Below are positions 1 to 64,000 of a stretch of DNA of 64,000 bases, in pieces. The notes under the pieces are model-generated. The model saw only the letters and a list, made by a program, of their open reading frames with translations. It was not told where the DNA came from and searched no databases. Positions within the stretch are counted from its first letter, which is position 1; each line of letters opens with the position of its first letter. A program made the position numbers and the translations under genes. Source of the stretch: Pseudomonadota bacterium (GTDB lineage Bacteria; Pseudomonadota; Gammaproteobacteria; Burkholderiales; JABEVD01); contig JAJZTQ010000003.1 of assembly GCA_021848825.1 (NCBI GenBank), forward strand, positions 1 through 64,000, read 5' to 3'.

Positions 1-1
1 G

Positions 2-133
2 GTCTGTCTTGCCTGGGCCGACAAGGGTGGCCGCGTGGAGGCGGAAAAAAGGCTTTTCCTCGGGGACAGGGAAGCCGTCAGGAGGCAGTCAGTCGAGGCA
101 GCCCTCCAGGGACTCCTCGAATTCTGCCGTTGA
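2..133 (+). CDS. pncC: Nicotinamide-nucleotide amidase (CinA C-terminal family), 3' end only
   Basis: The window opens inside this gene: one open frame runs 43 codons to a TGA at 131-133. The visible tail (a WADKGG turn, a GDREAVRRQSVE helix and an ALQGLLEF end) matches the C-terminus of CinA-type nicotinamide-nucleotide amidases, which deamidate NMN to nicotinate mononucleotide in pyridine-nucleotide recycling. In many Proteobacteria this gene lies directly before recA, which fits the neighbourhood, although here a convergent rhlE separates the two and stops six bases away. The catalytic part lies outside the window and cannot be checked. Confidence 0.72.
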   Translation, partial: VCLAWADKGGRVEAEKRLFLGDREAVRRQSVEAALQGLLEFCR

Positions 134-139
134 TGCTTC

Positions 140-1327
140 CTACCTTCTCCCGCCCATTCTGATCGGTTCGGGTTTCGCATTCCTGTCAGGCTCGAATCCC
201 CGAATGACTTCCTGCGGAATTTTCAGCTTGAGCAGCTTTTCTATGTTGGACAGGAGCTTCAGTTCATCGACGCAGACGAGCGATACCGCTTCTCCGGACT
301 GCCCGGCGCGTCCCGTGCGCCCAATACGGTGCACGTAATCCTCGGGGACGTTGGGGAGCTCGAAATTGACGACATGGGGGAGCTCCGAGATATCGATGCC
401 GCGGGCCGCGATGTCGGTTGCGACGAGAACCTGCAGGCTGCCTTCCTTGAATTCGGAAAGCGCGCGGGTTCTGGCAGACTGGCTCTTGTTGCCGTGTATG
501 GCGAGCGAAGGAATGCCGTTCTTGGCCAGGTATTCAGCGAGATGGTTTGCGCCATGCTTGGTCCGGGTGAATACCAGCACCTGGTGCCAGTTGTGTTCCT
601 TCACGAGATGGGCGAGAAGCTGGCGCTTCCTGTCCCGGTCGACCGGATGAACCTTGTGCGTGATGGTTTCCGCCGTCGTGTTGCGCCTTGCCACCTCTAT
701 CGTTTCAGGATTCTTCAGCAAGCCTGCGGCAAGCGACCTGATTTCGTCCGAAAATGTCGCGGAAAAGAGCAGATTTTGCCTGGTTTTCGGAAGAAGGGTG
801 AGAATCTTCCTGATGTCCCTGATGAACCCCATGTCGAGCATGCGATCTGCTTCGTCGAGAACGAGGATCTCGATCCGTGAAAGATCTATCGTCTTCTGTC
901 CGACATGGTCGAGCAGCCGCCCGGGGGTTGCGACCAGGATGTCGACGCGGCTTCTGAGGCGGGTGATCTGGGGATTGATGTTGACTCCGCCTATCATGGT
1001 CATGGAAGCGAGCTTGAGGTATTTGCCATACTCCCTGACGCTCTCCTCGACCTGGGCGGCGAGTTCCCTTGTCGGCACGAGGATCAGCGCCCTGATCGGC
1101 GGGCGGCCTTCGGAAGGGCCCTTGATCGTCTTGTCGGAAAGACGGTGGAGTATGGGCAGGACGAAGCCCGCTGTCTTGCCCGTCCCCGTCTGCGCGCCTG
1201 CAAGCAGGTCGATTCCAGAGAGCACGGCGGGTATCGCCTGCTTCTGGATGGGTGTGGGGTCGGTATAGCCGCGTTCGGATACGGCGCGGAGAATGGCGTC
1301 GGACAGGCCGAGGTCAGAGAAATTCAT
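140..1327 (-). CDS. rhlE: DEAD-box ATP-dependent RNA helicase RhlE
   Basis: RhlE-type helicases unwind short RNA duplexes during ribosome assembly and RNA decay in the cytoplasm. All core motifs are present (numbered from an upstream ATG at 1333): Q motif GYTDPTPIQ near residue 22, Walker A AQTGTGKT at 47-54, DEAD at 160-163, SAT at 191-193 and HRIGRTGR at 333-340. I prefer the ATG at 1327 because family members begin with a short Met-x-Phe segment and a GGA lies about seven bases upstream; the ATG at 1333 would add two residues. The C-terminal basic tail after the helicase core is short, so the protein is smaller than the E. coli homologue. Confidence 0.95.
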
Positions 1328-1530
1328 AAGCATTCCGGAAAAAATCGGCCTGTCGCCTCGATGGGCGCCAGTCAGGGCAGGCGGACGGGGTTCGTAACGA
1401 TGCGGCGCAGGGACTGGATCGGTGCCGTTCTGGCCATTATATCAGAATGGCTTCTTTTCTGCCCGTCTGGCTTCCTTTTTGAATGGTTCTACATTTATAG
1501 AGCATCCCGGTTGCAAATTGAGTTACGAAC

Positions 1531-1559
1531 TGGCTGAATCGGCCAAGCCATGCCATAAT
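1531..1559 (+). promoter_or_regulatory. Candidate recA promoter region with imperfect palindrome
   Basis: A -10-like hexamer CATAAT lies at 1554-1559, 26 bases before the recA start. The 15-base imperfect palindrome TGGCTGAATCGGCCA at 1531-1545 overlaps the expected -35 position (TGGCTG, a poor match). It has seven-base arms with one mismatch. recA is usually repressed by LexA, but no clean CTGT-N8-ACAG box is visible, so this palindrome is only a candidate operator. The rest of the 250-base gap before recA shows nothing else I can name. Confidence 0.35.
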
Positions 1560-1585
1560 TCAGCATTCGACAAGGGGTATGAAAC

Positions 1586-2608
1586 ATGGATGAAAACAAG
1601 AGCAAGGCGCTTGCGGCAGCGCTTTCGCAGATAGAGAAGCAGTTCGGGAAAGGCTCCATCATGCGCCTCGGCGACAGCGAGGTGGCGCAGGACATCGAAG
1701 TGGTCTCCACGGGTTCCCTCGGGCTCGACATCGCGCTCGGCGTGGGCGGGCTTCCCAGGGGAAGGATAGTCGAGATATTCGGCCCGGAATCTTCGGGAAA
1801 GACGACGCTTGCGCTGCAGGTCATCGCCGAGATGCAGAAGCTGGGGGGGACGGCAGCCTTCATCGACGCGGAGCATGCGCTCGATCCCCAGTATGCGCAG
1901 AAGCTCGGTGTCGATGTCCCCAACATATTGATATCCCAGCCCGACACGGGGGAGCAGGCGCTCGAGATCGCGGACATGCTGGTGAGATCGGGTTCCGTCG
2001 ACGTGGTGGTGGTCGACTCCGTCGCCGCATTGACGCCCAAGGCGGAAATAGAGGGCGAAATGGGCGACTCGCACATGGGCCTGCAGGCGAGGCTGATGTC
2101 GCAGGCATTGAGAAAGCTCACCGCGAACATCAAGCGGACCAACACGCTCGTGATCTTCATCAACCAGATCAGGATGAAGATAGGGGTGATGTTCGGCAAC
2201 CCGGAAACCACGACAGGCGGAAACGCGCTGAAATTCTATGCGTCCGTCAGGCTCGACATCAGGAGGACAGGCGCGATCAAGAAGGGCGAGGAAGTGATCG
2301 GGAACGAAACCAGGGTGAAGGTCGTCAAGAACAAGGTTTCCCCGCCTTTCAAGCAGGCCGAATTCGACATCCTCTACGGCGAAGGGATTTCGAGGGAAGG
2401 GGAGATCATCGAGATCGGCGTGCAGCAGAAGCTGATCGAGAAGTCCGGCGCCTGGTACGCCTACAAGGGTGAAAAGATCGGCCAGGGAAAGGACAATGCA
2501 AGGGAATTCCTGAAGGCGAATCCCGAAGTCGCCAAGGATATCGAGTCCAAGATACGCGCCCATGTCAGCGGCGCTGCGATGCCTGCATCAACGGATGATT
2601 CCGACTGA
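1586..2608 (+). CDS. recA: Recombinase RecA
   Basis: RecA forms ATP-dependent filaments on single-stranded DNA, drives strand exchange and stimulates LexA self-cleavage. The 340-residue product has the usual length. The Walker A GPESSGKT is at residues 66-73, followed by the conserved [20 protein letters not shown] segment and a [16 protein letters not shown] stretch. The start is supported by AAGGGG at 1572-1577. Arginine is written mostly with AGG (about ten of fifteen codons), which I use as the native codon signature for the window. recX starts inside its last codons and alaS follows, a common proteobacterial order. Confidence 0.99.
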
Positions 2609-3017
2609 ACTCAGGGAGAGAGCCCTCGGATTCCTTGCAAGGCGGGAATATTCGAGGGCTGAACTGAAATTCAGGCTCGGGGATGAGGAGGGGATGGATG
2701 CCCTCCTCGACGAACTCGAGAAAGACGGCTGGCTTTCGGATGCCCGCTATGTAGACCAGATCCTCAACGCCAGGCTCGGGCGTTACGGGCGCGAACACAT
2801 TCTCCACGAGCTGAGATCGAAAGGCATCAGCGAAGATCTGATATCATCTGCGATTCCCAGAATCATGGAATCCGAAAATGACGCACTGAAATCGGTGTGG
2901 GAGAAGAAATTCGGCGCATTGCCCCACGACAGGAAAGAGCTCGGGAAACAGGTTCGTTTTCTCCAGGGAAGGGGTTTTTCCCTGGAAGAGATACTCAGGC
3001 TGATCGGAAAAGACTAA
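2595..3017 (+). CDS. recX: RecA regulator RecX
   Basis: RecX binds RecA filaments and restrains their activity. The protein begins with the family's [18 protein letters not shown] helix and then has the alternating three-helix repeats typical of RecX (for example [11 protein letters not shown]), ending with [13 protein letters not shown] place the start at 2595, inside the end of recA (14-base overlap), because the family motif begins there; an ATG at 2562 in the same frame would add eleven atypical residues. The TAA is immediately followed by the alaS ATG, implying translational coupling of recA-recX-alaS. Confidence 0.93.
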
Positions 3018-5633
3018 ATGAAAAGCAGCGAAATTAGACAGAAATTCCTCGACTTCTTCGCGTCCCATGGGCATGCTGTCGTGCCTTCCTCCTCCCTCGT
3101 GCCGCATGGCGATCCGACGCTTCTTTTCACCAATGCGGGGATGAACCAGTTCAAGGATGTTTTCCTGGGATTCGACAAGCGCCCCTACACCCGCGCCGCC
3201 ACGGCGCAGAAATGCGTCAGGGCGGGCGGAAAGCACAATGACCTGGAGAACGTGGGCTATACCGCGAGACATCACACTTTTTTCGAGATGCTGGGGAATT
3301 TCAGCTTCGGAGACTATTTCAAGAAGGACGCCATCCGCTATGCCTGGGAACTGCTGACCGAAGTGTACAGGCTTCCCTCCGATAAATTGTGGATCACGGT
3401 CTATGCGGAAGACGACGAGGCTTATGACATCTGGACGAAGGAAATAGGAGTTCCAGCGGCGCGGGTGATCAGGATAGGGGACAACAAGGGTCAGCGATAC
3501 GCATCCGACAATTTCTGGATGATGGGCGACACAGGTCCCTGCGGCCCCTGCACGGAAATCTTCTTTGACCACGGAGAGGACATATGGGGAGGCCCTCCCG
3601 GTTCAGCAGAGGAAGACGGAGACAGATATATCGAGATCTGGAACAACGTGTTCATGCAGTTCAACAGGGACGAAGCGGGCGTGATGCATCCTTTGCCCAA
3701 GCCCTCGGTCGACACCGGAATGGGGCTCGAGCGGATTTCCGCGGTATTGCAGGGGGTACACTCCAATTACGAGATAGACCTTTTCCAGTCATTGATCCGG
3801 GCTGCAGCGAGGGAAACGGATTGCAGCGACCTCGATTCCCCGTCATTGAAGGTGCTTGCGGACCACATCAGGGCCTGCTCCTTCCTGATCGCCGACGGCG
3901 TGATTCCCGGAAACGAGGGAAGAGGCTATGTATTGAGAAGGATCGTCAGGCGGGCCATCCGCCACGGCTACAAGCTCGGCGCAAGGGCCCCCTTCTTTTT
4001 CAGGCTTGTTCCGGATCTCGTTCTGGAGATGGGATCGGCCTATCCTGAGCTTGCCGAATCGCAGGGCAGGGTGATGGGGATATTGAACATGGAGGAGGAG
4101 CGCTTCTTCCAGACCATAGAGCACGGCATGGCTATCCTCGAATCCGAGCTGGCTGAACTGGAAAAAGGAAAGCTTTTCGACGGCGAAACGGCATTCAAGC
4201 TTCACGACACTTTCGGCTTTCCGCTCGATCTTACCCAGGACATCTGCAGGGAGCATGACGTCGTCGTCGACGTCTCGGCATTCGACGCAGCCATGGCAAG
4301 GCAGAAGGCAATGGCGCGCGCCTCCGGCAAGTTCAGGATGGCCTTGAACCTCGAATACGAAGGACCTGCGACTCATTTCCACGGATACGACACGTTCGAG
4401 CACAAAGGCAACATCCTCGCGCTTTACAGGGACGGGGCATCGGTCAACGAGCTGCATGAGGGGGAGCAGGGCGTGGTAGTTCTCGACGATACCCCTTTCT
4501 ATGCGGAGTCGGGCGGCCAGGTCGGGGACAGGGGGGAATTGCGGAGCAGCCATGGCATATTCGAAGTAGAAGACACGCAGAAGATCCAGGCGAACGTTTT
4601 CGGCCATCACGGCGTCGTCAAGACCGGAAAGCTCGTGCTCGGAAACGGCGTCACAGCCCGCGTCGACATGGCTTCCCGGCGAGCGACGATGCGCAATCAT
4701 TCGGCCACGCACATCATGCACAAGGCATTGAGGGAAGTGCTGGGACCCCATGTGCAGCAGAAGGGCTCACTCGTAGACCCTGAAAAAACTCGCTTCGATT
4801 TCGTCCACAACGAACCCCTGACGGACGGGCAGATCCTGAAGATAGAGCGAATCGTGAATGCCGAGATCATCGAAAATTCGGAAACCTCGGCGCGCGTGAT
4901 GAAGATAGAAGATGCGCGAGAGACCGGCGCGATGATGCTTTTCGGCGAGAAATACGGGGATGAAGTGCGGGTGCTCGACATCGGAACTTCGAGGGAGCTT
5001 TGCGGCGGCACGCATGTGAATCGAACGGGAGACATCGGTCTTTTCAGGATCATCTCCGAATCGGGGGTGGCTGCAGGGATCAGGCGGATCGAGGCTGTCA
5101 CGGGGGAAGTCGCGCTTTCTGTAGTGCAGAAGCAGGAAATCTTGCTCAGGGAAGTGGCTGCGGCGCTCCGAGCCCACCCGAATGAAGCTGCAGCCAGGGT
5201 CTCCCAGCTGATGGAGCATTCCAGAATGATCGAGAAAGAGCTCTCGATGCTGAAATCGAAGCTCGCAGGCGCACGGGGCGAGGAACTGGTCAATCAGGCC
5301 CGGGAGATAAACGGCGTGAAGGTGCTTGCGGCGAATCTGGAAGGGGCGGATGCTGCGGTTCTGAGGGAGACCCTGGACAGGCTCAAGGACAAGCTGAAAA
5401 GCGCGGTGATCGTCCTCTCGACTTCAGGCGAAGGCAAGGTCTCGCTGATCGCCGGGGTGACTGCCGATCTCACTCACAAAATGAAGGCAGGGGAGCTCGT
5501 CAATCATGTCGCATCGCAGGTCGGCGGTAAGGGAGGAGGACGCCCTGACATGGCGCAGGCAGGAGGGAATGATCCTGCAAAGCTTCAGGAGGCGCTGGAT
5601 TCGGTGATCGACTGGGTGAAGTCGAAAGCCTAG
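3018..5633 (+). CDS. alaS: Alanine--tRNA ligase
   Basis: This cytoplasmic class II synthetase charges tRNA-Ala and clears mischarged Ser and Gly. The 871 residues cover the N-terminal aminoacylation domain ([10 protein letters not shown] near residue 36, [13 protein letters not shown] further on), the editing domain with the HxxxH site in HSATHIMHK, the zinc site around RELCGGTH, and the C-terminal DHHA1 region with the glycine-rich [15 protein letters not shown] end. It starts directly after the recX stop codon and its own TAG overlaps the stop of the convergent EAL-HDOD gene by four bases, so no terminator fits between them. Confidence 0.99.
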
Positions 5634-6859
5634 TGCTGGGGCAATGCGATGGCGTTCGACCACTTCAGGGCTTCAGACTGGGCCATGTTGAGGTCGTGAA
5701 GGGTGAGATAGCTGCACTGCTCCAGGCAGGATTCGATTTCCGTCAGTTCGCCCTTTTCCATGCTCTCCGCGAGCGAAAGGAGCTTGCCGAGTTCCCCCGA
5801 TCTTGTCATGAGGGCGTCCTGGATTTCACCATTGAGTGAAAGAGTGGAGAGGATTTCCGCCATGGGCATGGAAAGCAGCGTTTCCATGAGCGACATGATG
5901 CCTGTCATGAAGCCGTTTTCCTGGAATTCCCGATCCTGTTTTTTCGAAGAGAGCAGCTCCATCAGCCTGCCCCTCATTGCCGCGAGCTGAAGAAGCGGAC
6001 TTGTTTCCCCTCCTCCCGAATTCGAATAGAGCAGGAGCTGAAGCCATCTCTGCAATTGGCGGCGTCCCAGAATCGTGATCGCCGACCGGATTGAAGTGGT
6101 TTTCTGTCTTGCGCCGCAGGCCACGGAATTGGTGAGGCGAAGGAGGTTGAGGCTGAGCATGGGGTTTTCCTTGAGCGTATCCTCGATTTCATGCTCTTCT
6201 GCATCCCTCGTCACCAGACTCACCAGCTTCATCAGGGTGATCTCCGATGGGGAAAGACGCTTTCCCCTGATGACATGGGGTTTCGCGAAATAATAGCCCT
6301 GGAAGAGATTGAATCCGAGCGCCTTGCATTTTTCGAACTGTTCGATGCTGTCCACCTTTTCGGCAAGCAGTCTGACGGATCTGTTTCTGAACATCCTGGC
6401 GAGATCCGCGAGCTTTCCCGCTTCGACTGCGAGAATGTCGATCTTGACGATGTCGGCCATTTCGATGAGCGGTTCCAGCTCCTCGGTGTATTCGACGAAG
6501 TCGTCGAGCGCCAGGTTGAAACCGGATGCCTTGAGAAGTTTGCAGCGCTCGATGAGCGCATGGTTGACCTTTACCGTCTCGAGGATCTCCAAGACGATCT
6601 TGTCTTTGGGCAGGATCTCTATGACGTCGCTCATCAGCAGTGATTCGCTCACGTTGATGAATCCCATGTAGGGCCCCAGCGCGCTTTCAAGGCCGAATTC
6701 GTTGATGGCATGGTTGATCACCGTCGCGGTCGCGGTGAAATCGTCGCCTATTCTTGCGTTGTTTCCTTCATCGGACCTGAAAAGAAGCTCGAAGGCGACC
6801 ATTTTCTGGTCCCTGTCGAGTATGGGCTGGCGCCCCAGAAAGAGGGGTTCGTTCTGCAT
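5630..6859 (-). CDS. EAL-HDOD signalling protein (CdgJ/YuxH type)
   Basis: The protein is an N-terminal EAL-like domain (about residues 5-200) joined to an HDOD domain (about 205-400). This is the architecture of YuxH and Vibrio CdgJ, where the EAL part is generally thought not to be a working phosphodiesterase. Here the residues matching metal and catalytic positions of active EAL domains remain: E24, N69, E91 or E94, D119-D120, K139, E167 and Q187. The loop after the Asp pair, normally DFGxGYS, is replaced by DFVEYTEE. Binding or regulation is therefore more likely than turnover, but activity is not excluded. No transmembrane segment is visible. It is last in the minus-strand run that begins at ilvE. 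Confidence 0.9.
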
Positions 6860-6885
6860 CTTTTTTTTGTTGGTTTTTCATCGCC

Positions 6886-8262
6886 CTAGAAGGGCAGGCT
6901 CGCGTCCGGTTTTGCCCTGAGTATCTCGCGCCTGAAATCCTCCTGTATGCGCTTCATGGCATCCCCATTCTCTCCTTCGAATCTTAGCACGATAACCGGA
7001 GTGGTATTCGAAGAGCGGGCGAGCCCGAAACCGTCCTCGTATTCGACGCGCAATCCGTCCAGTTTCGAGATATCCTTTGCCTGGTCGAAGGAAGCCTGGC
7101 TCTGCAGTTTCTCGATCAGGGCATAGTTCTCACCCTCCTTCAGCTTGATCTGGAGCTCGGGCGTGCTGACGGTATCGGGAAGGGAGTGCAGGGCTTCGTT
7201 GATGTCAGGCAAACGGCTGAGGATTTCCAGAAGCCTTGCACCCGCGTAAAGGCCGTCGTCGAATCCGTACCAGCGTTCCTTGAAAAAGACATGCCCGCTC
7301 ATTTCCCCTGCGAGAAGCGCCCCTGTTTCCTTCATCTTGGACTTGATGAGCGAATGGCCCGTTTTCCACATCACCGGATTTCCCCCGTGATTCCTTATCC
7401 AGGGCGCGAGGTTCCTGGTGCATTTGACGTCGTAGATGATGTCCGCGCCAGGATTCCTGGAAAGCACGTCAGCTGCGAAGAGCATCAGCTGGCGGTCCGG
7501 GAATATGATGCTGCCGTCCTTCGTCACCACCCCCAGCCTGTCTCCGTCGCCGTCGAATGCAAGCCCGATTTCAGCATCGCCGTTCTTCAGCTCCAGAACG
7601 AGATCGTTCAGGTTTTCCAGATGGGATGGATCAGGGTGATGGTTGGGGAAATTGCCGTCCACCTCACAATAGAGTTCCTTCACGGTGCATCCGAGCATTC
7701 TGTAAAGTCTTGGCGCATAGGCGCCGGGCGCGCCGTTGCCGCAGTCGACTGCGATCTTCATCGGCCGGGCGAGCCTGACATCTTTCGCGATCCTTTCGAG
7801 ATAGGACGTCGAGATATCGGTTTCGCTGTATTTCCCGGATCCTCTGGAAAAACCCCCTGTTTCGCAGCGCCTGTGGAGATTCTGGATGGATTCCCCTGAA
7901 AGGGTGTCGCCAGCGATGACCATTTTCAGCCCGTTGTATTCCGGCGGGTTGTGGGAGCCCGTCACCATCACCCCGGATCCCGTTCCGAGATGGTGGGCGG
8001 CGAAATAGACCATCGGCGTTGCGACGAGCCCGATGTCGATGACGTCCATGCCCGACAGCAGGATGCCTCTTGCAAGCGCTTCAGAGAGTTCAGGACCGGA
8101 AAGCCTGCCGTCCCGCCCTATCACGATCGCCTTCTGCCCGCGCTCCAGCGCCTCCGACCCGAGCGCCTGACCTATTCCTTCGACCACTTCGGTGGTGAGC
8201 GTTTTGCCCACGATCCCCCTGATGTCGTAAGCCTTGAATATTTCTTTTGGAAATTGTTTCAT
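6886..8262 (-). CDS. algC: Phosphomannomutase/phosphoglucomutase
   Basis: This alpha-D-phosphohexomutase interconverts hexose 1- and 6-phosphates for LPS and exopolysaccharide precursors. The phosphoserine loop TGSHNP is at residues 101-106 (Ser103), the magnesium loop DGDGDR is at 237-242, and the sugar-binding GEMSGH and C-terminal phosphate-binding RSSNTTP segments are present. At 458 residues it has the size of Pseudomonas AlgC. Its ATG overlaps the stop of the upstream hydrolase gene by four bases. waaF two genes upstream supports a role in envelope carbohydrate supply. PMM versus PGM preference cannot be read from the sequence. Confidence 0.93.
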   Translation of the reverse strand: MKQFPKEIFKAYDIRGIVGKTLTTEVVEGIGQALGSEALERGQKAIVIGRDGRLSGPELSEALARGILLSGMDVIDIGLVATPMVYFAAHHLGTGSGVMVTGSHNPPEYNGLKMVIAGDTLSGESIQNLHRRCETGGFSRGSGKYSETDISTSYLERIAKDVRLARPMKIAVDCGNGAPGAYAPRLYRMLGCTVKELYCEVDGNFPNHHPDPSHLENLNDLVLELKNGDAEIGLAFDGDGDRLGVVTKDGSIIFPDRQLMLFAADVLSRNPGADIIYDVKCTRNLAPWIRNHGGNPVMWKTGHSLIKSKMKETGALLAGEMSGHVFFKERWYGFDDGLYAGARLLEILSRLPDINEALHSLPDTVSTPELQIKLKEGENYALIEKLQSQASFDQAKDISKLDGLRVEYEDGFGLARSSNTTPVIVLRFEGENGDAMKRIQEDFRREILRAKPDASLPF

Positions 8263-9206
8263 TTTTCAACCTTGTCGAAAAAATCTAAAAGCCTTCCCGG
8301 CAGCCATTCCAGCTTCCCCGGAAAGGGGCCGGAGACGAAGCCGGCATGCCCCCCTTCCTCCGGGTAGTCTAACACGACTTGATCGGATACTTCCTGCTCG
8401 CGGGGCAATGATTCGGGCGGCATGAAAGGATCGTTTTGCGCATTGATGATCAGGGTGGGAACCGAGATATAGGGGAGGACAGGTTTGCTGCTCGCTTTTT
8501 TCCAGTAATCGTCGGTGTTCAGAAATCCGTGAAGAGGGGCCGTGACGAGATCGTCGAATTGTCTGAAGTTCTCCGCTGCAAGAAGGGACTTGCGGTCGAC
8601 GATTTCAGGGTATTCGTCGAGCTTCGCAAGGATCTTCTGTTTCAGCGTCTTCAGGAATTCCCTGGTGTATTTCCTGTTGAATCCTCGCCCCAATGCGTCT
8701 CCCGAGGCGGCGACATCGATCGGGGCCGAGACGGAAGCTGCGGCATCGATCACGGAAAGCGCCTTTTCCCCCGATTCGCCCAGCCATTTCAGCAGCACGT
8801 TTCCCCCAAGCGACACGCCCATTGCATAAAGTCTGCCTTCATGGGACGCCCTCAACCGCTTCAGTATCCAGTCCATTTCCTCGTGATCCCCGGAATGGTA
8901 GGCGCGGGCCGCGCGGTTGGGTTCTCCGCTGCATCCCCTGAAATGAACCACTACGCCTTTTCCCCTTCTTTTCTTCAATTCGTTCATGATGGAAAGCGCA
9001 TAATGGCTTTTCGAGCTGCCTTCAAGCCCGTGGAAAAGCACGTGGAGCGGCCCTTCTCCATCCACCCAGTCGAGATCGACGAAATCCCCGTCAGGAGTAT
9101 CCCATCGCTCCCGCCTGTAGGCGATGCTTTCCTGAATGATCATCTTCGCAGGATAGATGGTCTGCATGTGTCCGCCCTTCAGCCAGGAAGGGGAAACGTA
9201 ATTCAC
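8259..9206 (-). CDS. yheT: YheT-family alpha/beta hydrolase
   Basis: The YheT family is a widespread group of alpha/beta hydrolases (ABHD1/3-like) with poorly defined substrates, probably esters or lipids. The family signature GGHMQTIYP is at residues 11-19. The nucleophile elbow GVSLGGN places the catalytic Ser at 132, with the Asp in NAQNDPF and the His in EGGHAGF completing the expected triad. The gene is coupled by ATGA overlaps to waaF upstream and to the phosphohexomutase downstream. Confidence 0.9.
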   Translation of the reverse strand: MNYVSPSWLKGGHMQTIYPAKMIIQESIAYRRERWDTPDGDFVDLDWVDGEGPLHVLFHGLEGSSKSHYALSIMNELKKRRGKGVVVHFRGCSGEPNRAARAYHSGDHEEMDWILKRLRASHEGRLYAMGVSLGGNVLLKWLGESGEKALSVIDAAASVSAPIDVAASGDALGRGFNRKYTREFLKTLKQKILAKLDEYPEIVDRKSLLAAENFRQFDDLVTAPLHGFLNTDDYWKKASSKPVLPYISVPTLIINAQNDPFMPPESLPREQEVSDQVVLDYPEEGGHAGFVSGPFPGKLEWLPGRLLDFFDKVEK

Positions 9207-10213
9207 GGCAGGCTTTCGATGATGATTTCAGGGGTCAGCTTCCTCATGCAATCGAAATGGCCAAGCGGGCAGTTTCGCTCGAAGCAGGGGCTGCACGGCA
9301 GGTTCAGGCTCACGATTTTCGCCTTTTCCGACAAGGGCGGGGTGAAGCCGGGGGAGGAAGAGCCGTAAATCGCGATCATCGGACGGCCCAGTGCTGCCGC
9401 GACATGCATCAGCCCTGAATCGTTGCTGATCACGAGGGATGACAGCGAGATCAGATCGACCGCTTCGTCTAGATTCGTCAATCCGCAGAGATTGATCGCG
9501 TCGCAACGAGAAGAGATTGCCTCGCCGATTTCCCTGTCCTTTTCGCTCCCGATGAGCCAGATTTCGTATTTTTCGGCGAGCCTCTCCGCAAGGGATGAGA
9601 AATGCTCGAAAGGCCAGCGCTTTGCAGGTCCGTATTCCGCGCCTGGGCAGAATACCGCAACAGGCTTTTTCGGTTCGAGGCCGAGTCTCTGCACTGTCGC
9701 TTCCGCCTTGACGGGGTCCGAGAAAAGGGAGGGATAAGAGAGCGGGCGCCTGAGCGATTTTTCCCTGTCTTCGGCAAGCAGGGCGAACCGCTCCACCATC
9801 AGGGGATAGCGCGATTTCGAGAGCTTTCTTGCGTCGTTCAGAATCCCCTTTCTCATTTCTCCGATATAACCCGTTCTGACCGGGATCGAAGCGAAGAAGG
9901 GGATCAGGGCTGACTTCAGGGAATTGGGCAGGACGATGGCCTGGTCGTAATGCCTTTTCCTGAGCACGGAGCCCAATCTGTAGCGTTTCCAGAGCTTCAG
10001 TTCGCCGTGCTTCAGGGGATTGATGACGACTTCATCTATCTCCTTCATCCTCGAATAAAGGGGCGCGCACCAAGGGGGGGCAAGCACATCCAGGACGAGG
10101 TGTTTGTAACGCTCCCTGAGGCGCTTGAAGAGCGGCTGCGCCATGACCGCATCGCCCACCCAGGAAGGAGATACGATCAGGATCTTCCTGGGGGAATCAG
10201 TGATGGCGGGCAC
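9203..10213 (-). CDS. waaF: Lipopolysaccharide heptosyltransferase II
   Basis: WaaF, a GT9 glycosyltransferase, adds the second heptose to the LPS inner core at the cytoplasmic face of the inner membrane. The N-terminal ILIVSPSWVGDAVMAQPLF segment is characteristic. The C-terminal half has the nucleotide-sugar pattern (PGAEYGPAKRWPFEHF, then a SNDSGLMHVAAALG block) and a cysteine-rich PCSPCFERNCPLGHFDC end typical of WaaF. The best start is a GTG at 10213, inside the last codons of the zinc-finger gene. Confidence 0.93.
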   Translation of the reverse strand: MPAITDSPRKILIVSPSWVGDAVMAQPLFKRLRERYKHLVLDVLAPPWCAPLYSRMKEIDEVVINPLKHGELKLWKRYRLGSVLRKRHYDQAIVLPNSLKSALIPFFASIPVRTGYIGEMRKGILNDARKLSKSRYPLMVERFALLAEDREKSLRRPLSYPSLFSDPVKAEATVQRLGLEPKKPVAVFCPGAEYGPAKRWPFEHFSSLAERLAEKYEIWLIGSEKDREIGEAISSRCDAINLCGLTNLDEAVDLISLSSLVISNDSGLMHVAAALGRPMIAIYGSSSPGFTPPLSEKAKIVSLNLPCSPCFERNCPLGHFDCMRKLTPEIIIESLP

Positions 10214-10385
10214 TTCCCTTAAGGATGTAGAGCGTGCCGCAATAGGGGCAGAGCGCTTCTCCTGTTTCCTCTATCGGCAGGAAAACCTTCGGATGGGCAT
10301 CCCACAGGGTCATGGAAGGCATCGGGCAATGCAGCGGAAGGTCTTTTTCTGTGATTTCGATGACACGCTTCTCTTGTTCGCTCAT
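10197..10385 (-). CDS. Small zinc-finger (CHCC-type) protein
   Basis: The product is 62 residues long, with a CPMP segment and a CPYCGT knuckle near the C-terminus plus His residues. It resembles the short zinc-finger CHCC proteins related to the 13-kDa subunit of complex I that are often encoded beside ilvE and waaF in Betaproteobacteria. The ATG at 10385 begins the recognisable domain; the frame is open further upstream but that extension only shadows ilvE. It lies between ilvE and waaF and overlaps the waaF start. Its partner is unknown. Confidence 0.82.
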   Translation of the reverse strand: MSEQEKRVIEITEKDLPLHCPMPSMTLWDAHPKVFLPIEETGEALCPYCGTLYILKGSARHH

Positions 10386-10395
10386 GATTTTCTCT

Positions 10396-11316
10396 TCAAA
10401 CCAAGGTAAGCCAGTCGGAATGCGCTTCCGATTTCCCTGTGACGCAGTCGAAGAACATCTTCTGCAGCCTCGCGGTGATATGCCCCCTTCCGCCGTTTCC
10501 GATCTTCCTGTTGTCGAGTTCCCTGATGGGCGTGACTTCAGCAGCCGTTCCGGTGAAGAATGCTTCATCCGCGGTATAGATTTCGTCCCTGGTGATGCGC
10601 TTCTCGATCACGGGGATGTCGATTTCATTTGCAAGCTGGATCAGCGTGTCTCGCGTGATGCCGTCCAGGGCAGAAGTGAGGTCCGGGGTGTAGATCTTCC
10701 CCTTCTTCACGATGAAGATGTTTTCGCCTGATCCTTCGGTGACGAAGCCGTCCACGTCGAGAAGGAGCGCTTCGTCGTAGCCGTCCACTGCGACTTCGTT
10801 GTGCGCCAGGATGGAGTTGGCATAGCTGCTCGTCGCCTTGGCCTTGCACATGGTGATGTTGACATGGTGCCTGGTAAAGGAAGAAGTCTTGACGCGTATT
10901 CCCTTCTCGATGGCATCCTGGCCGAGATAGGCGCCCCATGGCCATGCAGCGATGGCAACATGGACGGAGAGGGTTTTCGCGGCGATGCCGAGCGCCTCGG
11001 AACCGTAAAAGGCGATGGGGCGGATGTAGCAGGAAACGAGATTGTTCTGCGACACGACATCGAGCTGCGCCTGCATCAATTCCTCTACGCTGTAGGGAAT
11101 CTTGAGGCCGAGGATATGGGCCGAATTGAAGAGGCGCTCGGTATGCTCCCTCAGCCTGAAAATGGCGGTTCCCTTTTCGGTCTGGTAGGCTCTGACCCCT
11201 TCGAAAACACCCATGCCGTAATGCAGCGTATGGGTGAGTACATGGACGGTGGCTTTTCGCCATTCCACCATTTTACCGTCAAACCAGATCAGACCATCAC
11301 GGTCGGCCATCGACAT
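10396..11316 (-). CDS. ilvE: Branched-chain amino-acid aminotransferase
   Basis: IlvE is a fold-type IV PLP enzyme that makes Leu, Ile and Val from their 2-oxo acids with glutamate. The sequence shows DGLIWFDGKMVEWRKA at the N-terminus, LHYGMGVFEGVRAY, a lysine in the expected CKAKATSSYANSILA region, and the C-terminal FFTGTAAEVTPIRELD phosphate-binding segment. The ATG at 11316 has GGAG seven bases upstream and gives 306 residues, close to the E. coli enzyme; an ATG at 11337 is less likely. It appears to head the minus-strand run down to the EAL-HDOD gene. Confidence 0.96.
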   Translation of the reverse strand: MSMADRDGLIWFDGKMVEWRKATVHVLTHTLHYGMGVFEGVRAYQTEKGTAIFRLREHTERLFNSAHILGLKIPYSVEELMQAQLDVVSQNNLVSCYIRPIAFYGSEALGIAAKTLSVHVAIAAWPWGAYLGQDAIEKGIRVKTSSFTRHHVNITMCKAKATSSYANSILAHNEVAVDGYDEALLLDVDGFVTEGSGENIFIVKKGKIYTPDLTSALDGITRDTLIQLANEIDIPVIEKRITRDEIYTADEAFFTGTAAEVTPIRELDNRKIGNGGRGHITARLQKMFFDCVTGKSEAHSDWLTLV

Positions 11317-11375
11317 GCGCTTTCTCCAAATTGCCAAAAGGGGAATTCTAGCTCATTTCCCCTTTATTTTCACTT

Positions 11376-11693
11376 TCAGCGCTTCTCCCATGCCTTGTCG
11401 AGTATGGCCTGGGCACGGTCATGCTTGGCTTTGGCCGCATAATAATCGTCCATGGCGTTTTTTTCATTGCTTTTGTCGATTTCGAGCTGCTTCTGCTGCT
11501 TTTCGAGCTCCGCCTTGAGACGCTGCACGGTCTTTTCCTGGCTGGATAGCGTATCCTTTGCGTCCTGATATCTCGATCCTGCGCTTTCCATGCTCTGCCT
11601 GGCCATTTCAAGGGAAGCCTGAAGCGTCGTGATGTCGGCGGAAAATGCACTCCCGCACGAAAACAGAAAGAGAATGACTGCGATTTTTTTCAT
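11376..11693 (-). CDS. Small exported coiled-coil protein
   Basis: This 105-residue product has a clear Sec signal peptide (MKKIAVILFLF… ending near SAFSA, about residue 19). The rest is almost entirely charged heptad-like coiled coil, rich in Lys, Glu and Gln. The start at 11693 follows a GGGAGGG Shine-Dalgarno sequence; an ATG at 11726 has no such support. It is probably a periplasmic coiled-coil protein of unknown partner. It lies behind a strong terminator (11714-11736) that closes the upstream Bax-inhibitor gene, so it needs its own promoter, which I could not identify. Confidence 0.75.
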   Translation of the reverse strand: MKKIAVILFLFSCGSAFSADITTLQASLEMARQSMESAGSRYQDAKDTLSSQEKTVQRLKAELEKQQKQLEIDKSNEKNAMDDYYAAKAKHDRAQAILDKAWEKR

Positions 11694-11713
11694 GAAGACC
11701 CTCCCTGACCGAA

Positions 11714-11736
11714 AAAAAGCCGCCATGCGGCGGCCT
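11714..11736 (-). terminator. Rho-independent terminator after the Bax-inhibitor-1 gene
   Basis: On the minus strand the hairpin GCCGCC-GCAT-GGCGGC (11736 to 11721) is followed directly by seven T residues (11720-11714). It lies 20 bases beyond the stop codon at 11756, the right place and polarity to end the YccA-like gene. Confidence 0.88.
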
Positions 11737-11755
11737 TTTCCGTTCTGATTTTCGT

Positions 11756-12442
11756 TCAGTCCCGATCGCCTGAAAGCGACATCAACAGGCTGAGCAGGTT
11801 GATGAAGATGTTGTAGATGTCGAGGTAGAGCGTCAGGGTGGCCATGATGTAATTGGTCTCGCCGCCATGCACGATCTGGCTCACGTCGAAAAGGATGTAA
11901 CCTGCGAAGATCAGGACCGCGATTGCCGATATGACAAGCGATGCGGCAGGAACATGGAGGAAGATGTTGGCCACGGACGCGATGATCAGAAGAATCAGGC
12001 CGACGAAAAGGAAATTTCCCATGAATCCGAAGTCGCGCTTCGTCACCGTCGCGATTCCGGCAAGGCTGAGGAAAATGGCGCCTGTTCCGGCAGCGGCGAT
12101 GCCGATCAGCTCAGGGCCATTCCTGAGATGAAGCGCAACCTGGAGGATGGGGCCGAGGAACCATCCTGCAACGCCCGTGAAGAGCAGCAGGAAAAGGACG
12201 CCAAGGCTGCTGTTCCGGGTGGCGGAAACGGCGAACATCAGTCCGAACATCACGGCGAGCATGACCAGGGACCCGACCAGCGGGGAAGCGGCCAGGAAGG
12301 CGAAATTGGTGCCCATGCCGACGAATGCGCCGATCACCGTAGGGATCATGGTGAGGCCGAGAAGCCAGTAAGTATTGCGCAGCACCCTGTTCTGATCCAG
12401 GGCATAGGCCGGCATGGTGGAATAACGTATTTCGGGTTGCAT
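11756..12442 (-). CDS. Bax inhibitor-1/YccA family membrane protein
   Basis: This is a 228-residue polytopic inner-membrane protein with about seven hydrophobic segments and the conserved C-terminal LYLDIYNIFINLLSLL of the BI-1/YccA group. E. coli YccA modulates the FtsH protease. Some relatives are proton-sensitive calcium leak channels, but I infer nothing that specific here. The start at 12442 follows AAGGAG; the frame is open upstream but without family similarity. The gene diverges from the secreted-protein gene starting near 12522 and ends at a strong terminator. Confidence 0.92.
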   Translation of the reverse strand: MQPEIRYSTMPAYALDQNRVLRNTYWLLGLTMIPTVIGAFVGMGTNFAFLAASPLVGSLVMLAVMFGLMFAVSATRNSSLGVLFLLLFTGVAGWFLGPILQVALHLRNGPELIGIAAAGTGAIFLSLAGIATVTKRDFGFMGNFLFVGLILLIIASVANIFLHVPAASLVISAIAVLIFAGYILFDVSQIVHGGETNYIMATLTLYLDIYNIFINLLSLLMSLSGDRD

Positions 12443-12479
12443 CTTTGCTCCTTGTGCAAAATCATCTATCGTGCTACTA

Positions 12480-12508
12480 AGACTACATAAAGTCCCGGAA
12501 AGTTTCAA
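12480..12508 (-). promoter_or_regulatory. Candidate promoter of the Bax-inhibitor-1 gene
   Basis: On the minus strand TTGAAA (12508-12503) is followed after 17 bases by TAGTCT (12485-12480). The -35 match is good, the -10 match is weak, and the element lies about 40 bases before the YccA-like start. It is a sigma-70-like candidate only. Confidence 0.35.
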
Positions 12509-12521
12509 CCTCGGAGGCGTC

Positions 12522-13022
12522 TTGAGATTAGTCCTGATCCTGCTGATGTTCTTCTCTGGAGGCGCCGATGCCGCGCGCTCCTTGCAGAACAAGGCGCCTG
12601 CGAGAAATCTGAGGATCACGATTTACCAGGGGGAGAATCCTGTCGATGAATCGTCCGTGACCACCGGCACCGCCTCTTTCAGGACGCTCCTTGTTCAGGA
12701 CGGCAGCCCTGCCTATGTCGAAACGGGGGAAAGCGTCAATCAAGAGATCGTCGGCACGGGCCCTTACGGCGTCACGGTAACCCCGGGCCACATGGAAGCG
12801 AAGCGGGGTTTTTATGTGCTCCCCCGTCTTTCCGGAAACAGGGTGACGCTTCGAATCAGCGCCGTCATGGACAGGCCCTTGTCGGGAAACATGGAAATCA
12901 GAAGGTTTTCCACCAGGGTTTCGGGAAAACTCGGGGATTGGCTTGAAATTTCCGGGAATCATGATAACGACACCGTTTCGACCGAAAGTGAAAATATCTG
13001 GATTAGGGTGGATGCGCCATGA
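12522..13022 (+). CDS. Predicted exported protein of unknown function
   Basis: I do not recognise a characterised family. Starting from the TTG at 12522, which has GGAGG five bases upstream, the 166-residue product begins with a signal peptide (LVLILLMFFSGGADA). The rest is beta-rich, with a TVTPG turn and a GFYVLPRLSGNRVTLRIS stretch that recalls secretin-like or adhesion beta-domains. An in-frame ATG at 12471 lacks a ribosome site and would put extra residues before the signal peptide. The stop overlaps the start of the next membrane-protein gene (ATGA), so the two are probably made together. Confidence 0.7.
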   Translation: MRLVLILLMFFSGGADAARSLQNKAPARNLRITIYQGENPVDESSVTTGTASFRTLLVQDGSPAYVETGESVNQEIVGTGPYGVTVTPGHMEAKRGFYVLPRLSGNRVTLRISAVMDRPLSGNMEIRRFSTRVSGKLGDWLEISGNHDNDTVSTESENIWIRVDAP

Positions 13023-13408
13023 ACATCCAGAATCTCGCCTATGCGCTCGACCAATCCATCCATAATCTGGGCGCGGTGATGGTGACGGGCGGCTCGATTC
13101 TCGCGCTAGTCGACCTGGAAAAGAGAAAGAGACTCGCCTGGATCACGCTTTCGGGGTGGGCCTTGCAGGGCGCCACCGGGGCGCTTTTCGGCATCCTGAG
13201 CTATTCCTTCTACGGACATCTTCCGGACATTGCAGGGATCGCCGTCGATGCGCTTGTCATCAAGATGATATGCGCTGTCTCGGGCTTTTTCATCGCAGCC
13301 TATTGTCTCAAGGGGGCACGAGCGGAAAGCGTCGTTTTCTGGCGCATGGAGGCGTTTCTCGCGCTTGTGGCGATTATTTCGGCAGCCTTTCTCAGATGGT
13401 ACTCGTGA
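13019..13408 (+). CDS. Small four-helix membrane protein, unknown function
   Basis: This 129-residue hydrophobic protein has about four membrane segments (near residues 15-35, 40-62, 78-98 and 108-125). Histidine 15 and several glycines lie in the first helix (IHNLGAVMVTGGS). The layout resembles small conserved proteins of Betaproteobacteria with no assigned role. It is coupled by an ATGA overlap to the exported-protein gene upstream, suggesting a membrane/periplasm pair. Its 3' end overlaps the end of the convergent DAHP synthase gene by 17 bases. Confidence 0.75.
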   Translation: MNIQNLAYALDQSIHNLGAVMVTGGSILALVDLEKRKRLAWITLSGWALQGATGALFGILSYSFYGHLPDIAGIAVDALVIKMICAVSGFFIAAYCLKGARAESVVFWRMEAFLALVAIISAAFLRWYS

Positions 13409-14513
13409 AGGATGCTGCCAGCCTGCATCGCGCGTCATACGCTTCCCTTGCGATTCTCACGTCTTCCAGAAAATAGGGAAGTTCATCCAGGGTCAGGGCC
13501 TGGGGACCATCCACCAGCGCCTTGGAAGGCACAGGATGAAAGTCGACAAGGACCATGTTGGCGCCTGCCAAAATGCCCTGTGCCGTGACATGCATGATGT
13601 CCTGTATGCCTTCAGGGCCCCTTGCGCGCAGGCCGACGGAATGGGATGGATCGATGCACACCGGCATCCTGGTGAGCCTTCTGACGACAGGCACGTGAGC
13701 AAAATCGACGAAGTTCCTGTGCGGGTCCCCCATGTTGGTCTTCATTCCCCGGAGGCCGAAAACCACTTTTCTGTTCCCTTCCGATGCGAGGTATTCCGCG
13801 GCATTGAGCGATTCGTCGAGCGTGATGCCGAAGCCTCGCTTCAGGAGAACCGGGAAACGGCTCTGCCTGCCCACTATCTTGAGCAGCTCGAAATTCTGGG
13901 TATTCCTGGTCCCGATCTGCAGCATGACCCCGGTTGGGTTGCCTGTTTTCTCAAGCGCATCAGTGATCTCTTCCATGTGGGATTCATGGGTGATTTCCAT
14001 GGCGATCACCTTGAGGCCGTATTTTCCTGCGAGTTCGAAGACGTAGGGCAGGCATTTCGCGCCGTGTCCCTGGAACGAATAGGGACTTGTCCTGGGCTTG
14101 TATGCACCCATCCTGGTACAGGTCTGCCCGTTCTGGCTCAGTGCCTTCATCATGATCTCGACATGCTCCGGATTGTCGACCGCGCAGAGTCCGGCGAATA
14201 TGTTGAGATTGTCCTGACCGAAGCGCACGCCGTTGTATTCGAAATGGGTTGGCCTGTGATCTTCCTTGTGCCTGCCAAGCACCCTGTATTCTTCGGAAAC
14301 CCTGACCACGCTTTCGACGCAGGGAAGTCGTTTCATGTCTTCGATATCCAGCGCCTGGGTGTTGCCGATGAGATAGATTTCAGTCAGGACCTGCTCTGCA
14401 CCCTTCTCGGTGTGGATCCTGGTGCTGATGCCGGGAAGGTTGGAAAGATGCCCCATCAGCTGTTCGAATTCGGGGATGCCTGGTCTTGCGTCTTGTGTGA
14501 GTATGAGGATCAT
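13392..14513 (-). CDS. aroF: 3-deoxy-7-phosphoheptulonate (DAHP) synthase, class I-beta type
   Basis: DAHP synthase condenses phosphoenolpyruvate and erythrose 4-phosphate, the first step of aromatic amino-acid synthesis. An N-terminal ferredoxin-like regulatory domain (about residues 1-90) precedes the TIM-barrel. Barrel motifs include RMGAYKPRTSPYSFQG, PVLLKRGFG and the metal-binding IDPSHSVG. The start at 14513 begins the family's MILILTQDA segment and gives 373 residues; the upstream open frame only shadows the neighbouring secreted-protein gene. The N-terminal domain suggests feedback control, typical of this subclass, but the effector cannot be told. Confidence 0.95.
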   Translation of the reverse strand: MILILTQDARPGIPEFEQLMGHLSNLPGISTRIHTEKGAEQVLTEIYLIGNTQALDIEDMKRLPCVESVVRVSEEYRVLGRHKEDHRPTHFEYNGVRFGQDNLNIFAGLCAVDNPEHVEIMMKALSQNGQTCTRMGAYKPRTSPYSFQGHGAKCLPYVFELAGKYGLKVIAMEITHESHMEEITDALEKTGNPTGVMLQIGTRNTQNFELLKIVGRQSRFPVLLKRGFGITLDESLNAAEYLASEGNRKVVFGLRGMKTNMGDPHRNFVDFAHVPVVRRLTRMPVCIDPSHSVGLRARGPEGIQDIMHVTAQGILAGANMVLVDFHPVPSKALVDGPQALTLDELPYFLEDVRIAREAYDARCRLAASFTSTI

Positions 14514-14517
14514 GATT

Positions 14518-14826
14518 TCAATGGTTTTCGATTGACAATGCCGTCCCGTCGTCAGCGACATCCCGGATTCTGGAAGGGCTGATGCCCAGCGAGACGAGCC
14601 ATGCGCGCAATTCGTCGGCATGGAGGATGTTTTCGTCCTGTTTCCCGTGACGGATCACGAGGCTCGATCCCGGGGTCGCGAGATAGGCATCGATGCAGGG
14701 TCTGATCTCTTTCAGGGCAAGCACCGAGTCCCCGGACCGGGGCCAATCCCAGAAAGATTCGGGCAGGTCGCAGGAGGCATGGGCCATGCCGCTTGCCAGG
14801 GTAAGGAAAAGAGCAAGCTTTCTCAT
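14518..14826 (-). CDS. Small exported protein with an OmpA-like C-terminal segment
   Basis: The 102-residue product has a signal peptide (MRKLALFLTLASGMAHA) and then a short domain. Its end (RHGKQDENILHADELRAWLVSLGISPSRI) recalls the helix and strand order of OmpA-like peptidoglycan-binding modules, but it is too short for a full one. It is sandwiched between yhdP (ATGA overlap at 14823-14826) and aroF (four-base gap), so it is probably cotranscribed with both. The function is unknown. Confidence 0.7.
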   Translation of the reverse strand: MRKLALFLTLASGMAHASCDLPESFWDWPRSGDSVLALKEIRPCIDAYLATPGSSLVIRHGKQDENILHADELRAWLVSLGISPSRIRDVADDGTALSIENH

Positions 14827-17800
14827 TTTTCGTGGACCTTCTTGACGACGGGATTTGCCCAGCTTCCGGTGATATTGTATTCGTAGGAAGCGAGCTGGTC
14901 GAGAGGATCCTGCAATACCCTGCCGACGACCCAGGTGGCGAGGCCGACGACCGGACCGCCGAGCAGTGAGCTTGCGACGGAGACACTTCCGCCCAGCTGG
15001 GGCTTGACGATGATCTTGAGATCCTGGGTTTCACGGTCGAGATCGACGCTTCCATTCATGTCGACTTCTGCGGCAGGGCCCTCGATCTTCAGGTTTTCCG
15101 TCCTGGCAATGCCGTCAGATATCTGCAGGTTGCTCGAAATTTCGTCGAATGCGAAACCTGAACTGAAAATGTCGCGGAAATCCAGCGTGATTCTCCTTGG
15201 CAGCTCCTGCAGACTCAATATCCCGAGAAGCTTGCCGATTCCGGGATCGATCTTGTTGAACTGGCCATGCCTGGCCGTCATGATGAGATTGCCGTTCAAG
15301 GTTGCATAATTGATGGACTGCGGGCTTCCGGCCCAGGAAAGCGTTCCCTCCATTTTCCCGCTTCCGCGCATGAGATTGGAAGGATAGCCGAAACGGGTGA
15401 GGAATTTGCCTATCCTGGTCACATCGAGCTTCAGGTTGATGTTCGTCATGGGGTGTATCGCCCAGCCCTGCCAGATGCCGTCCGCCGTCAGGGTGCTGTC
15501 CGGATTGGCGATGCGCAGCTTCTGTATCTTCCAGTCGCTACCCTGCTGCACGGCAACCAGCTCGAGGCGGCCCATGTTCCTGTTTTTCAGAACGAAATTG
15601 TCTGCAGTGATGTCGAGGGCGGGGAGATTCTTGTTTGCCACCTTCTTCAGGACTTCCTTCGATTTGGGCGCCTCCTGTTCGGGCGGGGAGGGGGGGATGG
15701 TGAGCGCCTTGAGCCTGGCGATCAGCCGCCCTTTCCCTTCAGGAAGCCACTTGACGTTCCCTTCCAGGTCTTCTCCGGAGACTTCGGCCTGCCAGTTCCC
15801 GCCAGCCTGAGTCGCTGAGACTTCGAGGTGACCGAAATTCTTCCCCAGAAAAAAGAGGGAATCGAAATCGAGATCGAACCCGGAAAGCGAAACCGGGCTT
15901 TCCCCGCCTCCCGCTTCTTCGAAAATGTCCCGCCACTTGTCCGCGTCGAAGGATTTCAGCGTTCCAGTAAGCGTTATCCCTGGGGTGTCGGGAAGCGCCT
16001 CAGGCATCGGTTCATTGAGATAGATCGTTCCGTGGTCGATGCGCCTGAGTCCATTTTCGATGCCGCCTGCGAATCCTGCTGCCAGGATATTGCCGTAGTG
16101 CAATGTCGTCAGGTCTTCGTTGTCGTCGAGGGGTTTTCTTTCGAGCCGGAATGGCATGATTTCGGAAGCATTTTTCGAGAAAGGGGGCGGCAGGTCGGAG
16201 GAAAGCCCCTGAAGATTCGATTCGATCAGGATGTCCGTCGCTTTCTTTCTCACCGCGATCATGCCCTTCCAGACCGTGCTGCCGTGAAAATGATGGGAAA
16301 GCGGGGAGGGAATATTGTCGGGATTGATTTTTCCCGATGCCGAAACCTTCAGGCTGCCGTCATGCTGGGTGGCGGCATTGATGATTGCAGCGCCGCCCAG
16401 GATGACAGCATTGACGTTCTTCGCATTCACGCCTGACTCGGAAAAGTCGAGTTGACCGTTTACATGGGAAATGTCGGGTATGCCCTGATCCGTGAAGCTG
16501 CTGCCGAGGAACTGGTAGCTTCCGGAAACTTTCGTGTCCTCCACTTTAGTGAGCGGGATGTCGAGCTTCAGTTTCAGATTGCCGTTCCCGGAAGCGTGCA
16601 TGCCTTCGGTAAAGCCGCCGATATACCCTTTGACGGGAGACTGATCGATGAATTTAAGAAATTCCTCGGTCTGACCTGCAGCTTCCCCATGGACTTCGAG
16701 CATGGCATGACCCAGGTCCGGTATGGTGGCCTGAACTGAAACCAGTCTTGCGCCAAGAATAGTTCCCTGACGGGAACTGATTTCCATCCGGGCCCCCCTG
16801 AAAAGGAGATCTGCCGAAAGCGCATCGATTTCTGGCCAGCCGGCTGCATAATGAAGGGAGGCATTTTTCACCTTGATCATCGCCTGGAAAAGCCCATTGT
16901 GCTTGTCGAAGGGGAAATCATCCAGATTTCCCTGGAGCCTGATCTTGACGTCGTCGGATTGCCCCTTCAGGATGCCCTGCTTCACCCAGTTCCTCGCATC
17001 GCTTCCGATTACAAGGGGAAGGTAGCGCCAGACCTGGCTTGCATCCAGTCTCGTCAGCCTGCAGGTCAAATCCGCAACATGACTGCCTGTTTCATAGCTG
17101 CCGAATCCATTTCCTGCAAGGTGCTCGTTGGAGAAGGAGAGGTTGTCGAATGAAAGGGCAGTGCCGTTTTTGCCGTTTTGCCATTTCATCTGGGCAGTCA
17201 GCGTATCGAGTCTGACAGGGACCTCGAGGACCTTGGGCAGGGCTAGCGATGCGCCTCGGGAGTCGAGGCTCAGGCTTCCTCCCGCTTCGTTGCCGTCGAC
17301 ATGGCCGCTGACATGGCTCAATGCATTGCCGGAAAAGGAGAAACCGAGCCTGTCGAAGCGCCCCTTGAAGCTGTAATGGGGAGGCAGCCTGCCTGTCTCC
17401 TTTTTTGCCGAATGCCCGTTGAACAGGGAGAAAAGCCCGGATTCAGGCTCATCGCCTTTCCAGTTCACCTCCAGGCCCTGCAGTTTCCCTTTTGGCGAAT
17501 AGTCGGCGAGCGCCTTCCTGAGGCCGGGCGTCAGGGGGAAATGTTCCGAAAGCCTGGAAATCGTTTCCAGGTTGAGCAGGTTTGCGCTGACTTGCCCCTC
17601 TTCTGCATGATTTTTGGTTGCGGAAATGGTTTCCAGCATGAAATCGGTCGGGGGAATGATTTCACCACCCGTTGTGACGAGGGAAAGCTGTTTCGTCCAG
17701 GCGTCGAAGCCGCCATCCAGGCTTTTCCATCCCACCCTGCCGTATAGCGTTTTCATGTCGATTTCGGGAAGATCAGGGGCAAGTCTTGCCCTGACGCCTG

Positions 17801-18644
17801 AAAGGGCGAGGTCTGCGGTGACCGCTTCGGGTTTCTCGTGAGAGAAATCGAGCCATACCCGCATTCCGCCCCGTCCTTCGAGAAGCTGATCAGGGGCGGG
17901 CAGCCAGTTTTTCAGCTTCGACGTATCGGCGCGATCTATCCTTGCATACAGTTTTCCGCGCCAGGCCTCAAGATCGTTCAGCGAACTGCCGAAAAGATTG
18001 CCCCTGATGTCCACAGGGGAAGAAAGCGCGGCAGGCGGCACGGCCTGAAGGCCGAAAAGGTGGTGATGCCTGGCATTAACGAGGGCGAAATTGACCTTGT
18101 CCAGCATCAATGGGGGCGCCCCGCGTGCCTCGTCTTCCCAGACGATGAAGCCGTTCTTGATCAGGATCTGATTCTGATGAAGCAGCCAGTCGGAAAGGCC
18201 GGACTTGGCAGGTCCCTGATTGACAGGAATGCCTGCAACATAGATTGCACCTTTCTTGTCCCTTCTTATGCCGAGTCTGGGGCGATCGAATTCAAGTGAT
18301 GAGAATCGCACTTCCCCCGTCAGGAAACTCATCCATGACAGGCTGTTCTCTATTCTGTCCAGGTTCAGCGCAACCTGTCCAGATCGGTCATAGATCCGGA
18401 CTCCGCGCAATACCAGGTGGGGGTGGAAGCCGAGCCAATCTGCCTGGATGCCGCCTATCGTGACCCTCTCCCCGATCGCCTGGCTGACCGTGCTTTCGAT
18501 TCTGCCCCGGTAATCCTGGATGTCGGGGAGAAGCCAGTAGCGCAATGTCAGAATCAGTGCTGCGAGGAGGAAGAATGCGGCAACGGAAAACCCGATGACC
18601 AGTCGGACGGTCCATTTGTGCGTCAGGATCAGAAATTTCAGCAA
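14823..18644 (-). CDS. yhdP: YhdP-family AsmA-like intermembrane lipid transport protein
   Basis: YhdP proteins are long envelope-spanning beta-groove proteins of the AsmA/TamB superfamily that move phospholipids toward the outer membrane. The 1273-residue product has one N-terminal anchor (VIGFSVAAFFLLAALILTL), the DUF3971-type region, and the conserved C-terminal AsmA-2 segment (YATLNGNLIMTARHGQF… GIARTENLKIEGPAAEVDMNG… QDLKIIVKPQL). The length matches E. coli YhdP (about 1266). The start appears to be a TTG at 18644 and no better ATG is near. It diverges from glnE. Confidence 0.93.
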   Translation of the reverse strand: MLKFLILTHKWTVRLVIGFSVAAFFLLAALILTLRYWLLPDIQDYRGRIESTVSQAIGERVTIGGIQADWLGFHPHLVLRGVRIYDRSGQVALNLDRIENSLSWMSFLTGEVRFSSLEFDRPRLGIRRDKKGAIYVAGIPVNQGPAKSGLSDWLLHQNQILIKNGFIVWEDEARGAPPLMLDKVNFALVNARHHHLFGLQAVPPAALSSPVDIRGNLFGSSLNDLEAWRGKLYARIDRADTSKLKNWLPAPDQLLEGRGGMRVWLDFSHEKPEAVTADLALSGVRARLAPDLPEIDMKTLYGRVGWKSLDGGFDAWTKQLSLVTTGGEIIPPTDFMLETISATKNHAEEGQVSANLLNLETISRLSEHFPLTPGLRKALADYSPKGKLQGLEVNWKGDEPESGLFSLFNGHSAKKETGRLPPHYSFKGRFDRLGFSFSGNALSHVSGHVDGNEAGGSLSLDSRGASLALPKVLEVPVRLDTLTAQMKWQNGKNGTALSFDNLSFSNEHLAGNGFGSYETGSHVADLTCRLTRLDASQVWRYLPLVIGSDARNWVKQGILKGQSDDVKIRLQGNLDDFPFDKHNGLFQAMIKVKNASLHYAAGWPEIDALSADLLFRGARMEISSRQGTILGARLVSVQATIPDLGHAMLEVHGEAAGQTEEFLKFIDQSPVKGYIGGFTEGMHASGNGNLKLKLDIPLTKVEDTKVSGSYQFLGSSFTDQGIPDISHVNGQLDFSESGVNAKNVNAVILGGAAIINAATQHDGSLKVSASGKINPDNIPSPLSHHFHGSTVWKGMIAVRKKATDILIESNLQGLSSDLPPPFSKNASEIMPFRLERKPLDDNEDLTTLHYGNILAAGFAGGIENGLRRIDHGTIYLNEPMPEALPDTPGITLTGTLKSFDADKWRDIFEEAGGGESPVSLSGFDLDFDSLFFLGKNFGHLEVSATQAGGNWQAEVSGEDLEGNVKWLPEGKGRLIARLKALTIPPSPPEQEAPKSKEVLKKVANKNLPALDITADNFVLKNRNMGRLELVAVQQGSDWKIQKLRIANPDSTLTADGIWQGWAIHPMTNINLKLDVTRIGKFLTRFGYPSNLMRGSGKMEGTLSWAGSPQSINYATLNGNLIMTARHGQFNKIDPGIGKLLGILSLQELPRRITLDFRDIFSSGFAFDEISSNLQISDGIARTENLKIEGPAAEVDMNGSVDLDRETQDLKIIVKPQLGGSVSVASSLLGGPVVGLATWVVGRVLQDPLDQLASYEYNITGSWANPVVKKVHEK

Positions 18645-18780
18645 AGAGAAAACCTGTCAGCAGTCAAGGAGGGCTGATGCTTCGATGGGAAGCGTAGCCA
18701 TAAGTTCAACCCGCCAGCTTGAATCGGATGCTTCTAAGCGGATACACTGGATTTTAGCTTTTTATTGAAATTATGGATAC

Positions 18781-21399
18781 ATGGAAGCAGCCATTCTGAA
18801 AGAGGCAGAGCATTTCAGTCGCTATGTGGCGAGACTGGATCAGGCATTGAAGGGGTCATTGCGCCTTGATGAGCCATTTTCAAGGAATGAAATGGCTGTT
18901 TTCCTGGATTCGCAGGCTTTCGACGACGAGGAAGGAATCAATCGGGCGCTGAGGGAATTGCGCAAAACGGTGATGCTTCGCCTCATCTGCAGGGACCTTT
19001 CAGGGCTTGCGGACATGAAGGAGGTCGTGGAGACGGCGTCGAGTCTCGCGGAAATTGCCATCGAAAGGGCCCTTTCCTTCCATGAAGGCAGGATGAGGGA
19101 ACAGTTTGGCGCACCGATAGGCCATCTCACCGGTTACCCGCAGATGCTCCATGTCGTCGCCATGGGCAAGCTGGGGGGGGGGGAGCTCAACGTGTCTTCG
19201 GACATCGATCTCGTTTTTGCCTATCCTGAAGACGGCGAAACGGCAGGCCCCCGCGTCCTGAGCAATCAGGAATATTTCAGGAAGCTGGGCAGGAAGCTGA
19301 TAGCGAGCCTGTCGGACCTGACGGCGAATGGCTTCGTGTTCAGGGTGGACATGAGGCTCAGGCCTTATGGGGAAAGCGGCTCGCTGGCGTCGAGTTTTGC
19401 CATGCTCGAAGATTATTTCGTGACCCAGGGCAGGGAATGGGAAAGATATGCCTGGATCAAGGGAAGAGCGATCACCGGAAACCGCGTCGACGAATTGATG
19501 AAAATCATCCTGCCTTTCGTTTACAGGAAATATCTCGATTTCAGCGCATTCGGATCGATGCGCGACCTGCATGCCCAGATCAGGCAGCAGGTGAGGCGGC
19601 GGGAGATGCACGACAACATCAAGCTCGGACCAGGCGGAATCAGGGAGATAGAATTCATCGTCCAGGTATTCCAGCTGATCAGGGGGGGAAGGGACAACGA
19701 TCTCAGGGTACGCTCGACCGTTCAGGGGCTCGATCTGCTCGGGAAAAAGCGCATGCTTCCCGAGGATGCCGTGAAGGAGCTGAAGGAAGCCTATGTATTC
19801 CTCAGAAATCTCGAACACAGGCTGCAGTATCTCGACGATGCGCAGACCCAGGACATCCCTTCCGGTCATGATGACAGGCAGCTCGTCGCGGCTGCCATGG
19901 GATTTGCGGATTTCGAGGCTTTTCTTGTCGTGCTCGATGGACACAGGCTGCGCGTAGAACATCATTTCGCAGCCGTTTTTTCGGAGCCTGAAAGAAGCGA
20001 AGCCGCGCGGGGTCTCGATCTTTCAGGATTCGACGATCAGAAAACGATTTCAGAATTGCTGGACAGATTGAAAGCCGGGAGTCTTTACCGGCATCTTCCT
20101 TCCATCAGTCAGAAGCATGTCGACGGGCTTGTTCCGATGATGGCAAAAGCCGCTTTGACGCAGCCGAATCCGGACCAGACATTGAGGCGGATGCTGGACC
20201 TTCTCGAGACGGTCAGCCGCCGCTCGGCCTATCTCTCCCTGCTCACGGAATATCCCTATACCCTGGAGAAGATTGCAAGGCTCGCCGGGGCAAGCCTCTG
20301 GGCATCCGACTATCTTCGCCTTCATCCCATTCTGCTCGACGAGCTTCTCGACGAAAGATCGCTGAACAGCCCGATCGACTGGGCATCGGTGAAGGGAACG
20401 CTCGATTCCAGGCTGAAGGATGCGCAAGGCGATGTCGAGCGCGAGATGATTGCGCTTCGCGAAATCCATCATGCCACCGTTTTTCAGCTTCTCGTCAGGG
20501 ATCTGGAAGGGCTGCTGGAACTCGAGACATTGAGCGATCACCTGACGGAACTTGCAGACCTGATCCTCGAAAAAGTACTCGAGCGCTGCTGGCGGGAAAT
20601 GAAGGGCAAGCATCGCGAGCAGCATCGATTCGCGATCATCGGTTACGGCAAGCTCGGCGGCAAGGAGCTGGGTTACGCATCCGACCTGGACATCGTTTTC
20701 CTTTATGAGGACGAACATCCGAATGCGCAGGAAACCTATGCGAGGCTCGCCCAGCGCATCAATACCTGGCTCACCAGCAGCACTTCCTCCGGCGTGCTTT
20801 ACGAAACCGACCTGAGACTGAGACCGAACGGCGCGAGCGGACTGCTCGTGAGTGCCGTTCACGCCTTCGAATCCTACCAGATGAGCGACGCCTGGGTCTG
20901 GGAACATCAGGCATTGACCCGGGGAAGATTCGCAGCAGGATGCGGGGCGGTTGGGAAGGCTTTCGAGGAGGTCAGGAGGAAAGTGCTTCGAATGAAGCGT
21001 GACGAAAAGAAACTGAAAGAGGAAATCGCATCGATGCGGCAGAAAATGCATGAAGGGCACCCCAATCCCTCGTCCCTTTTCGACATCAAGCACGACAGGG
21101 GCGGGATAGTCGATGTCGAATTCATCGTCCAGTTCCTGGTGCTCGCCCACGCCCATGATCATCCGGAATTGATGGAAAACATCGGCAACATCGCGCTCTT
21201 GAGGAAAATGGGCGAGGCAGGGCTGATCGATGCTGTCCTCGCCATGAACGTGCAGAATGCATACAGGAAATACAGGCAGTTCCAGCACAGACTGAGGCTT
21301 TCCGGGGAGAAATACGCCAGGACGGAAAAAGCGCGGCTGAAAGCCGAAATCGCTTTCGTCTTGCGTCTATGGGAACTCGTTTTCGAGGGGAAATCATGA
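18781..21399 (+). CDS. glnE: Bifunctional glutamine synthetase adenylyltransferase/deadenylase
   Basis: GlnE adds and removes AMP on glutamine synthetase in response to PII and glutamine. Both nucleotidyltransferase halves are present: GKLGGGELNVSSDIDLVF at about residues 129-146 (deadenylase) and GKLGGKELGYASDLDIVF at about 624-641 (adenylylase), each with its DxD pair, plus the central regulatory region. At 872 residues it is shorter than the E. coli protein, mostly at the N-terminus; an in-frame TGA at 18766 rules out extension. The codons for GKLGGGE contain an 11-G run (19173-19183). Confidence 0.96.
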   Translation: MEAAILKEAEHFSRYVARLDQALKGSLRLDEPFSRNEMAVFLDSQAFDDEEGINRALRELRKTVMLRLICRDLSGLADMKEVVETASSLAEIAIERALSFHEGRMREQFGAPIGHLTGYPQMLHVVAMGKLGGGELNVSSDIDLVFAYPEDGETAGPRVLSNQEYFRKLGRKLIASLSDLTANGFVFRVDMRLRPYGESGSLASSFAMLEDYFVTQGREWERYAWIKGRAITGNRVDELMKIILPFVYRKYLDFSAFGSMRDLHAQIRQQVRRREMHDNIKLGPGGIREIEFIVQVFQLIRGGRDNDLRVRSTVQGLDLLGKKRMLPEDAVKELKEAYVFLRNLEHRLQYLDDAQTQDIPSGHDDRQLVAAAMGFADFEAFLVVLDGHRLRVEHHFAAVFSEPERSEAARGLDLSGFDDQKTISELLDRLKAGSLYRHLPSISQKHVDGLVPMMAKAALTQPNPDQTLRRMLDLLETVSRRSAYLSLLTEYPYTLEKIARLAGASLWASDYLRLHPILLDELLDERSLNSPIDWASVKGTLDSRLKDAQGDVEREMIALREIHHATVFQLLVRDLEGLLELETLSDHLTELADLILEKVLERCWREMKGKHREQHRFAIIGYGKLGGKELGYASDLDIVFLYEDEHPNAQETYARLAQRINTWLTSSTSSGVLYETDLRLRPNGASGLLVSAVHAFESYQMSDAWVWEHQALTRGRFAAGCGAVGKAFEEVRRKVLRMKRDEKKLKEEIASMRQKMHEGHPNPSSLFDIKHDRGGIVDVEFIVQFLVLAHAHDHPELMENIGNIALLRKMGEAGLIDAVLAMNVQNAYRKYRQFQHRLRLSGEKYARTEKARLKAEIAFVLRLWELVFEGKS
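19173..19183 (+). repeat. Eleven-base poly-G tract inside glnE
   Basis: Eleven consecutive G residues span the LGGGE codons of the first catalytic motif of glnE. Shorter runs of six or seven G occur elsewhere in the window, but I noticed no other tract this long. A one-base slip here would end GlnE before both active sites. Confidence 0.95.
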
Positions 21400-21947
21400 G
21401 ACTGACGAAGATCGCGACGAGAACAGGAGATGAAGGCATGACCGGCCTTGCGGACGGATCGAGGGTGCCGAAGGACGACTTGCGGATCGGCGTGATCGGG
21501 GCGGTGGACGAGCTGAGCAGCCTGCTCGGCGTTTTGCTTTCCGAACCGCTTTCCGATCCATTTTCGCACCTCGTCGAATCGATCCAGCACGATCTTTTCG
21601 AGTTCGGCGCCGAGCTTTGCCAGCCAGGCGTTCTGCGCATACTGGAGATTCATGTTTCGAGGCTGGATGAGCATCTCGAGAAAATGAATGCATCGCTGCC
21701 TCCGCTCAAGGAATTCATCCTTCCCGGCGGATCCAGGCCGGCTGCGCTTTGCCATTTGGCGAGAACGGTTTGCAGGCGCGCCGAGCGGGAGCTTGTCGCG
21801 CTTTCCAGAACTTGCGGGCTGAATCCGGAAAGCCTGAAATATCTCAACAGGCTTTCCGACCTGCTTTTCGTGCTGGCGAGATCGATCAACCTAGCCGAAG
21901 GAAGGAAAGAGAAGGCATGGCTGCCTCAATATTCCTGGGACAGGTAG
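21396..21947 (+). CDS. pduO: Cob(I)yrinic acid a,c-diamide/cob(I)alamin adenosyltransferase, PduO type
   Basis: This enzyme transfers the adenosyl group of ATP to cob(I)alamin to make coenzyme B12. The N-terminal ATP loop TRTGDEGMTGLADGSRVPKD and the C-terminal ARTVCRRAERELVAL helix identify the PduO class. The start at 21396 follows GAGGGGA and overlaps the glnE stop (ATGA), giving 183 residues; an ATG at 21369 lies inside glnE without a site. No other B12 gene is in the window. Its 3' end overlaps the convergent membrane-protein gene by 22 bases. Confidence 0.95.
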   Translation: MRLTKIATRTGDEGMTGLADGSRVPKDDLRIGVIGAVDELSSLLGVLLSEPLSDPFSHLVESIQHDLFEFGAELCQPGVLRILEIHVSRLDEHLEKMNASLPPLKEFILPGGSRPAALCHLARTVCRRAERELVALSRTCGLNPESLKYLNRLSDLLFVLARSINLAEGRKEKAWLPQYSWDR

Positions 21948-22738
21948 GATCTTGTGACGATGACCGACGCGATGGCGACGGGAATGAGCGAAATCAGGCT
22001 GGCGGCAAAGAACTGCAATACTGGCCTGCCGGGAATCAGCTTTTTCGCCGCGATCGGTCCGAAAAATGCGAGGAAGAGCATGAGGCTCGGGATCGATGCG
22101 GTTTCCGCATAGACATGCCCTGTCAGCATCAGACTTCCCAGGATCGATGCTGAGACTGCCGAACCGGCGTGGCCGAGTGAGAACCTTGTTTTCGGCAAAT
22201 TGAGTACGAGATGGATGCCGAGCACGGCAGCCAGTGCGCCCCCCATCTGTCCCAGCATGGTGCTTCCTGTCGTTGCAGCCACGACGGCATTGCCGGATGC
22301 GATCAGGAAAAGAGCCGGGCTGTAACGCGCCTCGATTGCGATCCACAGACCGAGCCAGAGTGCGATTGAAGACAGGAAAGCTGGCATGGAGAAACCGGTT
22401 CTGAGGACCGGAAGATAGATCAACAGAACGCTTGCAGCTGAAATGATGGCCTGGATGGAAAGCCTGATTCTGGAGGAAAATTCGAATCTGTCGTCGATCG
22501 AGAAGATGACCAGGTTGAGCACGATCAAGAAAGGGATCCAGCCCTGGGCTTCGGATGGCGGAAAGGAGTAGACGCCGTATATCTGATCATAAGCCGTGAA
22601 AAAGCCGGCTGCGATTGACAGGGCTGAAGCAAGTTGCGCTGGCAGCCTCAGGAAATAACTCGCCAGAAAGACGGAAAGGGCTGCAGCCGACGGCCAGAGA
22701 ACCGTTTCTCCGGCCATCGAAAGGAGCAATGGCCCCAT
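21926..22738 (-). CDS. Polytopic membrane protein of unknown function
   Basis: I do not recognise the family. The 270-residue sequence is hydrophobic almost throughout, with roughly eight to ten membrane segments and no conspicuous charged motif apart from short loops such as SIDDRFEFSSRIR. It starts one base before the yceI stop region (22739), so it is probably the last gene of the marR/CDGSH/yceI unit. It could be a transporter-like or regulatory membrane protein. Confidence 0.65.
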   Translation of the reverse strand: MGPLLLSMAGETVLWPSAAALSVFLASYFLRLPAQLASALSIAAGFFTAYDQIYGVYSFPPSEAQGWIPFLIVLNLVIFSIDDRFEFSSRIRLSIQAIISAASVLLIYLPVLRTGFSMPAFLSSIALWLGLWIAIEARYSPALFLIASGNAVVAATTGSTMLGQMGGALAAVLGIHLVLNLPKTRFSLGHAGSAVSASILGSLMLTGHVYAETASIPSLMLFLAFFGPIAAKKLIPGRPVLQFFAASLISLIPVAIASVIVTRSYLSQEY

Positions 22739-23335
22739 CTACTGCCTCTTTCCCTCTACGTTGAGCTGGATCCTGACTTCGTCCGCTATCCCGTTGAGCA
22801 TGTAGTTCATGCCGAAATCGCTCCTGTGGATGACTGTTTTGGCGACATAGCCCGACCTGTATCCTCCCCAGGGATCGGGCCCTGCACCGATGCGCTGCAG
22901 ACTGAACTTCACCTCCTTCGTCACGCCATGAAGCGTGAGCTTCCCGACCAGTTCGCCTTGGCCTGAGCTGTCAAGCTTCACGCTCGTCGAGGCGAATGTC
23001 ATCTTCGGGAACTGTTTCGCATTGAAGAAATCGGGGCCGAGCAGGTCCTTGTTCCGTTTTTCGAAATTGGTATCCAGGCTTTCCATCGGCACCTCCACGC
23101 TGACCTTGTCCGAAGCCGGATGAGTTGCGTCGACCGTGAATGAACCGGATATCGCATCGAATCTTCCGGGAAATTCGCTGACGCCCATATGACCGACCCA
23201 GAACTGGGCGACGGAATGGAGCGGGTCTATCTTGAAAGTGCCGGAAGGATCGCCGTTTTGCACCTTGTAGGCGTCAGCCTGGGCAAGGCCGCCTTGGAGA
23301 GCTGCAACTGCGAGAAAAAACAGCGCTTTTTTCAT
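22739..23335 (-). CDS. yceI: YceI-family periplasmic lipocalin-like protein
   Basis: YceI proteins form a periplasmic lipocalin-like barrel that binds isoprenoids such as polyprenyl chains or quinones; expression often follows envelope, pH or redox stress. A signal peptide (MKKALFFLAVAALQGGLAQA) precedes FKIDPLHSVAQFWVGHMG, the family's strand pattern, and the final DEVRIQLNVEG. The start at 23335 has GGAGG upstream and overlaps the CDGSH gene stop (ATGA), giving 198 residues. The operon with a dual-CDGSH protein and a MarR regulator suggests a redox or envelope stress role. Confidence 0.95.
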   Translation of the reverse strand: MKKALFFLAVAALQGGLAQADAYKVQNGDPSGTFKIDPLHSVAQFWVGHMGVSEFPGRFDAISGSFTVDATHPASDKVSVEVPMESLDTNFEKRNKDLLGPDFFNAKQFPKMTFASTSVKLDSSGQGELVGKLTLHGVTKEVKFSLQRIGAGPDPWGGYRSGYVAKTVIHRSDFGMNYMLNGIADEVRIQLNVEGKRQ

Positions 23336-23559
23336 GATTCCTCCTTCCCGAGATGCTTGTGGGTGCCGTCGCAATACGGCTTGTTCTTGGACTGCCTGCA
23401 GCGGCAGATCCAGACTTTCCTGGCTTCCTCCAGTTCAACCATGTGGGGGGCGAATTCGCTGCCCTTGTGGGAACCGTCGCAATAAGGAAGGTTTCCGGAT
23501 TTGCCGCAGGCGCAGAAATAATAGGTACCGGCTTCGAGATCGAGTGCAAAAGGCTCCAT
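23332..23559 (-). CDS. Dual CDGSH iron-sulfur domain protein
   Basis: The 75-residue protein carries two complete CDGSH knuckles: C16, C18, C27, H31 and C52, C54, C63, H67, each expected to hold a pH-labile [2Fe-2S] cluster with three Cys and one His. No signal peptide or membrane segment is present, so it is cytoplasmic, unlike mitoNEET. Tandem CDGSH proteins may act in electron transfer or redox sensing; the partner is unknown. The start at 23559 follows CAGGAGAAC. It is transcribed from the palindromic promoter at 23593-23621 and coupled to yceI. Confidence 0.93.
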   Translation of the reverse strand: MEPFALDLEAGTYYFCACGKSGNLPYCDGSHKGSEFAPHMVELEEARKVWICRCRQSKNKPYCDGTHKHLGKEES

Positions 23560-23586
23560 TTTGTTCTCCTGTGAAATATACTAACA

Positions 23587-23614
23587 GGAACAATAATAGA
23601 CGAGAATTTGTTCC
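23587..23614. promoter_or_regulatory. Inverted repeat, candidate operator before the CDGSH-yceI genes
   Basis: GGAACAA (23587-23593) and TTGTTCC (23608-23614) form a perfect seven-base inverted repeat with a 14-base centre. It covers the -10 hexamer and most of the spacer of the promoter at 23593-23621. The arms are about two helical turns apart (21 bases centre to centre), which suits a dimeric repressor such as the MarR protein encoded just upstream. Confidence 0.55.
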
Positions 23615-23621
23615 GATGCAA
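23593..23621 (-). promoter_or_regulatory. Sigma-70 promoter of the CDGSH-yceI genes
   Basis: On the minus strand TTGCAT (23621-23616) and TATTAT (23598-23593) are separated by exactly 17 bases, 34 bases before the CDGSH start. This is the best sigma-70 match I found in the window, and it is embedded in an inverted repeat. Confidence 0.65.
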
Positions 23622-23627
23622 ATCTTT

Positions 23628-24047
23628 CTAGAAGGCTTTTCTCAGCTTCTCGAGCACCGCTCTTGTTTCATCGAGTTCTTCAGTGGTCAGCTTGCCGAGG
23701 CGCGCGTCGAGATAATCGAGATGGGCGGGGAAAGCCGATTTGAAGAGTTTTTCGCCTTCAGGCGTCAGCATGGCGATGAAGCTTCGCCTGTTTTCAGGGG
23801 GGACGGTGCGCTTGAGCAATCCCTTGCTTTCCAGTCTGTCGAGGACACCGGTGAGGGTTCCCTTGGTGATGAGGGTTTTTTCCGCAAGCCTGCATAGCGG
23901 CATGCCCTTTGTATTTCCGAGGGTGCAGATCACATCGAATTGAGGAGGGGTGAGGCCCAGCTCTCGCACATGGGCGGCGGAATAATGGGTGAAGGCCTGA
24001 TAAGTGCGGGCAAGTTCCCTGATGACGGGGAGAATGTCGGATTTCAT
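23628..24047 (-). CDS. MarR-family transcriptional regulator
   Basis: The 139-residue protein has the MarR winged-helix layout: an N-terminal dimerisation helix, TPPQFDVICTLG, the recognition region LAEKTLITKGTLTGVLDRLESKGLLKR, and the wing RTVPPENRRSFIAMLTPEG. MarR dimers repress promoters with inverted repeats and release DNA on binding small aromatics or on thiol oxidation. It has only one Cys in this region, so an oxidation switch is not obvious. It lies directly upstream of the CDGSH-yceI promoter in the same direction and is the natural candidate to bind the repeat there. Confidence 0.93.
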   Translation of the reverse strand: MKSDILPVIRELARTYQAFTHYSAAHVRELGLTPPQFDVICTLGNTKGMPLCRLAEKTLITKGTLTGVLDRLESKGLLKRTVPPENRRSFIAMLTPEGEKLFKSAFPAHLDYLDARLGKLTTEELDETRAVLEKLRKAF

Positions 24048-24074
24048 GTTAGGAGAATATGAGTGTGAATAACG

Positions 24075-24449
24075 CTATTCTAGATGTTTTTTCAATGTTC
24101 GCCTGAACAACAGGGCGTAAGCGGACAAATTGCAGAACAGCACGACCAATCCCAGGGCGATTCTGGCATTCGCTCCGAGTTCTCCAGGATAAAGCAGGGA
24201 AAGGATGTGATGCTCGACGAAGCTTTCCTTGTAGGCGGTCATGCCTTGCCTTTCTATCAGCCATTTCTCGAGAGGCGTCAGGGGACAGGCAATGTTTCCG
24301 AATTCCACCGCCATGGCCCATATCGCAGCCGGAATCTGTATCCAGAGCAGCTTTTTCCATCTGAAGGAGAAGAGTGCGCCGAAAAGCGCGAAAAGGACGA
24401 ACAAAAAGTGGAGAATTACGACAAATTCGGCGAGAATCGCATAGTTCAT
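24075..24449 (-). CDS. DUF2784 membrane protein
   Basis: The 124-residue protein with three to four membrane helices fits DUF2784: ILHFLFVLFALFGALF, a WIQIPAAIWAM segment, CPLTPLEKWL, and the YPGELG motif before the last helix. The function of the family is unknown. Its start codon shares the CATG of the divergent kinase gene (24447-24450), leaving no room for separate promoters outside coding DNA if both starts are right. Confidence 0.85.
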   Translation of the reverse strand: MNYAILAEFVVILHFLFVLFALFGALFSFRWKKLLWIQIPAAIWAMAVEFGNIACPLTPLEKWLIERQGMTAYKESFVEHHILSLLYPGELGANARIALGLVVLFCNLSAYALLFRRTLKKHLE

Positions 24450-26781
24450 GATTCATTCTAGTCGAAAGGTGCAATTGGCAACAGATCTAACGACCATCGG
24501 ACGATTCGAGGTCGAGAAGCTCCTCGGCGAAGGGGGGCAGGGAAGGGTTTATCTCGCAAAGGATCCCCGTCTCGGCAGGGAGGTCGCGATCAAGGTGATC
24601 GCAGCCGATGCCATATCGAAAGGCTTGCTCGAAGAAGCGAGGATCGTGGCGAAGCTGAGGCACCCCAATATCGTTACGCTGTACGACGCAGGCGAATCGG
24701 CGGGCGAGCCTTATCTCGTTTTCGAGTATGTGGAAGGCGTGACGCTGGCCCAGGAAATATCGCAGGGTCCGGTTTCAGTCAGCAAGGCGGTTTCGATCGC
24801 GCTCCAGATCCTGGAAGGCCTTGCCTGCGCCCATGCCCAGAACATTTTGCACAGGGACATCAAGCCTGCGAACATCATCATCGACCGCAATGGTGTGCCG
24901 AGGATCATGGATTTCGGCATTGCGCAGAGCATGAATGCGCCGCATGCTGCCACGGAAATCATGGGTTCCCCGCTTTACATGGCGCCTGAATATGCTTCAT
25001 CCGGCTTATCGGGCCCTCAGGCCGACATTTTCTCGGTGGGAATGCTGCTTTACGTCATGCTGACAGGAAAGCATCCGGTGCAGGGCACGACGGCGGATGA
25101 AATAATGAAAAGCATTGCGAAGGTTCCTGTTCCCGCCCCTTCCGGCATGAGTCCATCAATCGACGAGAAGCTCGACAGCATCGTCCTGAAGGCACTCTCG
25201 ATCGATCAGGCCGGCCGCTACCGGGATGCGGCCACCATGATCGCGGAATTGAAGGCCTACAGCGAGCCTGTCCATGTCAGGGGTGAAGGCAAGCAGAGCA
25301 CCCTCGAATTCCTGCTGAGGAGAATGAAGCACAAGTCCGACTTTCCTGCGCTCTCCCAGGCGATCAGCGCGGTCAACAAACTGGCCGCATCCGACAGGGA
25401 AAGCGTGTCGAATCTCTCGAATGTCATACTGAGGGATTTTTCGCTGACCAACAAGCTGATCAGGCTTGTCAATGCTGCGACCTACAGCCAGTTCGGCGGC
25501 ACCATCAGCACTGTTTCCCGCGCCATAGTCATACTCGGATTCGATACCGTCAAGAACGTCGCCATCACGCTGATCCTTTTCGAGCACCTTCAGAACAAGT
25601 CGCAGGCCTCCCGGCTGAAAGATGAAATCATTTCAACCTTTTTCAGCGGCGTCCTGGCGAGGGAGCTTGCTCCCCATGTCAAGTTCAAGAATGCCGAAGA
25701 GGCATTCATCTGTGCCATGTTCTACAACCTGGGGAAGCTTCTGGTCGCTTTCTACTTTCCCGAAGAGGCGCTCGAAATCGAGCGCCTGATGGAAAAAATG
25801 GAAGAGGAGAAGGCAGCCCTGACAGTGCTCGGCTTGACTTTTGAAGAGCTCGGCGTGGGGGTCGCTCAGAGCTGGCATTTCCCGGACCGGATCGTATCCA
25901 GCATGAGGAAAATCCACGGGGATACCGTCAGGAAGCAGGAATCCGAGACAGGCATGCTGAGGGTGCTGACCAATCTCTCGAATGAATTGCGGGGGATCGC
26001 GCAGCGGGGCAACAATCACGACAAGACGGAAGAGCTCGAGGCGCTCGCATCGAAGTATCAGGCCTTGGCCCTGTCGGAACGGACGCTCGGGCATGCCATC
26101 GAGGATTCATTGAAGGAATTCATGGTCGAAACGAGGATACTCGGTCTGGATGCAAGGGAGAGTTTCTTTCTGAAGAAAGTCAATCAATGGTCGGGTTCGA
26201 AAAAGCAGCTGGACACTGCGGAAGAAGTCTTCCAGAAAACGATCAAGGCCGAAGTCACGATGGAAAAGGCCGATGCGGCTGCCATGCTGACCATCGGACT
26301 CCAGGATGTGACCAATGCCCTGGTCGAGGGATACGACCTCAACGACCTGCTTCGCATGGTGTCTGAGACCATCTACAGGAGTATGGGGTTTTCACGGGTG
26401 GTGCTGGCCATCAAGGATTCCAGTCAGAACGTCATGGCAGGCAGGTTCGGCTTCGGCGAGAAATCCGAAGAAGTCATGAAGCATTTCAAATTCCCCATTT
26501 CGAAGCAGAAGGATGTATTTCTGGTCGCACTGACCCAGGGGGTTGACATCCTCATTTCGGACATCGATGCAGAGAACATCAGGGAAAGGATCCCCTCCTG
26601 GTACCTCAAGAATATCGACGCGAAATCATTCCTGCTTCTTCCCATCATTGTCGACAAGCGGCAGGTGGGCCTGCTCTACGCGGACAGGTTGAAGGCGGGG
26701 CTCTCGATCGAGGCGAAGGAGCTCGCCCTGCTGAAGACCATGAGAAATCAGGCCGTTCTCGCGATCAAGCAGAAGCTTTAG
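24448..26781 (+). CDS. Ser/Thr protein kinase-HDOD-GAF fusion protein
   Basis: Three modules are visible in 777 residues. An N-terminal Hanks-type kinase has the GEGGQGRV glycine loop at 27-34, K49, HRD at 135-137 and DFG at 155-157, so it looks active. An HDOD domain spans about 295-500 (SNLSNVILRDFSLTNKLIRLVN…, AIVILGFDTVKNVAI). A C-terminal GAF-like domain covers about 615-775. No membrane segment is seen, so it is cytoplasmic, unlike PASTA kinases. The ATG at 24448 overlaps the divergent DUF2784 start; GTG at codon 8 or TTG at codon 10 (24475, after AAAGGTG) are alternatives that would free the overlap. Confidence 0.9.
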   Translation: MIHSSRKVQLATDLTTIGRFEVEKLLGEGGQGRVYLAKDPRLGREVAIKVIAADAISKGLLEEARIVAKLRHPNIVTLYDAGESAGEPYLVFEYVEGVTLAQEISQGPVSVSKAVSIALQILEGLACAHAQNILHRDIKPANIIIDRNGVPRIMDFGIAQSMNAPHAATEIMGSPLYMAPEYASSGLSGPQADIFSVGMLLYVMLTGKHPVQGTTADEIMKSIAKVPVPAPSGMSPSIDEKLDSIVLKALSIDQAGRYRDAATMIAELKAYSEPVHVRGEGKQSTLEFLLRRMKHKSDFPALSQAISAVNKLAASDRESVSNLSNVILRDFSLTNKLIRLVNAATYSQFGGTISTVSRAIVILGFDTVKNVAITLILFEHLQNKSQASRLKDEIISTFFSGVLARELAPHVKFKNAEEAFICAMFYNLGKLLVAFYFPEEALEIERLMEKMEEEKAALTVLGLTFEELGVGVAQSWHFPDRIVSSMRKIHGDTVRKQESETGMLRVLTNLSNELRGIAQRGNNHDKTEELEALASKYQALALSERTLGHAIEDSLKEFMVETRILGLDARESFFLKKVNQWSGSKKQLDTAEEVFQKTIKAEVTMEKADAAAMLTIGLQDVTNALVEGYDLNDLLRMVSETIYRSMGFSRVVLAIKDSSQNVMAGRFGFGEKSEEVMKHFKFPISKQKDVFLVALTQGVDILISDIDAENIRERIPSWYLKNIDAKSFLLLPIIVDKRQVGLLYADRLKAGLSIEAKELALLKTMRNQAVLAIKQKL

Positions 26782-27181
26782 GCTTGAGGCTGATGACCTT
26801 GCCATGCCCTTCAGGTTTTTCCTGCCTGGATGCGAAAGCGTCGAGCGCCCTTGCAAAATCGCCCTGAAGCCGCTTCATCACGAGCACGGCTTCAGGAGAG
26901 TAATACACGGCCTGGAAGGGCACCGCTTCAGTCAGGGCGCTCCTCATGTCAGGCCTGAATTTCTGCCAGGAAATGGCGATCGACCTGTTTCCGGCGCCGT
27001 CGACAAAAATGAATTCTGTCAGGTCGAGAACCGCCAGATACTGCATGCTTCTGATCGGAACGAAGACATTGCCGAATTCGCTTTTTCCGATCAGAAGTCT
27101 TGCGATATTGTACAGAGAGGCGGGCAGCGTGCGCTCCTCGGTAGAAAATGCATCAGGTCGGTAAAAGCTTTCTTCGCTCAT
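26765..27181 (-). CDS. Conserved protein of unknown function
   Basis: I do not recognise this 138-residue protein. It looks soluble, with mixed alpha/beta features (FVPIRSMQYLAVLDLTEFIFVDG, then an amphipathic C-terminal half ending in Lys-rich residues). It starts at 27181, where ATGA overlaps the stop of the upstream GNAT gene, and it converges with the kinase gene, whose end it overlaps by 17 bases. The upstream extension of the frame merely shadows the acetyltransferase. Confidence 0.7.
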   Translation of the reverse strand: MSEESFYRPDAFSTEERTLPASLYNIARLLIGKSEFGNVFVPIRSMQYLAVLDLTEFIFVDGAGNRSIAISWQKFRPDMRSALTEAVPFQAVYYSPEAVLVMKRLQGDFARALDAFASRQEKPEGHGKVISLKPKASA

Positions 27182-27615
27182 GGGAAAAGACGCAATGGCA
27201 TCATGTCTGAGGGGACGAAACCGCGGTTCGCGTAGAGGCGGATCGCGTCCGCGTTGGCTTTGTCGGTCAAAAGGGTGATGCGCAGGCATCCTGAAGATCT
27301 TGCCTTCGATATCGCGCCATCGAGCAGCATGGAGCCTATTTTCTTGCCGCGTCTTTCCGGCAGCACGATCATGTCTTCCAGCATCGCGACTTTCCCTCCG
27401 CAGGCCGTGCTGACAGTATAGAGCAGATTCACCATGCCTGCGATTCTCCGCTCCCTGTAAACGAGGATTGTGCCGACTTCGGGCCGCTTGATGATCTGCC
27501 TGAGCCCTTCCGCCTGTTTATCGAGGTCAGGCAGGAAATCCGCTTCCTGCCTGAAAAGGATTTCAAGAAGACGGCACAGTTCGGGGATATCGCCGAGCCT
27601 CGCCTCGTCTATCAT
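27178..27615 (-). CDS. GNAT-family N-acetyltransferase
   Basis: The 145-residue protein has the GNAT fold signature: an N-terminal receptor helix pair ([21 protein letters not shown]), the [25 protein letters not shown] segment with the acetyl-CoA pyrophosphate loop RRGKKIG, and the C-terminal [13 protein letters not shown]. The substrate cannot be told. The start at 27615 overlaps the stop of the DUF255 gene (ATGA); the ATG at 27798 lies deep in that gene and is unlikely. Confidence 0.88.
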
Positions 27616-29603
27616 AGACTTGACAGGATTTGCCGAAGATCGTGAATCGGCGGGAGGCACTCGAATCCGCGGCATATCCAGGCTGAGGTGCGGGATTCCT
27701 GGGGTTTCTGCAGCGTTTGCGGCAAATCCCTCATGCCGGAGGGAATGGAAAGCAGGATCGCTCCAGGAAGGTGACGCGAAGAAAGGGAAGCATGCCATGC
27801 TTCAGCATCGGGTCCGGCGAGCGCGACGATGGAAGGCGGCCGAAGCGCTTCCTCCAGCGATCTGATGAGCGAGCAGTAGACGGAAGGGTGATTGGCGATC
27901 GCAGGCAGGAAAAGCTTCAGCGTTCGATTTGCAGCCTCGATATAGCGCACTTCCCCGAGAATATGACCGAGCCGCTGGAGCGCAAAGGCAGCGACGCCGT
28001 TTCCCGAAGGCATGGCGCCGTCTTCCGCCGGCTTCTGCCGGAAAAGCAGCGATTCATGATCATGGCTCGTGAAATAGAAACCGCCCTCATTCTTGTCCTC
28101 GAAAAGGGAAAGCAGCGCCTCGGCCAGGTCTTTCGCGAATTCAATGTCGCCCTGTTCCATTCCCGCTTGTATCAGTTCGATCTGAGCATCCAGAAGGAAG
28201 GCATAGTCGTCGAGATAGGCATTGTGTTTCGCCTGATGGTCCTTGAAAGAAGCGAAGAGCCTGCCTTCTCGCCACATGTTTTCCCTGATGAAAGAGGCTG
28301 AACGCCTTGCCGATTGCAGAAAGGCAGTTTCCCCGAAGATTCTCGAGGCATGCGCCATTCCCCCTATCATGAGGGCATTCCAGCTCGCCAGGATTTTTTC
28401 GTCCCGCCCCGGTTTTTCCCTTTCATCCCTTGCCCTGAACAGCTTTTTCTTCGCCGATTCCAGCAGTGCGCTGCACTCTCTTGCCATGATTTCAGAGACT
28501 TCCGCGGTACTTCTGGCCTCGTAGAGATGGTGGAAATGCTCGAAATTGGGCGGCCTGTCGAAGCCGAAATGAAGCCTTGCAGCCTGATATTCATCGGCTG
28601 TCAGCAAGGATGCACATTCATCGACGCTCCAGCGGTAATATTTTCCTTCTTCATGTTCGGAATCCGCATCCAGCGAGGAGTGATATCCGCCTGCCCCGGA
28701 CTGCATCTCCCTCATCACCCATTCTGCAATGCCATAGGCCGCATCCCTGAAGGCAGGCTTTCCGGTGAGCGCCCAGGCATCGGCATACAAGCTCAGGAGC
28801 TGCCCGTTGTCGTAGAGCATTTTTTCGAAATGCGGAATGTTCCAGGTATCGTCGGTACTGTAGCGGCAGAAGCCTCCGCCGAGCTGATCATGGATGCCGC
28901 CTTGCTTCATTTTTTCAAGCGTGAAGAGCGCGAGCTTTTCATGGGAAGGATGACCGAGGCAGAGCTCGAGCATGGTCGGGTTGGGGAACTTGGGCGCATG
29001 CCCGAAGCCGCCGAAATCGGGATCGAATATATTTTCAAGCGAATCGAGCGCGGCGTGCAGGGGCTCGAGGCTCAGTGCCTTCGAGGAGTCCGACCGCTTC
29101 TGTACGCTTGCTTCGAGCGCACGCTTCAATTCATCGTTCTGCCGCTCTATGTCCGCCCGCGAATCATGATACGCTGCCGCAATGCTGGGCAGCATTTCCC
29201 TGAATCCGGGCAGGCCGTAGGCGGGTTCCTTCGGAAAATAGGTTCCGCCGAAAAACGGGGTCTCGTCCGGCGAGAGAAAAAGGGTCAGCGGCCACCCCCC
29301 ATGCCTCCCGGTCAGCATGACATGCGCCGTCTGGTAGATATGGTCGAGATCCGGACGTTCTTCCCTGTCCACCTTGATGTTGACGAAATGCTCGTTCATC
29401 AGTCTTGCGACGTCATTGTCTTCGAAGGATTCCTTCGCCATGACATGGCACCAGTGGCAGGAGGAATAGCCGATCGACAGCAGGATGGGTTTGTCCAGCT
29501 TTCTCGCGCGTTCGAGCGCCTCTTCCCCCCACGGGAACCAGTCGACCGGGTTTTCGGCATGCTGCCTGAGATACGGACTGCTTTCTGCGATGAGCCTGTT
29601 CAT
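27612..29603 (-). CDS. Thioredoxin-domain protein DUF255 (YyaL/SPATA20 family)
   Basis: The 663-residue product begins with the DUF255 thioredoxin-like domain ([15 protein letters not shown] near residue 8, [10 protein letters not shown] with Cxx[12 protein letters not shown]) and continues with the long (alpha/alpha)6-barrel region containing [12 protein letters not shown] and [20 protein letters not shown]. No signal peptide is present. The family is widespread but biochemically obscure; a redox-linked or sugar-isomerase-like role has been guessed at. It is the first gene of a three-gene minus-strand run with the acetyltransferase and an unknown protein. Confidence 0.93.
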
Positions 29604-29686
29604 TCTGGATGAAGGGAATTGCCCGAAATTGAAAAATGCAGATCGTTGGACTATGTATGATTATAAAGCGTAATGAGGAGGAAAAA

Positions 29687-30073
29687 ATGAAAAAGACGGT
29701 ATTGTTCGCCCTCGCGGCGCTGTTTTTGCCCTTTTCTGCCTATTGCCAGGACCTGCAGGTCAGGAAACACGACGGGATCAGCTACATCAGCGGCGGGGTC
29801 GGCATGGATGAGCGCGCAGAGATGAAGGCGAAAATGCACGATTACAATCTATTGCTGACTTTTGCCGAGAAATCAGGGGCGTATCTCGCCGACGTCGAGG
29901 TCGTCGTCAGATCTGTCGATGGAAAGAAGGGATTCGACGCCGTTTCCGAGGGCCCTTTTCTTTATGCTTCCCTGCCGCCAGGAAAATACAAGGTCAGCGT
30001 CGAGTACGGCGGCAAGAACCAATCCCGTGTGGTGACACTCGGGCGGGCGCATGAAGTGTTCTACTGGAAATGA
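29687..30073 (+). CDS. Small exported protein with carboxypeptidase-regulatory-like fold
   Basis: A 128-residue product with signal peptide (MKKTVLFALAALFLPFSAYC) is followed by a beta-sandwich-like domain; the GPFLYASLPPGKYKVSVEYGG segment is typical of transthyretin/carboxypeptidase-regulatory folds. The start is fixed by GAGGAGG six bases upstream; an ATG at 29636 is not supported. It is probably periplasmic. Its stop lies within five bases of a terminator that serves the convergent neighbour. Confidence 0.75.
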   Translation: MKKTVLFALAALFLPFSAYCQDLQVRKHDGISYISGGVGMDERAEMKAKMHDYNLLLTFAEKSGAYLADVEVVVRSVDGKKGFDAVSEGPFLYASLPPGKYKVSVEYGGKNQSRVVTLGRAHEVFYWK

Positions 30074-30098
30074 AAAAGGCCGTCTCGAAGAGGCGGCC
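30073..30098 (-). terminator. Rho-independent terminator, minus strand
   Basis: On the minus strand GGCCGCCTC-TTC-GAGACGGCC (30098 to 30078, one mismatch) is followed by five T (30077-30073), just after the stop of the small 30105-30422 gene. On the plus strand there is no T-tract. Confidence 0.75.
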
Positions 30099-30104
30099 CG
30101 GGAA

Positions 30105-30422
30105 TCATGATGCGAGGTTTTTTCTGTCCGCCTTGCTCTTTTCGCGGAATCGATTGACGAGATCGTCCATGCTTGCGAACCGCTTTTCCATGAAGATTTC
30201 CGAAATTTCTTCGGAGTTCAAATCAGTTGCGATCGATATTCTTCTGATCGCCCGTATGGACGCGGCCTTGAATTTTGCCGTGTCCACTTCCTCAAGTATC
30301 CTCATCACTTCGTCCTGTGGAAGAGCGGTCGCTTTCGAAATGGAATCGATTGCCTCTTCCACCACCCCGTGAAGCTGTTCCACGATGACTTCCTCGGGAA
30401 CCCATTGTTCGCTAGACGGCAT
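30105..30422 (-). CDS. Small charged helical protein of unknown function
   Basis: The 105-residue protein is rich in Glu, Lys and Ile and appears all-helical (VVEEAIDSISKATALPQDEVMRILEEVDTAKF…). It has no signal peptide or membrane segment. I do not recognise a family. The start at 30422 has a perfect AAGGAGGTGA Shine-Dalgarno sequence, which argues for strong translation. It diverges from the chemoreceptor gene and ends at a clear terminator, so it is a single-gene unit. Confidence 0.72.
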   Translation of the reverse strand: MPSSEQWVPEEVIVEQLHGVVEEAIDSISKATALPQDEVMRILEEVDTAKFKAASIRAIRRISIATDLNSEEISEIFMEKRFASMDDLVNRFREKSKADRKNLAS

Positions 30423-30549
30423 GTCGCTCACCTCCTTTCTGCCGCTGATGCGGCTGAAGCGCCTGTAACCCAGCATAGTATGCCGGGCTGCAAATGCAAA
30501 TAATTCTCAACTATTGTCATCATGCTTGAGTTTCGCCGTACAGGTCATT

Positions 30550-30576
30550 TAAAGTAGACGCTTATTCGGCCGATAA
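30550..30576 (+). promoter_or_regulatory. Sigma-28 (FliA) type flagellar promoter
   Basis: TAAAGTAG (30550-30557), an 11-base spacer and GCCGATAA (30569-30576) match the FliA consensus TAAAGTTT-N11-GCCGATAA with a perfect -10 and six of eight bases at -35. It lies 40 bases before the start of the methyl-accepting chemotaxis protein, the kind of gene normally transcribed by sigma-28. Confidence 0.82.
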
Positions 30577-30615
30577 CAGAAGGATAGACAAGCCTTCATC
30601 ATAAACGGGGACATC

Positions 30616-32247
30616 ATGGGGAAGTGGTTTTCTGCTTTGAGCATACGCTGGAAGTTTCAGCTTGGTTTCTTCATCGTCACGATGGTCACGACGATCTACA
30701 ATCGGGTGCTTGCCGCCCATGAGCTTGAAAAACTGGTGGTCATGGCAAGGGAAAGTCATGTCGCTTCTTCCGTCGTCGCCCAGCTGGAGGCGAATCACGC
30801 TGCCTATATTTTCAACTCGTTCTGGGAGTCCGGAATCGAGTTTTTCCTTCAGTTCATGCTGATCGGCTTCGTTGCCAATCTTTTCGTCAAGCCCATCAAG
30901 GGGCTTTGCGATGCGCTGAAGGCGGTTGAAAAAGGGGATCTCACGCGCGGTGTCGAAGAAACGCAGCATGACGAAATAGGCGTGCTTCAGCACAGCTTCA
31001 ACGACATGCTGAACAAGCTGAACGAAATCATGCGGAACATAGAGGAAAACGGCAAGCAGATGGGGCAGTCGGCCTATCAGATCGCCACCGTTTCCCATCA
31101 GATCGCAGAGATAGGGAAGGAAGAAAACAGCAGGTCGATGGAGGCGACGCTTGCGACGGAAGAATTGAAGAAGATTTCGGAAATGGTGCAGAATCAGGCG
31201 ATGGAGGCGAGTGCACGCGCCGAGAACACGGAGAGCCAGGCAAGAGAAGGCATCGAGATCGTGAAAACCAGCATCGCCAGAATGGAAGACACGGTCCATC
31301 AGGTTCACCGGGCGGAAGCGGAGATCCAGGAGCTTCAGCAGGCTGCGAACCAGATTCACAACATCATCTACACGATACAGGCCATTGCCGAGCAGACCAA
31401 TCTGCTTGCGCTCAATGCAGCAATAGAGGCGGCGAGGGCTGGTGAATCGGGAAGAGGATTCGCCGTCGTGGCTGACGAAGTCAGGAAGCTTGCGGAAAAG
31501 ACTGGCAGTTCTGCGGGAGAAGTCTCTGCCATCATAGGCGGCCTGAGCGGAAAGGTCGGGCAGGTCACGTCGACCATGCAGACCGTGGTCCAGGAAGTGC
31601 ATGCGAGCCAGGAAAAGGCCAACGAGACGGCTTCAGTGATCGATCTCATGGCAACAAACGTCACCGAAACGGCGAAAGCCAACAACAGCATATCGGAAGT
31701 CAGCAACGTCCAGATGGAGAGGCTGCAGTTCATGGAGGATACGCTGAAAAAGCTCTTCCAGACGCTCAGCGAGAATTCTGCAAAGGTGGAAACGACAGCC
31801 CATATCGGGGACAGCCTTTTCGAGGTGACCGAGAGCCTGAACCGGCTGATGAAGGGATTCGTTTTCACCCATCATGAAGAAATGGAAAAAACGGATTTCG
31901 ACAAGCGGCGTCATCCCAGGATGCACCACACCTTGCTCGTCAACGTGAGGCAGGGGGAAAGGGAAATCGAGTCGCTCGCCAAGGATTTCAGCCTGACCGG
32001 CATGAAGCTGATCGTTCCGGAAGGCGTCGATCCCGGAAAGAACATCGATCTGGAGATACTCGTTCCCTATGACGATCACGATGCCTACATGAATCAGGAT
32101 CCATTGCGGCTCTCGGGCAGGATAGTCTGGGCGAGGCGCGAAGGGGAAGGGCATCTCTACGGCGTCGAATTCCTCAATCAGGGAGAGGCGCAGAAGAGGC
32201 AGATCAAACACTGCTTCGAGTTCTACAACAAGAAGGCTGAATATTAA
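30616..32247 (+). CDS. Methyl-accepting chemotaxis protein with C-terminal PilZ domain
   Basis: The 543-residue protein has two membrane segments (about residues 12-30 and 75-92) with only about 42 residues between them, so there is no folded periplasmic sensor domain. A HAMP-like segment follows, then a long signalling coiled coil with the conserved tip [19 protein letters not shown] at about 258-276. The C-terminus is a PilZ domain with both c-di-GMP motifs: RRHPR near 432 and DFSLTG near 457. The design suggests a receptor that tunes chemotaxis by c-di-GMP or an internal cue. A sigma-28 promoter precedes it. No cheA, cheW or flagellar genes are in the window. Confidence 0.94.
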
Positions 32248-32252
32248 AGGGG

Positions 32253-32258
32253 TATAAT
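32253..32258 (+). promoter_or_regulatory. Candidate -10 box of dinG
   Basis: A perfect TATAAT lies 20 bases before the dinG start in the context GGGGTATAATC. The identical 11-mer occurs before bamD at 40396-40406. No convincing -35 is visible at 16 to 18 bases upstream. Confidence 0.5.
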
Positions 32259-32277
32259 CGGGATTTTCCGAATACCC

Positions 32278-34206
32278 ATGCCCATCGCTTCAGACATCGA
32301 ACAGGCCTTCTCGGAAGGCGGAGCCATTTCATCTGCAGTCGAAGGCTACAGGCCGAGAAGGCTGCAGATCGAGATGGCCGAAGCCGTTCATGAAGCGGTA
32401 ATTGGCAACGAAGTGCTGGTCATCGAAGCGGGAACAGGAACAGGCAAGACTTTCGCCTATCTCGTTCCCGCTCTCCTCTCGGGCGGCAAGATCATCGTCT
32501 CCACAGGAACGAAAACGCTCCAGGATCAGCTCTACACGCGCGACATCCCGACGGTACTGAAAGCCCTGGGGATTTCCATGCAAGTGGCGCTTCTGAAGGG
32601 GCGGGCAAACTACATCTGCCATTATCATCTGGAACGGACGCTGGCAGAAGGAAGACTGCCTTCCAGGGAAGACGCAGCCTACCTTGGGATCATCAGGCAT
32701 TATTCAGGAAGGAGCGGGGACAAGAGCGATCTCCCTGCAGTGCCTGACGATGCATCGATCTGGCCGCTCGTGACTTCGACGAGGGAGAATTGTCTGGGTT
32801 CGGATTGCCCGAAATACAAAGAGTGCTACGTCATGGAAGCCCGGCGCTCGGCGATGCAGGCCGACCTTGTCGTGGTCAATCATCATCTTTTTTTTGCCGA
32901 CGTGATGCTGAAGGACGAAGGCGTCGCGGAACTCCTGCCTGCCTGCAATACCGTGATATTCGACGAGGCTCATCAGCTTCCCGAAGTCGCCAGCCTCTTT
33001 CTCGGAGAATCGGTCGGGACCAGCCAATTGATCGATCTGGCACGCGATGCCAGGGTGGAGGCGGCGATTTCGGCGAAGGATTTTCAGGCATTGCCCGAAG
33101 CATCGGCAAAACTGGAAAAGGCGGCGAAAGATCTCAGGCTTTCGATACTCGAGTCGGACTCCAGGCTGCCCTATTCGGCGCTGGATCGCGATTTCTTCGA
33201 TTCCGTTGATAGATTGACGAAAAATCTCGAAGCGCTTTCAGCTCTTCTGGAAAATCAGGCGGAAAGAAGCGAAGGCCTTTCCAACTGCATGGAAAGGGCG
33301 GTCGAGCTTGCGGGAAGAATAGGGAAGTGGCTGAAGGACGAATCAGGCGAATATATCAGATGGGTCGAGGTGTACAGCCAGGCTCTGCAGCTCAACATGA
33401 CGCCGATGTCGATAGCCAAGCTCTTTGCGAGCCAGATCGAGGGAAGAACGAGATCCTGGATATTCACTTCTGCAACGCTCGCAATGGGCGGCAATTTCTC
33501 CCATTACCTCGATCAGATGGGGCTGGAAAATGCGAAGACGCGCGCTTTCGACAGCCCGTTCGACTATTCGAGCCAGGCGCTCCTTTACGTTCCGGAATCG
33601 ATGCCGGAGCCGAACAGCAGGGCGCATACGGAGGCCGTCGTCCAATCTTCCATTCCCTTGATCAGGGCGGCCGGGGGGCGGACTTTCCTGCTCTTCACCA
33701 GTCTGAAGGCGATGAGGTTCGCCCATGAATCGCTGAAAACCGGATTCGAGAAAGAAGGGCTGGATTTTCCCATTCTGATCCAGGGAGAAGGGGCGAAAAA
33801 TGCCATGCTCGAGCGATTCAGGCAGATGGGAAATGCAGTCCTGCTGGGAAGCCATTCATTCTGGGAAGGCGTGGACGTCCGGGGTGAGGCGCTGTCTCTC
33901 GTCGTGATAGACAAGCTCCCTTTCGCCCCCCCGGACGACCCGGTTCTTTCCGCGAGGATAGAGAGAATCAACAGGGGAGGCGGAAACGCCTTCATGGAAT
34001 TCCAGCTTCCCCATGCTGTCCTGACCCTGAAGCAGGGTGCGGGAAGGCTGATCAGGAGCGAAACGGACAGGGGGGTGCTGATGATCTGCGACACCAGGAT
34101 CGTCGACAAGGCCTATGGCAAGCGGATCTGGAGAAGCCTTCCGCCGATGAGGCGAAGCAGAAAGCTCGATGAGGCCTTGCGCTTCCTTGAGGCTTGCAAG
34201 GCTTGA
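32278..34206 (+). CDS. dinG: ATP-dependent DNA helicase DinG/YoaA family
   Basis: DinG is an XPD-like 5'-3' helicase with an iron-sulfur cluster that resolves R-loops and damaged forks. Walker A AGTGTGKT is at residues 51-58. Four cysteines at 114, 172, 177 and 183 fit the [4Fe-4S] site, DEAH is at 229-232, and the C-terminal GSHSFWEGVDVRGEAL and QGAGRLIRSETDRG motifs are intact. The 642-residue size lies between E. coli YoaA (636) and DinG (716), and YoaA is the closer model. It follows the chemoreceptor gene by 30 bases but has its own TATAAT. Confidence 0.94.
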   Translation: MPIASDIEQAFSEGGAISSAVEGYRPRRLQIEMAEAVHEAVIGNEVLVIEAGTGTGKTFAYLVPALLSGGKIIVSTGTKTLQDQLYTRDIPTVLKALGISMQVALLKGRANYICHYHLERTLAEGRLPSREDAAYLGIIRHYSGRSGDKSDLPAVPDDASIWPLVTSTRENCLGSDCPKYKECYVMEARRSAMQADLVVVNHHLFFADVMLKDEGVAELLPACNTVIFDEAHQLPEVASLFLGESVGTSQLIDLARDARVEAAISAKDFQALPEASAKLEKAAKDLRLSILESDSRLPYSALDRDFFDSVDRLTKNLEALSALLENQAERSEGLSNCMERAVELAGRIGKWLKDESGEYIRWVEVYSQALQLNMTPMSIAKLFASQIEGRTRSWIFTSATLAMGGNFSHYLDQMGLENAKTRAFDSPFDYSSQALLYVPESMPEPNSRAHTEAVVQSSIPLIRAAGGRTFLLFTSLKAMRFAHESLKTGFEKEGLDFPILIQGEGAKNAMLERFRQMGNAVLLGSHSFWEGVDVRGEALSLVVIDKLPFAPPDDPVLSARIERINRGGGNAFMEFQLPHAVLTLKQGAGRLIRSETDRGVLMICDTRIVDKAYGKRIWRSLPPMRRSRKLDEALRFLEACKA

Positions 34207-34278
34207 GAAAATGCTGAGATAATCCTGGAAAAAGTTTCCTGCGGCCTTGATCGACAAGAATAAGAAAGGCGGGGCGTC

Positions 34279-34758
34279 ATGAAGGCAGTTCTGTTTGTTC
34301 TCTCGTGGTTACTTGCAGGTGCGGCCACGGCGGCTTTTCGTGCCTTCCTCCTGAGCGGCGTGGTCGTCGATTCGGGAAATGCGAAAAGGCTGGAACGTTT
34401 CACCCGCCTGCTTTCAGAAAAGGCGAATTATCCGATGCATGTCGTTTATCCATCGAGCTATACCGAGCTTTCGAACCTCCTCAGGGAGCATCCTGAGTCG
34501 GTAGGCCGGGCATTCATCGCGCCTGCGGACGAATATGCCCGGGTCGAATATGCAAAGGCTCATCCTGAAGCGCCAGACAAGTTGCAGATCATTGAAAGGC
34601 TAGGGCCTTTTCCTTTTACGCCTGACGTCGCAGGGCTTCACACCATAGCCGAATTCGTCGAATCGCAGGAAATACTGGATGCGCTCCAGAGAGTCGGCGT
34701 GGACTTTGCGCAGGGTGATCACATCCAGAGACCGGAGCCGTTGTCGTGTCCGGGATGA
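34279..34758 (+). pseudogene. Collapsed remnant of a PhnD-sensor/EAL-type signalling gene
   Basis: An uninterrupted 159-codon frame, but its parts belong to a much larger protein. Residues 1-19 look like a signal peptide. Residues 20-76 resemble the first lobe of PhnD-type periplasmic binding domains (FRAFLLSGVVVDSGNAKRLE, VVYPSSYTELSNLLREHPE). Residues 77-117 (HPEAPDKLQIIERLGPFPF) may come from a later part of that lobe pair. Residues 119-155 are the last helix and strand of an EAL domain (TIAEFVESQEILDAL, VDFAQG, IQRPEPL). In-frame internal deletions, removing any GGDEF and most of the EAL, would explain this. It cannot be a cyclic-di-GMP enzyme; whether it is expressed is unknown. Confidence 0.6.
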
Positions 34759-35213
34759 GGAAATGGTTCTTTGTCGCGCTTTTCCTCTCCCAGGGCGCTT
34801 TCGCCAAATGGGAAGGCTATTTCCCGGCGAAACTTTCGGACGGCGTCTCGATCGCATCGCGTGCGGGGCACGCCGGCTTCTTTGTTTTCAGGAAAGACTA
34901 TGCCTTCAGTTCGAAGGTGGTCTACACGGGGAAAATCCGGCCGCTGACGCCGGAAACGGAACAGGTTCTTTCCGGTTTTTTCGGGATGGACAGGGATTTT
35001 CCGATGCTGGACAGGAAATACGGCAACGAAATCGAATTGAAGGAGGATGGAAAGGCATACTGGATGGCGGTCTCTTTCGATCTGCTTTCCAACATGCAGA
35101 AGAAGCTCGCCGATGGAGAAGTCTTCACTGCCTATGTGCGGCTGCTTGGCAAATCGGGGAACAGGTGGATATTCCTCCTGGACGGATTCAATGGCGCTTC
35201 TCGAAATCCCTGA
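34755..35213 (+). CDS. Exported protein of unknown function
   Basis: The 152-residue product has a signal peptide (MRKWFFVALFLSQGAFA) and a compact beta-rich domain with no recognisable family (YFPAKLSDGVSIASRAGHAGFF… [10 protein letters not shown]). The ATG at 34755 overlaps the stop of the PhnD/EAL remnant (ATGA); a GTG at 34746 is an alternative. The 3' end overlaps the convergent adenosine-deaminase-like gene by 26 bases. It is probably periplasmic. Confidence 0.72.
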   Translation: MRKWFFVALFLSQGAFAKWEGYFPAKLSDGVSIASRAGHAGFFVFRKDYAFSSKVVYTGKIRPLTPETEQVLSGFFGMDRDFPMLDRKYGNEIELKEDGKAYWMAVSFDLLSNMQKKLADGEVFTAYVRLLGKSGNRWIFLLDGFNGASRNP

Positions 35214-36645
35214 ATTCCGCCTCCAGTTGCCACTGAAGCGCTGCCTTTTCGTTTTCTTTCAGGTATTTCAGGCAATTCGGCGAAGCCTTGAGTCTTGAAA
35301 GGCCCCGCCTGCAGGCATTGACCGGAATGAATTTCGTGGCGTCGCGCCAGAGGCTCTTTCCTGGCATGAAGGCGTATTGCAGGCTGTTCCGGGCCATCCT
35401 TTTGAGATCGGCATAGCCTAGGTTGTTTTGAAGCGCAGTCATCAGATATTCCCGTGCGAGTTCGCTCCTGAGCACACCTGCATCGCAGCCGGATATGGAG
35501 ACCGGAACGCCATGTCTTTCATAGAGCGAAAGCGGATCCTGTTTTGTTCCGAGAACGGTGTGCAGCCTGGAAGGGCAGATATCGATCAGAATCTTTTTTG
35601 CCGAGAGCGTCCCCATCAGCCCCTTCGCTTCGTGCATGATGTCGGCGCCCTGTCCTATTCTTTCGGCATGCCCGAGTATCACGGCGTCATTGACATGGAA
35701 CGAGAGTTCTTCCGGCGGGACAAGCTTCGTCGTGAGTTCGCCGGCGTTCACGGCGACATGAACGCCGGGATGTACGGATCTCAGAAAATCGATCATTTTC
35801 ATCTGCAGGGCGAAGTCGGTCGTCGAGTCCTCTTCATACCCGTCGAGAAGAATGCCCGAGAAATTCGATCCCTTGGTCGAGGCGATTTCGAATCCTGCGG
35901 CGAGCTGGGCGAAGACTGCGCCAGGCGGAGCATTGCCGGATACGGCATAGAGATAGCTGGATTTGACGGAACATCCCGGATCGGCATTCGGGCCCCCGCA
36001 TCCGAGTTGCCTGTCTTCTTCCGATTCGGCAAGCTTCATTTCCTCGAGCGATGAGCTGACCAGTCTTGGAAGCCCGTTGTTATCGAGGTTTTCCAGGGTG
36101 TTGTGGAAATGATGGTCCCATCCCAGTCTTTTGCCGAGCGCGAGCGCCGCATGCTCGTCCGGGGACACGGCGATTTCCATGTAGAGCACATGCGCTCTTG
36201 CAGCCCTTGAGCGCATTTCAGCGAGCATCGCGCCTGTCATCCCCTGCTGCGCAAGCTCGAATTTCCCGAATGCTTCACGGAAATGCGCCCGATCTTCGGC
36301 GTTCCGCATCGACCAAGCATCCAGGAGTTTCTGATAAAGATCGGGATCGGAAAGAGCGGACTTGACCGGGGGTTCCTTGTTGCTGCAGGGCGGAAGGGAG
36401 AGCGCAAGACTGTGGTCGAGGCAGAGGCCCTTTTTTGCTGCCCAGGGGATCATGGATTCGGCATAGACCGATCCCGAAATCGCTTCGTCGAGATCGGCGC
36501 CCTTTGGCATCTCGAGCAAGAAGGCCAGCTTTTCTTCCGGATCAAAGGATGCGAAGTCACGCAGAATCCCGGGTTCCGGATGATGTTTCGCGCTTTGCGC
36601 AACAATCGGAACAAGGGCCAGAAAAATGAGAAGGAGCGCTTTCAA
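35188..36645 (-). CDS. Periplasmic adenosine-deaminase-family pseudoenzyme (ADGF-like)
   Basis: This 485-residue protein has a signal peptide ([19 protein letters not shown]) and aligns along its length with exported adenosine deaminases of the ADGF type (MPKGADL… [13 protein letters not shown]… PPEELSFH… [12 protein letters not shown]). However, the catalytic positions are replaced. The HxH of the family is D53-x-A55, HAGE is NAGE (N300, E303 kept), GHG is GQG (Q332), and the first Asp of the TDD motif is C387 (D388 kept). All four zinc ligands are therefore missing while the fold looks intact, so it is probably a nucleoside-binding or structural protein, not a deaminase. It is coupled to rimO by an ATGA overlap. 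Confidence 0.85.
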
Positions 36646-37952
36646 GCGATTTCACCCCACAGGTCGTGCTCGTCAGCGTCGACGATCCTGATTCTCGAGA
36701 AATCCCCGGTCTTGAGCTTCGCGCCATTTGCGACATAGACCAGTCCGTCTATCTCCGGGGCATCGAACCTGCTCCTGCCTATCGCCGTTTCCCCGTCGTT
36801 CTCCTCTATCAGCACTTCGATTTCGCTGCCTATCCTGTTCCTGAGTTTGTCTGTGCTGATTTCGGACTGGCGCATCATCAGGCGCTCGACGCGCTCCTCC
36901 TTCAATTCCTCGGGAACAGGGTCCGGAAGGTCGTTCGCCTTTGCGCCCTCGACAGGGGAATAGGGGAAGCATCCCACCCTGTCCAGTTCGGCTTCGCTCA
37001 GGAAATCGAGAAGGCGCTCGAAATCTTCTTCGGTTTCGCCGGGAAAACCGGCGATGAAGGTGCTGCGTATAGCGATCTCGGGACAGATGCTCCGCCATTT
37101 CCTGATCCGCTCCAGGGTGTTTTCGCTGTTTCCAGGCCGCTTCATGAGCTTCAGTATCCTTGGGCTCGCGTGCTGGAACGGAACGTCGAGATAGGGTAGG
37201 ATTTTTCCTTCGGCCATCAGGGGAATGACGTCGTCCACATGCGGATAGGGATAGACGTAATGGAGCCTCACCCATACCCCGAGATCGCCGAGTTCGCTTG
37301 CCAGCGAATTCATGTTGGTCTTCACCGGGCGCCCGTTCACGAATCCCGTGCTGTATTTCAGATCCAGGCCGTAGGCGCTGGTATCCTGTGAAATGACGAG
37401 AAGCTCCCTGACCCCCGCGTTCACCAGGTTTTCCGCTTCCTTCAGTATCTCGCCCATGGGGCGGCTGACGAGATTCCCCCTCATCGAGGGAATGATGCAG
37501 AAGGTGCACTTGTGGTTGCATCCCTCTGATATCTTGAGATAGGCGTAATGCCTGGGGGTGAGCCTGATCCCCTGAGGGGGGATGAGATCGACGAACGGAT
37601 CGTGAGGCTTGGGCAGATGCTCGTGCACGGCCTGCATCACTTCCTCGAGCGCATGGGGCCCGGTCACGGCCAGCACTTCGGGATAGGCCTCCTTGACGAT
37701 TTTCCCCCTTGCCCCCAGGCATCCGGTGACGATCACGCGGCCGTTCTCGTTCAGCGCTTCCTCGATCGCGTCCAGCGATTCATCGACTGCGCTTTCGATG
37801 AATCCGCAGGTGTTGACGACGATCATGTCGGCATCCTGATAGTCGGGAGAAATGGCATAGCCTTCCGCCTTGAGCCTGGAAAGGAGATGTTCTGAATCGA
37901 CGAGCGCTTTCGGGCAGCCGAGGGAGACGAAGCCTATTTTAGGGGTGGACAT
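36642..37952 (-). CDS. rimO: Ribosomal protein uS12 methylthiotransferase RimO
   Basis: RimO is a radical-SAM enzyme that methylthiolates the conserved aspartate of ribosomal protein S12. The N-terminal cluster cysteines occur in [19 protein letters not shown] and GCLGARG, the radical-SAM CxxxCxxC is CNHKCTFC, and a TRAM domain ends the 436 residues. [14 protein letters not shown] distinguishes it from MiaB. It overlaps the pseudo-deaminase start by four bases and follows the ZIP transporter gene by 36 bases. Confidence 0.97.
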
Positions 37953-37988
37953 TTGGAATGAAAATTTAACATGAAATAAAAGCCTGGC

Positions 37989-38744
37989 TCATTCTGCAAG
38001 GAGCCCAGCCACGAGGATGGAACCTATGCCGAGGGAAATCAGCACGACCTGCTGTATCGTGGCATGGATTTCGGTGCGCTTGTGCAGCCCGGGAATGAGG
38101 TCGGCGACCGAAACGTAAATCATCGAGGAGGCGGCGAGCGCAAGAAGCGAAGGAATCAGATTCTGCATGGATTGCAGGATGGAATAGGCGAGCACGCCGC
38201 CTATCAGCGTCGCTCCGCTCGAAGCCACATTGAAAAGGATGGCCTGCCGCTTGGTATAGCCTGAATGAAGCAGAATCATGAAATCCCCGACTTCCTGGGG
38301 GATCTCATGGGCGATGATGGCGATCGCCGTGACGAGCCCGAGATGGATGTCGCTCAAAAAGGCCGCCGAGATCAGGATGCCGTCGACGAAATTGTGGAAG
38401 GTGTTGCCGATCATGATCATGAGGCCGCTTCTGCCGTGATCGTGCGATTCATGCGCTTCGCAATGCTCGTTGTGGCAGTGGCGCCAGAGCACCAGCTTTT
38501 CCAGGATGAAAAAGAGCATGATCCCGAAGAGGATGGTGGCGGTCATCATGCCGGGATTTTTCGTGAGCCTGAAGGCTTCCGGCAGGATTTCGAGAAACGC
38601 TGCGCCGAGAAGCGCGCCCACCGCATAGCTCACCAGCATCGGCACCCATGTTGCCGAGAGGCTCAAGGCGAAGGATCCCGCGAGCAAGAGGCTCGCAAGC
38701 CCCCCTACGGTGCTCGTCGTCACGATCCAGGATAAGACTGACAT
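37989..38744 (-). CDS. ZIP-family metal transporter
   Basis: The 251-residue inner-membrane protein has about eight helices. The cytoplasmic histidine-rich loop HCHNEHCEAHESHDHG lies between helices 3 and 4. Helix 4 carries GNTFHNFVDG and helix 5 HEIPQEVGD, the paired metal-site motifs of ZIP proteins, which import zinc, iron or manganese. It resembles the ZupT/GufA branch. It lies in the minus-strand run rluD-pgeF-ZIP-rimO. Confidence 0.93.
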   Translation of the reverse strand: MSVLSWIVTTSTVGGLASLLLAGSFALSLSATWVPMLVSYAVGALLGAAFLEILPEAFRLTKNPGMMTATILFGIMLFFILEKLVLWRHCHNEHCEAHESHDHGRSGLMIMIGNTFHNFVDGILISAAFLSDIHLGLVTAIAIIAHEIPQEVGDFMILLHSGYTKRQAILFNVASSGATLIGGVLAYSILQSMQNLIPSLLALAASSMIYVSVADLIPGLHKRTEIHATIQQVVLISLGIGSILVAGLLAE

Positions 38745-38781
38745 GTCGTTCTTCGAGGAAATTCTCCATTATATACAATGC

Positions 38782-39471
38782 TCAATCTTCAAGCCAGATG
38801 AATGAGCCTATCCTGCCTGTTTTCCCTTCCCGCCTGTAGGAATAGAATCGGGAAGCCTCGTCAAAAGTGCAGTAGTTTCCGCCATGGATCTGCTTCACTC
38901 CGATGCTCTCGAGCTTCATTCTGGCGATCCGGTAGAGGTCGGCATGCCATCTTGTTCGCTTCACGAACGCCGAGCGCTCTCCAGGGAAGGCTTCCAGCAC
39001 TTCCTCGCCGACCTCGAATGCATTCTGCCCTATGGCAGGTCCCAGGTAGGCCTGTTCGGCCCCGCCCATCTTCAGCACAGTTTCCTCCAGTATCCCGGCC
39101 GCAAGTCCGCGCCATCCGGCATGCGCGGCGCCCACCGTGTCTTTGCCGGAAAAGAGCACGGGAAGGCAGTCGGCTGTCAATATCGCGCAGACGACATTCG
39201 TTTTTCTGGTGAAGGCTGCGTCGCCTTCCAAGACAGCTTCATTGTCGAGATCGACGACTTTTCTGCCATGAACCTGGTTGAGCCATTTCGGCATGTCGGG
39301 AAGATGAGCGAGCAGTCTTTTCCTGTTTGCCATGACGTGTTCCGCTTCGTCACCGACATGGATGCCGAGATTGAAGGTGTCGAATGGAGGAAGGCTCACG
39401 CCGCCATGCCTTGTCGTGATCAGCGATCTGACTTTTGCGGGGACGGGCCACTCTGGGCAAATGAAATTCAT
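38782..39471 (-). CDS. pgeF: Peptidoglycan editing factor PgeF (YfiH, laccase-domain family)
   Basis: PgeF removes wrongly incorporated residues from peptidoglycan precursors; it was formerly called polyphenol oxidase. The multicopper-like motifs are present in 229 residues: RHGGVS, the ADCLPVL segment with its cysteine, and the GAAHAGWRGLAAGI histidine motif. It overlaps rluD by four bases, an arrangement conserved in Proteobacteria together with bamD on the other side. Confidence 0.95.
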   Translation of the reverse strand: MNFICPEWPVPAKVRSLITTRHGGVSLPPFDTFNLGIHVGDEAEHVMANRKRLLAHLPDMPKWLNQVHGRKVVDLDNEAVLEGDAAFTRKTNVVCAILTADCLPVLFSGKDTVGAAHAGWRGLAAGILEETVLKMGGAEQAYLGPAIGQNAFEVGEEVLEAFPGERSAFVKRTRWHADLYRIARMKLESIGVKQIHGGNYCTFDEASRFYSYRREGKTGRIGSFIWLED

Positions 39472-40433
39472 GAGAGCTTTTCCAGGAGTCTTTCGAGATC
39501 TTCCGGCAGATTCGATTCGAATTCAACGCATTTTCCGCTCTCTGGATGGACGAAGGAAAGCTTTCTTGCATGAAGGGCCTGCCTCCTGAATGTTGAAAGG
39601 AGGGAAGCATTTACCGATGGAAGGGGTTTCTTGCCGTATACCGGATCGCCTGCCAACGGATGCCCGATATGCTGCATGTGCACCCTGATCTGATGCGTCC
39701 TGCCGCTTTCCAGGGCGCATTCGATCAAGGTGCATGCTGCGAACGTTTTCAGGACATGGTAATGGGTTCTCGCCGATTTCCCGTTTCTCGCGACGGCCAT
39801 TTTCGTTCTGTGGGCAGGATGCCTGCCTATGGGCGCGTCGACCGTTCCATCCCTTTCAATGATGCCGTGGACAAGCGCGACATACAGCCGCTTCACGCTG
39901 CGATCCTGGAGCTGGCGAACGAGGCTGGTCTGAGCGGGAAGGGTCTTCGCCACGACCATGAGCCCGCTGGTTTCCTTGTCGAGGCGATGAACGATCCCCG
40001 CCCTGGGTATGGAAGAGAGCATCGGGGCATGATGGAGCAGGGCATTGAGCAGCGTGCCTTCGCGGTTGCCGCTCCCGGGGTGAACGACGAGCCCTGCGGG
40101 TTTGTCTATGACGATCAGGCTATCGTCCTCGAAAACCACATGGAGCGGGATTTCCTCGGGAAGATCGGGCGTCTCGATGACAGGAGTCGCCTCGATTTCG
40201 ATAGATTCTCCTCCCCAGACCTTCTGCCTGGCTATGCAGGCTTTTCCATCCAGCCTCACCTTGTCGTCGGCGATCCAGGATTGAAGCCTGCTTCTTGAAA
40301 ACTCGGGCGCGAGTTTTGCGAGCGCCTGATCCAGCCTCGTTCCGGCAAGCTGCATCGGGATGACGAAATGGATTCCCGTTGGTCCGGGCGAGTTTGGGGT
40401 ATAATCTTCAGGTTTTCCGACAGGATTTTCCAT
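39468..40433 (-). CDS. rluD: 23S rRNA pseudouridine(1911/1915/1917) synthase RluD
   Basis: RluD isomerises three uridines in helix 69 of 23S rRNA. The 321-residue protein has an N-terminal S4 domain (LDQALAKLAPEFSRSRLQSWI) and the catalytic HRLDKETSGLMVVAK segment with its aspartate. The annotated ATG at 40433 shares CATG with the divergent bamD start; an internal ATG at 40355 (MQLAGTRLDQ) would give a more typical N-terminus and would free the bamD promoter from coding sequence. Confidence 0.96.
   Translation of the reverse strand: MENPVGKPEDYTPNSPGPTGIHFVIPMQLAGTRLDQALAKLAPEFSRSRLQSWIADDKVRLDGKACIARQKVWGGESIEIEATPVIETPDLPEEIPLHVVFEDDSLIVIDKPAGLVVHPGSGNREGTLLNALLHHAPMLSSIPRAGIVHRLDKETSGLMVVAKTLPAQTSLVRQLQDRSVKRLYVALVHGIIERDGTVDAPIGRHPAHRTKMAVARNGKSARTHYHVLKTFAACTLIECALESGRTHQIRVHMQHIGHPLAGDPVYGKKPLPSVNASLLSTFRRQALHARKLSFVHPESGKCVEFESNLPEDLERLLEKLS
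40379..40405 (+). promoter_or_regulatory. Candidate bamD promoter
   Basis: TATAAT at 40400-40405 in GGGGTATAATC, with TTGGTC at 40379-40384 as a rather close -35 (15-base spacer). It lies 26 bases before the bamD ATG and within the first codons of rluD as annotated. Confidence 0.5.
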
Positions 40434-41223
40434 GAGACATAGTTTAGCCTTAATTCTCGCCCTGACGATAGCCGGATGCAGCCTTCTGCCCGACTACAGC
40501 AAGGACGAGTCAGAAACCTGGTCAGTGAGCAGGCTTTATAAGGAAGCGAAAGCCGAGATAGACGACGAAAATTACGTCAAGGCGACCGACTATCTCGAGA
40601 AGCTCGAGGCTCGCTTTCCTTACGGAATCTACGCGCAGCAGGCGCAGCTCGAACTCATTTACGTTTATTTCAAGAACGACGATTCGGCTTCCGCGATTGC
40701 CGAAGCAGACCGCTTCATCAAGTACCATCCCAACAGCCCGGCGGTGGATTATGCCTATTACATGAAGGGGATTGCCAATTTCATCGGCGAAACGGGGGTG
40801 ATCTCCTCGATGGTCGGCAAGGACATGAGCCAGCGCGATCCGAAATCTTCGACCGACGCCTTCGACGCCTTCAAGTCGCTGGTCACCCGTTTCCCGTACA
40901 GCAAGTATGCGCCGGACGCGAGGAAGAGAATGCAGTATCTGGCCAATCTGCTCGCCATGCACGAGATCCATGTCGCGGACTACTATTACAGGCGGGGGGC
41001 CTATGTCGCAGCCGTCAACCGGGCGCAGAAGGTCCTGACCGAATATCCTGACACGCCCGCCACGGAAAATGCGCTGATCGACATGGTGAAATCCTACGAC
41101 AAGCTCGGGATGAACAAGCTGAGGGACGATGCGAATCGGGTGCTCGACAAGACCTATCCTAAATGGAAAGAGAGGGTCGTGACCACAAAGCAGAAGGGCC
41201 CCTGGTGGGAGTTCTGGCACTGA
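40432..41223 (+). CDS. bamD: Outer-membrane assembly lipoprotein BamD
   Basis: BamD is an essential periplasmic lipoprotein that links BamA to BamC and BamE in outer-membrane protein insertion. A short lipoprotein signal ends in TIAG-C16; the TPR-like repeats follow (LYKEAKAEIDDENYVKATDYLEKLEARFPYG, and later ADRFIKYHPNSPAVDYAYY). The 263 residues fit the family. The divergent arrangement with rluD and pgeF is the usual one in Proteobacteria. AGGA stands seven bases before the ATG. Confidence 0.97.
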   Translation: MRHSLALILALTIAGCSLLPDYSKDESETWSVSRLYKEAKAEIDDENYVKATDYLEKLEARFPYGIYAQQAQLELIYVYFKNDDSASAIAEADRFIKYHPNSPAVDYAYYMKGIANFIGETGVISSMVGKDMSQRDPKSSTDAFDAFKSLVTRFPYSKYAPDARKRMQYLANLLAMHEIHVADYYYRRGAYVAAVNRAQKVLTEYPDTPATENALIDMVKSYDKLGMNKLRDDANRVLDKTYPKWKERVVTTKQKGPWWEFWH

Positions 41224-41226
41224 CGC

Positions 41227-43533
41227 TCAGGCTTTTTTCCATCGCCTAAGAAGCAGCGAATTGCTGACCACGGAAACCGAACTCATCGCCATTGCGGCCC
41301 CTGCAATCACCGGGTTGAGAAATCCCAGGGCCGCGAGCGGGATGCCGATCACGTTGTAGAAGAAGGCGAAAAAGAGATTCTGTCGGATTTTTTTCAATGT
41401 CGCCCTGGAAAGAGAAATCGCATCGGCCACGCCTGAAAGATCGCTTCCCATCAACGTGATATCCGCAGCCTCGATGGCGATGCCGGAACCCGATCCGATG
41501 GCGAAGCTCACGTTTGAAGCTGCCAGCGCAGGCGCGTCGTTGATGCCGTCTCCCGCCATGGCGACGATCTTCCCTTCTGACTTCAGTTTCGAGACTTCCG
41601 ATGCCTTTTGCTGGGGAAGCACACTGGCAAGGTATTTTTCTATTCCTGCCTGAAAAGCGATCGCCTTTGCCGTTTCTGGATTGTCTCCCGTCATCATGAC
41701 GATTTCTATCCCCATGGATTTGAGGCGTGAAACGGCCTTTTCCGAGGTCGGCCTCAGTCTGTCGGAGACGCCGAGCGTTCCTATCCATTCGGATTCCCGA
41801 GCGATCCCGACCAGCGTTTCCTGTTTTCCCGGGTTCCCGATCCTGATTCCCTTATCGAGAAGAAAGGAAGGCGATCCCGCATAGTATCTCGAGTCCCCTA
41901 TCACTGCAGTCACGCCGCCTCCCGGGATCGCCATGAATTCCTTCGCCTCAAGAGGAGAAATGCCCATTTCCTTTCCCTTCGCAAGAACAGCTTTCGCGAC
42001 AGGATGTTCCGAACCCGATTCCAGCGCCATGGCGATGGCGAGGAGTTCGTTTTTAGAAAGCGCATTCGCCTCGATGCGGCTGACGAAAGGCTTGCCTTCC
42101 GTGAGCGTGCCTGTCTTGTCGAGGACAAGGATTTCGATCTTCTCCGCCTGTTCGAGCGCTCGCGCATCCTTCACCAGTATTCCCGCTTTCGCCCCTTTTC
42201 CGATTGCCACCATGATTGCAGTCGGCGTGGCGAGCCCCAGCGCACAGGGGCAGGCAATGACGAGAACGGCAACCGCATCGATCAGCCCGGACATGGGCTT
42301 TCCTGCGATCCACCAGCCTGCGAAGGTGATGAGGGCGACGGTGACGACGGCAGGCACGAAGATTCCCGAGACCTTGTCCGCAAGCCGCTGGATCGGCGCC
42401 TTCGAGCCCTGCGCTTCCTCGACCAGCCTGATGATGGCGGCAAGCTGGGTGTGTTCACCCACGCCCGTGGCGCGGCATTTCAACGATCCTGTCTGGTTGA
42501 TCGTCGCCGCATAAACCCTCGCTCCCGTCTGCTTTTCGACAGGGATACTCTCTCCCGTCAGCATCGATTCGTCAGTGGACGAATCACCTTCGACGACGAC
42601 GCCGTCGACCGGGATGCTTTCGCCTGCCTTGACGAGGAAGACATCGTCGACTTCGATCATGGCAGCCTCGATGTCGAGGATTTCCCCGTTTCTTTCGACA
42701 TGGGCTGTTTTCGGCTGAAGCTTCACCAGTTCCTCAATGGCCCCGGTCGTCTTGCCCTTTGCCCGCCCTTCCAGCATCTTCCCCATCAGGACAAGGGTAA
42801 TGACCGCAGCGCCTGCCTCGAAATAGACATGAAGATCGAGCGAGAAAAGGGTCACGATGGCGCTGAAGAAATAGGCCACGCTCGTTCCGAGCGCGACCAG
42901 CACGTCCATGTTCGCGCTTTTCCCTCTCAATGCATGATAGGCGCCTTCGTAGAAGCGCCTTCCCACCCAGAACTGAACGGGGGTGGCGATGATCAGCTGT
43001 GTCAATCTGGGAATAGGGATGCCTGCCATGTGCAGAAGAAGGGGAAGAGTGAGCATGGCCGAAAAGAGAAAAAGCCTGAAATCCTTTCTGTAGGCTTCTT
43101 CGCGGCTCTTCCGATCTTCCGTTTTTGCAGGGGAAGCGCCGTATCCTGCCTTTCTGACTGTCTCGACCAGCTTCGCGATCGAAACGGTGTCCCTTGGAAA
43201 GCTGACATGCGCCTTTTCGGAAGCGAAATTGACATAGGCATCGACTCCCTCGATGGTCTTCAATGCCTTTTCCACGGTGAGGGCGCAGTTCGCGCAATGC
43301 ATGCCCGAGATGGAGAGATTCACCGTTTCCCTAGGGACTTTGAAACCTGCTTTCAGCACTGAATCGACGATTTTTTCCGGAGAGGCCTTTTCCGGGTCGT
43401 ATTCGACGTAGGCTTTTTCATTGGCGAAATTGACATTCGCCTTGACCCCTTCGACTGCGTTCAGGGCTTTTTCGACCCTTGCTGCGCAGTTCACGCAATG
43501 CATGCCCTCGATCGGTATTTCAATCTTTTCCAT
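41227..43533 (-). CDS. copA: Copper-translocating P1B-type ATPase
   Basis: This inner-membrane Cu(I) export ATPase has 768 residues. Two N-terminal heavy-metal-associated domains carry GMHCVNC (C13, C16) and GMHCANC (C80, C83). The membrane CPC motif ([11 protein letters not shown], near residues 427-429), the phosphorylation site DKTGTLTEG (Asp near 472), the HP motif in [10 protein letters not shown] and the C-terminal [10 protein letters not shown] are all present. No CueR-like box is obvious upstream, and no copper chaperone gene is adjacent. It converges on bamD with a three-base gap and no terminator. Confidence 0.97.
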
Positions 43534-43683
43534 GTACCGATATTAGCGCAGCGGCAGGTTCGGTGGCAATCGGGGGAAATCCGAGCGCTTTCTGAACAGC
43601 GAAAAACTGCTGCCATCACGCTGTCAGCAGCCTGCATTTAATATTCTGCTGCCGGGTGTGCCGGCTCAACCTGGGAGAACGAA

Positions 43684-43897
43684 ATGTCAGATACAATCAC
43701 AATCATGCGATTTCGCCTGAAGGAAGGCAAGGGAAGGCTGAGTGGCTCTCGGTCAGCGAAAAGATCAACGAATGGGTTTTGCGCCAGCCCGGATTCCGGT
43801 TCCGCAGCCTCTCCGAGAGCGATCAAGGCGAATGGACCATCGTGAATCATTGGGCATCGAGGCCGAACTGGCCGATTACAAGCCGATCGGCGCATAA
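43684..43897 (+). pseudogene. Frameshifted remnant of a small monooxygenase-like (ABM/dimeric alpha-beta barrel) gene
   Basis: A good ribosome site (GGGAG, then ATG at 43684) opens a frame reading MSDTITIMRFRLKEGK, but its natural continuation (KAEWLSVSEKINEWVLRQ… FRFRSLSESDQGEWTIV) lies in another frame, entered near 43731-43737 at AAGGGAAGG. A third frame, from about 43856, supplies IEAELADYKPIGA and the TAA at 43895-43897. Intact relatives are about 100-residue dimeric alpha-beta barrel proteins. The gene thus looks broken by at least one, probably two, indels and perhaps a deletion; a sequencing error is the alternative. Confidence 0.6.
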
Positions 43898-43911
43898 TGG
43901 GAGGAAATTCG

Positions 43912-44226
43912 ATGATCAGGGTCAGCATACTCTACCCTAACCGGGGCCGCTTCGACATGGATTACTATCTCGAGAAACACATGCCGATGTCCATTGCGAG
44001 ACTGGGCGGGGAAGACGGTTACCGGGGTGTTTCCGTGGAAAGAGGGCTTTCGGGAACAGGGCCTGAACCGCCCTTTGTCGCCGTATGCCATTTCCTTTTC
44101 GATTCGATCGAGGATTTCATGGCTGCATTCCAGCCTCATGCCGAGGCGCTCAGGAGCGATATTCGGAACTACACTGAAATTGAGCCGGTGATCCAGTTCA
44201 GCAAGATCGAGATTGCAGAAGGGTGA
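43912..44226 (+). CDS. EthD-family protein
   Basis: The 104-residue protein begins MIRVSILYPNRGRFDMDYYLEKHMPM, the classic EthD start with its conserved HMP motif, and is a dimeric alpha-beta barrel. EthD was named from ether degradation, but members serve varied, mostly unknown roles. The start at 43912 follows GGGAGGAAA; an ATG at 43897 is too close to that site. It lies four bases before the WYL regulator gene and just after the monooxygenase-like remnant. Confidence 0.88.
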   Translation: MIRVSILYPNRGRFDMDYYLEKHMPMSIARLGGEDGYRGVSVERGLSGTGPEPPFVAVCHFLFDSIEDFMAAFQPHAEALRSDIRNYTEIEPVIQFSKIEIAEG

Positions 44227-44229
44227 GGC

Positions 44230-44928
44230 GTGCGCAGATCGGAGCGGCTATTCCAACTGGTGACATTGATGCAGGGCAGACGCACGGCGATCACGGCTAA
44301 TGCGCTCGCCGAGAATCTCGGCGTCGCCGTGCGCACCGTTTACCGCGACGTGCAGGCGCTCATTCTGTCCGGCGTGCCCATAGACGGAGAGGCGGGCGTG
44401 GGCTACCGGCTGCGCGCCGGTTTCGAGCTTCCTCCGCTGATGTTCCAGCAGGAGGAGCTCACCGCGCTCCTGGTCGGCAGCCGCATGGTGCGGGCATGGA
44501 CGGATCCGGGACTCGCGCAGGCGGCGAAGGTGGCTGAATCCAAGATACTTGCCGTGCTCACGCCTGCGATGTTGAACGCGGTTTCCAGACTGCCCTACCG
44601 CATTCCTGCCTACGAGCGCCCGGAAAGCGGCATTCACGGGCTGCTTCGCAAGACCTGCGAGGAGAAGCGGAAGATCGCAATTCGCTATCTCGACATGAGC
44701 GGCGAAGCATCCTTCAGGACATTGTGGCCTCTGGGCATGGTGGGCTGGGGAGACCACTGGACGCTGCTCGCCTGGTGCGAGCTGCGCAATGCCTACCGCA
44801 ATTTCCGCTTCGACAGGATAAAGTCCATCGAGGTACTTTCAGAGCGCTATCCCGAGCATCCGGAGCGCAACCTCGAGCATTACCTGAACGAGGAGATAGG
44901 CATAGGCGACGAACAGAAACCGAGCTAG
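44230..44928 (+). CDS. YafY-type HTH-WYL transcriptional regulator
   Basis: The 232-residue protein has an N-terminal HTH_11 domain (RSERLFQLVTLMQGRR, ITANALAENLGVAVRTVYRDV) and a C-terminal WYL domain that can bind ligands or nucleic acid. It starts with GTG at 44230, four bases after the EthD gene. Codon choice differs from the neighbours: I count about fifteen CGC among 24 arginine codons and only two AGG, whereas recA uses mostly AGG. This suggests acquisition from another genome. It probably controls the EthD unit. Confidence 0.92.
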   Translation: MRRSERLFQLVTLMQGRRTAITANALAENLGVAVRTVYRDVQALILSGVPIDGEAGVGYRLRAGFELPPLMFQQEELTALLVGSRMVRAWTDPGLAQAAKVAESKILAVLTPAMLNAVSRLPYRIPAYERPESGIHGLLRKTCEEKRKIAIRYLDMSGEASFRTLWPLGMVGWGDHWTLLAWCELRNAYRNFRFDRIKSIEVLSERYPEHPERNLEHYLNEEIGIGDEQKPS

Positions 44929-44994
44929 AGGTCGGGACGGATCGAATTCCTTTCGATACGAATGAACACCTGCGTGCGCTAGGAGAGGGCAAGA

Positions 44995-45297
44995 ATGAAG
45001 ATTGAACTCTATTTCACCATGATGGCGGGCATGGTGCTGGCCTTCTTCCTGATGGTCAGCGAAGTCGTGGCCTTGCGCAAGATCGGGATGAAAGTCTATT
45101 TCAGGCTGATCGAGATGCGCAGATCGGGAAGAAGGGCGAGATTTTATCTCGAAACGGGCTTCGTCATCCTTTTTTTCCTGATCCAGCCATTCATCGTCGG
45201 CTGGCTGGTGATGGGCGCGCTGGACATTTCCTATCCCCATTTTGCAGAAAACATGATGAAAGAGCTCAGGATGAGCTTTTCTGCAATCTCGGGCTGA
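44995..45297 (+). CDS. Small two-helix membrane protein, unknown function
   Basis: The 100-residue protein has two hydrophobic helices (MMAGMVLAFFLMVSEVVAL and TGFVILFFLIQPFIVGWLV) flanking a basic loop (RSGRRAR). No family is recognised. The start at 44995 follows GGAGAGGG. It converges on lysS with a palindrome (45295-45306) covering its stop codon. Confidence 0.65.
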   Translation: MKIELYFTMMAGMVLAFFLMVSEVVALRKIGMKVYFRLIEMRRSGRRARFYLETGFVILFFLIQPFIVGWLVMGALDISYPHFAENMMKELRMSFSAISG

Positions 45298-45310
45298 GGC
45301 GCCTCAATGC
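45291..45310. terminator. Palindromic hairpin between convergent genes
   Basis: The perfect 12-base palindrome TGAGGCGCCTCA (45295-45306) is extended by GGGC and, after two bases, GCCC. It lies between the convergent membrane-protein gene and lysS and may stop transcription from both sides, but there is no T-tract. Confidence 0.4.
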
Positions 45311-45311
45311 C

Positions 45312-46802
45312 CTAGTCGGCAGGGCGCATCTGGGGAAAGAGGATGACGTCCCGGATGCTCGGGCTGTCGGTCAGCAGCATGACGAGCCTGTCTATGCCGA
45401 TTCCTTCTCCGGCAGTAGGGGGGAGGCCATGCTCGAGCGCCCTGATATAGTCGGCGTCATAATGCATCGCCTCCATGTCCCCCGATTCCTTCTGTCTCAC
45501 CTGTTCCATGAATCTTTCCGCCTGATCTTCAGGGTCGTTGAGTTCGGAAAAGCCGTTTGCGATTTCGCGTCCGGCGATGAAGAGCTCGAACCGGTCGGTG
45601 ATGGAAGGATTCCTGTCGTTTCGCCTTGCCAATGGGGAGGCTTCCGCAGGGTAGTCGACAATGAAGGTGGGCTCGAAGAGAAGATGCTCAGTCGTTTCCT
45701 CGAACAGCGAGAGCTGCAGTCCCCCCACGCCATCCGTTTTCTTGTAGTGGGCGCCCAGTTCGTCGAGCTTGGAAATCAGATAGGGGCGGCTTTCGAGTTC
45801 GGTTTCACTGTATTCAGGATGGTATTGCCTGATCGCCTGGGAAAGCGTGAGGCGCTGGAAAGGTTTGCCGAAATCGAGATGCTTGCCCTGATATTCGAAA
45901 TGCACCTTTCCCAGCGTCGCCAATGCCACTTCCCTGAAGAGTGCTTCGGTGAAATCCATCAGGTAGCGGTAGTCCCGGTAGGCTTCGTAGAATTCGATCA
46001 TGGTGAATTCGGGATTGTGCCTCGTCGACATGCCCTCGTTCCTGAAATTCCTGTTTATCTCGAACACCTTTTCCATTCCGCCCACGACAAGGCGCTTCAG
46101 ATAGAGCTCGGGCGCTATCCTCAAGTAGAGCTCCATGTCCAGCGTGTTGTGGTGCGTGACGAAGGGTCTCGCCGATGCGCCCCCGGGAATGGGGTGCATC
46201 ATCGGTGTTTCGACCTCAAGGTAGCCCTTTTTCGAAAAGAACAGGCGCATCGCCTGGATGATCTTCGATCTTGCGATGAACGTATCGCGCGTTTCCGCGC
46301 TCGCGATCAGGTCGAGATAGCGGAAGCGGTATTTGCTTTCCTGGTCGGTGAGGCCGTGGAATTTCTCGGGCAGCGGGCGCAACGCCTTTGAAAGCAGCCT
46401 GATTTCCCGGACTTCTACCGAAAGCTCGCCGGTCTTGGTCTTGAAGAGCCTGCCCTTCGCGCCGAGGATGTCGCCGAGATCGTGATGCTTGAAGGCTTCG
46501 TGCGCCTCCGCTCCGGCTATGTCGTTGGTGATGTAGAGCTGTATCCTTCCGCTCATGTCCTGCAATGTGGCGAAGCTCGCTTTTCCCATCACCCGCTTCA
46601 GCATCATCCTGCCGGCGACGGAGACTTCTATCGATTTTTCCTTCAGTTCGTCGTTTTCGAGCGAATCGTATTGCCCGTGGAGATCGGCTGCGAGATGCTC
46701 CCTTTCGAAATCGTTCGGGAAAGCGATGCCTTTTTCGCGCAATGCCGCGAGCTTCGCGCGGCGCTCGGCCACGATCTGGTTTTCGTCCTGTTGTTCTGCC
46801 AT
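45312..46802 (-). CDS. lysS: Lysine--tRNA ligase (class II)
   Basis: This cytoplasmic class IIb synthetase has 496 residues. An N-terminal OB-fold anticodon-binding domain (about 50-160) precedes the catalytic core with motif 1 ([17 protein letters not shown]), motif 2 ([20 protein letters not shown]) and motif 3 ([13 protein letters not shown]). GAGG stands before the ATG at 46802 and a perfect TATAAT lies about 40 bases upstream. Confidence 0.98.
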
Positions 46803-46841
46803 GTCCTCAACGCCCGAAGGATCCGTTCAAAAATGACGGAA

Positions 46842-46847
46842 ATTATA
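46842..46847 (-). promoter_or_regulatory. -10 box of lysS
   Basis: A perfect TATAAT on the minus strand (46847-46842), about 40 bases before the lysS start. TGGCAG, 18 bases further upstream, is a weak -35 candidate. Confidence 0.5.
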
Positions 46848-46921
46848 GCATTCCGCTCGCCTCCCCTGCCAGCCTGGGGGATGGACTAGAATGGAATCTG
46901 ATGAGGCGCCTGGAGGAAGCC

Positions 46922-47449
46922 ATGAAGCGGGACTTTCCCCTCGATGAAGTATACGGATTGCTGGAGACAGGGCCTGTCGTGCTGATCACGACCGCCTGGA
47001 ACGGCACGCAGGATGTCATGACCCAGTCCTGGCACATGATGATCGAATTCGAGCCGCCTGTCATCGCCTGCGTGGTCAGCAATGCCAACTACAGCTTCGG
47101 CCTTCTGGACAAAAGCGGAGAATGCGCGATCAACATTCCGACCTTCGAATTGGCCGACAAGGTGGTCGCCTGCGGCAATTCCAGCGGAAGAGACATCGAC
47201 AAGTTCGAGGCTTTTTCGCTGAAAAGGGAAAAGGCGTCGCTGATCTCCGCGCCATTGATCGACGAATGCTATGCCAATCTGGAATGCAGGGTGATAGACA
47301 GGGTGCAGACCTACGGGATTTTCATTCTGGAGGTGTTGAAGGCGTGGGTGAATCAGGATCTCAAGGCGCCCAGAACGATGCATCACAGGGGGCATGGCGA
47401 ATTCATGATCGCCGGGGAGACAATACGCCTGCCTTCAAAAATGAAATGA
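46922..47449 (+). CDS. Flavin reductase-like domain protein
   Basis: The 175-residue protein has the FMN-binding split-barrel fold of flavin reductases: VYGLLETGPVVLITTAWNG, NVMTQSWHMMIEFEPP-like segments with the conserved SWH, and NANYSF followed by ECAINIP. Such proteins bind FMN and reduce flavins, or act as NAD(P)H:flavin oxidoreductases; the partner enzyme is not adjacent. The start at 46922 follows GGAGG; an ATG at 46901 has no such site. A hairpin follows the stop. Confidence 0.9.
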   Translation: MKRDFPLDEVYGLLETGPVVLITTAWNGTQDVMTQSWHMMIEFEPPVIACVVSNANYSFGLLDKSGECAINIPTFELADKVVACGNSSGRDIDKFEAFSLKREKASLISAPLIDECYANLECRVIDRVQTYGIFILEVLKAWVNQDLKAPRTMHHRGHGEFMIAGETIRLPSKMK

Positions 47450-47452
47450 ATC

Positions 47453-47470
47453 AGGGCGTATTAACGCCCT
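47453..47470. terminator. Hairpin shared by two convergent genes
   Basis: AGGGCGT-ATTA-ACGCCCT is a perfect seven-base inverted repeat filling the 19-base gap between the stops of the flavin reductase and MBL-fold genes. It lacks a T-tract on either strand. Confidence 0.45.
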
Positions 47471-48350
47471 AGAATTCGATGCCTTCGCCTTCCATCGCAA
47501 GGCGGTATTCCATGCCTTCTGAAGGGGAGTTTTCCTGAACCGAGGCGAAAATCGCTTCGAGCTCCTCGTCGCTCCTGGTGGGTTCATGGTGGGTGAAATA
47601 AAGCACCTTTGCGCCCGCTGCCCTTGCAAGGCTGATGGACGAATCGTAGCTGCCGTGCCCCCATCCCTTCTTATGGGGATATTCCTCGGTCGTGTAGCTC
47701 GAATCGGCGATGACGACATCCACTCCCCTGATCGCGTTGTGAATGGCGGCCTCTCTTTCCCTGATGATCCGGCCGTATTCGATAGCGCCTTCGTCTTCGG
47801 CAGAATAGATGTTCTGATGGGGTTCGTGGTCGCCGGTGAAGAATACGGATTTTCCCTCGCAGTCTATGCGGTAGCCGAAATTCACGACCGGATGGTTGAG
47901 GAGGATAGGCGTGACCAGGGATCGGCCGACCTTTACCGGGATTCCAGGGGCGAGCGTGGCATATTCTATACCGGCTTTCAGTTCTGCTTCCCTGATCGGG
48001 AAAAAGCTGTACTGCAGCTGGATGGCCATCACCTGTTCCACGCCCCGGTTCGAAACGACGTCGTACGAGCCGTGTATCTTGAGGCGATTCCCGGGAATGA
48101 AGAGCGGTATGAAGAAGGGGAGGCCCTGGATGTGATCCCAGTGGCTGTGCGTGATGAAAAGGTTGGCATCGACCGGCATTTGCCCGAGCAGCGACTGGGA
48201 AAGCTGATAGATCCCCGTGCCGGCATCGAGGATGATGAGGTCATTCGTGTCGGTGCGGATTTCGATGCAGGTCGTGTTGCCGCCGTATCTGACGGTCCTG
48301 GCGCCGGGAACGGGAATGGAGCCGCGCACTCCCCAGAACTTGATCTTCAC
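47469..48350 (-). CDS. MBL-fold metallohydrolase (PhnP/RNase Z-like)
   Basis: The 294-residue protein has the metallo-beta-lactamase fold with FWGVRGSIPVPG at the start, the HxHxDH site in THSHWDHIQG, GDHEPHQN as the next metal ligand segment, and FTHHEP near the end. The opening is typical of cyclic-phosphodiesterase-like MBL proteins often paired with HDOD or two-component genes. The GTG at 48350 has GGGAG upstream and overlaps the HDOD gene stop (GTGA). A longer frame exists upstream but only shadows that gene. Confidence 0.9.
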   Translation of the reverse strand: MKIKFWGVRGSIPVPGARTVRYGGNTTCIEIRTDTNDLIILDAGTGIYQLSQSLLGQMPVDANLFITHSHWDHIQGLPFFIPLFIPGNRLKIHGSYDVVSNRGVEQVMAIQLQYSFFPIREAELKAGIEYATLAPGIPVKVGRSLVTPILLNHPVVNFGYRIDCEGKSVFFTGDHEPHQNIYSAEDEGAIEYGRIIREREAAIHNAIRGVDVVIADSSYTTEEYPHKKGWGHGSYDSSISLARAAGAKVLYFTHHEPTRSDEELEAIFASVQENSPSEGMEYRLAMEGEGIEF

Positions 48351-49174
48351 GAAGGGGCTCCCAGATTCAAAAATAGCGCTGTTTCCTCGCGGATTTTCTT
48401 GATGTCCTCTTCCGAAATGATGGATTCGGCCGCAGGCTGCTCTTCGAAGAGCGCGTTGCCCGAAAAGCCGAGCCCTTTCTTCTTGCAGAGATGATTCGCC
48501 GAGATCACGCAATCCAGAATGCTCGAGCCGTGAATGCCGGCGTCGTGGTGGTATCGCATGGCTTGCACGATGGAGTCCGGAAGCTGCCATTTTTCCGCGA
48601 GCAGCGATCCCATACGGCAATGGTCTGTGCCCAGGATTTGTCTTTCGGCGAGATGCAGGGGAATCGCTTCGTTTTTCGAAAGATCGAGGGCGAGCCTGAA
48701 CTCTTCCGCCATGTACTGGGCGAATACGACCTTGCCGAAATCGTGAAGCAGCCCGGCGATATGGCAATCGGTCGAATCGGCTGACGGATCGGTCCTGCTG
48801 CAAAGGAGCTTGGCCACACCTGCCACGTAAAGGGAATGAAGCAGGTACTGATGCATGTCGAGGCAGGCTTTGTTCTGCCTGGGAAGCATGCCCATGGAGG
48901 CGATGCCCAGCGCAAGATTCTTGATCGTGTTGAAGCCGAGGTAGGCGATTGCGCGGTCTATGGAGGTGATTCTGCCGGGAACAGGGTAGTAGGGGGAATT
49001 GAGCGCTTTCAGGACCTTTGCAGCCATGACCGGATCGCTCTCGACGACCGATGCGACTTCCCTTGGCGAACAATCGATGTTCCTCGACAATGCCAGGATC
49101 TTCTGCACGCTCTTGGGAAATGCCGGCATCTTCTCGACGGCGGCATAGAATTTTCCGGCCAGTTCGCCCGGCAT
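48347..49174 (-). CDS. HDOD-domain signalling protein
   Basis: The 275-residue single-domain protein has HDOD spanning about residues 15-215 (PAFPKSVQKILALSRNIDCSP, VVESDPVMAAKVLKALNSPYY, AIAYLGFNTIKNLALGIA, HIAGLLHDFGKVVFAQY). Unlike most HDOD proteins it retains an HD-like LLHDFGK, so hydrolase activity is not excluded. It is the middle gene of the uspA-HDOD-MBL run and is coupled to the MBL gene by a GTGA overlap. Confidence 0.92.
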   Translation of the reverse strand: MPGELAGKFYAAVEKMPAFPKSVQKILALSRNIDCSPREVASVVESDPVMAAKVLKALNSPYYPVPGRITSIDRAIAYLGFNTIKNLALGIASMGMLPRQNKACLDMHQYLLHSLYVAGVAKLLCSRTDPSADSTDCHIAGLLHDFGKVVFAQYMAEEFRLALDLSKNEAIPLHLAERQILGTDHCRMGSLLAEKWQLPDSIVQAMRYHHDAGIHGSSILDCVISANHLCKKKGLGFSGNALFEEQPAAESIISEEDIKKIREETALFLNLGAPS

Positions 49175-49179
49175 TCGAT

Positions 49180-49638
49180 TCAGTCCTCGGGATGGCGGAA
49201 TAGCATGACGGGGATGTCGCAGCCGTTCAACACTTCTTCCGCGTTGTTTTCGGCAAGAAAGCCTGGGAATCCCTTTTTCCCGCTCGAAGTCATCCAGATG
49301 AGGTCGCAGTTCCGCGCTTTCGCGACCCTGACTATCGCTTCAGGAATGCTCTGGTCTCGGGTACAGTAGCAGGTGCAATCCACGCCTGCATCGTTCGCAG
49401 CGGACTCGACGAAAGACATGGCCTGGATCGCGGTCTCAAGCACGCTGTTCTCCATGTGCACCGCCATGTTCGAATCCGAATAGCGGACATCCTGCAGGGA
49501 GAAGAGGGTAGCATGCTCTTCCGCGACATGGAATCCGGTCACGGCGGCGCCGATCATTCTTGCAAATTCCACGCCTTTTCTGACGATTTCCTCCGCGAGT
49601 TCGGAGCCGTCTGTAGGCAGTAGAATATGCTTGAACAT
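49180..49638 (-). CDS. Universal stress protein, UspA family
   Basis: The 152-residue single Usp domain starts FKHILLPTDGSELAEEIV. The C-terminal ATP-loop typical of ATP-binding Usp proteins (G-2x-G-9x-G-S/T) is not clear; the segment reads WMTSSGKKGFPGFLAENNAEEVL. The start follows GGGAGAAAACC. It is five bases before the HDOD gene, the first of a three-gene unit. The 196-base gap upstream (49639-49834) contains a CATAAT-type -10 candidate but no gene I can support. Confidence 0.9.
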   Translation of the reverse strand: MFKHILLPTDGSELAEEIVRKGVEFARMIGAAVTGFHVAEEHATLFSLQDVRYSDSNMAVHMENSVLETAIQAMSFVESAANDAGVDCTCYCTRDQSIPEAIVRVAKARNCDLIWMTSSGKKGFPGFLAENNAEEVLNGCDIPVMLFRHPED

Positions 49639-49834
49639 GGTTTTCTCCCGTTAACAGGCTACTGTAAAACGATTGCGTTTGTCATTATGGCGTTGAAAAA
49701 TGGCTCAAAATGCTCCTACGATCTGTAAACTGCACTTTTTGCGAGTTGGGCAAAAAAACGCCCATCCCTGCCAGACCCATTTCGTCATTTTTCTCCTGGT
49801 CCCGACTGCGCTCATGACCTTTTTCAGCAGCCCG

Positions 49835-50939
49835 TTAAACGCCCTGCTTGAGGCTCGCCGAAATGAAATCGTCCAGGTCGCCGTCCAGAACGGCCTGGGT
49901 ATTGCCCACCTCGTGATTGGTGCGAAGGTCCTTGATCCTGGACTGATCCAGCACATAGGATCTGATCTGGTGTCCCCAGCCTATGTCGCTCTTCGATTCT
50001 TCAAGAGCCTGTTTCTCCTCGTTCTTTTTCCTGAGCTCGGCTTCGTAAAGCTTCGCCTTCAGCATGCTCATCGCTTCGGCCTTGTTCTTGTGCTGCGACC
50101 TGTCGTTCTGGCACTGCACCACGATGTTGGTGGGAAGATGGGTGATGCGGATTGCTGAATCCGTCTTGTTGATGTGCTGCCCGCCCGCGCCGGATGCCCT
50201 GAATGTGTCTATTCTGAGGTCTGCAGGGTTGATCGTGATCTCGATCGAATCGTCGACTTCCGGATAGACGAAAACGCTTGCGAACGAGGTATGGCGGCGG
50301 TTTCCCGAGTCGAAGGGGGATTTCCGCACCAGTCGGTGCACGCCTGTTTCGGTCCTGAGATAGCCGTAGGCATATTCTCCCCCGACCTTGAGCGTCGCGC
50401 TCTTGATTCCAGCGACTTCCCCTTCGGACTCCTCGAGCACTTCGACCTTGAAGCCGCGCCTTTCGCAATATTTCAGATACATGCGCTCGAGCATGGAAGC
50501 CCAGTCCTGCGCCTCGGTTCCCCCCGAGCCTGCCTGGATGTCGATGAAGCAGTTGTTCGGATCCATGGGATTGGCGAACATTCGCCTGAATTCCAGCGCT
50601 TCGACCGATTTCTCGATCTCCAGGGCGTCCGTCCCCAGGCTTTCCAGCGTTTCGTCATCCCCTTCGGCTTCCGCCATTTCGAAAAGGGCCAGCGCATCCC
50701 CTAGGGACCGGTCTATTCTTTTCAGGTTGTCGACGACTTCTTCCAGCGCCTTCTTCTCCTTGCCGAGCTCCTGCGCCTTCTTCGGATCTTCCCATACCGC
50801 CGGATCCTCGGCGAGTCTCGTGACTTCCGTCAGCCTTTCTTCCTTGGCATCGAAGTCAAAGATACCCCCGTAGTTGGGCTTCCCGGCTCCTCAGGTCGTG
50901 CAGGCGGTTGGAAATCGCGTTGAGTCTTTCAGCTTCCAT
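49835..50939 (-). CDS. prfB: Peptide chain release factor 2 (programmed +1 frameshift)
   Basis: RF2 reads UAA and UGA. The gene starts at 50939 ([18 protein letters not shown]…) and meets an in-frame TGA at codon 28 (50858-50856) within CGGGGGTATCTTTGAC. A +1 shift there continues as [12 protein letters not shown]… into the long downstream frame with SPF (residue near 210, codon recognition) and GGQ in [11 protein letters not shown] (peptide release). The full product is about 367 residues, close to E. coli RF2. Taking the first ATG of the downstream frame (50677) would lose about 87 residues. Confidence 0.96.
50855..50870 (-). promoter_or_regulatory. RF2 autoregulatory frameshift site
   Basis: CGGGGG-TAT-CTT-TGA-C differs from the E. 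coli prfB site by one base (AGGGGG there). The Shine-Dalgarno-like GGGGG three bases before the CTT slip codon, the poor TGA-C stop context and the +1 frame continuation are all in place. When RF2 is scarce, ribosomes shift and make more. Confidence 0.95.
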
Positions 50940-50966
50940 GATGTTTCCAGTGACACAAATCTTACA

Positions 50967-52265
50967 TTATACATAATGCATCAGGATCAGGGCGGAAATG
51001 ACGCCTACGGCCACCGCGAGCATCCCGCCTGAACAGCGTTTTCCCAGCGTGCTGCCGCCTATGAAAAAGACCAGTCCGAGCTTGAAGGCGATGTTGGAAA
51101 GCAGTGCGAGGCTGATGGCTGTGGCGGCATCGAGCGAGGCCAGCTTTCCAAGCGACATCAGCCTTAGGCTGGAAAGCGTGATGGCGTCGACATCGGTGAG
51201 TCCTGAAATCAGCGCAACGCCGTAGAGGCCGCGGCTTCCGGAATAGTCTGAAATCCATGCCGAACAGAACAGCACGATGGCGTAGAGCAGCCCAAATCCG
51301 AGCGCTGCGCGTATTTCCGCGGGATTGCCGATCCGGGGCATGACCGTCGCGCTTTTTTCGAGAAGCTTTCCATACCAGTAGGCTGCGCTTGCGAGCCCGA
51401 ACAGCAGGCCTGTTCCGAGGATGGGAAGAAGGATCGGCAGGATGGCAGGGGAAACGATCGCGCAGACGACGGAGAGCCTCGCCAGCACCATCAGGTTGGC
51501 GAGCAGGATGACCACGACGGCAAGCTGCATGATCCTGGGGTTTTCCCTGTTGTTGCGAGCATAGGCAAGGGTTGTCGCGGTGCTCGACACGAGTCCCCCG
51601 AGCAGTCCGAGCAGCGGGGCGCCGTGGCGCTCCCCGACGATGCGAAGCGCGATGTACCCCGAAAGGCTGATGCCGGAGATCAATACCACCATGAGCCAGA
51701 TCTGATGGGGGTTGAGCGCAAGGTAGGGGCCGTAGTTCCTGTCCGGAAGAACGGGCAGGATGATGAAGGTCAGAACCGAAAACTGCAGCATTGAGATCAG
51801 GTCACGCCTTGTCAGGCTTTGCGTGAGGCCTTTGAGTTCGCTCTTGTAATAGAGCAGGATGGTGGTGGTGATGGCTAGCATCACGGCAAGCGTGGCATAG
51901 CCGTACCAGACCAGCGCGCCCAGTCCGTAGCAGATGATGATCGCTGCGACTGTGGTCGTCCCCGGATCGCCTTCCGGATTTCTTTCCCTGAGATAGGCTG
52001 CAACCGTCATGAATCCGACGATCAAGACTCCCGCGAAAAGGATCCAGGGGGATTTCGTTTCGTCGGAGAGGAGCCCCGAGATCGTGCCGAAAAGCGAGAC
52101 CAGCGCGAAGGTTCTGAGCCCTGCCTTGGCGGCAGGGCTTCTTTCCCGCTCGAGACCGATCAGGAGCCCGATGCCTAGGCTCTTGACGAAGGCGGGAAGA
52201 TGCTCGAGGCCGTTTCCCTGGGCGAAGGAGAAATCCATCTGGTTACAAAAATCCGCTTTTGACAT
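50967..52265 (-). CDS. MgtC/SapB-DUF4010 membrane protein
   Basis: The 432-residue polytopic protein has an N-terminal MgtC/SapB domain (LGIGLLIGLERERSPAAKAGLRTFALVSLFG) and a C-terminal DUF4010 region (GLYGVALISGLTDVDAITLSSLRLMS…). About twelve membrane helices are expected. MgtC proteins influence Mg2+ and membrane-energy homeostasis; the role of the DUF4010 fusions is unclear. An ATG at 52238 is an alternative start. A TTGACA facing the divergent tolC gene overlaps its first codons. Confidence 0.92.
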   Translation of the reverse strand: MSKADFCNQMDFSFAQGNGLEHLPAFVKSLGIGLLIGLERERSPAAKAGLRTFALVSLFGTISGLLSDETKSPWILFAGVLIVGFMTVAAYLRERNPEGDPGTTTVAAIIICYGLGALVWYGYATLAVMLAITTTILLYYKSELKGLTQSLTRRDLISMLQFSVLTFIILPVLPDRNYGPYLALNPHQIWLMVVLISGISLSGYIALRIVGERHGAPLLGLLGGLVSSTATTLAYARNNRENPRIMQLAVVVILLANLMVLARLSVVCAIVSPAILPILLPILGTGLLFGLASAAYWYGKLLEKSATVMPRIGNPAEIRAALGFGLLYAIVLFCSAWISDYSGSRGLYGVALISGLTDVDAITLSSLRLMSLGKLASLDAATAISLALLSNIAFKLGLVFFIGGSTLGKRCSGGMLAVAVGVISALILMHYV

Positions 52266-52287
52266 ATCCTGTTTACATTATGATGAT
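52259..52287 (+). promoter_or_regulatory. Candidate promoter of the tolC-macAB operon
   Basis: TTGACA (52259-52264) is a perfect -35; after 17 bases GATGAT (52282-52287) matches four of six -10 positions. It lies 32 bases before the tolC-like start. Confidence 0.5.
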
Positions 52288-52318
52288 CAAATAGAGCGGA
52301 TACCAGTCTAAATAGGGA

Positions 52319-53689
52319 ATGAACATCAGAATCTGGATAGTCCTGGCCTTCTTTTTCTGCCGGGGGGCGCAGGCGTCGGGACTCGATGACCCCTTTTCGA
52401 CCGAAAACATGACGGCGGCCTCGCCATGCAGCTTCACCTATGATGGCCATGGTGCGTTGTCCCTGGCTGACGTCGTCGAGCGTGCGCTGTGCAATAATCC
52501 TCAAACGCGGGCTGCGTGGGCGAATGCCAGGGTCCAGGCGGCCCAGGTCGGGGTCGCCGAAAGCGCTTATTTGCCGACGCTGAATGCCAATATCGCGTCC
52601 AGCGAGACCAGGAATTCCTCCATCCTGGACAGGCTTCAGGGTGCCAGCAGTTCATTTTTCAGCCAGACCGGGACGACGCTTTCGCTTTCCTACCTGCTAT
52701 ACGATTTCGGCGCAAGAAATGCCAATCTCGAGAATGCCAGACAGACGCTGGTCGCCTTGAACGAGACCAGGGATGCGACCATACAGAGCGTGTTCCTCTC
52801 CGCCGTTCAGGCCTATTACGGACTTTTTGCCAATCAGGCTTCTGTCGATTCCGCGCTTCTATCGGAAAAGTCGAGCCTGGAGGGGCTGAATGCGGCCTCG
52901 ACAAGGCGAAAGATAGGGACGGCGACGCTCGCTGACGAACTCCAGGCAAAGACCGCCTATCAGCAGGCCGTGCTCAACAGGGTCACGGCGCAGGGAAACG
53001 AGAAGACAGCCGAAGGCGTGCTGGCGAATACCATGGGGATGGATGCCGATCATCCGCTCGAAATTCTCCCGCCGGGCATCTCGCCAGACGAGCATTTCGA
53101 GCGGGATCTCAAGCGGCTGATAGATGAGGCGAAGCGCGCCCGGCCCGATCTCAAGGCAGCAGAGGCGCAGCTTGCCGCCGCGAAAGCGAGCGTCGATGCG
53201 GCCGCCGCTTCAGGGATGCCGACCATCACGCTGAATGTCGGGCAGAACTATACGCATTCCAGCATTTACGACCCCTACAGGAGCACTTCCTTCGGCGTGA
53301 CCGTCAACATGCCGCTCTTCACGGGATTCAATACCACCTACCAGATCAGGGCAGCCCAGGCCCAGGTCGAGGCATCTTCAGCCTCGCGTGACAAGATCGC
53401 GATGCAGGTTTCGCTTGACGTGTGGAAAGCCTACCAGACGCTGGTGACGGCGACCGATGCGCTGAAATCGACTTCCGTTCTGCTCCAGAGCGCGACCGAA
53501 TCGGAGAAGCTGCAAATGGGCAGATACAAGGCGGGAGTGGGTTTGATCACGGATCTTCTGACGGCTGAGGCGGCGCTTGCCAATGCAAGGCAACAGCGTG
53601 TTCAGGCGATATACAATTGGCAGATGGACAAGGCGGCGCTCGCCCAGGCAGTCGGCGTGCTGACCGAAATCCCGAAGAAAGCAGAATAG
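52319..53689 (+). CDS. tolC: TolC-family outer-membrane efflux protein
   Basis: The 456-residue outer-membrane channel has a signal peptide (MNIRIWIVLAFFFCRGAQA) and two OEP repeats with the long helical hairpins: NNPQTRAAWANARVQAAQVGVAESAYLPTLNA and the second repeat ARPDLKAAEAQLAAAKASVDAA. The final RYKAGVGLITDLLTAEAALANARQQ is typical. Its stop codon abuts the adaptor start, so it is cotranscribed with the macA- and macB-like genes and would form the outer duct of that pump. Confidence 0.94.
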   Translation: MNIRIWIVLAFFFCRGAQASGLDDPFSTENMTAASPCSFTYDGHGALSLADVVERALCNNPQTRAAWANARVQAAQVGVAESAYLPTLNANIASSETRNSSILDRLQGASSSFFSQTGTTLSLSYLLYDFGARNANLENARQTLVALNETRDATIQSVFLSAVQAYYGLFANQASVDSALLSEKSSLEGLNAASTRRKIGTATLADELQAKTAYQQAVLNRVTAQGNEKTAEGVLANTMGMDADHPLEILPPGISPDEHFERDLKRLIDEAKRARPDLKAAEAQLAAAKASVDAAAASGMPTITLNVGQNYTHSSIYDPYRSTSFGVTVNMPLFTGFNTTYQIRAAQAQVEASSASRDKIAMQVSLDVWKAYQTLVTATDALKSTSVLLQSATESEKLQMGRYKAGVGLITDLLTAEAALANARQQRVQAIYNWQMDKAALAQAVGVLTEIPKKAE

Positions 53690-54811
53690 ATGCGAAACAA
53701 GATCATCATTTTGGTGTTCCTTGCCCTGATCCTCGGGCTGGGTTATTACGCCTGGCGGGCGAACAGGGTCGTGCCGCTCGCGGCGCTTTACCAGACGGAG
53801 AAAATCGAGCGGGGGGATGTGACCGAGACGGTTTCTGCAAACGGCACGTTGAATCCCGTGATCCTGGTCAATGTCGGTACCCAGGTATCCGGGACAGTGG
53901 CGCATCTTTATGCCGACTACAACGATCATGTGAAGGCGGGGCAGATCCTGGCAGAACTCGATCCTGCGCTGTTCAAGGCTCAGGTTGGCCAGAGCGAGGC
54001 GAATCTCGCCAATGCCAGGGCGACCTTCGAACTCGACAAGGCCAACGAATCCAGGGCTTCCGAACTGTACAAGGCGGGCTATATCGCCAGGCAGGACATG
54101 GATACCGCGACTCAGGCAAGAAAATCTGCCCAGGCCCAGATCGATCTCGCGGCTGCCCAGCTTGCCAGGGACAGGACCAACCTGAATTACTCGATCATCC
54201 GTTCCCCCGTATCGGGCGTGGTGATAGACAGGCAGGTCGACGTCGGGCAGACCGTGGCGGCAAGTTTCCAGACGCCGACGCTTTTCAGGATCGCGCAGGA
54301 TCTTCGCAACATGCAGATCGATTCGAGCTATGCCGAGGCGGACATCGGTCATGTCAGAGTGGGGCAGGCTGTGCATTTCACCGTGGATGCCTTTCCCGGA
54401 AGGTTTTTCGAGGGCAAGGTTTCCCAGGTCAGGCTCAATGCCACCGTTCAGCAGAATGTCGTGACCTACGATGTGGTGGTTTCGGTAAACAATCCCGAAC
54501 AGATCCTGAAGCCGGGGATGACGGCCTATGTCAATGTCGTGACAGCCCAGAAAAGGAATGTGCTGCTTGTTCCCAATTCCGCCCTCAGATTCAAGCCTAA
54601 GGGGGAGAAGAAGCCGAAGGCGGGGCTGAGCCTCATCTACCTGATCAGGAACCAGAAGCTGGAGGCAGTTGCGGTGAAGACCGGGATCACGGACAACAGG
54701 ATGACGGAGATTGTGGAAGGGAATATTCATGAAGGGGATCTGCTGGTCACGGGAGAGATGAAGTCCGAAGGGGAAGGATCGCAGAGCACATTCAGGATGA
54801 GAATGTTCTGA
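53690..54811 (+). CDS. macA: MacA-type periplasmic adaptor subunit
   Basis: This 373-residue HlyD/RND-type adaptor has one N-terminal membrane anchor (IIILVFLALILGLGYYAW). The lipoyl halves are present (GDVTETVSANGTLNP, VNVGTQVSGTV… VKAGQILAELDPALF and, after the hairpin, IIRSPVSGVVIDRQVDVGQTV), followed by beta-barrel and membrane-proximal domains. It starts directly at the end of the tolC gene, and its TGA overlaps the ATPase ATG by one base. The substrate of the pump, whether macrolide, peptide or lipid, cannot be deduced. Confidence 0.94.
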   Translation: MRNKIIILVFLALILGLGYYAWRANRVVPLAALYQTEKIERGDVTETVSANGTLNPVILVNVGTQVSGTVAHLYADYNDHVKAGQILAELDPALFKAQVGQSEANLANARATFELDKANESRASELYKAGYIARQDMDTATQARKSAQAQIDLAAAQLARDRTNLNYSIIRSPVSGVVIDRQVDVGQTVAASFQTPTLFRIAQDLRNMQIDSSYAEADIGHVRVGQAVHFTVDAFPGRFFEGKVSQVRLNATVQQNVVTYDVVVSVNNPEQILKPGMTAYVNVVTAQKRNVLLVPNSALRFKPKGEKKPKAGLSLIYLIRNQKLEAVAVKTGITDNRMTEIVEGNIHEGDLLVTGEMKSEGEGSQSTFRMRMF

Positions 54812-55509
54812 TGGACCAGGTGATCAGGGCGGAGGGGCTCTTCAAGGAATATGAAACGGATGCAGGTCCTGTTCCGGTGCTGAAAGGGATCGATCTCGAG
54901 ATCGGTCAAGGGGAATTCGTTGCGGTGATGGGGCCTTCAGGGTCGGGCAAGTCGACCTTCATGAATATCCTGGGCTGCCTCGACATGCCGACGACGGGGA
55001 GATACGTCCTGAACGGCAGGGATGTCGCCAAGTTGAACCCTGATCTTCTTGCAAAGCTCAGGAACGAGGTGATCGGCTTCGTCTTCCAGGGATTCAACCT
55101 GCTGCCTCGCGCAAGCCTGGAAGACAATGTGGCGCTCCCGCTTGTCTACTGCAATGTCCGGAAAAGCGAGCGGATTTCCCGGGCAAACGACATGCTCAGG
55201 AAGGTGGGGCTGGAAAAATTTGCAAAATCGTTTCCCAACCAGATATCCGGCGGGCAGCAGCAGCGGGTTGCCATCGCGCGCGCGCTCGTCAACCGACCGA
55301 AGCTGATCCTGGCTGACGAGCCGACTGGGAATCTCGACACCAGAACGAGCAACGAGATCATGCATCTCTTCAGGGCGCTCAACGAGGAAGGGATCACCAT
55401 CGTGCTGGTGACGCATGAGCCTGATATCGCGGCCTATGCCAAACGCCTCGTGAAATTCATGGACGGCAATCTCATCTACGACGGCGAAGTATCGGAGGCG
55501 CATGCATGA
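54811..55509 (+). CDS. macB: MacB-type ABC transporter ATP-binding protein
   Basis: The 232-residue LolD/MacB-class ATPase has Walker [10 protein letters not shown] at residues 41-49, signature [14 protein letters not shown], Walker B LILADEP followed by TGNLD, and the switch histidine in VTHEPD. The permease is a separate gene, unlike the fused E. coli MacB. Operon position with tolC- and macA-like genes identifies it as part of a tripartite exporter rather than LolCDE. Confidence 0.94.
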
Positions 55510-56726
55510 CCGGACAGATGCTGGTCGAAGCCTGGCGGGCGATGGAGGCGAACAGGCTGCGCACTTTCCTCACCATGCTCGGCATGGTGATCGGCGTGGG
55601 GGCGGTAGTGTTGATGCTCGCCATCGGCCAGGGCGCCCAGTATTCAGTCGAGCAGTCGATTGCCTCGATGGGCAGCAATCTCTTCATCATCCTCTCCGGC
55701 TCGTCGACGAGCGGCGGCTTGAGGATGGGTTCTGGAGCCACTCCGACGCTTACCGTGGCCGATGCGCAGGCGATATCAGAATTGCCGGAGATTTCAGCCG
55801 TCGCCCCGGCAGTGCCGGGCATCGCACAGGTTGTCTACGGCTCGAACAACTGGAGCACTTCTGTTTACGGCACAACCCCTGCCTTTCTCGCCGTGCGAAA
55901 CTGGACCATCGCCAGGGGCGTACCCTTCACCGATTCGGATGTTCGTTCAGCGACCAGGGTGGCGATTCTCGGCCAGACCGTGGTGGAAAATCTTTTCGGC
56001 AATGACGACCCGGTCAACAAGACCATCAGGATCAATCAGAGTCCCTATCTCGTGGTCGGGGTGCTGGGGGCAAAGGGGCAGAGCCTGGACGGACGGGACC
56101 AGGACGATACCATCCTGATCCCGGTGACGACGGCGCAGAGGAAGCTTTTCGGCACCCAGTTCCAGGGCTCGGTGCGCTTTATCATGGCCCAGGCAAGTTC
56201 AGCCGCTGCGATGCCGCTCGCCGAAAAGCAGATGACTGCGCTTCTGAGGCAGCGGCATCACATCCAGGCCGGGCGGGATGACGACTTCTCGATCAGGAAT
56301 CTGACTGCGCTGGCCAATACCGCAGCCCAGGCGACACAGGCGATGTCGATGATGCTCGGGGCGATTGCCTCGATATCGCTGCTCGTGGGCGGAATAGGCA
56401 TCATGAACATCATGCTGGTCTCGGTGACGGAGCGGACACGGGAGATCGGCATCAGGATGGCGATCGGAGCGAGGCGGCGGGACATCCTGATGCAGTTTCT
56501 GCTCGAAGCGGTGATCATCTCGATCGCGGGCTGCACCATAGGCGTGTTTTTCGGCGTCGGCGGGGCATATGCAGTCAACCGGTTCGCCCAGTTGACTGTG
56601 GTGGTGACCGGGGTATCGATACTGATGGCTTTCATGGTGGCGGCAGGGGTCGGGGTTTTCTTCGGATTCTATCCGGCCAGGAAAGCGGCAAGACTCAAAC
56701 CCATCGATGCGCTCAGGTATCAGTAA
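55506..56726 (+). CDS. MacB-type ABC transporter permease
   Basis: The 406-residue FtsX/MacB-like permease has an N-terminal membrane helix (FLTMLGMVIGVGAVVLMLAIG), a large periplasmic MacB_PCD domain (about 45-240) and three C-terminal helices (IASISLLVGGIGIMNIMLVSV, VIISIAGCTIGVFFGVGGA, ILMAFMVAAGVGVFFGF). The coupling motif TERTREIGIRMAIGARRRDI is conserved. It overlaps the ATPase gene by four bases and closes the operon. Confidence 0.94.
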   Translation: MTGQMLVEAWRAMEANRLRTFLTMLGMVIGVGAVVLMLAIGQGAQYSVEQSIASMGSNLFIILSGSSTSGGLRMGSGATPTLTVADAQAISELPEISAVAPAVPGIAQVVYGSNNWSTSVYGTTPAFLAVRNWTIARGVPFTDSDVRSATRVAILGQTVVENLFGNDDPVNKTIRINQSPYLVVGVLGAKGQSLDGRDQDDTILIPVTTAQRKLFGTQFQGSVRFIMAQASSAAAMPLAEKQMTALLRQRHHIQAGRDDDFSIRNLTALANTAAQATQAMSMMLGAIASISLLVGGIGIMNIMLVSVTERTREIGIRMAIGARRRDILMQFLLEAVIISIAGCTIGVFFGVGGAYAVNRFAQLTVVVTGVSILMAFMVAAGVGVFFGFYPARKAARLKPIDALRYQ

Positions 56727-56761
56727 AATTCGTCGCGATTTTCGTCGAAACGGTGATATAC

Positions 56762-56778
56762 TCCCAGTGTTACTGGGA
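56762..56778. promoter_or_regulatory. Perfect inverted repeat before the 32-residue membrane peptide gene
   Basis: TCCCAGT-GTT-ACTGGGA is a perfect seven-base repeat. It follows a TATACT hexamer (56757-56762) that could be a -10 box, so it sits at the likely transcription start. It could be an operator or an RNA hairpin in the leader; it lacks a T-tract, so it is a poor terminator for the permease gene. Confidence 0.45.
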
Positions 56779-56835
56779 ATCATTCGCCTTCCCTGTACGC
56801 AAATAAATCTGCTAAACACTTCGGAGGAACTGGCA

Positions 56836-56934
56836 ATGCAAGATACGATGAACAGCTACGGTTTTTATGTACTCTTCACCCCTTTCGTGGTGATAGCACT
56901 GATGATTCTGTTTTCCGGAAACAATCCCAAGTAA
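56836..56934 (+). CDS. 32-residue single-helix membrane peptide
   Basis: A short gene with GGAGG eight bases before its ATG encodes a peptide with a short polar start, one strongly hydrophobic helix (YVLFTPFVVIALMILFSG) and a polar NNPK end. Such peptides often associate with larger membrane complexes (CydX- or CcoQ-like accessory subunits), but no oxidase genes are nearby. It stands alone between the ABC permease and the DUF2905 gene. The function is unknown. Confidence 0.6.
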   Translation: MQDTMNSYGFYVLFTPFVVIALMILFSGNNPK

Positions 56935-56968
56935 GTTTTGCATTCCCCGTCTTGCGGGGTTCTGAAAG

Positions 56969-57169
56969 ATGGCGAGATGGCTGATCATCGCTGGCGCGAT
57001 CCTGGTTCTGATAGGGCTGTTGTGGCCCTGGATCGCAAGGCTTGGTCTGGGCCATCTCCCCGGCGACATCAGCATCGAGAAAAAGGGCTTCGGGTTCTAT
57101 TTTCCGATCACGACCAGCATCCTCATCTCCCTGCTTCTTTCACTGATTTTCTGGCTTTTCAGGAAGTAG
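56969..57169 (+). CDS. DUF2905 small membrane protein
   Basis: The 66-residue protein has two membrane helices joined by the family motif LGHLPGDISIEKKGFGFYFPI, which defines DUF2905. The function is unknown; the family is common in Proteobacteria and Firmicutes. Its end overlaps the convergent ferritin-like gene by 11 bases. Confidence 0.9.
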   Translation: MARWLIIAGAILVLIGLLWPWIARLGLGHLPGDISIEKKGFGFYFPITTSILISLLLSLIFWLFRK

Positions 57170-58004
57170 CTTTGCCCTGAAGATGGGCAAGACCGGAAAG
57201 CGTGAACTTGGCAAATCCCACCAGCATTTTCTCGAGAGGCTTCTTCAGGCGGATTGAAAGCGGCACAGGCGAAAGAATCATCTCGACCGCCATGCTGATG
57301 GGATAATGGCGAAGCATCAGCGTATTCAGGCTTTTCCTGAATTTCGCCCACTCTTTTTCGAGATTTTCCGGCTTGCCGCTCCGGCAGAGATAGGCGTGCT
57401 TGAACGCGATGTAGCCGTCTTCCCCATGGATTTCCGCCATGCGCTTCAGGATGACCCGGAATACGGGCATCGCGCCTCTTTTTTCCGTCCTGTTGTGCTC
57501 GATGAAGAGCTTCCTGAATTTCGAATAATGCCTGACTTCATCTGATTTGATGTTGCAGAGAATCTCCCTCAGCAGGGGCTCTTCCGCATGATCGTAAAGG
57601 CAGCGGTAGAGTGTGGAAGTGCCCGTCTCGACGACGCAGCGCGCGACCATCTCCAGGGCGCGGCTCGCTTCGAGATTGTCCATCGAGCAAAGCTCGCCGT
57701 ATTCGCGAGCGAATCCCGAATAGCTCCTTTCCCAGTCGAATTCCGGCCAGACTGCCTGCACGTAGCGCTTCAGCGATTGCCCGTGCTGCACTTCCTCTTT
57801 CTGCCATGTTTCCTTGAGCCAAAGGACGGCCTCGTGATTGCCGTCGTAATGTTCGATCAGATTGCCGGTATAGACTTCGGAAAGAATCTCGACGAAGGAT
57901 GCGGATGCGAGCAGGTAGAAAAGACGTTCATCTTTTTCAACCATATCCCTTCTCAGGATGCCGAAGTCGATTTCTTCGAGATTCCAGCCCGTTTTTTCCT
58001 TCAT
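57159..58004 (-). CDS. Ferritin-like di-iron domain protein
   Basis: The 281-residue all-helical protein has the paired motifs of a ferritin-like four-helix di-iron site: KEEVQHGQ (ExxH) near residue 80, a VVETGTS glutamate in the third helix, and SDEVRHYSKF (ExxH) near 150. It resembles acyl-ACP desaturase- or AurF-like oxygenases more than storage ferritins. The substrate is unknown. The ATG at 58004 follows GGGGA; another at 58031 has no ribosome site. Confidence 0.8.
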   Translation of the reverse strand: MKEKTGWNLEEIDFGILRRDMVEKDERLFYLLASASFVEILSEVYTGNLIEHYDGNHEAVLWLKETWQKEEVQHGQSLKRYVQAVWPEFDWERSYSGFAREYGELCSMDNLEASRALEMVARCVVETGTSTLYRCLYDHAEEPLLREILCNIKSDEVRHYSKFRKLFIEHNRTEKRGAMPVFRVILKRMAEIHGEDGYIAFKHAYLCRSGKPENLEKEWAKFRKSLNTLMLRHYPISMAVEMILSPVPLSIRLKKPLEKMLVGFAKFTLSGLAHLQGKATS

Positions 58005-58042
58005 TTTTTTCCCCGGACAATCGTAATCCATTCTAGGATAGA

Positions 58043-58435
58043 TCAGAAGGAATTGAAGATGTCCCCGACGATGTCTTCGGCAATGCCTATCCCTGCCCCG
58101 AGACCCAGTCCGCTGACGAGGTTGCCCATGAAGCCTCCCCCACCGAAGCCGCTGTTCCATCCCATTGGCTGCATCATGGGCTGGGGATGCGTTTGAGCCT
58201 GCTGCTCGAGCATCTGGATGTATTGTCCCATCTGCTGCAGCATCTGCGTCGAGGATTGCTGATAATTCTGGATGGAGAGCGCGATGGCCCTGAGATCCAT
58301 GGCGAGATCGCGCGCTGTTCCCTCGTCCTTCGCGTCCGTGCGGAAGCGCTGCGCAAGCGCCTGTATCGCCAGCATGATGTTCTGTGATTGATTCTGAAGC
58401 TGCATGGCCTGCTGCTGTGCGAGCTGGTAATCCAT
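58043..58435 (-). CDS. Glutamine/methionine-rich protein with glycine-rich tail
   Basis: This 130-residue unrecognised protein has an N-terminal half that is Gln- and Met-rich helix (LAQQQAMQLQNQSQNIML…), then a linker HPQPMMQPMGWNSG and a glycine-rich end (GFGGGGFMGNLVSGLGLGAGIGIAEDI) resembling a glycine-zipper membrane segment. There is no signal peptide. The start follows GGAGGAAAGA. It lies just upstream of the ferritin-like gene on the same strand. Confidence 0.7.
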   Translation of the reverse strand: MDYQLAQQQAMQLQNQSQNIMLAIQALAQRFRTDAKDEGTARDLAMDLRAIALSIQNYQQSSTQMLQQMGQYIQMLEQQAQTHPQPMMQPMGWNSGFGGGGFMGNLVSGLGLGAGIGIAEDIVGDIFNSF

Positions 58436-58518
58436 TCTTTCCTCCTTTTGGGTTATTTCCTTTTTAGATGATACATCGCACGATTAGTTCTGAGCTATCT
58501 GAAACGTCGGAGGATTTC

Positions 58519-59601
58519 ATGAGCGATGGAGAAATCAGGGAGATCAGGATCAATCCCGTCGTGCCGGGAGAGTCCGTTCTGGTTGCAACGGCGAGAAGCA
58601 TGAGGCCCAAAAAGGCGGAGGAGCATGCGCCCAGGGACAGCAGGAAGCATGTCGAGACATGCCCTTTCTGTTCCGGCAACGAGGACAGGACGCCGCCTGC
58701 CATCGCCGTCTATCCCGATTCAGGGGCATGGAATATCAGGATAGTGGAAAATCTCTATCCCGTGCTGGGCGACGAAAAAAGCCATTCCAACATCAGCTTC
58801 GGGCTGCAGCAGATCATAGACGGCTACGGCAGGCACGAAGTGATCATCGATCACAACGAGCATGGGCGGGCGATTCACGAGATGAGCGCATCTCATCTTG
58901 CGATGCTCTTCACCGCCTTCAGGGATCGCGTATCGGCCCTTTTCGAATCCGACAGGAGGCTCAAATATGTACTGATATTCAAGAACTTCGGTCCTGCCGC
59001 CGGAGCGAGCATCGCGCATACCCACAGCCAGGTGATCGCGATGCCGGTGGTGCCGGAAAACGTCCAGAGCGAGGTGGAAAACAGCTGGCATTTCTTCCGG
59101 ACGCATCACCAGTGCATATTCTGCACGTTGATAGACGAGGCGCTCACCTTCGAGGCGACGATTTACGACAGGGAATCGGGCCAGGTGAGAAGGAAGATCA
59201 GCGTCGGCCAGTATGTGGTCGAGAAGGGCAAGCGCTTCATCGCCGTGAAACCTTTCGCAAGCCGGTATGAATGGGAGGTTCACATTCTGCCGCTTGCCCA
59301 CCATGCCGATTTCCTTTCAGTGGAAAGGGAGGACATCGAGGACCTCGCGCGGGTCATGAAGCGCACCATGGCGAGGCTTGAAGCGGTACTCGGCGGCGCG
59401 CAATACAATTTCTTCCTGCATTCCGTTCCGCACGACAATCATCTTGAGCAGCACCAGGCGAGCTATCACTGGCATCTTGAAATCTGCCCCAGAACTTCCA
59501 TTCCAACGGGTTTCGAGCTCGGCTCGGGGCTCTTCGTCAATACCCTGAGCCCGGAAGCCGCGGCGGAAAGGCTCAGATGCGCCGAGATCCCGGAAGATTG
59601 A
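58519..59601 (+). CDS. galT: Galactose-1-phosphate uridylyltransferase (GalT-like)
   Basis: This HIT-superfamily nucleotidyltransferase of 360 residues carries a CPFCSGNE zinc-type motif near residue 50, the catalytic HTHSQ with its nucleophilic histidine, a second zinc cluster CIFC, and C-terminal YHWHLEI. GalT exchanges UMP between UDP-glucose and galactose 1-phosphate. Related enzymes accept other hexose phosphates, and no other Leloir genes are adjacent, so the substrate is provisional. The start at 58519 follows GGAGG; an ATG at 58468 is unsupported. Confidence 0.88.
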   Translation: MSDGEIREIRINPVVPGESVLVATARSMRPKKAEEHAPRDSRKHVETCPFCSGNEDRTPPAIAVYPDSGAWNIRIVENLYPVLGDEKSHSNISFGLQQIIDGYGRHEVIIDHNEHGRAIHEMSASHLAMLFTAFRDRVSALFESDRRLKYVLIFKNFGPAAGASIAHTHSQVIAMPVVPENVQSEVENSWHFFRTHHQCIFCTLIDEALTFEATIYDRESGQVRRKISVGQYVVEKGKRFIAVKPFASRYEWEVHILPLAHHADFLSVEREDIEDLARVMKRTMARLEAVLGGAQYNFFLHSVPHDNHLEQHQASYHWHLEICPRTSIPTGFELGSGLFVNTLSPEAAAERLRCAEIPED

Positions 59602-59606
59602 AGATG

Positions 59607-59632
59607 AAAAAGGCCGCTTTTGCGGCCTTTTT
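59607..59632. terminator. Bidirectional Rho-independent terminator
   Basis: AAAAA-GGCCGC-TTTT-GCGGCC-TTTTT lies between the galT stop and the convergent glycine-zipper gene. The perfect six-base stem with T-tracts on both strands suits both genes, although on the minus strand the hairpin begins only four bases after that gene's stop. Confidence 0.92.
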
Positions 59633-60111
59633 CATTGAACTGCTGTGACTTCTATGTTGATGGTTTCGCCCGGAGGATAATTCGTCACCGTGGACGCGCG
59701 GCGTCCTGCGTAAATGTAATGGACTTCGTAGCCTGTTATTTCACGCCGCTGCACGTCCCTGCAGACCTGCTGCTGGGTGGGGCCGCTCTGTGCCTGGCTG
59801 TTCTGTATCCTGTCCCCGGCGATGGCGCCCGCTATGGCGCCGACTGCGCCAGCCGCCACCCTGCCGCTTCCCTGTCCGACCTGGGAGCCAAGCAATGCGC
59901 CAGCGACGCCACCGAGAATGGATCCGCCCATCTGGCGCTCGCCCTGCGCCTGGGGTGGGGCTTCAACGGTGACCATATGGCATTCCTGGGTCGTGTAGGT
60001 TTGGTAGATCGGTCTTGACGAGACGACCTTTGCCGTATCGGTGAAGTCGGATGCATTGGCTGCAAAGGCAGCCAGGGATGCCAGACCGAAAACGACGGCG
60101 CTGCTTTTCAT
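59632..60111 (-). CDS. Glycine-zipper 2TM-domain exported protein
   Basis: The 159-residue protein has a signal peptide (MKSSAVVFGLASLAAFAANA) and a glycine-zipper 2TM segment (GSILGGVAGALLGSQVGQGSG… GAVGAIAGAIAGDRIQN) like those of the SlyB/Rick-17kDa and YMGG families. A cysteine pair (C45 region and CRDVQ) may form a disulfide. It is probably an outer-membrane-associated structural protein. The start follows GGAGAAATC. Confidence 0.88.
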   Translation of the reverse strand: MKSSAVVFGLASLAAFAANASDFTDTAKVVSSRPIYQTYTTQECHMVTVEAPPQAQGERQMGGSILGGVAGALLGSQVGQGSGRVAAGAVGAIAGAIAGDRIQNSQAQSGPTQQQVCRDVQRREITGYEVHYIYAGRRASTVTNYPPGETINIEVTAVQ

Positions 60112-60233
60112 GATTTCTCCTTTCGAACACGCTAAACTTTGACCATTAGAGGGCGATTGACGGAATAAGTTTAACATCTAATCGAAGAAAACTGTGTAAC
60201 TGCATGTTACGGAATACTTAAGGGAATCTGAAC

Positions 60234-60860
60234 ATGAAATGGCTCGTCATTTTCCTTCTTTTCCTGGCTTTCGATGCGCAGGCTATGGAAGGTACGGTCA
60301 TCAAGGCAGAAGGGGATGCGCATGCAGCGATACAGAACGATACGCTGACCATTTTCCTGGCCCTCGAAAAGACTGGCGAGGATCCTGCCAGGCTGGCAAG
60401 GGAAGTGGAGGAAGAAGCATCCAGGGTGCTCGACCGGGCGAGGAAATCACGCGATGTGAAAGTCAGGACCTTGGGCTATTCGATTTCTCCGATATTCGAC
60501 AGACAGAAAATCACGGGACAGCGCGCGGATTACAGGCTGGCCATCGAAACCAGGGATTTCGACGAAGGGCTCGCGCTCGCCTCTTCCCTGCAGCCTTTCC
60601 AGATAAGCGGCATGAATTTCTCGGTTTCCCTGGACAGGCGCAAGGCAGTGAAGGAAAGGCTGCTCGTCGATGCCATTGCCGACTTGAGAAAAAAAATCGA
60701 CATCGTGGCTGGAAGCATCAAGGCTGCAAGAATCGAGATGACGGAGATTTCGGTCGAAGGAGAGATGCGGATCAGGCCGCTCGGCCTTGCTGCAGTTCCC
60801 GCAGAACCGGGGGAGTCGGATGTATCCGTGTCCGTTTCCGGAACGGCGATTGCCAGGTAG
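60234..60860 (+). CDS. SIMPL-domain (DUF541) exported protein
   Basis: The 208-residue protein has a signal peptide (MKWLVIFLLFLAFDAQA) followed by one SIMPL domain: GTVIKAEGDAHAAIQNDTLTIFL, the ITGQRADYRLAIETRDF strand and the closing SVSVSGTAIAR. Proteins of this family (E. coli YggE) are periplasmic oligomers linked to oxidative stress defence. The gene is monocistronic as far as can be seen; the next gene starts 38 bases later. Confidence 0.92.
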   Translation: MKWLVIFLLFLAFDAQAMEGTVIKAEGDAHAAIQNDTLTIFLALEKTGEDPARLAREVEEEASRVLDRARKSRDVKVRTLGYSISPIFDRQKITGQRADYRLAIETRDFDEGLALASSLQPFQISGMNFSVSLDRRKAVKERLLVDAIADLRKKIDIVAGSIKAARIEMTEISVEGEMRIRPLGLAAVPAEPGESDVSVSVSGTAIAR

Positions 60861-60897
60861 TTGAAACCGTTCATTTCGCCCTGTATAGTCACGCCTC

Positions 60898-61278
60898 ATG
60901 GACCTCAAGGAACTATTCCGCTTCGAGACGGAACTCGTCGATGTCGCTGCAGGGCAATCCCTCTTCAAGGCGGGGGACCCGGGGGACAGGCTGTATGTGC
61001 TGATGGATGGCGAGGCGGATATTCTTGTCGGGAATGCCGTTGTCGAGCGAGCTGTTCCAGGCGCCCTGGTCGGAGAACTCGCGCTCCTCGACAATTCACC
61101 GAGAACGGCGACGGTCCAGGCCGTCACGGATTGCAGGTTCCTGCCGATCGATGTCAGGCGATTCAGGTTCCTGGTGGAGCAGACGCCCAATTTTTCCTTT
61201 CATGTGATGAAGATCATGGCAGAGCGCCTGAGGAAGATGGACGGTCGTCTTCAGGACGCGCAGCAAGCCAGTGTCTGA
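60898..61278 (+). CDS. Orphan cyclic-nucleotide-binding (Crp-like) domain protein
   Basis: The 126-residue protein consists only of a cNMP-binding barrel and its C-helix (LFKAGDPGDRLYVLMDGEADILV, VGELALLDNSPRTATVQA). The phosphate-binding cassette reads GELALLDNSPRTATV, retaining the E and R that contact cAMP in Crp. There is no DNA-binding domain. Its last 65 bases overlap the 3' end of the convergent recJ gene. Confidence 0.9.
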   Translation: MDLKELFRFETELVDVAAGQSLFKAGDPGDRLYVLMDGEADILVGNAVVERAVPGALVGELALLDNSPRTATVQAVTDCRFLPIDVRRFRFLVEQTPNFSFHVMKIMAERLRKMDGRLQDAQQASV

Positions 61279-62920
61279 TGGTGAGCTGAAGACTGGTCCT
61301 GCCGTTGTACTCGTTGACGGATAGCGAATAGACGGCGTGGATTTTCTCCGGCAGCAAATCGGATTGTGAAAAGAGCATGGCCTCGAAAAAGCAGTCCTCG
61401 CGCTGAAGCCTCAGCTTGAGATGCTTGTCCCCCACGATTCTCTGGCTTACCACGATAAAGAGATCCTCGAAAAGGGGTTCTGGAAAACCCTGACCCCAGA
61501 CCTGCGAGGAGATCCTTTGCGCGAGTTCGATCGTCATTTCAGCCGTATCGAGACTGCCGTCCGTTTCGATGATTCGCTCGAGATCGGCTGCGGAGAGGAG
61601 CGTGGAGGCGGTTTCCTCGAATGCGGCTTCGAATGCAACGAAGTCGCTTTCCGAAATCGAAAGACCTGCGGCGGCAGCATGCCCTCCGAATTTCAGGATG
61701 AGCCCCGGATGATGCTTGGCGACGAGGTCGAGTGCGTCGCGGATGTGGAAACCGGGTATCGACCTTCCTGAGCCCTTTATTTCGCCGTTGATGCCTTTTG
61801 CAAAGGCGAAAGCGGGGCGATGATACTTGTCCTTGATGCGCGATGCGAGTATGCCGATCACGCCCTGATGCCAGGAGGGATCATAAAGGCTGATGCTGTA
61901 TCCGGTTTCTTCTCCCAGACCTTCGAGGATGGAAAGCGCTTCTTCCTGCATCTTCGTTTCTATCGATTTCCGCTCGCTGTTGAGGGTGTCGAGCTTTTGC
62001 GCGATTTCGAAGGCGTCCGAGACGTCGGGACTCGTCAGGCAGGCGATGCCCAGCGACATGTCTTCCAGCCTGCCTGCGGCATTGAGCCTGGGGCCCAGCA
62101 TGAAGCCGAGATCGAAAGAAGTGGCCTTTTCCGGCACTCGCCTCGAGATCGCAAAAAGCGCAAGGATTCCGGGATTCGCTCGGCCTTCCCTGATGCGCCT
62201 GAGTCCGTGATGGATGAGAATCCTGTTGTTGATGTCGAGCCTGACGACGTCAGCGATCGTGCCGAGCGCCACGAGGTCCAGTAGCGAAGCGAGATTCGGA
62301 ACGGATGAACTCTTCTTCCTGATTTCCGCACGCAGCGCGAGCATGACGTAGAACATCACGCCGACTCCGGCAAGGTGCTTGCTCGGGAAACTGCATTCCG
62401 CCTGGTTGGGATTGACGATGCAAAGCGCATCGGGAGTGGACTCACCCGGAAGGTGATGGTCGGTCACGAGAACGGGAATGCCCAGCCTTTTCGCTTCCTC
62501 CACCCCTTCCACGCTCGCTATGCCGTTATCCACCGTGACGATGTAATCGGGATTTCTTGTTTTGGCGAGCCTGACGATCTCTGGGGTGAGTCCGTAGCCG
62601 TATTCGAAACGATTCGGAACGATATAATCGACATTTGCCCCCATTCTGGAGAGCGCAAGCATGCCGACCGCGCATGCCGTTGCCCCGTCGGAATCGTAAT
62701 CCGCGACGATCAGGATGCGCTTTTTCACGCTGATCGCTTCACACAGGATATTCGCCATTCTTTCGGCATTCTTCAGCTCCTGGAAAGGGATCAGCTTGTC
62801 GAGACTGTAATCGATTTCGGAGACCGAATGGATGCCGCGGGAAGCATAGATCTTCGCCATGACAGGGTCCATTTCGCTTGCCAGGGAAAGATAGGCTGAT
62901 TCGGGATAATTTCTGATCAT
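61214..62920 (-). CDS. recJ: Single-stranded-DNA-specific 5'-3' exonuclease RecJ
   Basis: RecJ degrades single-stranded DNA in recombination and mismatch repair. The 568-residue protein has DHH phosphoesterase motifs DYDSDG (near residue 77), VDNG, TDHHLPG, the DHHA1 region with KFGGHAAAAGLSI, and a C-terminal OB-fold. It starts one base after the RpfE-like gene stop, so the two are cotranscribed. The 3' end reads through 65 bases of the convergent cNMP gene. Confidence 0.97.
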   Translation of the reverse strand: MIRNYPESAYLSLASEMDPVMAKIYASRGIHSVSEIDYSLDKLIPFQELKNAERMANILCEAISVKKRILIVADYDSDGATACAVGMLALSRMGANVDYIVPNRFEYGYGLTPEIVRLAKTRNPDYIVTVDNGIASVEGVEEAKRLGIPVLVTDHHLPGESTPDALCIVNPNQAECSFPSKHLAGVGVMFYVMLALRAEIRKKSSSVPNLASLLDLVALGTIADVVRLDINNRILIHHGLRRIREGRANPGILALFAISRRVPEKATSFDLGFMLGPRLNAAGRLEDMSLGIACLTSPDVSDAFEIAQKLDTLNSERKSIETKMQEEALSILEGLGEETGYSISLYDPSWHQGVIGILASRIKDKYHRPAFAFAKGINGEIKGSGRSIPGFHIRDALDLVAKHHPGLILKFGGHAAAAGLSISESDFVAFEAAFEETASTLLSAADLERIIETDGSLDTAEMTIELAQRISSQVWGQGFPEPLFEDLFIVVSQRIVGDKHLKLRLQREDCFFEAMLFSQSDLLPEKIHAVYSLSVNEYNGRTSLQLTIRHWLAARPEDDRPSSSGALP

Positions 62921-62921
62921 G

Positions 62922-63905
62922 TCAGTAATCCAGGACGGAGCGGCTCCTTCTCCAGAACTTGAAAAGATCGAGTTTTCCTATATCGAAATGAAGGCCTGCT
63001 TCACAGTCCGTGATGGCAAGATCGATCCCCTTCTGGACGGCGAGATGAAGGGGCGCGAACCAGTCCGATTCGAGCTTCCTCAATCTGGAATCCCATTCGT
63101 CGCCGTCCCTGTATCTGAAGGGCAGCCTCAGTTCTTCCAGGATCAGGAGATGCTCGCCTGGGTCTTCCAGCTGCGCGAGCCAGATTTCCGCATTGTCGGG
63201 CAAGGGATGGAAGGATGTTTTCGCATATCTGGCAAGGTTCCTGGCGAGAGGGTTCGAGGAAGTCATCGAGGAAAAGGGCGAACGCAGATGATCCGGAAAG
63301 ATGCCGCCGCCCCAGAACCAGACGCTGTTCAGGGGATGCATGCCTTTTTGCATTCTTTCATCGTTGACCGGATGGTCATGGAGGAGCATCTGGATTTCGT
63401 TCATGACCTGGTTCCATTTCAGGCCGTCCTTTCCTTTCGGCAGGTATTGCGCGATGTCTTTCCCGATCACGTCATACAGCGGAACAGTCTCGAGATCAGG
63501 CGAAGCCGCCAGGCGAAGCAGCCAGACATCGGGTTTTTCCATTTCGAAATGAAAACCGTCTCGCGCGAAATGGCTGTTCAGGCTTGCCAGGATCGATGCC
63601 GCTTCCGATTCGGAAATGGAAAGCAGATCGGGTCCCAGGAGGGTCAGGTGGTCGCGTCTGACCTGCAGATTGACGGGGTCCGCCCTGAGCCGGTAGCCTG
63701 AATTTTCTTCAGCGGTGAGGGGAGCGACAGGCCAGTCCCGCTGCCTGGCCACATCGAAGGCAGTCAAGATCCATTCCTCCAGGCTGCAGGCTTCGCGTTT
63801 CCTTTTTTCGCTTCTGGCGAGCAGGTTCTCGAGATGGGGAAGCGCCTCGATCCTGAAATTTGGATCGGGCCAGAACAGGTTGGGGATCGATAGATGGCAT
63901 TTCAT
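62922..63905 (-). CDS. RpfE-like conserved protein
   Basis: The 327-residue soluble protein matches, in character and position next to recJ, the RpfE-like/regulatory proteins of Beta- and Gammaproteobacteria that are distantly related to archaeal cofactor-independent phosphoglycerate mutases. Recognisable pieces include LWPDPNF-like start, GYRLRADPVNLQ, the QMLLHDHPVNDERMQKG stretch and NSVWFWGGG. The metal ligands of phosphoglycerate mutase are not evident, so enzyme function is doubtful. It is upstream of recJ in the same operon. Confidence 0.8.
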   Translation of the reverse strand: MKCHLSIPNLFWPDPNFRIEALPHLENLLARSEKRKREACSLEEWILTAFDVARQRDWPVAPLTAEENSGYRLRADPVNLQVRRDHLTLLGPDLLSISESEAASILASLNSHFARDGFHFEMEKPDVWLLRLAASPDLETVPLYDVIGKDIAQYLPKGKDGLKWNQVMNEIQMLLHDHPVNDERMQKGMHPLNSVWFWGGGIFPDHLRSPFSSMTSSNPLARNLARYAKTSFHPLPDNAEIWLAQLEDPGEHLLILEELRLPFRYRDGDEWDSRLRKLESDWFAPLHLAVQKGIDLAITDCEAGLHFDIGKLDLFKFWRRSRSVLDY

Positions 63906-63979
63906 GCGCCCAGTTTAATCGAAATTTGTGCCCCCATCATCCTTGTGTCAAACTTCACCTTTTTCGGAAGTCTGGCGTC

Positions 63980-64000
63980 TTGAATTACGAGCTTTTCGTG
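63980..64000 (+). CDS. lolC: Start of a LolC/LolE-type lipoprotein-release permease (partial)
   Basis: The last 21 bases read TTG followed by codons for Asn-Tyr-Glu-Leu-Phe-Val, the typical N-terminus of LolC/LolE, the inner-membrane permeases that hand lipoproteins to LolA. A GGAAG lies upstream, and lolC next to recJ and rpfE-like genes is a common betaproteobacterial order. With only seven codons visible this rests on the motif and neighbourhood. Confidence 0.5.

Follow-up and report, generated by a model that had tools for sequence, protein, structure and literature searches.

How does a chemoreceptor with hardly any sequence outside the membrane receive its signal, and how is it tied to swimming? 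This question is raised by a gene on a 64,000-nucleotide stretch of bacterial DNA (hereafter, the window; C48:1-64000 of a 2.74-Mb assembly in 55 contigs), whose product carries a C-terminal PilZ domain. The features of the gene and its product are shown in Table 1. HAMP, MCPsignal (PF00015) and PilZ (PF07238) were all found above the Pfam cut-offs (E = 1.5e-10, 7.8e-36 and 1e-17, respectively). Hydropathy analysis revealed two peaks, at residues 16-34 (mean 1.50 over 19 residues) and 73-91 (1.85), the first of which corresponds to a helix of marginal hydrophobicity (family mean 1.28). The RWK ahead of this helix agrees with the positive-inside rule. Between the two helices, about 38 residues would lie outside the membrane, close to the value of about 42 given in the original prediction, and the PilZ tail with RRHPR and DFSLTG that had been read from the sequence could also be located. 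The AlphaFold model of the receptor, based on 61 sequences (mean pLDDT 85.8, pTM 0.49), contains a helical hairpin (helices 10-46 and 51-105), followed by long helices over residues 120-412 and then the PilZ barrel. When the PilZ part was modeled separately (pLDDT 80.1), residues 417-426 formed a badly ordered joint; the whole joint between the receptor coil and PilZ comprises 15-20 residues.

Table 1. Features of the receptor locus and FliA-type boxes of the genome. Plain coordinates refer to the window.
Feature	Position	Strand	Basis or context
FliA (sigma-28) type box TAAAGTAG-N11-GCCGATAA	30550..30576	+	39 nt ahead of receptor ATG
PilZ chemoreceptor gene, 543 aa	30616..32247	+	Intact ORF; family of 61
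Membrane helix 1, ~residues 14-33	30655..30714	+	Hydropathy (marginal), AlphaFold helix 10-46, conservation
Short extracytoplasmic hairpin, ~residues 34-72	30715..30831	+	Two helical arms, turn 47-50; hydropathy, AlphaFold model, conservation
Membrane helix 2, ~residues 73-95, with invariant E75	30832..30900	+	Hydropathy, AlphaFold model, conservation
HAMP domain, residues 85-136	30868..31023	+	Pfam
MCP signaling domain, residues 227-372 (extent of Pfam match)	31294..31731	+	Pfam, model
PilZ domain, residues 429-534	31900..32217	+	Pfam, PilZ model, fold matches
RxxxR motif (RRHPR), residues 431-435	31906..31920	+	Sequence, alignment of 61
[D/N]xSxxG motif (DFSLTG), residues 457-462	31984..32001	+	Sequence, alignment of 61
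Genome box match 1	Before MCP C13:122628-124280		
Genome box match 2	C19, before flgM then flgN		flgM start 25 nt past box
Genome box match 3	Before MCP C10:23779		
Genome box match 4	Before receptor 30616-32247		
Genome box match 5	Before flagellin C19:18671		

A profile built from the N-terminal 105 residues of each of four orthologues was used to search a species-level genome collection and identified 60 loci, all of them complete (538-553 residues); together with the window protein, the family analyzed here has 61 members. MCPsignal and PilZ were matched in all 61 and HAMP in 59, and every member contains both the RxxxR and the [D/N]xSxxG motif. The titles of these loci include Gallionella, Sideroxydans, Sulfuricella, Rhodocyclaceae, Methylophilaceae, Ectothiorhodospiraceae and Marinobacterium, several being given just as Proteobacteria. 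Among 399 genomes sampled from the order, the profile matched 13 (one match per genome, all with E <1e-39 and none weaker down to 0.001), and the PilZ motifs were present in each. The class sample gave matches in 8 of 369 genomes, namely, the window genome, five further members in which the PilZ motifs were read (L148-L152), and L147 and L153. L147 was rejected as a PilZ-less member, as its frame is cut off where the locus stops (2721 bases) and the PilZ region would lie beyond, and L153 (E = 5.5e-4, no MCP in the frames inspected) was rejected as a chance match. It should be noted that the receptor is patchy even in its own genus (three of nine genomes, some of them incomplete). Judged by sequence, these proteins are a distinct chemoreceptor family with a fixed architecture, in which the outside sensor is reduced to a small conserved hairpin; no description of this family was found in the literature at the level of titles and abstract openings.

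With regard to the PilZ domain, R431, R435, S459 and G462 are invariant in all 61 members and most other positions drift, which, as expected, is the pattern of a conserved nucleotide site. The best fold matches of the PilZ model (Foldseek E about 1e-5; Z 11-13 over ~100 residues) were MapZ with CheR1, MotI/DgrA, the PilZ domain of cellulose synthase, VCA0042 and Alg44, and several of the matches hold bound c-di-GMP. A sequence search of the PDB with the PilZ part gave no match at E 0.1. In addition, 10 PilZ and 48 GGDEF matches were identified in the genome. The motifs, the fold and the number of GGDEF matches are all consistent with the earlier suggestion of c-di-GMP as the signal, and the predicted PilZ domain of the receptor likely reads this nucleotide. 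A loss of c-di-GMP binding, with the domain retained as a protein-contact module, would agree with the wide variation of its sequence outside the motifs, but is very unlikely given that both motifs have been kept in 61 of 61 members while the rest of the domain drifts.

Several PilZ proteins, such as YcgR, MotI/DgrA and MapZ, link c-di-GMP to motility or chemotaxis. They share the PilZ fold with the receptor but are free-standing, whereas PilZ is fused to a receptor here. The resemblance to MapZ of Pseudomonas raises the possibility that the tail acts on CheR, c-di-GMP leading to binding of the methyltransferase and hence to altered methylation of neighboring receptors. The MapZ-CheR1 structures 5y4r and 5xly are among the best fold matches, and CheR is present in the genome, where it adjoins the first of two CheA clusters together with CheD and CheB. 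However, such a fold is common to PilZ domains in general, no solved chain was matched in sequence by the PilZ part at E 0.1, and MapZ works as a separate protein; we regard this mechanism as quite improbable.

PilZ-containing chemoreceptors are already known, and the receptor is set apart from them because its input end differs, whereas the working parts are the same. In a report (PMC6406031) and a review (PMC13401364), Tlp1 of Azospirillum brasilense is described with a periplasmic sensor and PilZ, and Aer of the same species (AZOBR_p280026) as PAS-TM-HAMP-MA-PilZ, both being aerotaxis receptors with PilZ tails; the sensitivity of Tlp1 in oxygen gradients is reportedly set by c-di-GMP (PMC6406031). 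On this basis, the receptor resembles Tlp1 as a membrane-anchored MCP with a C-terminal PilZ domain but has only a short outside segment in place of the periplasmic sensory domain, and it shares with Aer a pair of membrane helices followed by HAMP, MA and a PilZ domain at the C terminus, whereas no N-terminal cytoplasmic PAS domain such as that of Aer was found by Pfam. The third example, Cbp1 of Azorhizobium caulinodans, is a soluble MCP-PilZ protein that binds c-di-GMP with a KD of 14.9 uM and whose RxxxR mutant fails to restore chemotaxis (PMC6454048). Cbp1 shares the MCP and C-terminal PilZ domains with the receptor but lacks a membrane region, whereas the receptor has two hydrophobic helices, the first being marginal.

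The conservation of each region was measured as the mean frequency of the commonest residue among the 61 members. Values of 0.81, 0.63 and 0.71 were obtained for residues 25-33, 34-73 and 74-95, respectively, compared with 0.60 and 0.59 for the two coil arms and 0.48 for PilZ. Residues 8-15 and 17-24 served as search patterns and are biased in this respect, whereas R30, W70 and E75, which are invariant across all members, lie outside these patterns. Thus, the original conclusion that a tiny loop makes an internal input likely goes too far: such an input is not the sole reading because the hairpin (0.63-0.81) exceeds PilZ in conservation and contains invariant residues. A membrane or periplasmic input may also reach the receptor via the hairpin.

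We give a serious, although less than even, chance to the possibility that the hairpin is the main sensor, responding to membrane, redox or proton-motive state or to a small ligand, and that PilZ with c-di-GMP sets the gain only. Such gain-setting would parallel what is reported for Tlp1, and the aerotaxis function of both Tlp1 and Aer points in the same direction. The hairpin and the second helix are conserved above PilZ, with three invariant residues outside the search patterns, and the module was unseen in any other architecture among the 399 order genomes because 13 of 13 matches carry MCP together with the PilZ motifs. On the other hand, with a value of 0.63, the loop itself barely exceeds the coil arms, and conservation may reflect helix packing alone. 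Moreover, no known sensor could be recognized: no Pfam family was found on the membrane hairpin part in the 61 members, and a sequence search of the PDB with the first 95 residues gave no relative at E 5. A coincidence detector, in which the hairpin (R30, W70, E75) would read membrane state or respiration and PilZ would read c-di-GMP, both meeting at HAMP so that flagellar behavior is set there, is conceivable for this widespread family but rather doubtful.

We also considered whether the receptor had lost its methylation sites, using the textbook motif, which was absent from the window protein and four relatives. This idea was rejected. The strict motif was found in 11 of the 61 family members and, among the other MCPs that the genome encodes, in 5 of 11 (the twelfth, L010, was not recovered), and a degenerate pair appears in the aligned columns. 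E or Q occupies both positions 170 and 171 in 43 of 61 members, the window protein having E169-E170-N171 instead, and Q366, which is in the same hairpin layer as the 170/171 pair, is present in all 61.

The FliA-type box ahead of the receptor gene had been described as a near-perfect promoter. Compared with the FliA consensus, taken as TAAAGTTT-N11-GCCGATAA, it has two mismatches; the description holds for the -10 part, whereas the -35 part fits less well. Although no other match occurs in the window with three or fewer mismatches, the box is by itself not beyond chance, because shuffling the window yielded at least one match at this threshold in 20 of 100 cases. Likewise, the box counts show no genome-wide enrichment, since only 7 matches were found in the whole genome at up to three mismatches versus 19 for a backwards control. 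Five of the seven stand just ahead of motility or chemotaxis genes (Table 1), and the remaining two are inside unrelated genes (a hexapeptide transferase-like and a methyltransferase-like frame).

We then scored the best FliA-like box (out of 16) in the 150 nt upstream of each family member. A score of at least 13 was reached by 9 of 61 receptors versus 0 of 516 neighbor ORFs, a control in which starts are mechanical guesses and some ORFs may be spurious, and a score of at least 12 by 16 of 61 versus 6 of 516; the other 45 receptors scored below 12. When 250 nt were scanned, 9 of 61 reached 13, whereas the expectation from shuffled sequences was 0.3 and the reverse strand gave 1 of 61. L119 (Mangrovitalea sediminis M11-4), which alone among the 60 loci is titled as a strain, reached a score of 10 and thus lacks a good box. 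The receptor's box becomes convincing because of the positions of the other boxes in the genome and the enrichment across the family, and FliA control appears likely in this genome and in part of the family.

Flagellar genes, whose presence was to be checked, could indeed be identified in the genome: FliA is encoded at C19:53807 (TIGR02479, 284.7 bits, cut-off 189.6), accompanied by the anti-sigma factor FlgM, flagellin and FlgN. The proposed tie to flagellar assembly is thus supported by fliA itself, by the boxes that precede the genes for flgM, flagellin and two further MCPs, and by the family enrichment. A gene for YcgR lies in the flagellar cluster (L130:10863-11627; genome C19:24863) and represents a second entry point of c-di-GMP to motility.

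Flagellin was also examined in other carriers of the receptor. Flagellin_N, which may match hook-associated proteins as well, was detected in 273 of the 399 order genomes, receptor and flagellin counts being taken as from the same genomes on the agreement of their handles. It occurred in 12 of 13 carriers versus 261 of 386 non-carriers (Fisher 0.048). Flagellin was further found in 50 of 50 carriers taken by locus handle (50 of the 60 loci), six of which look identical to order-sample genomes in size, match numbers and best E-values. Among the 57 distinct carriers obtained by pooling, 56 have flagellin (Fisher 3e-8), a value uncorrected for relatedness and set against the order sample alone, with some carriers belonging to other orders. 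The sole carrier without flagellin, the genus-mate G004, has an assembly of 170 contigs that is 96% complete.

The genome has 13 MCP matches, and its second CheA adjoins CheZ and two CheW-receiver proteins (CheV-like). Over residues 106-396, the receptor coil aligns gap-free with L002, the MCP neighboring this second CheA, whereas comparison with L001, the MCP neighboring the first CheA, revealed symmetric 14-residue differences at 224 and 316, that is, two heptads per helix. The matched stretch is also 18 residues longer in the receptor than in the E. coli-type MCP I (6s1k). Receptors of the 40H class have two heptads more per helix than 36H receptors. These comparisons suggest that the receptor may belong to the 40H length class and may be coupled to the second CheA, a loose assignment because similar tips are found in other MCPs encoded by the genome. 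As a separate observation, an MCP with PAS and HAMP_2 adjoining the first CheA (L129:9013-11112; genome C13:114513) has a WxxF-like C-terminal tail, a type of tail that may tether CheR.

FlmB of Comamonas testosteroni reportedly has a role in biofilm formation. It has been assigned to the 40H class, apart from the other receptors, and this, together with the presence of two CheA clusters, would be compatible with a receptor whose chemosensory output is not flagellar but, for instance, biofilm formation. Nevertheless, the FliA box of the receptor, the flagellin in nearly all carriers examined and the location of CheZ with the CheA that adjoins L002 make this quite improbable.

The explanation that we favor, and consider reasonably probable, is that the protein is a chemoreceptor anchored in the membrane and produced along with the late flagellar genes, which would enter the flagellar chemosensory array and allow c-di-GMP to bias it. 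This explanation is built on sequence motifs and precedent. PilZ would be located at the end of a long coiled coil, whose hairpin would return it near HAMP and the membrane. Binding of c-di-GMP to RxxxR and DxSxxG may tighten the flexible joint of 15-20 residues after the coil, and the tightened joint might alter the packing of HAMP or the coil and, in turn, CheA activity. In this way, an increase in c-di-GMP would adjust swimming at the level of the array, YcgR acting at the motor, and the conserved membrane hairpin would serve to anchor and pair the receptor and may provide a further input. If this is true, many environmental beta- and gammaproteobacteria would have c-di-GMP control within their chemosensory array, in addition to YcgR at the motor. 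The receptor would also offer a stripped-down case in which the effect of c-di-GMP could be measured without interference from a large ligand-binding domain, and a good candidate for a minimal membrane sensor is provided by its conserved hairpin.

Finally, we analyzed the neighborhood of the receptor at the 61 loci. A conserved operon was considered and rejected: a YoaA-type helicase gene lies 3' of the receptor in the window and two genus-mates only, and even the commonest neighbor family is present at 10 of 61 loci. Because this top family is so infrequent, the neighborhood says little on the function of the receptor. A ZIP-transporter gene is found directly 3' of the receptor in 7 of the 60 other loci; in the window, such a gene is located ~6 kb from the receptor (37989-38744, minus strand). 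The window also encodes a Ser/Thr kinase fused to HDOD and GAF (24448-26781, plus strand), relatives of which adjoin the receptor in the genus-mates L061 and L062, both titled as metagenome assemblies. A 159-residue ORF at 34279-34758 (plus strand) showed a weak match to a phosphonate-binding domain at residues 77-128, below the cut-off, and residues 118-152 matched the final 35 positions of an EAL domain, just below the cut-off. This ORF may represent what a deletion has left of a larger EAL protein.
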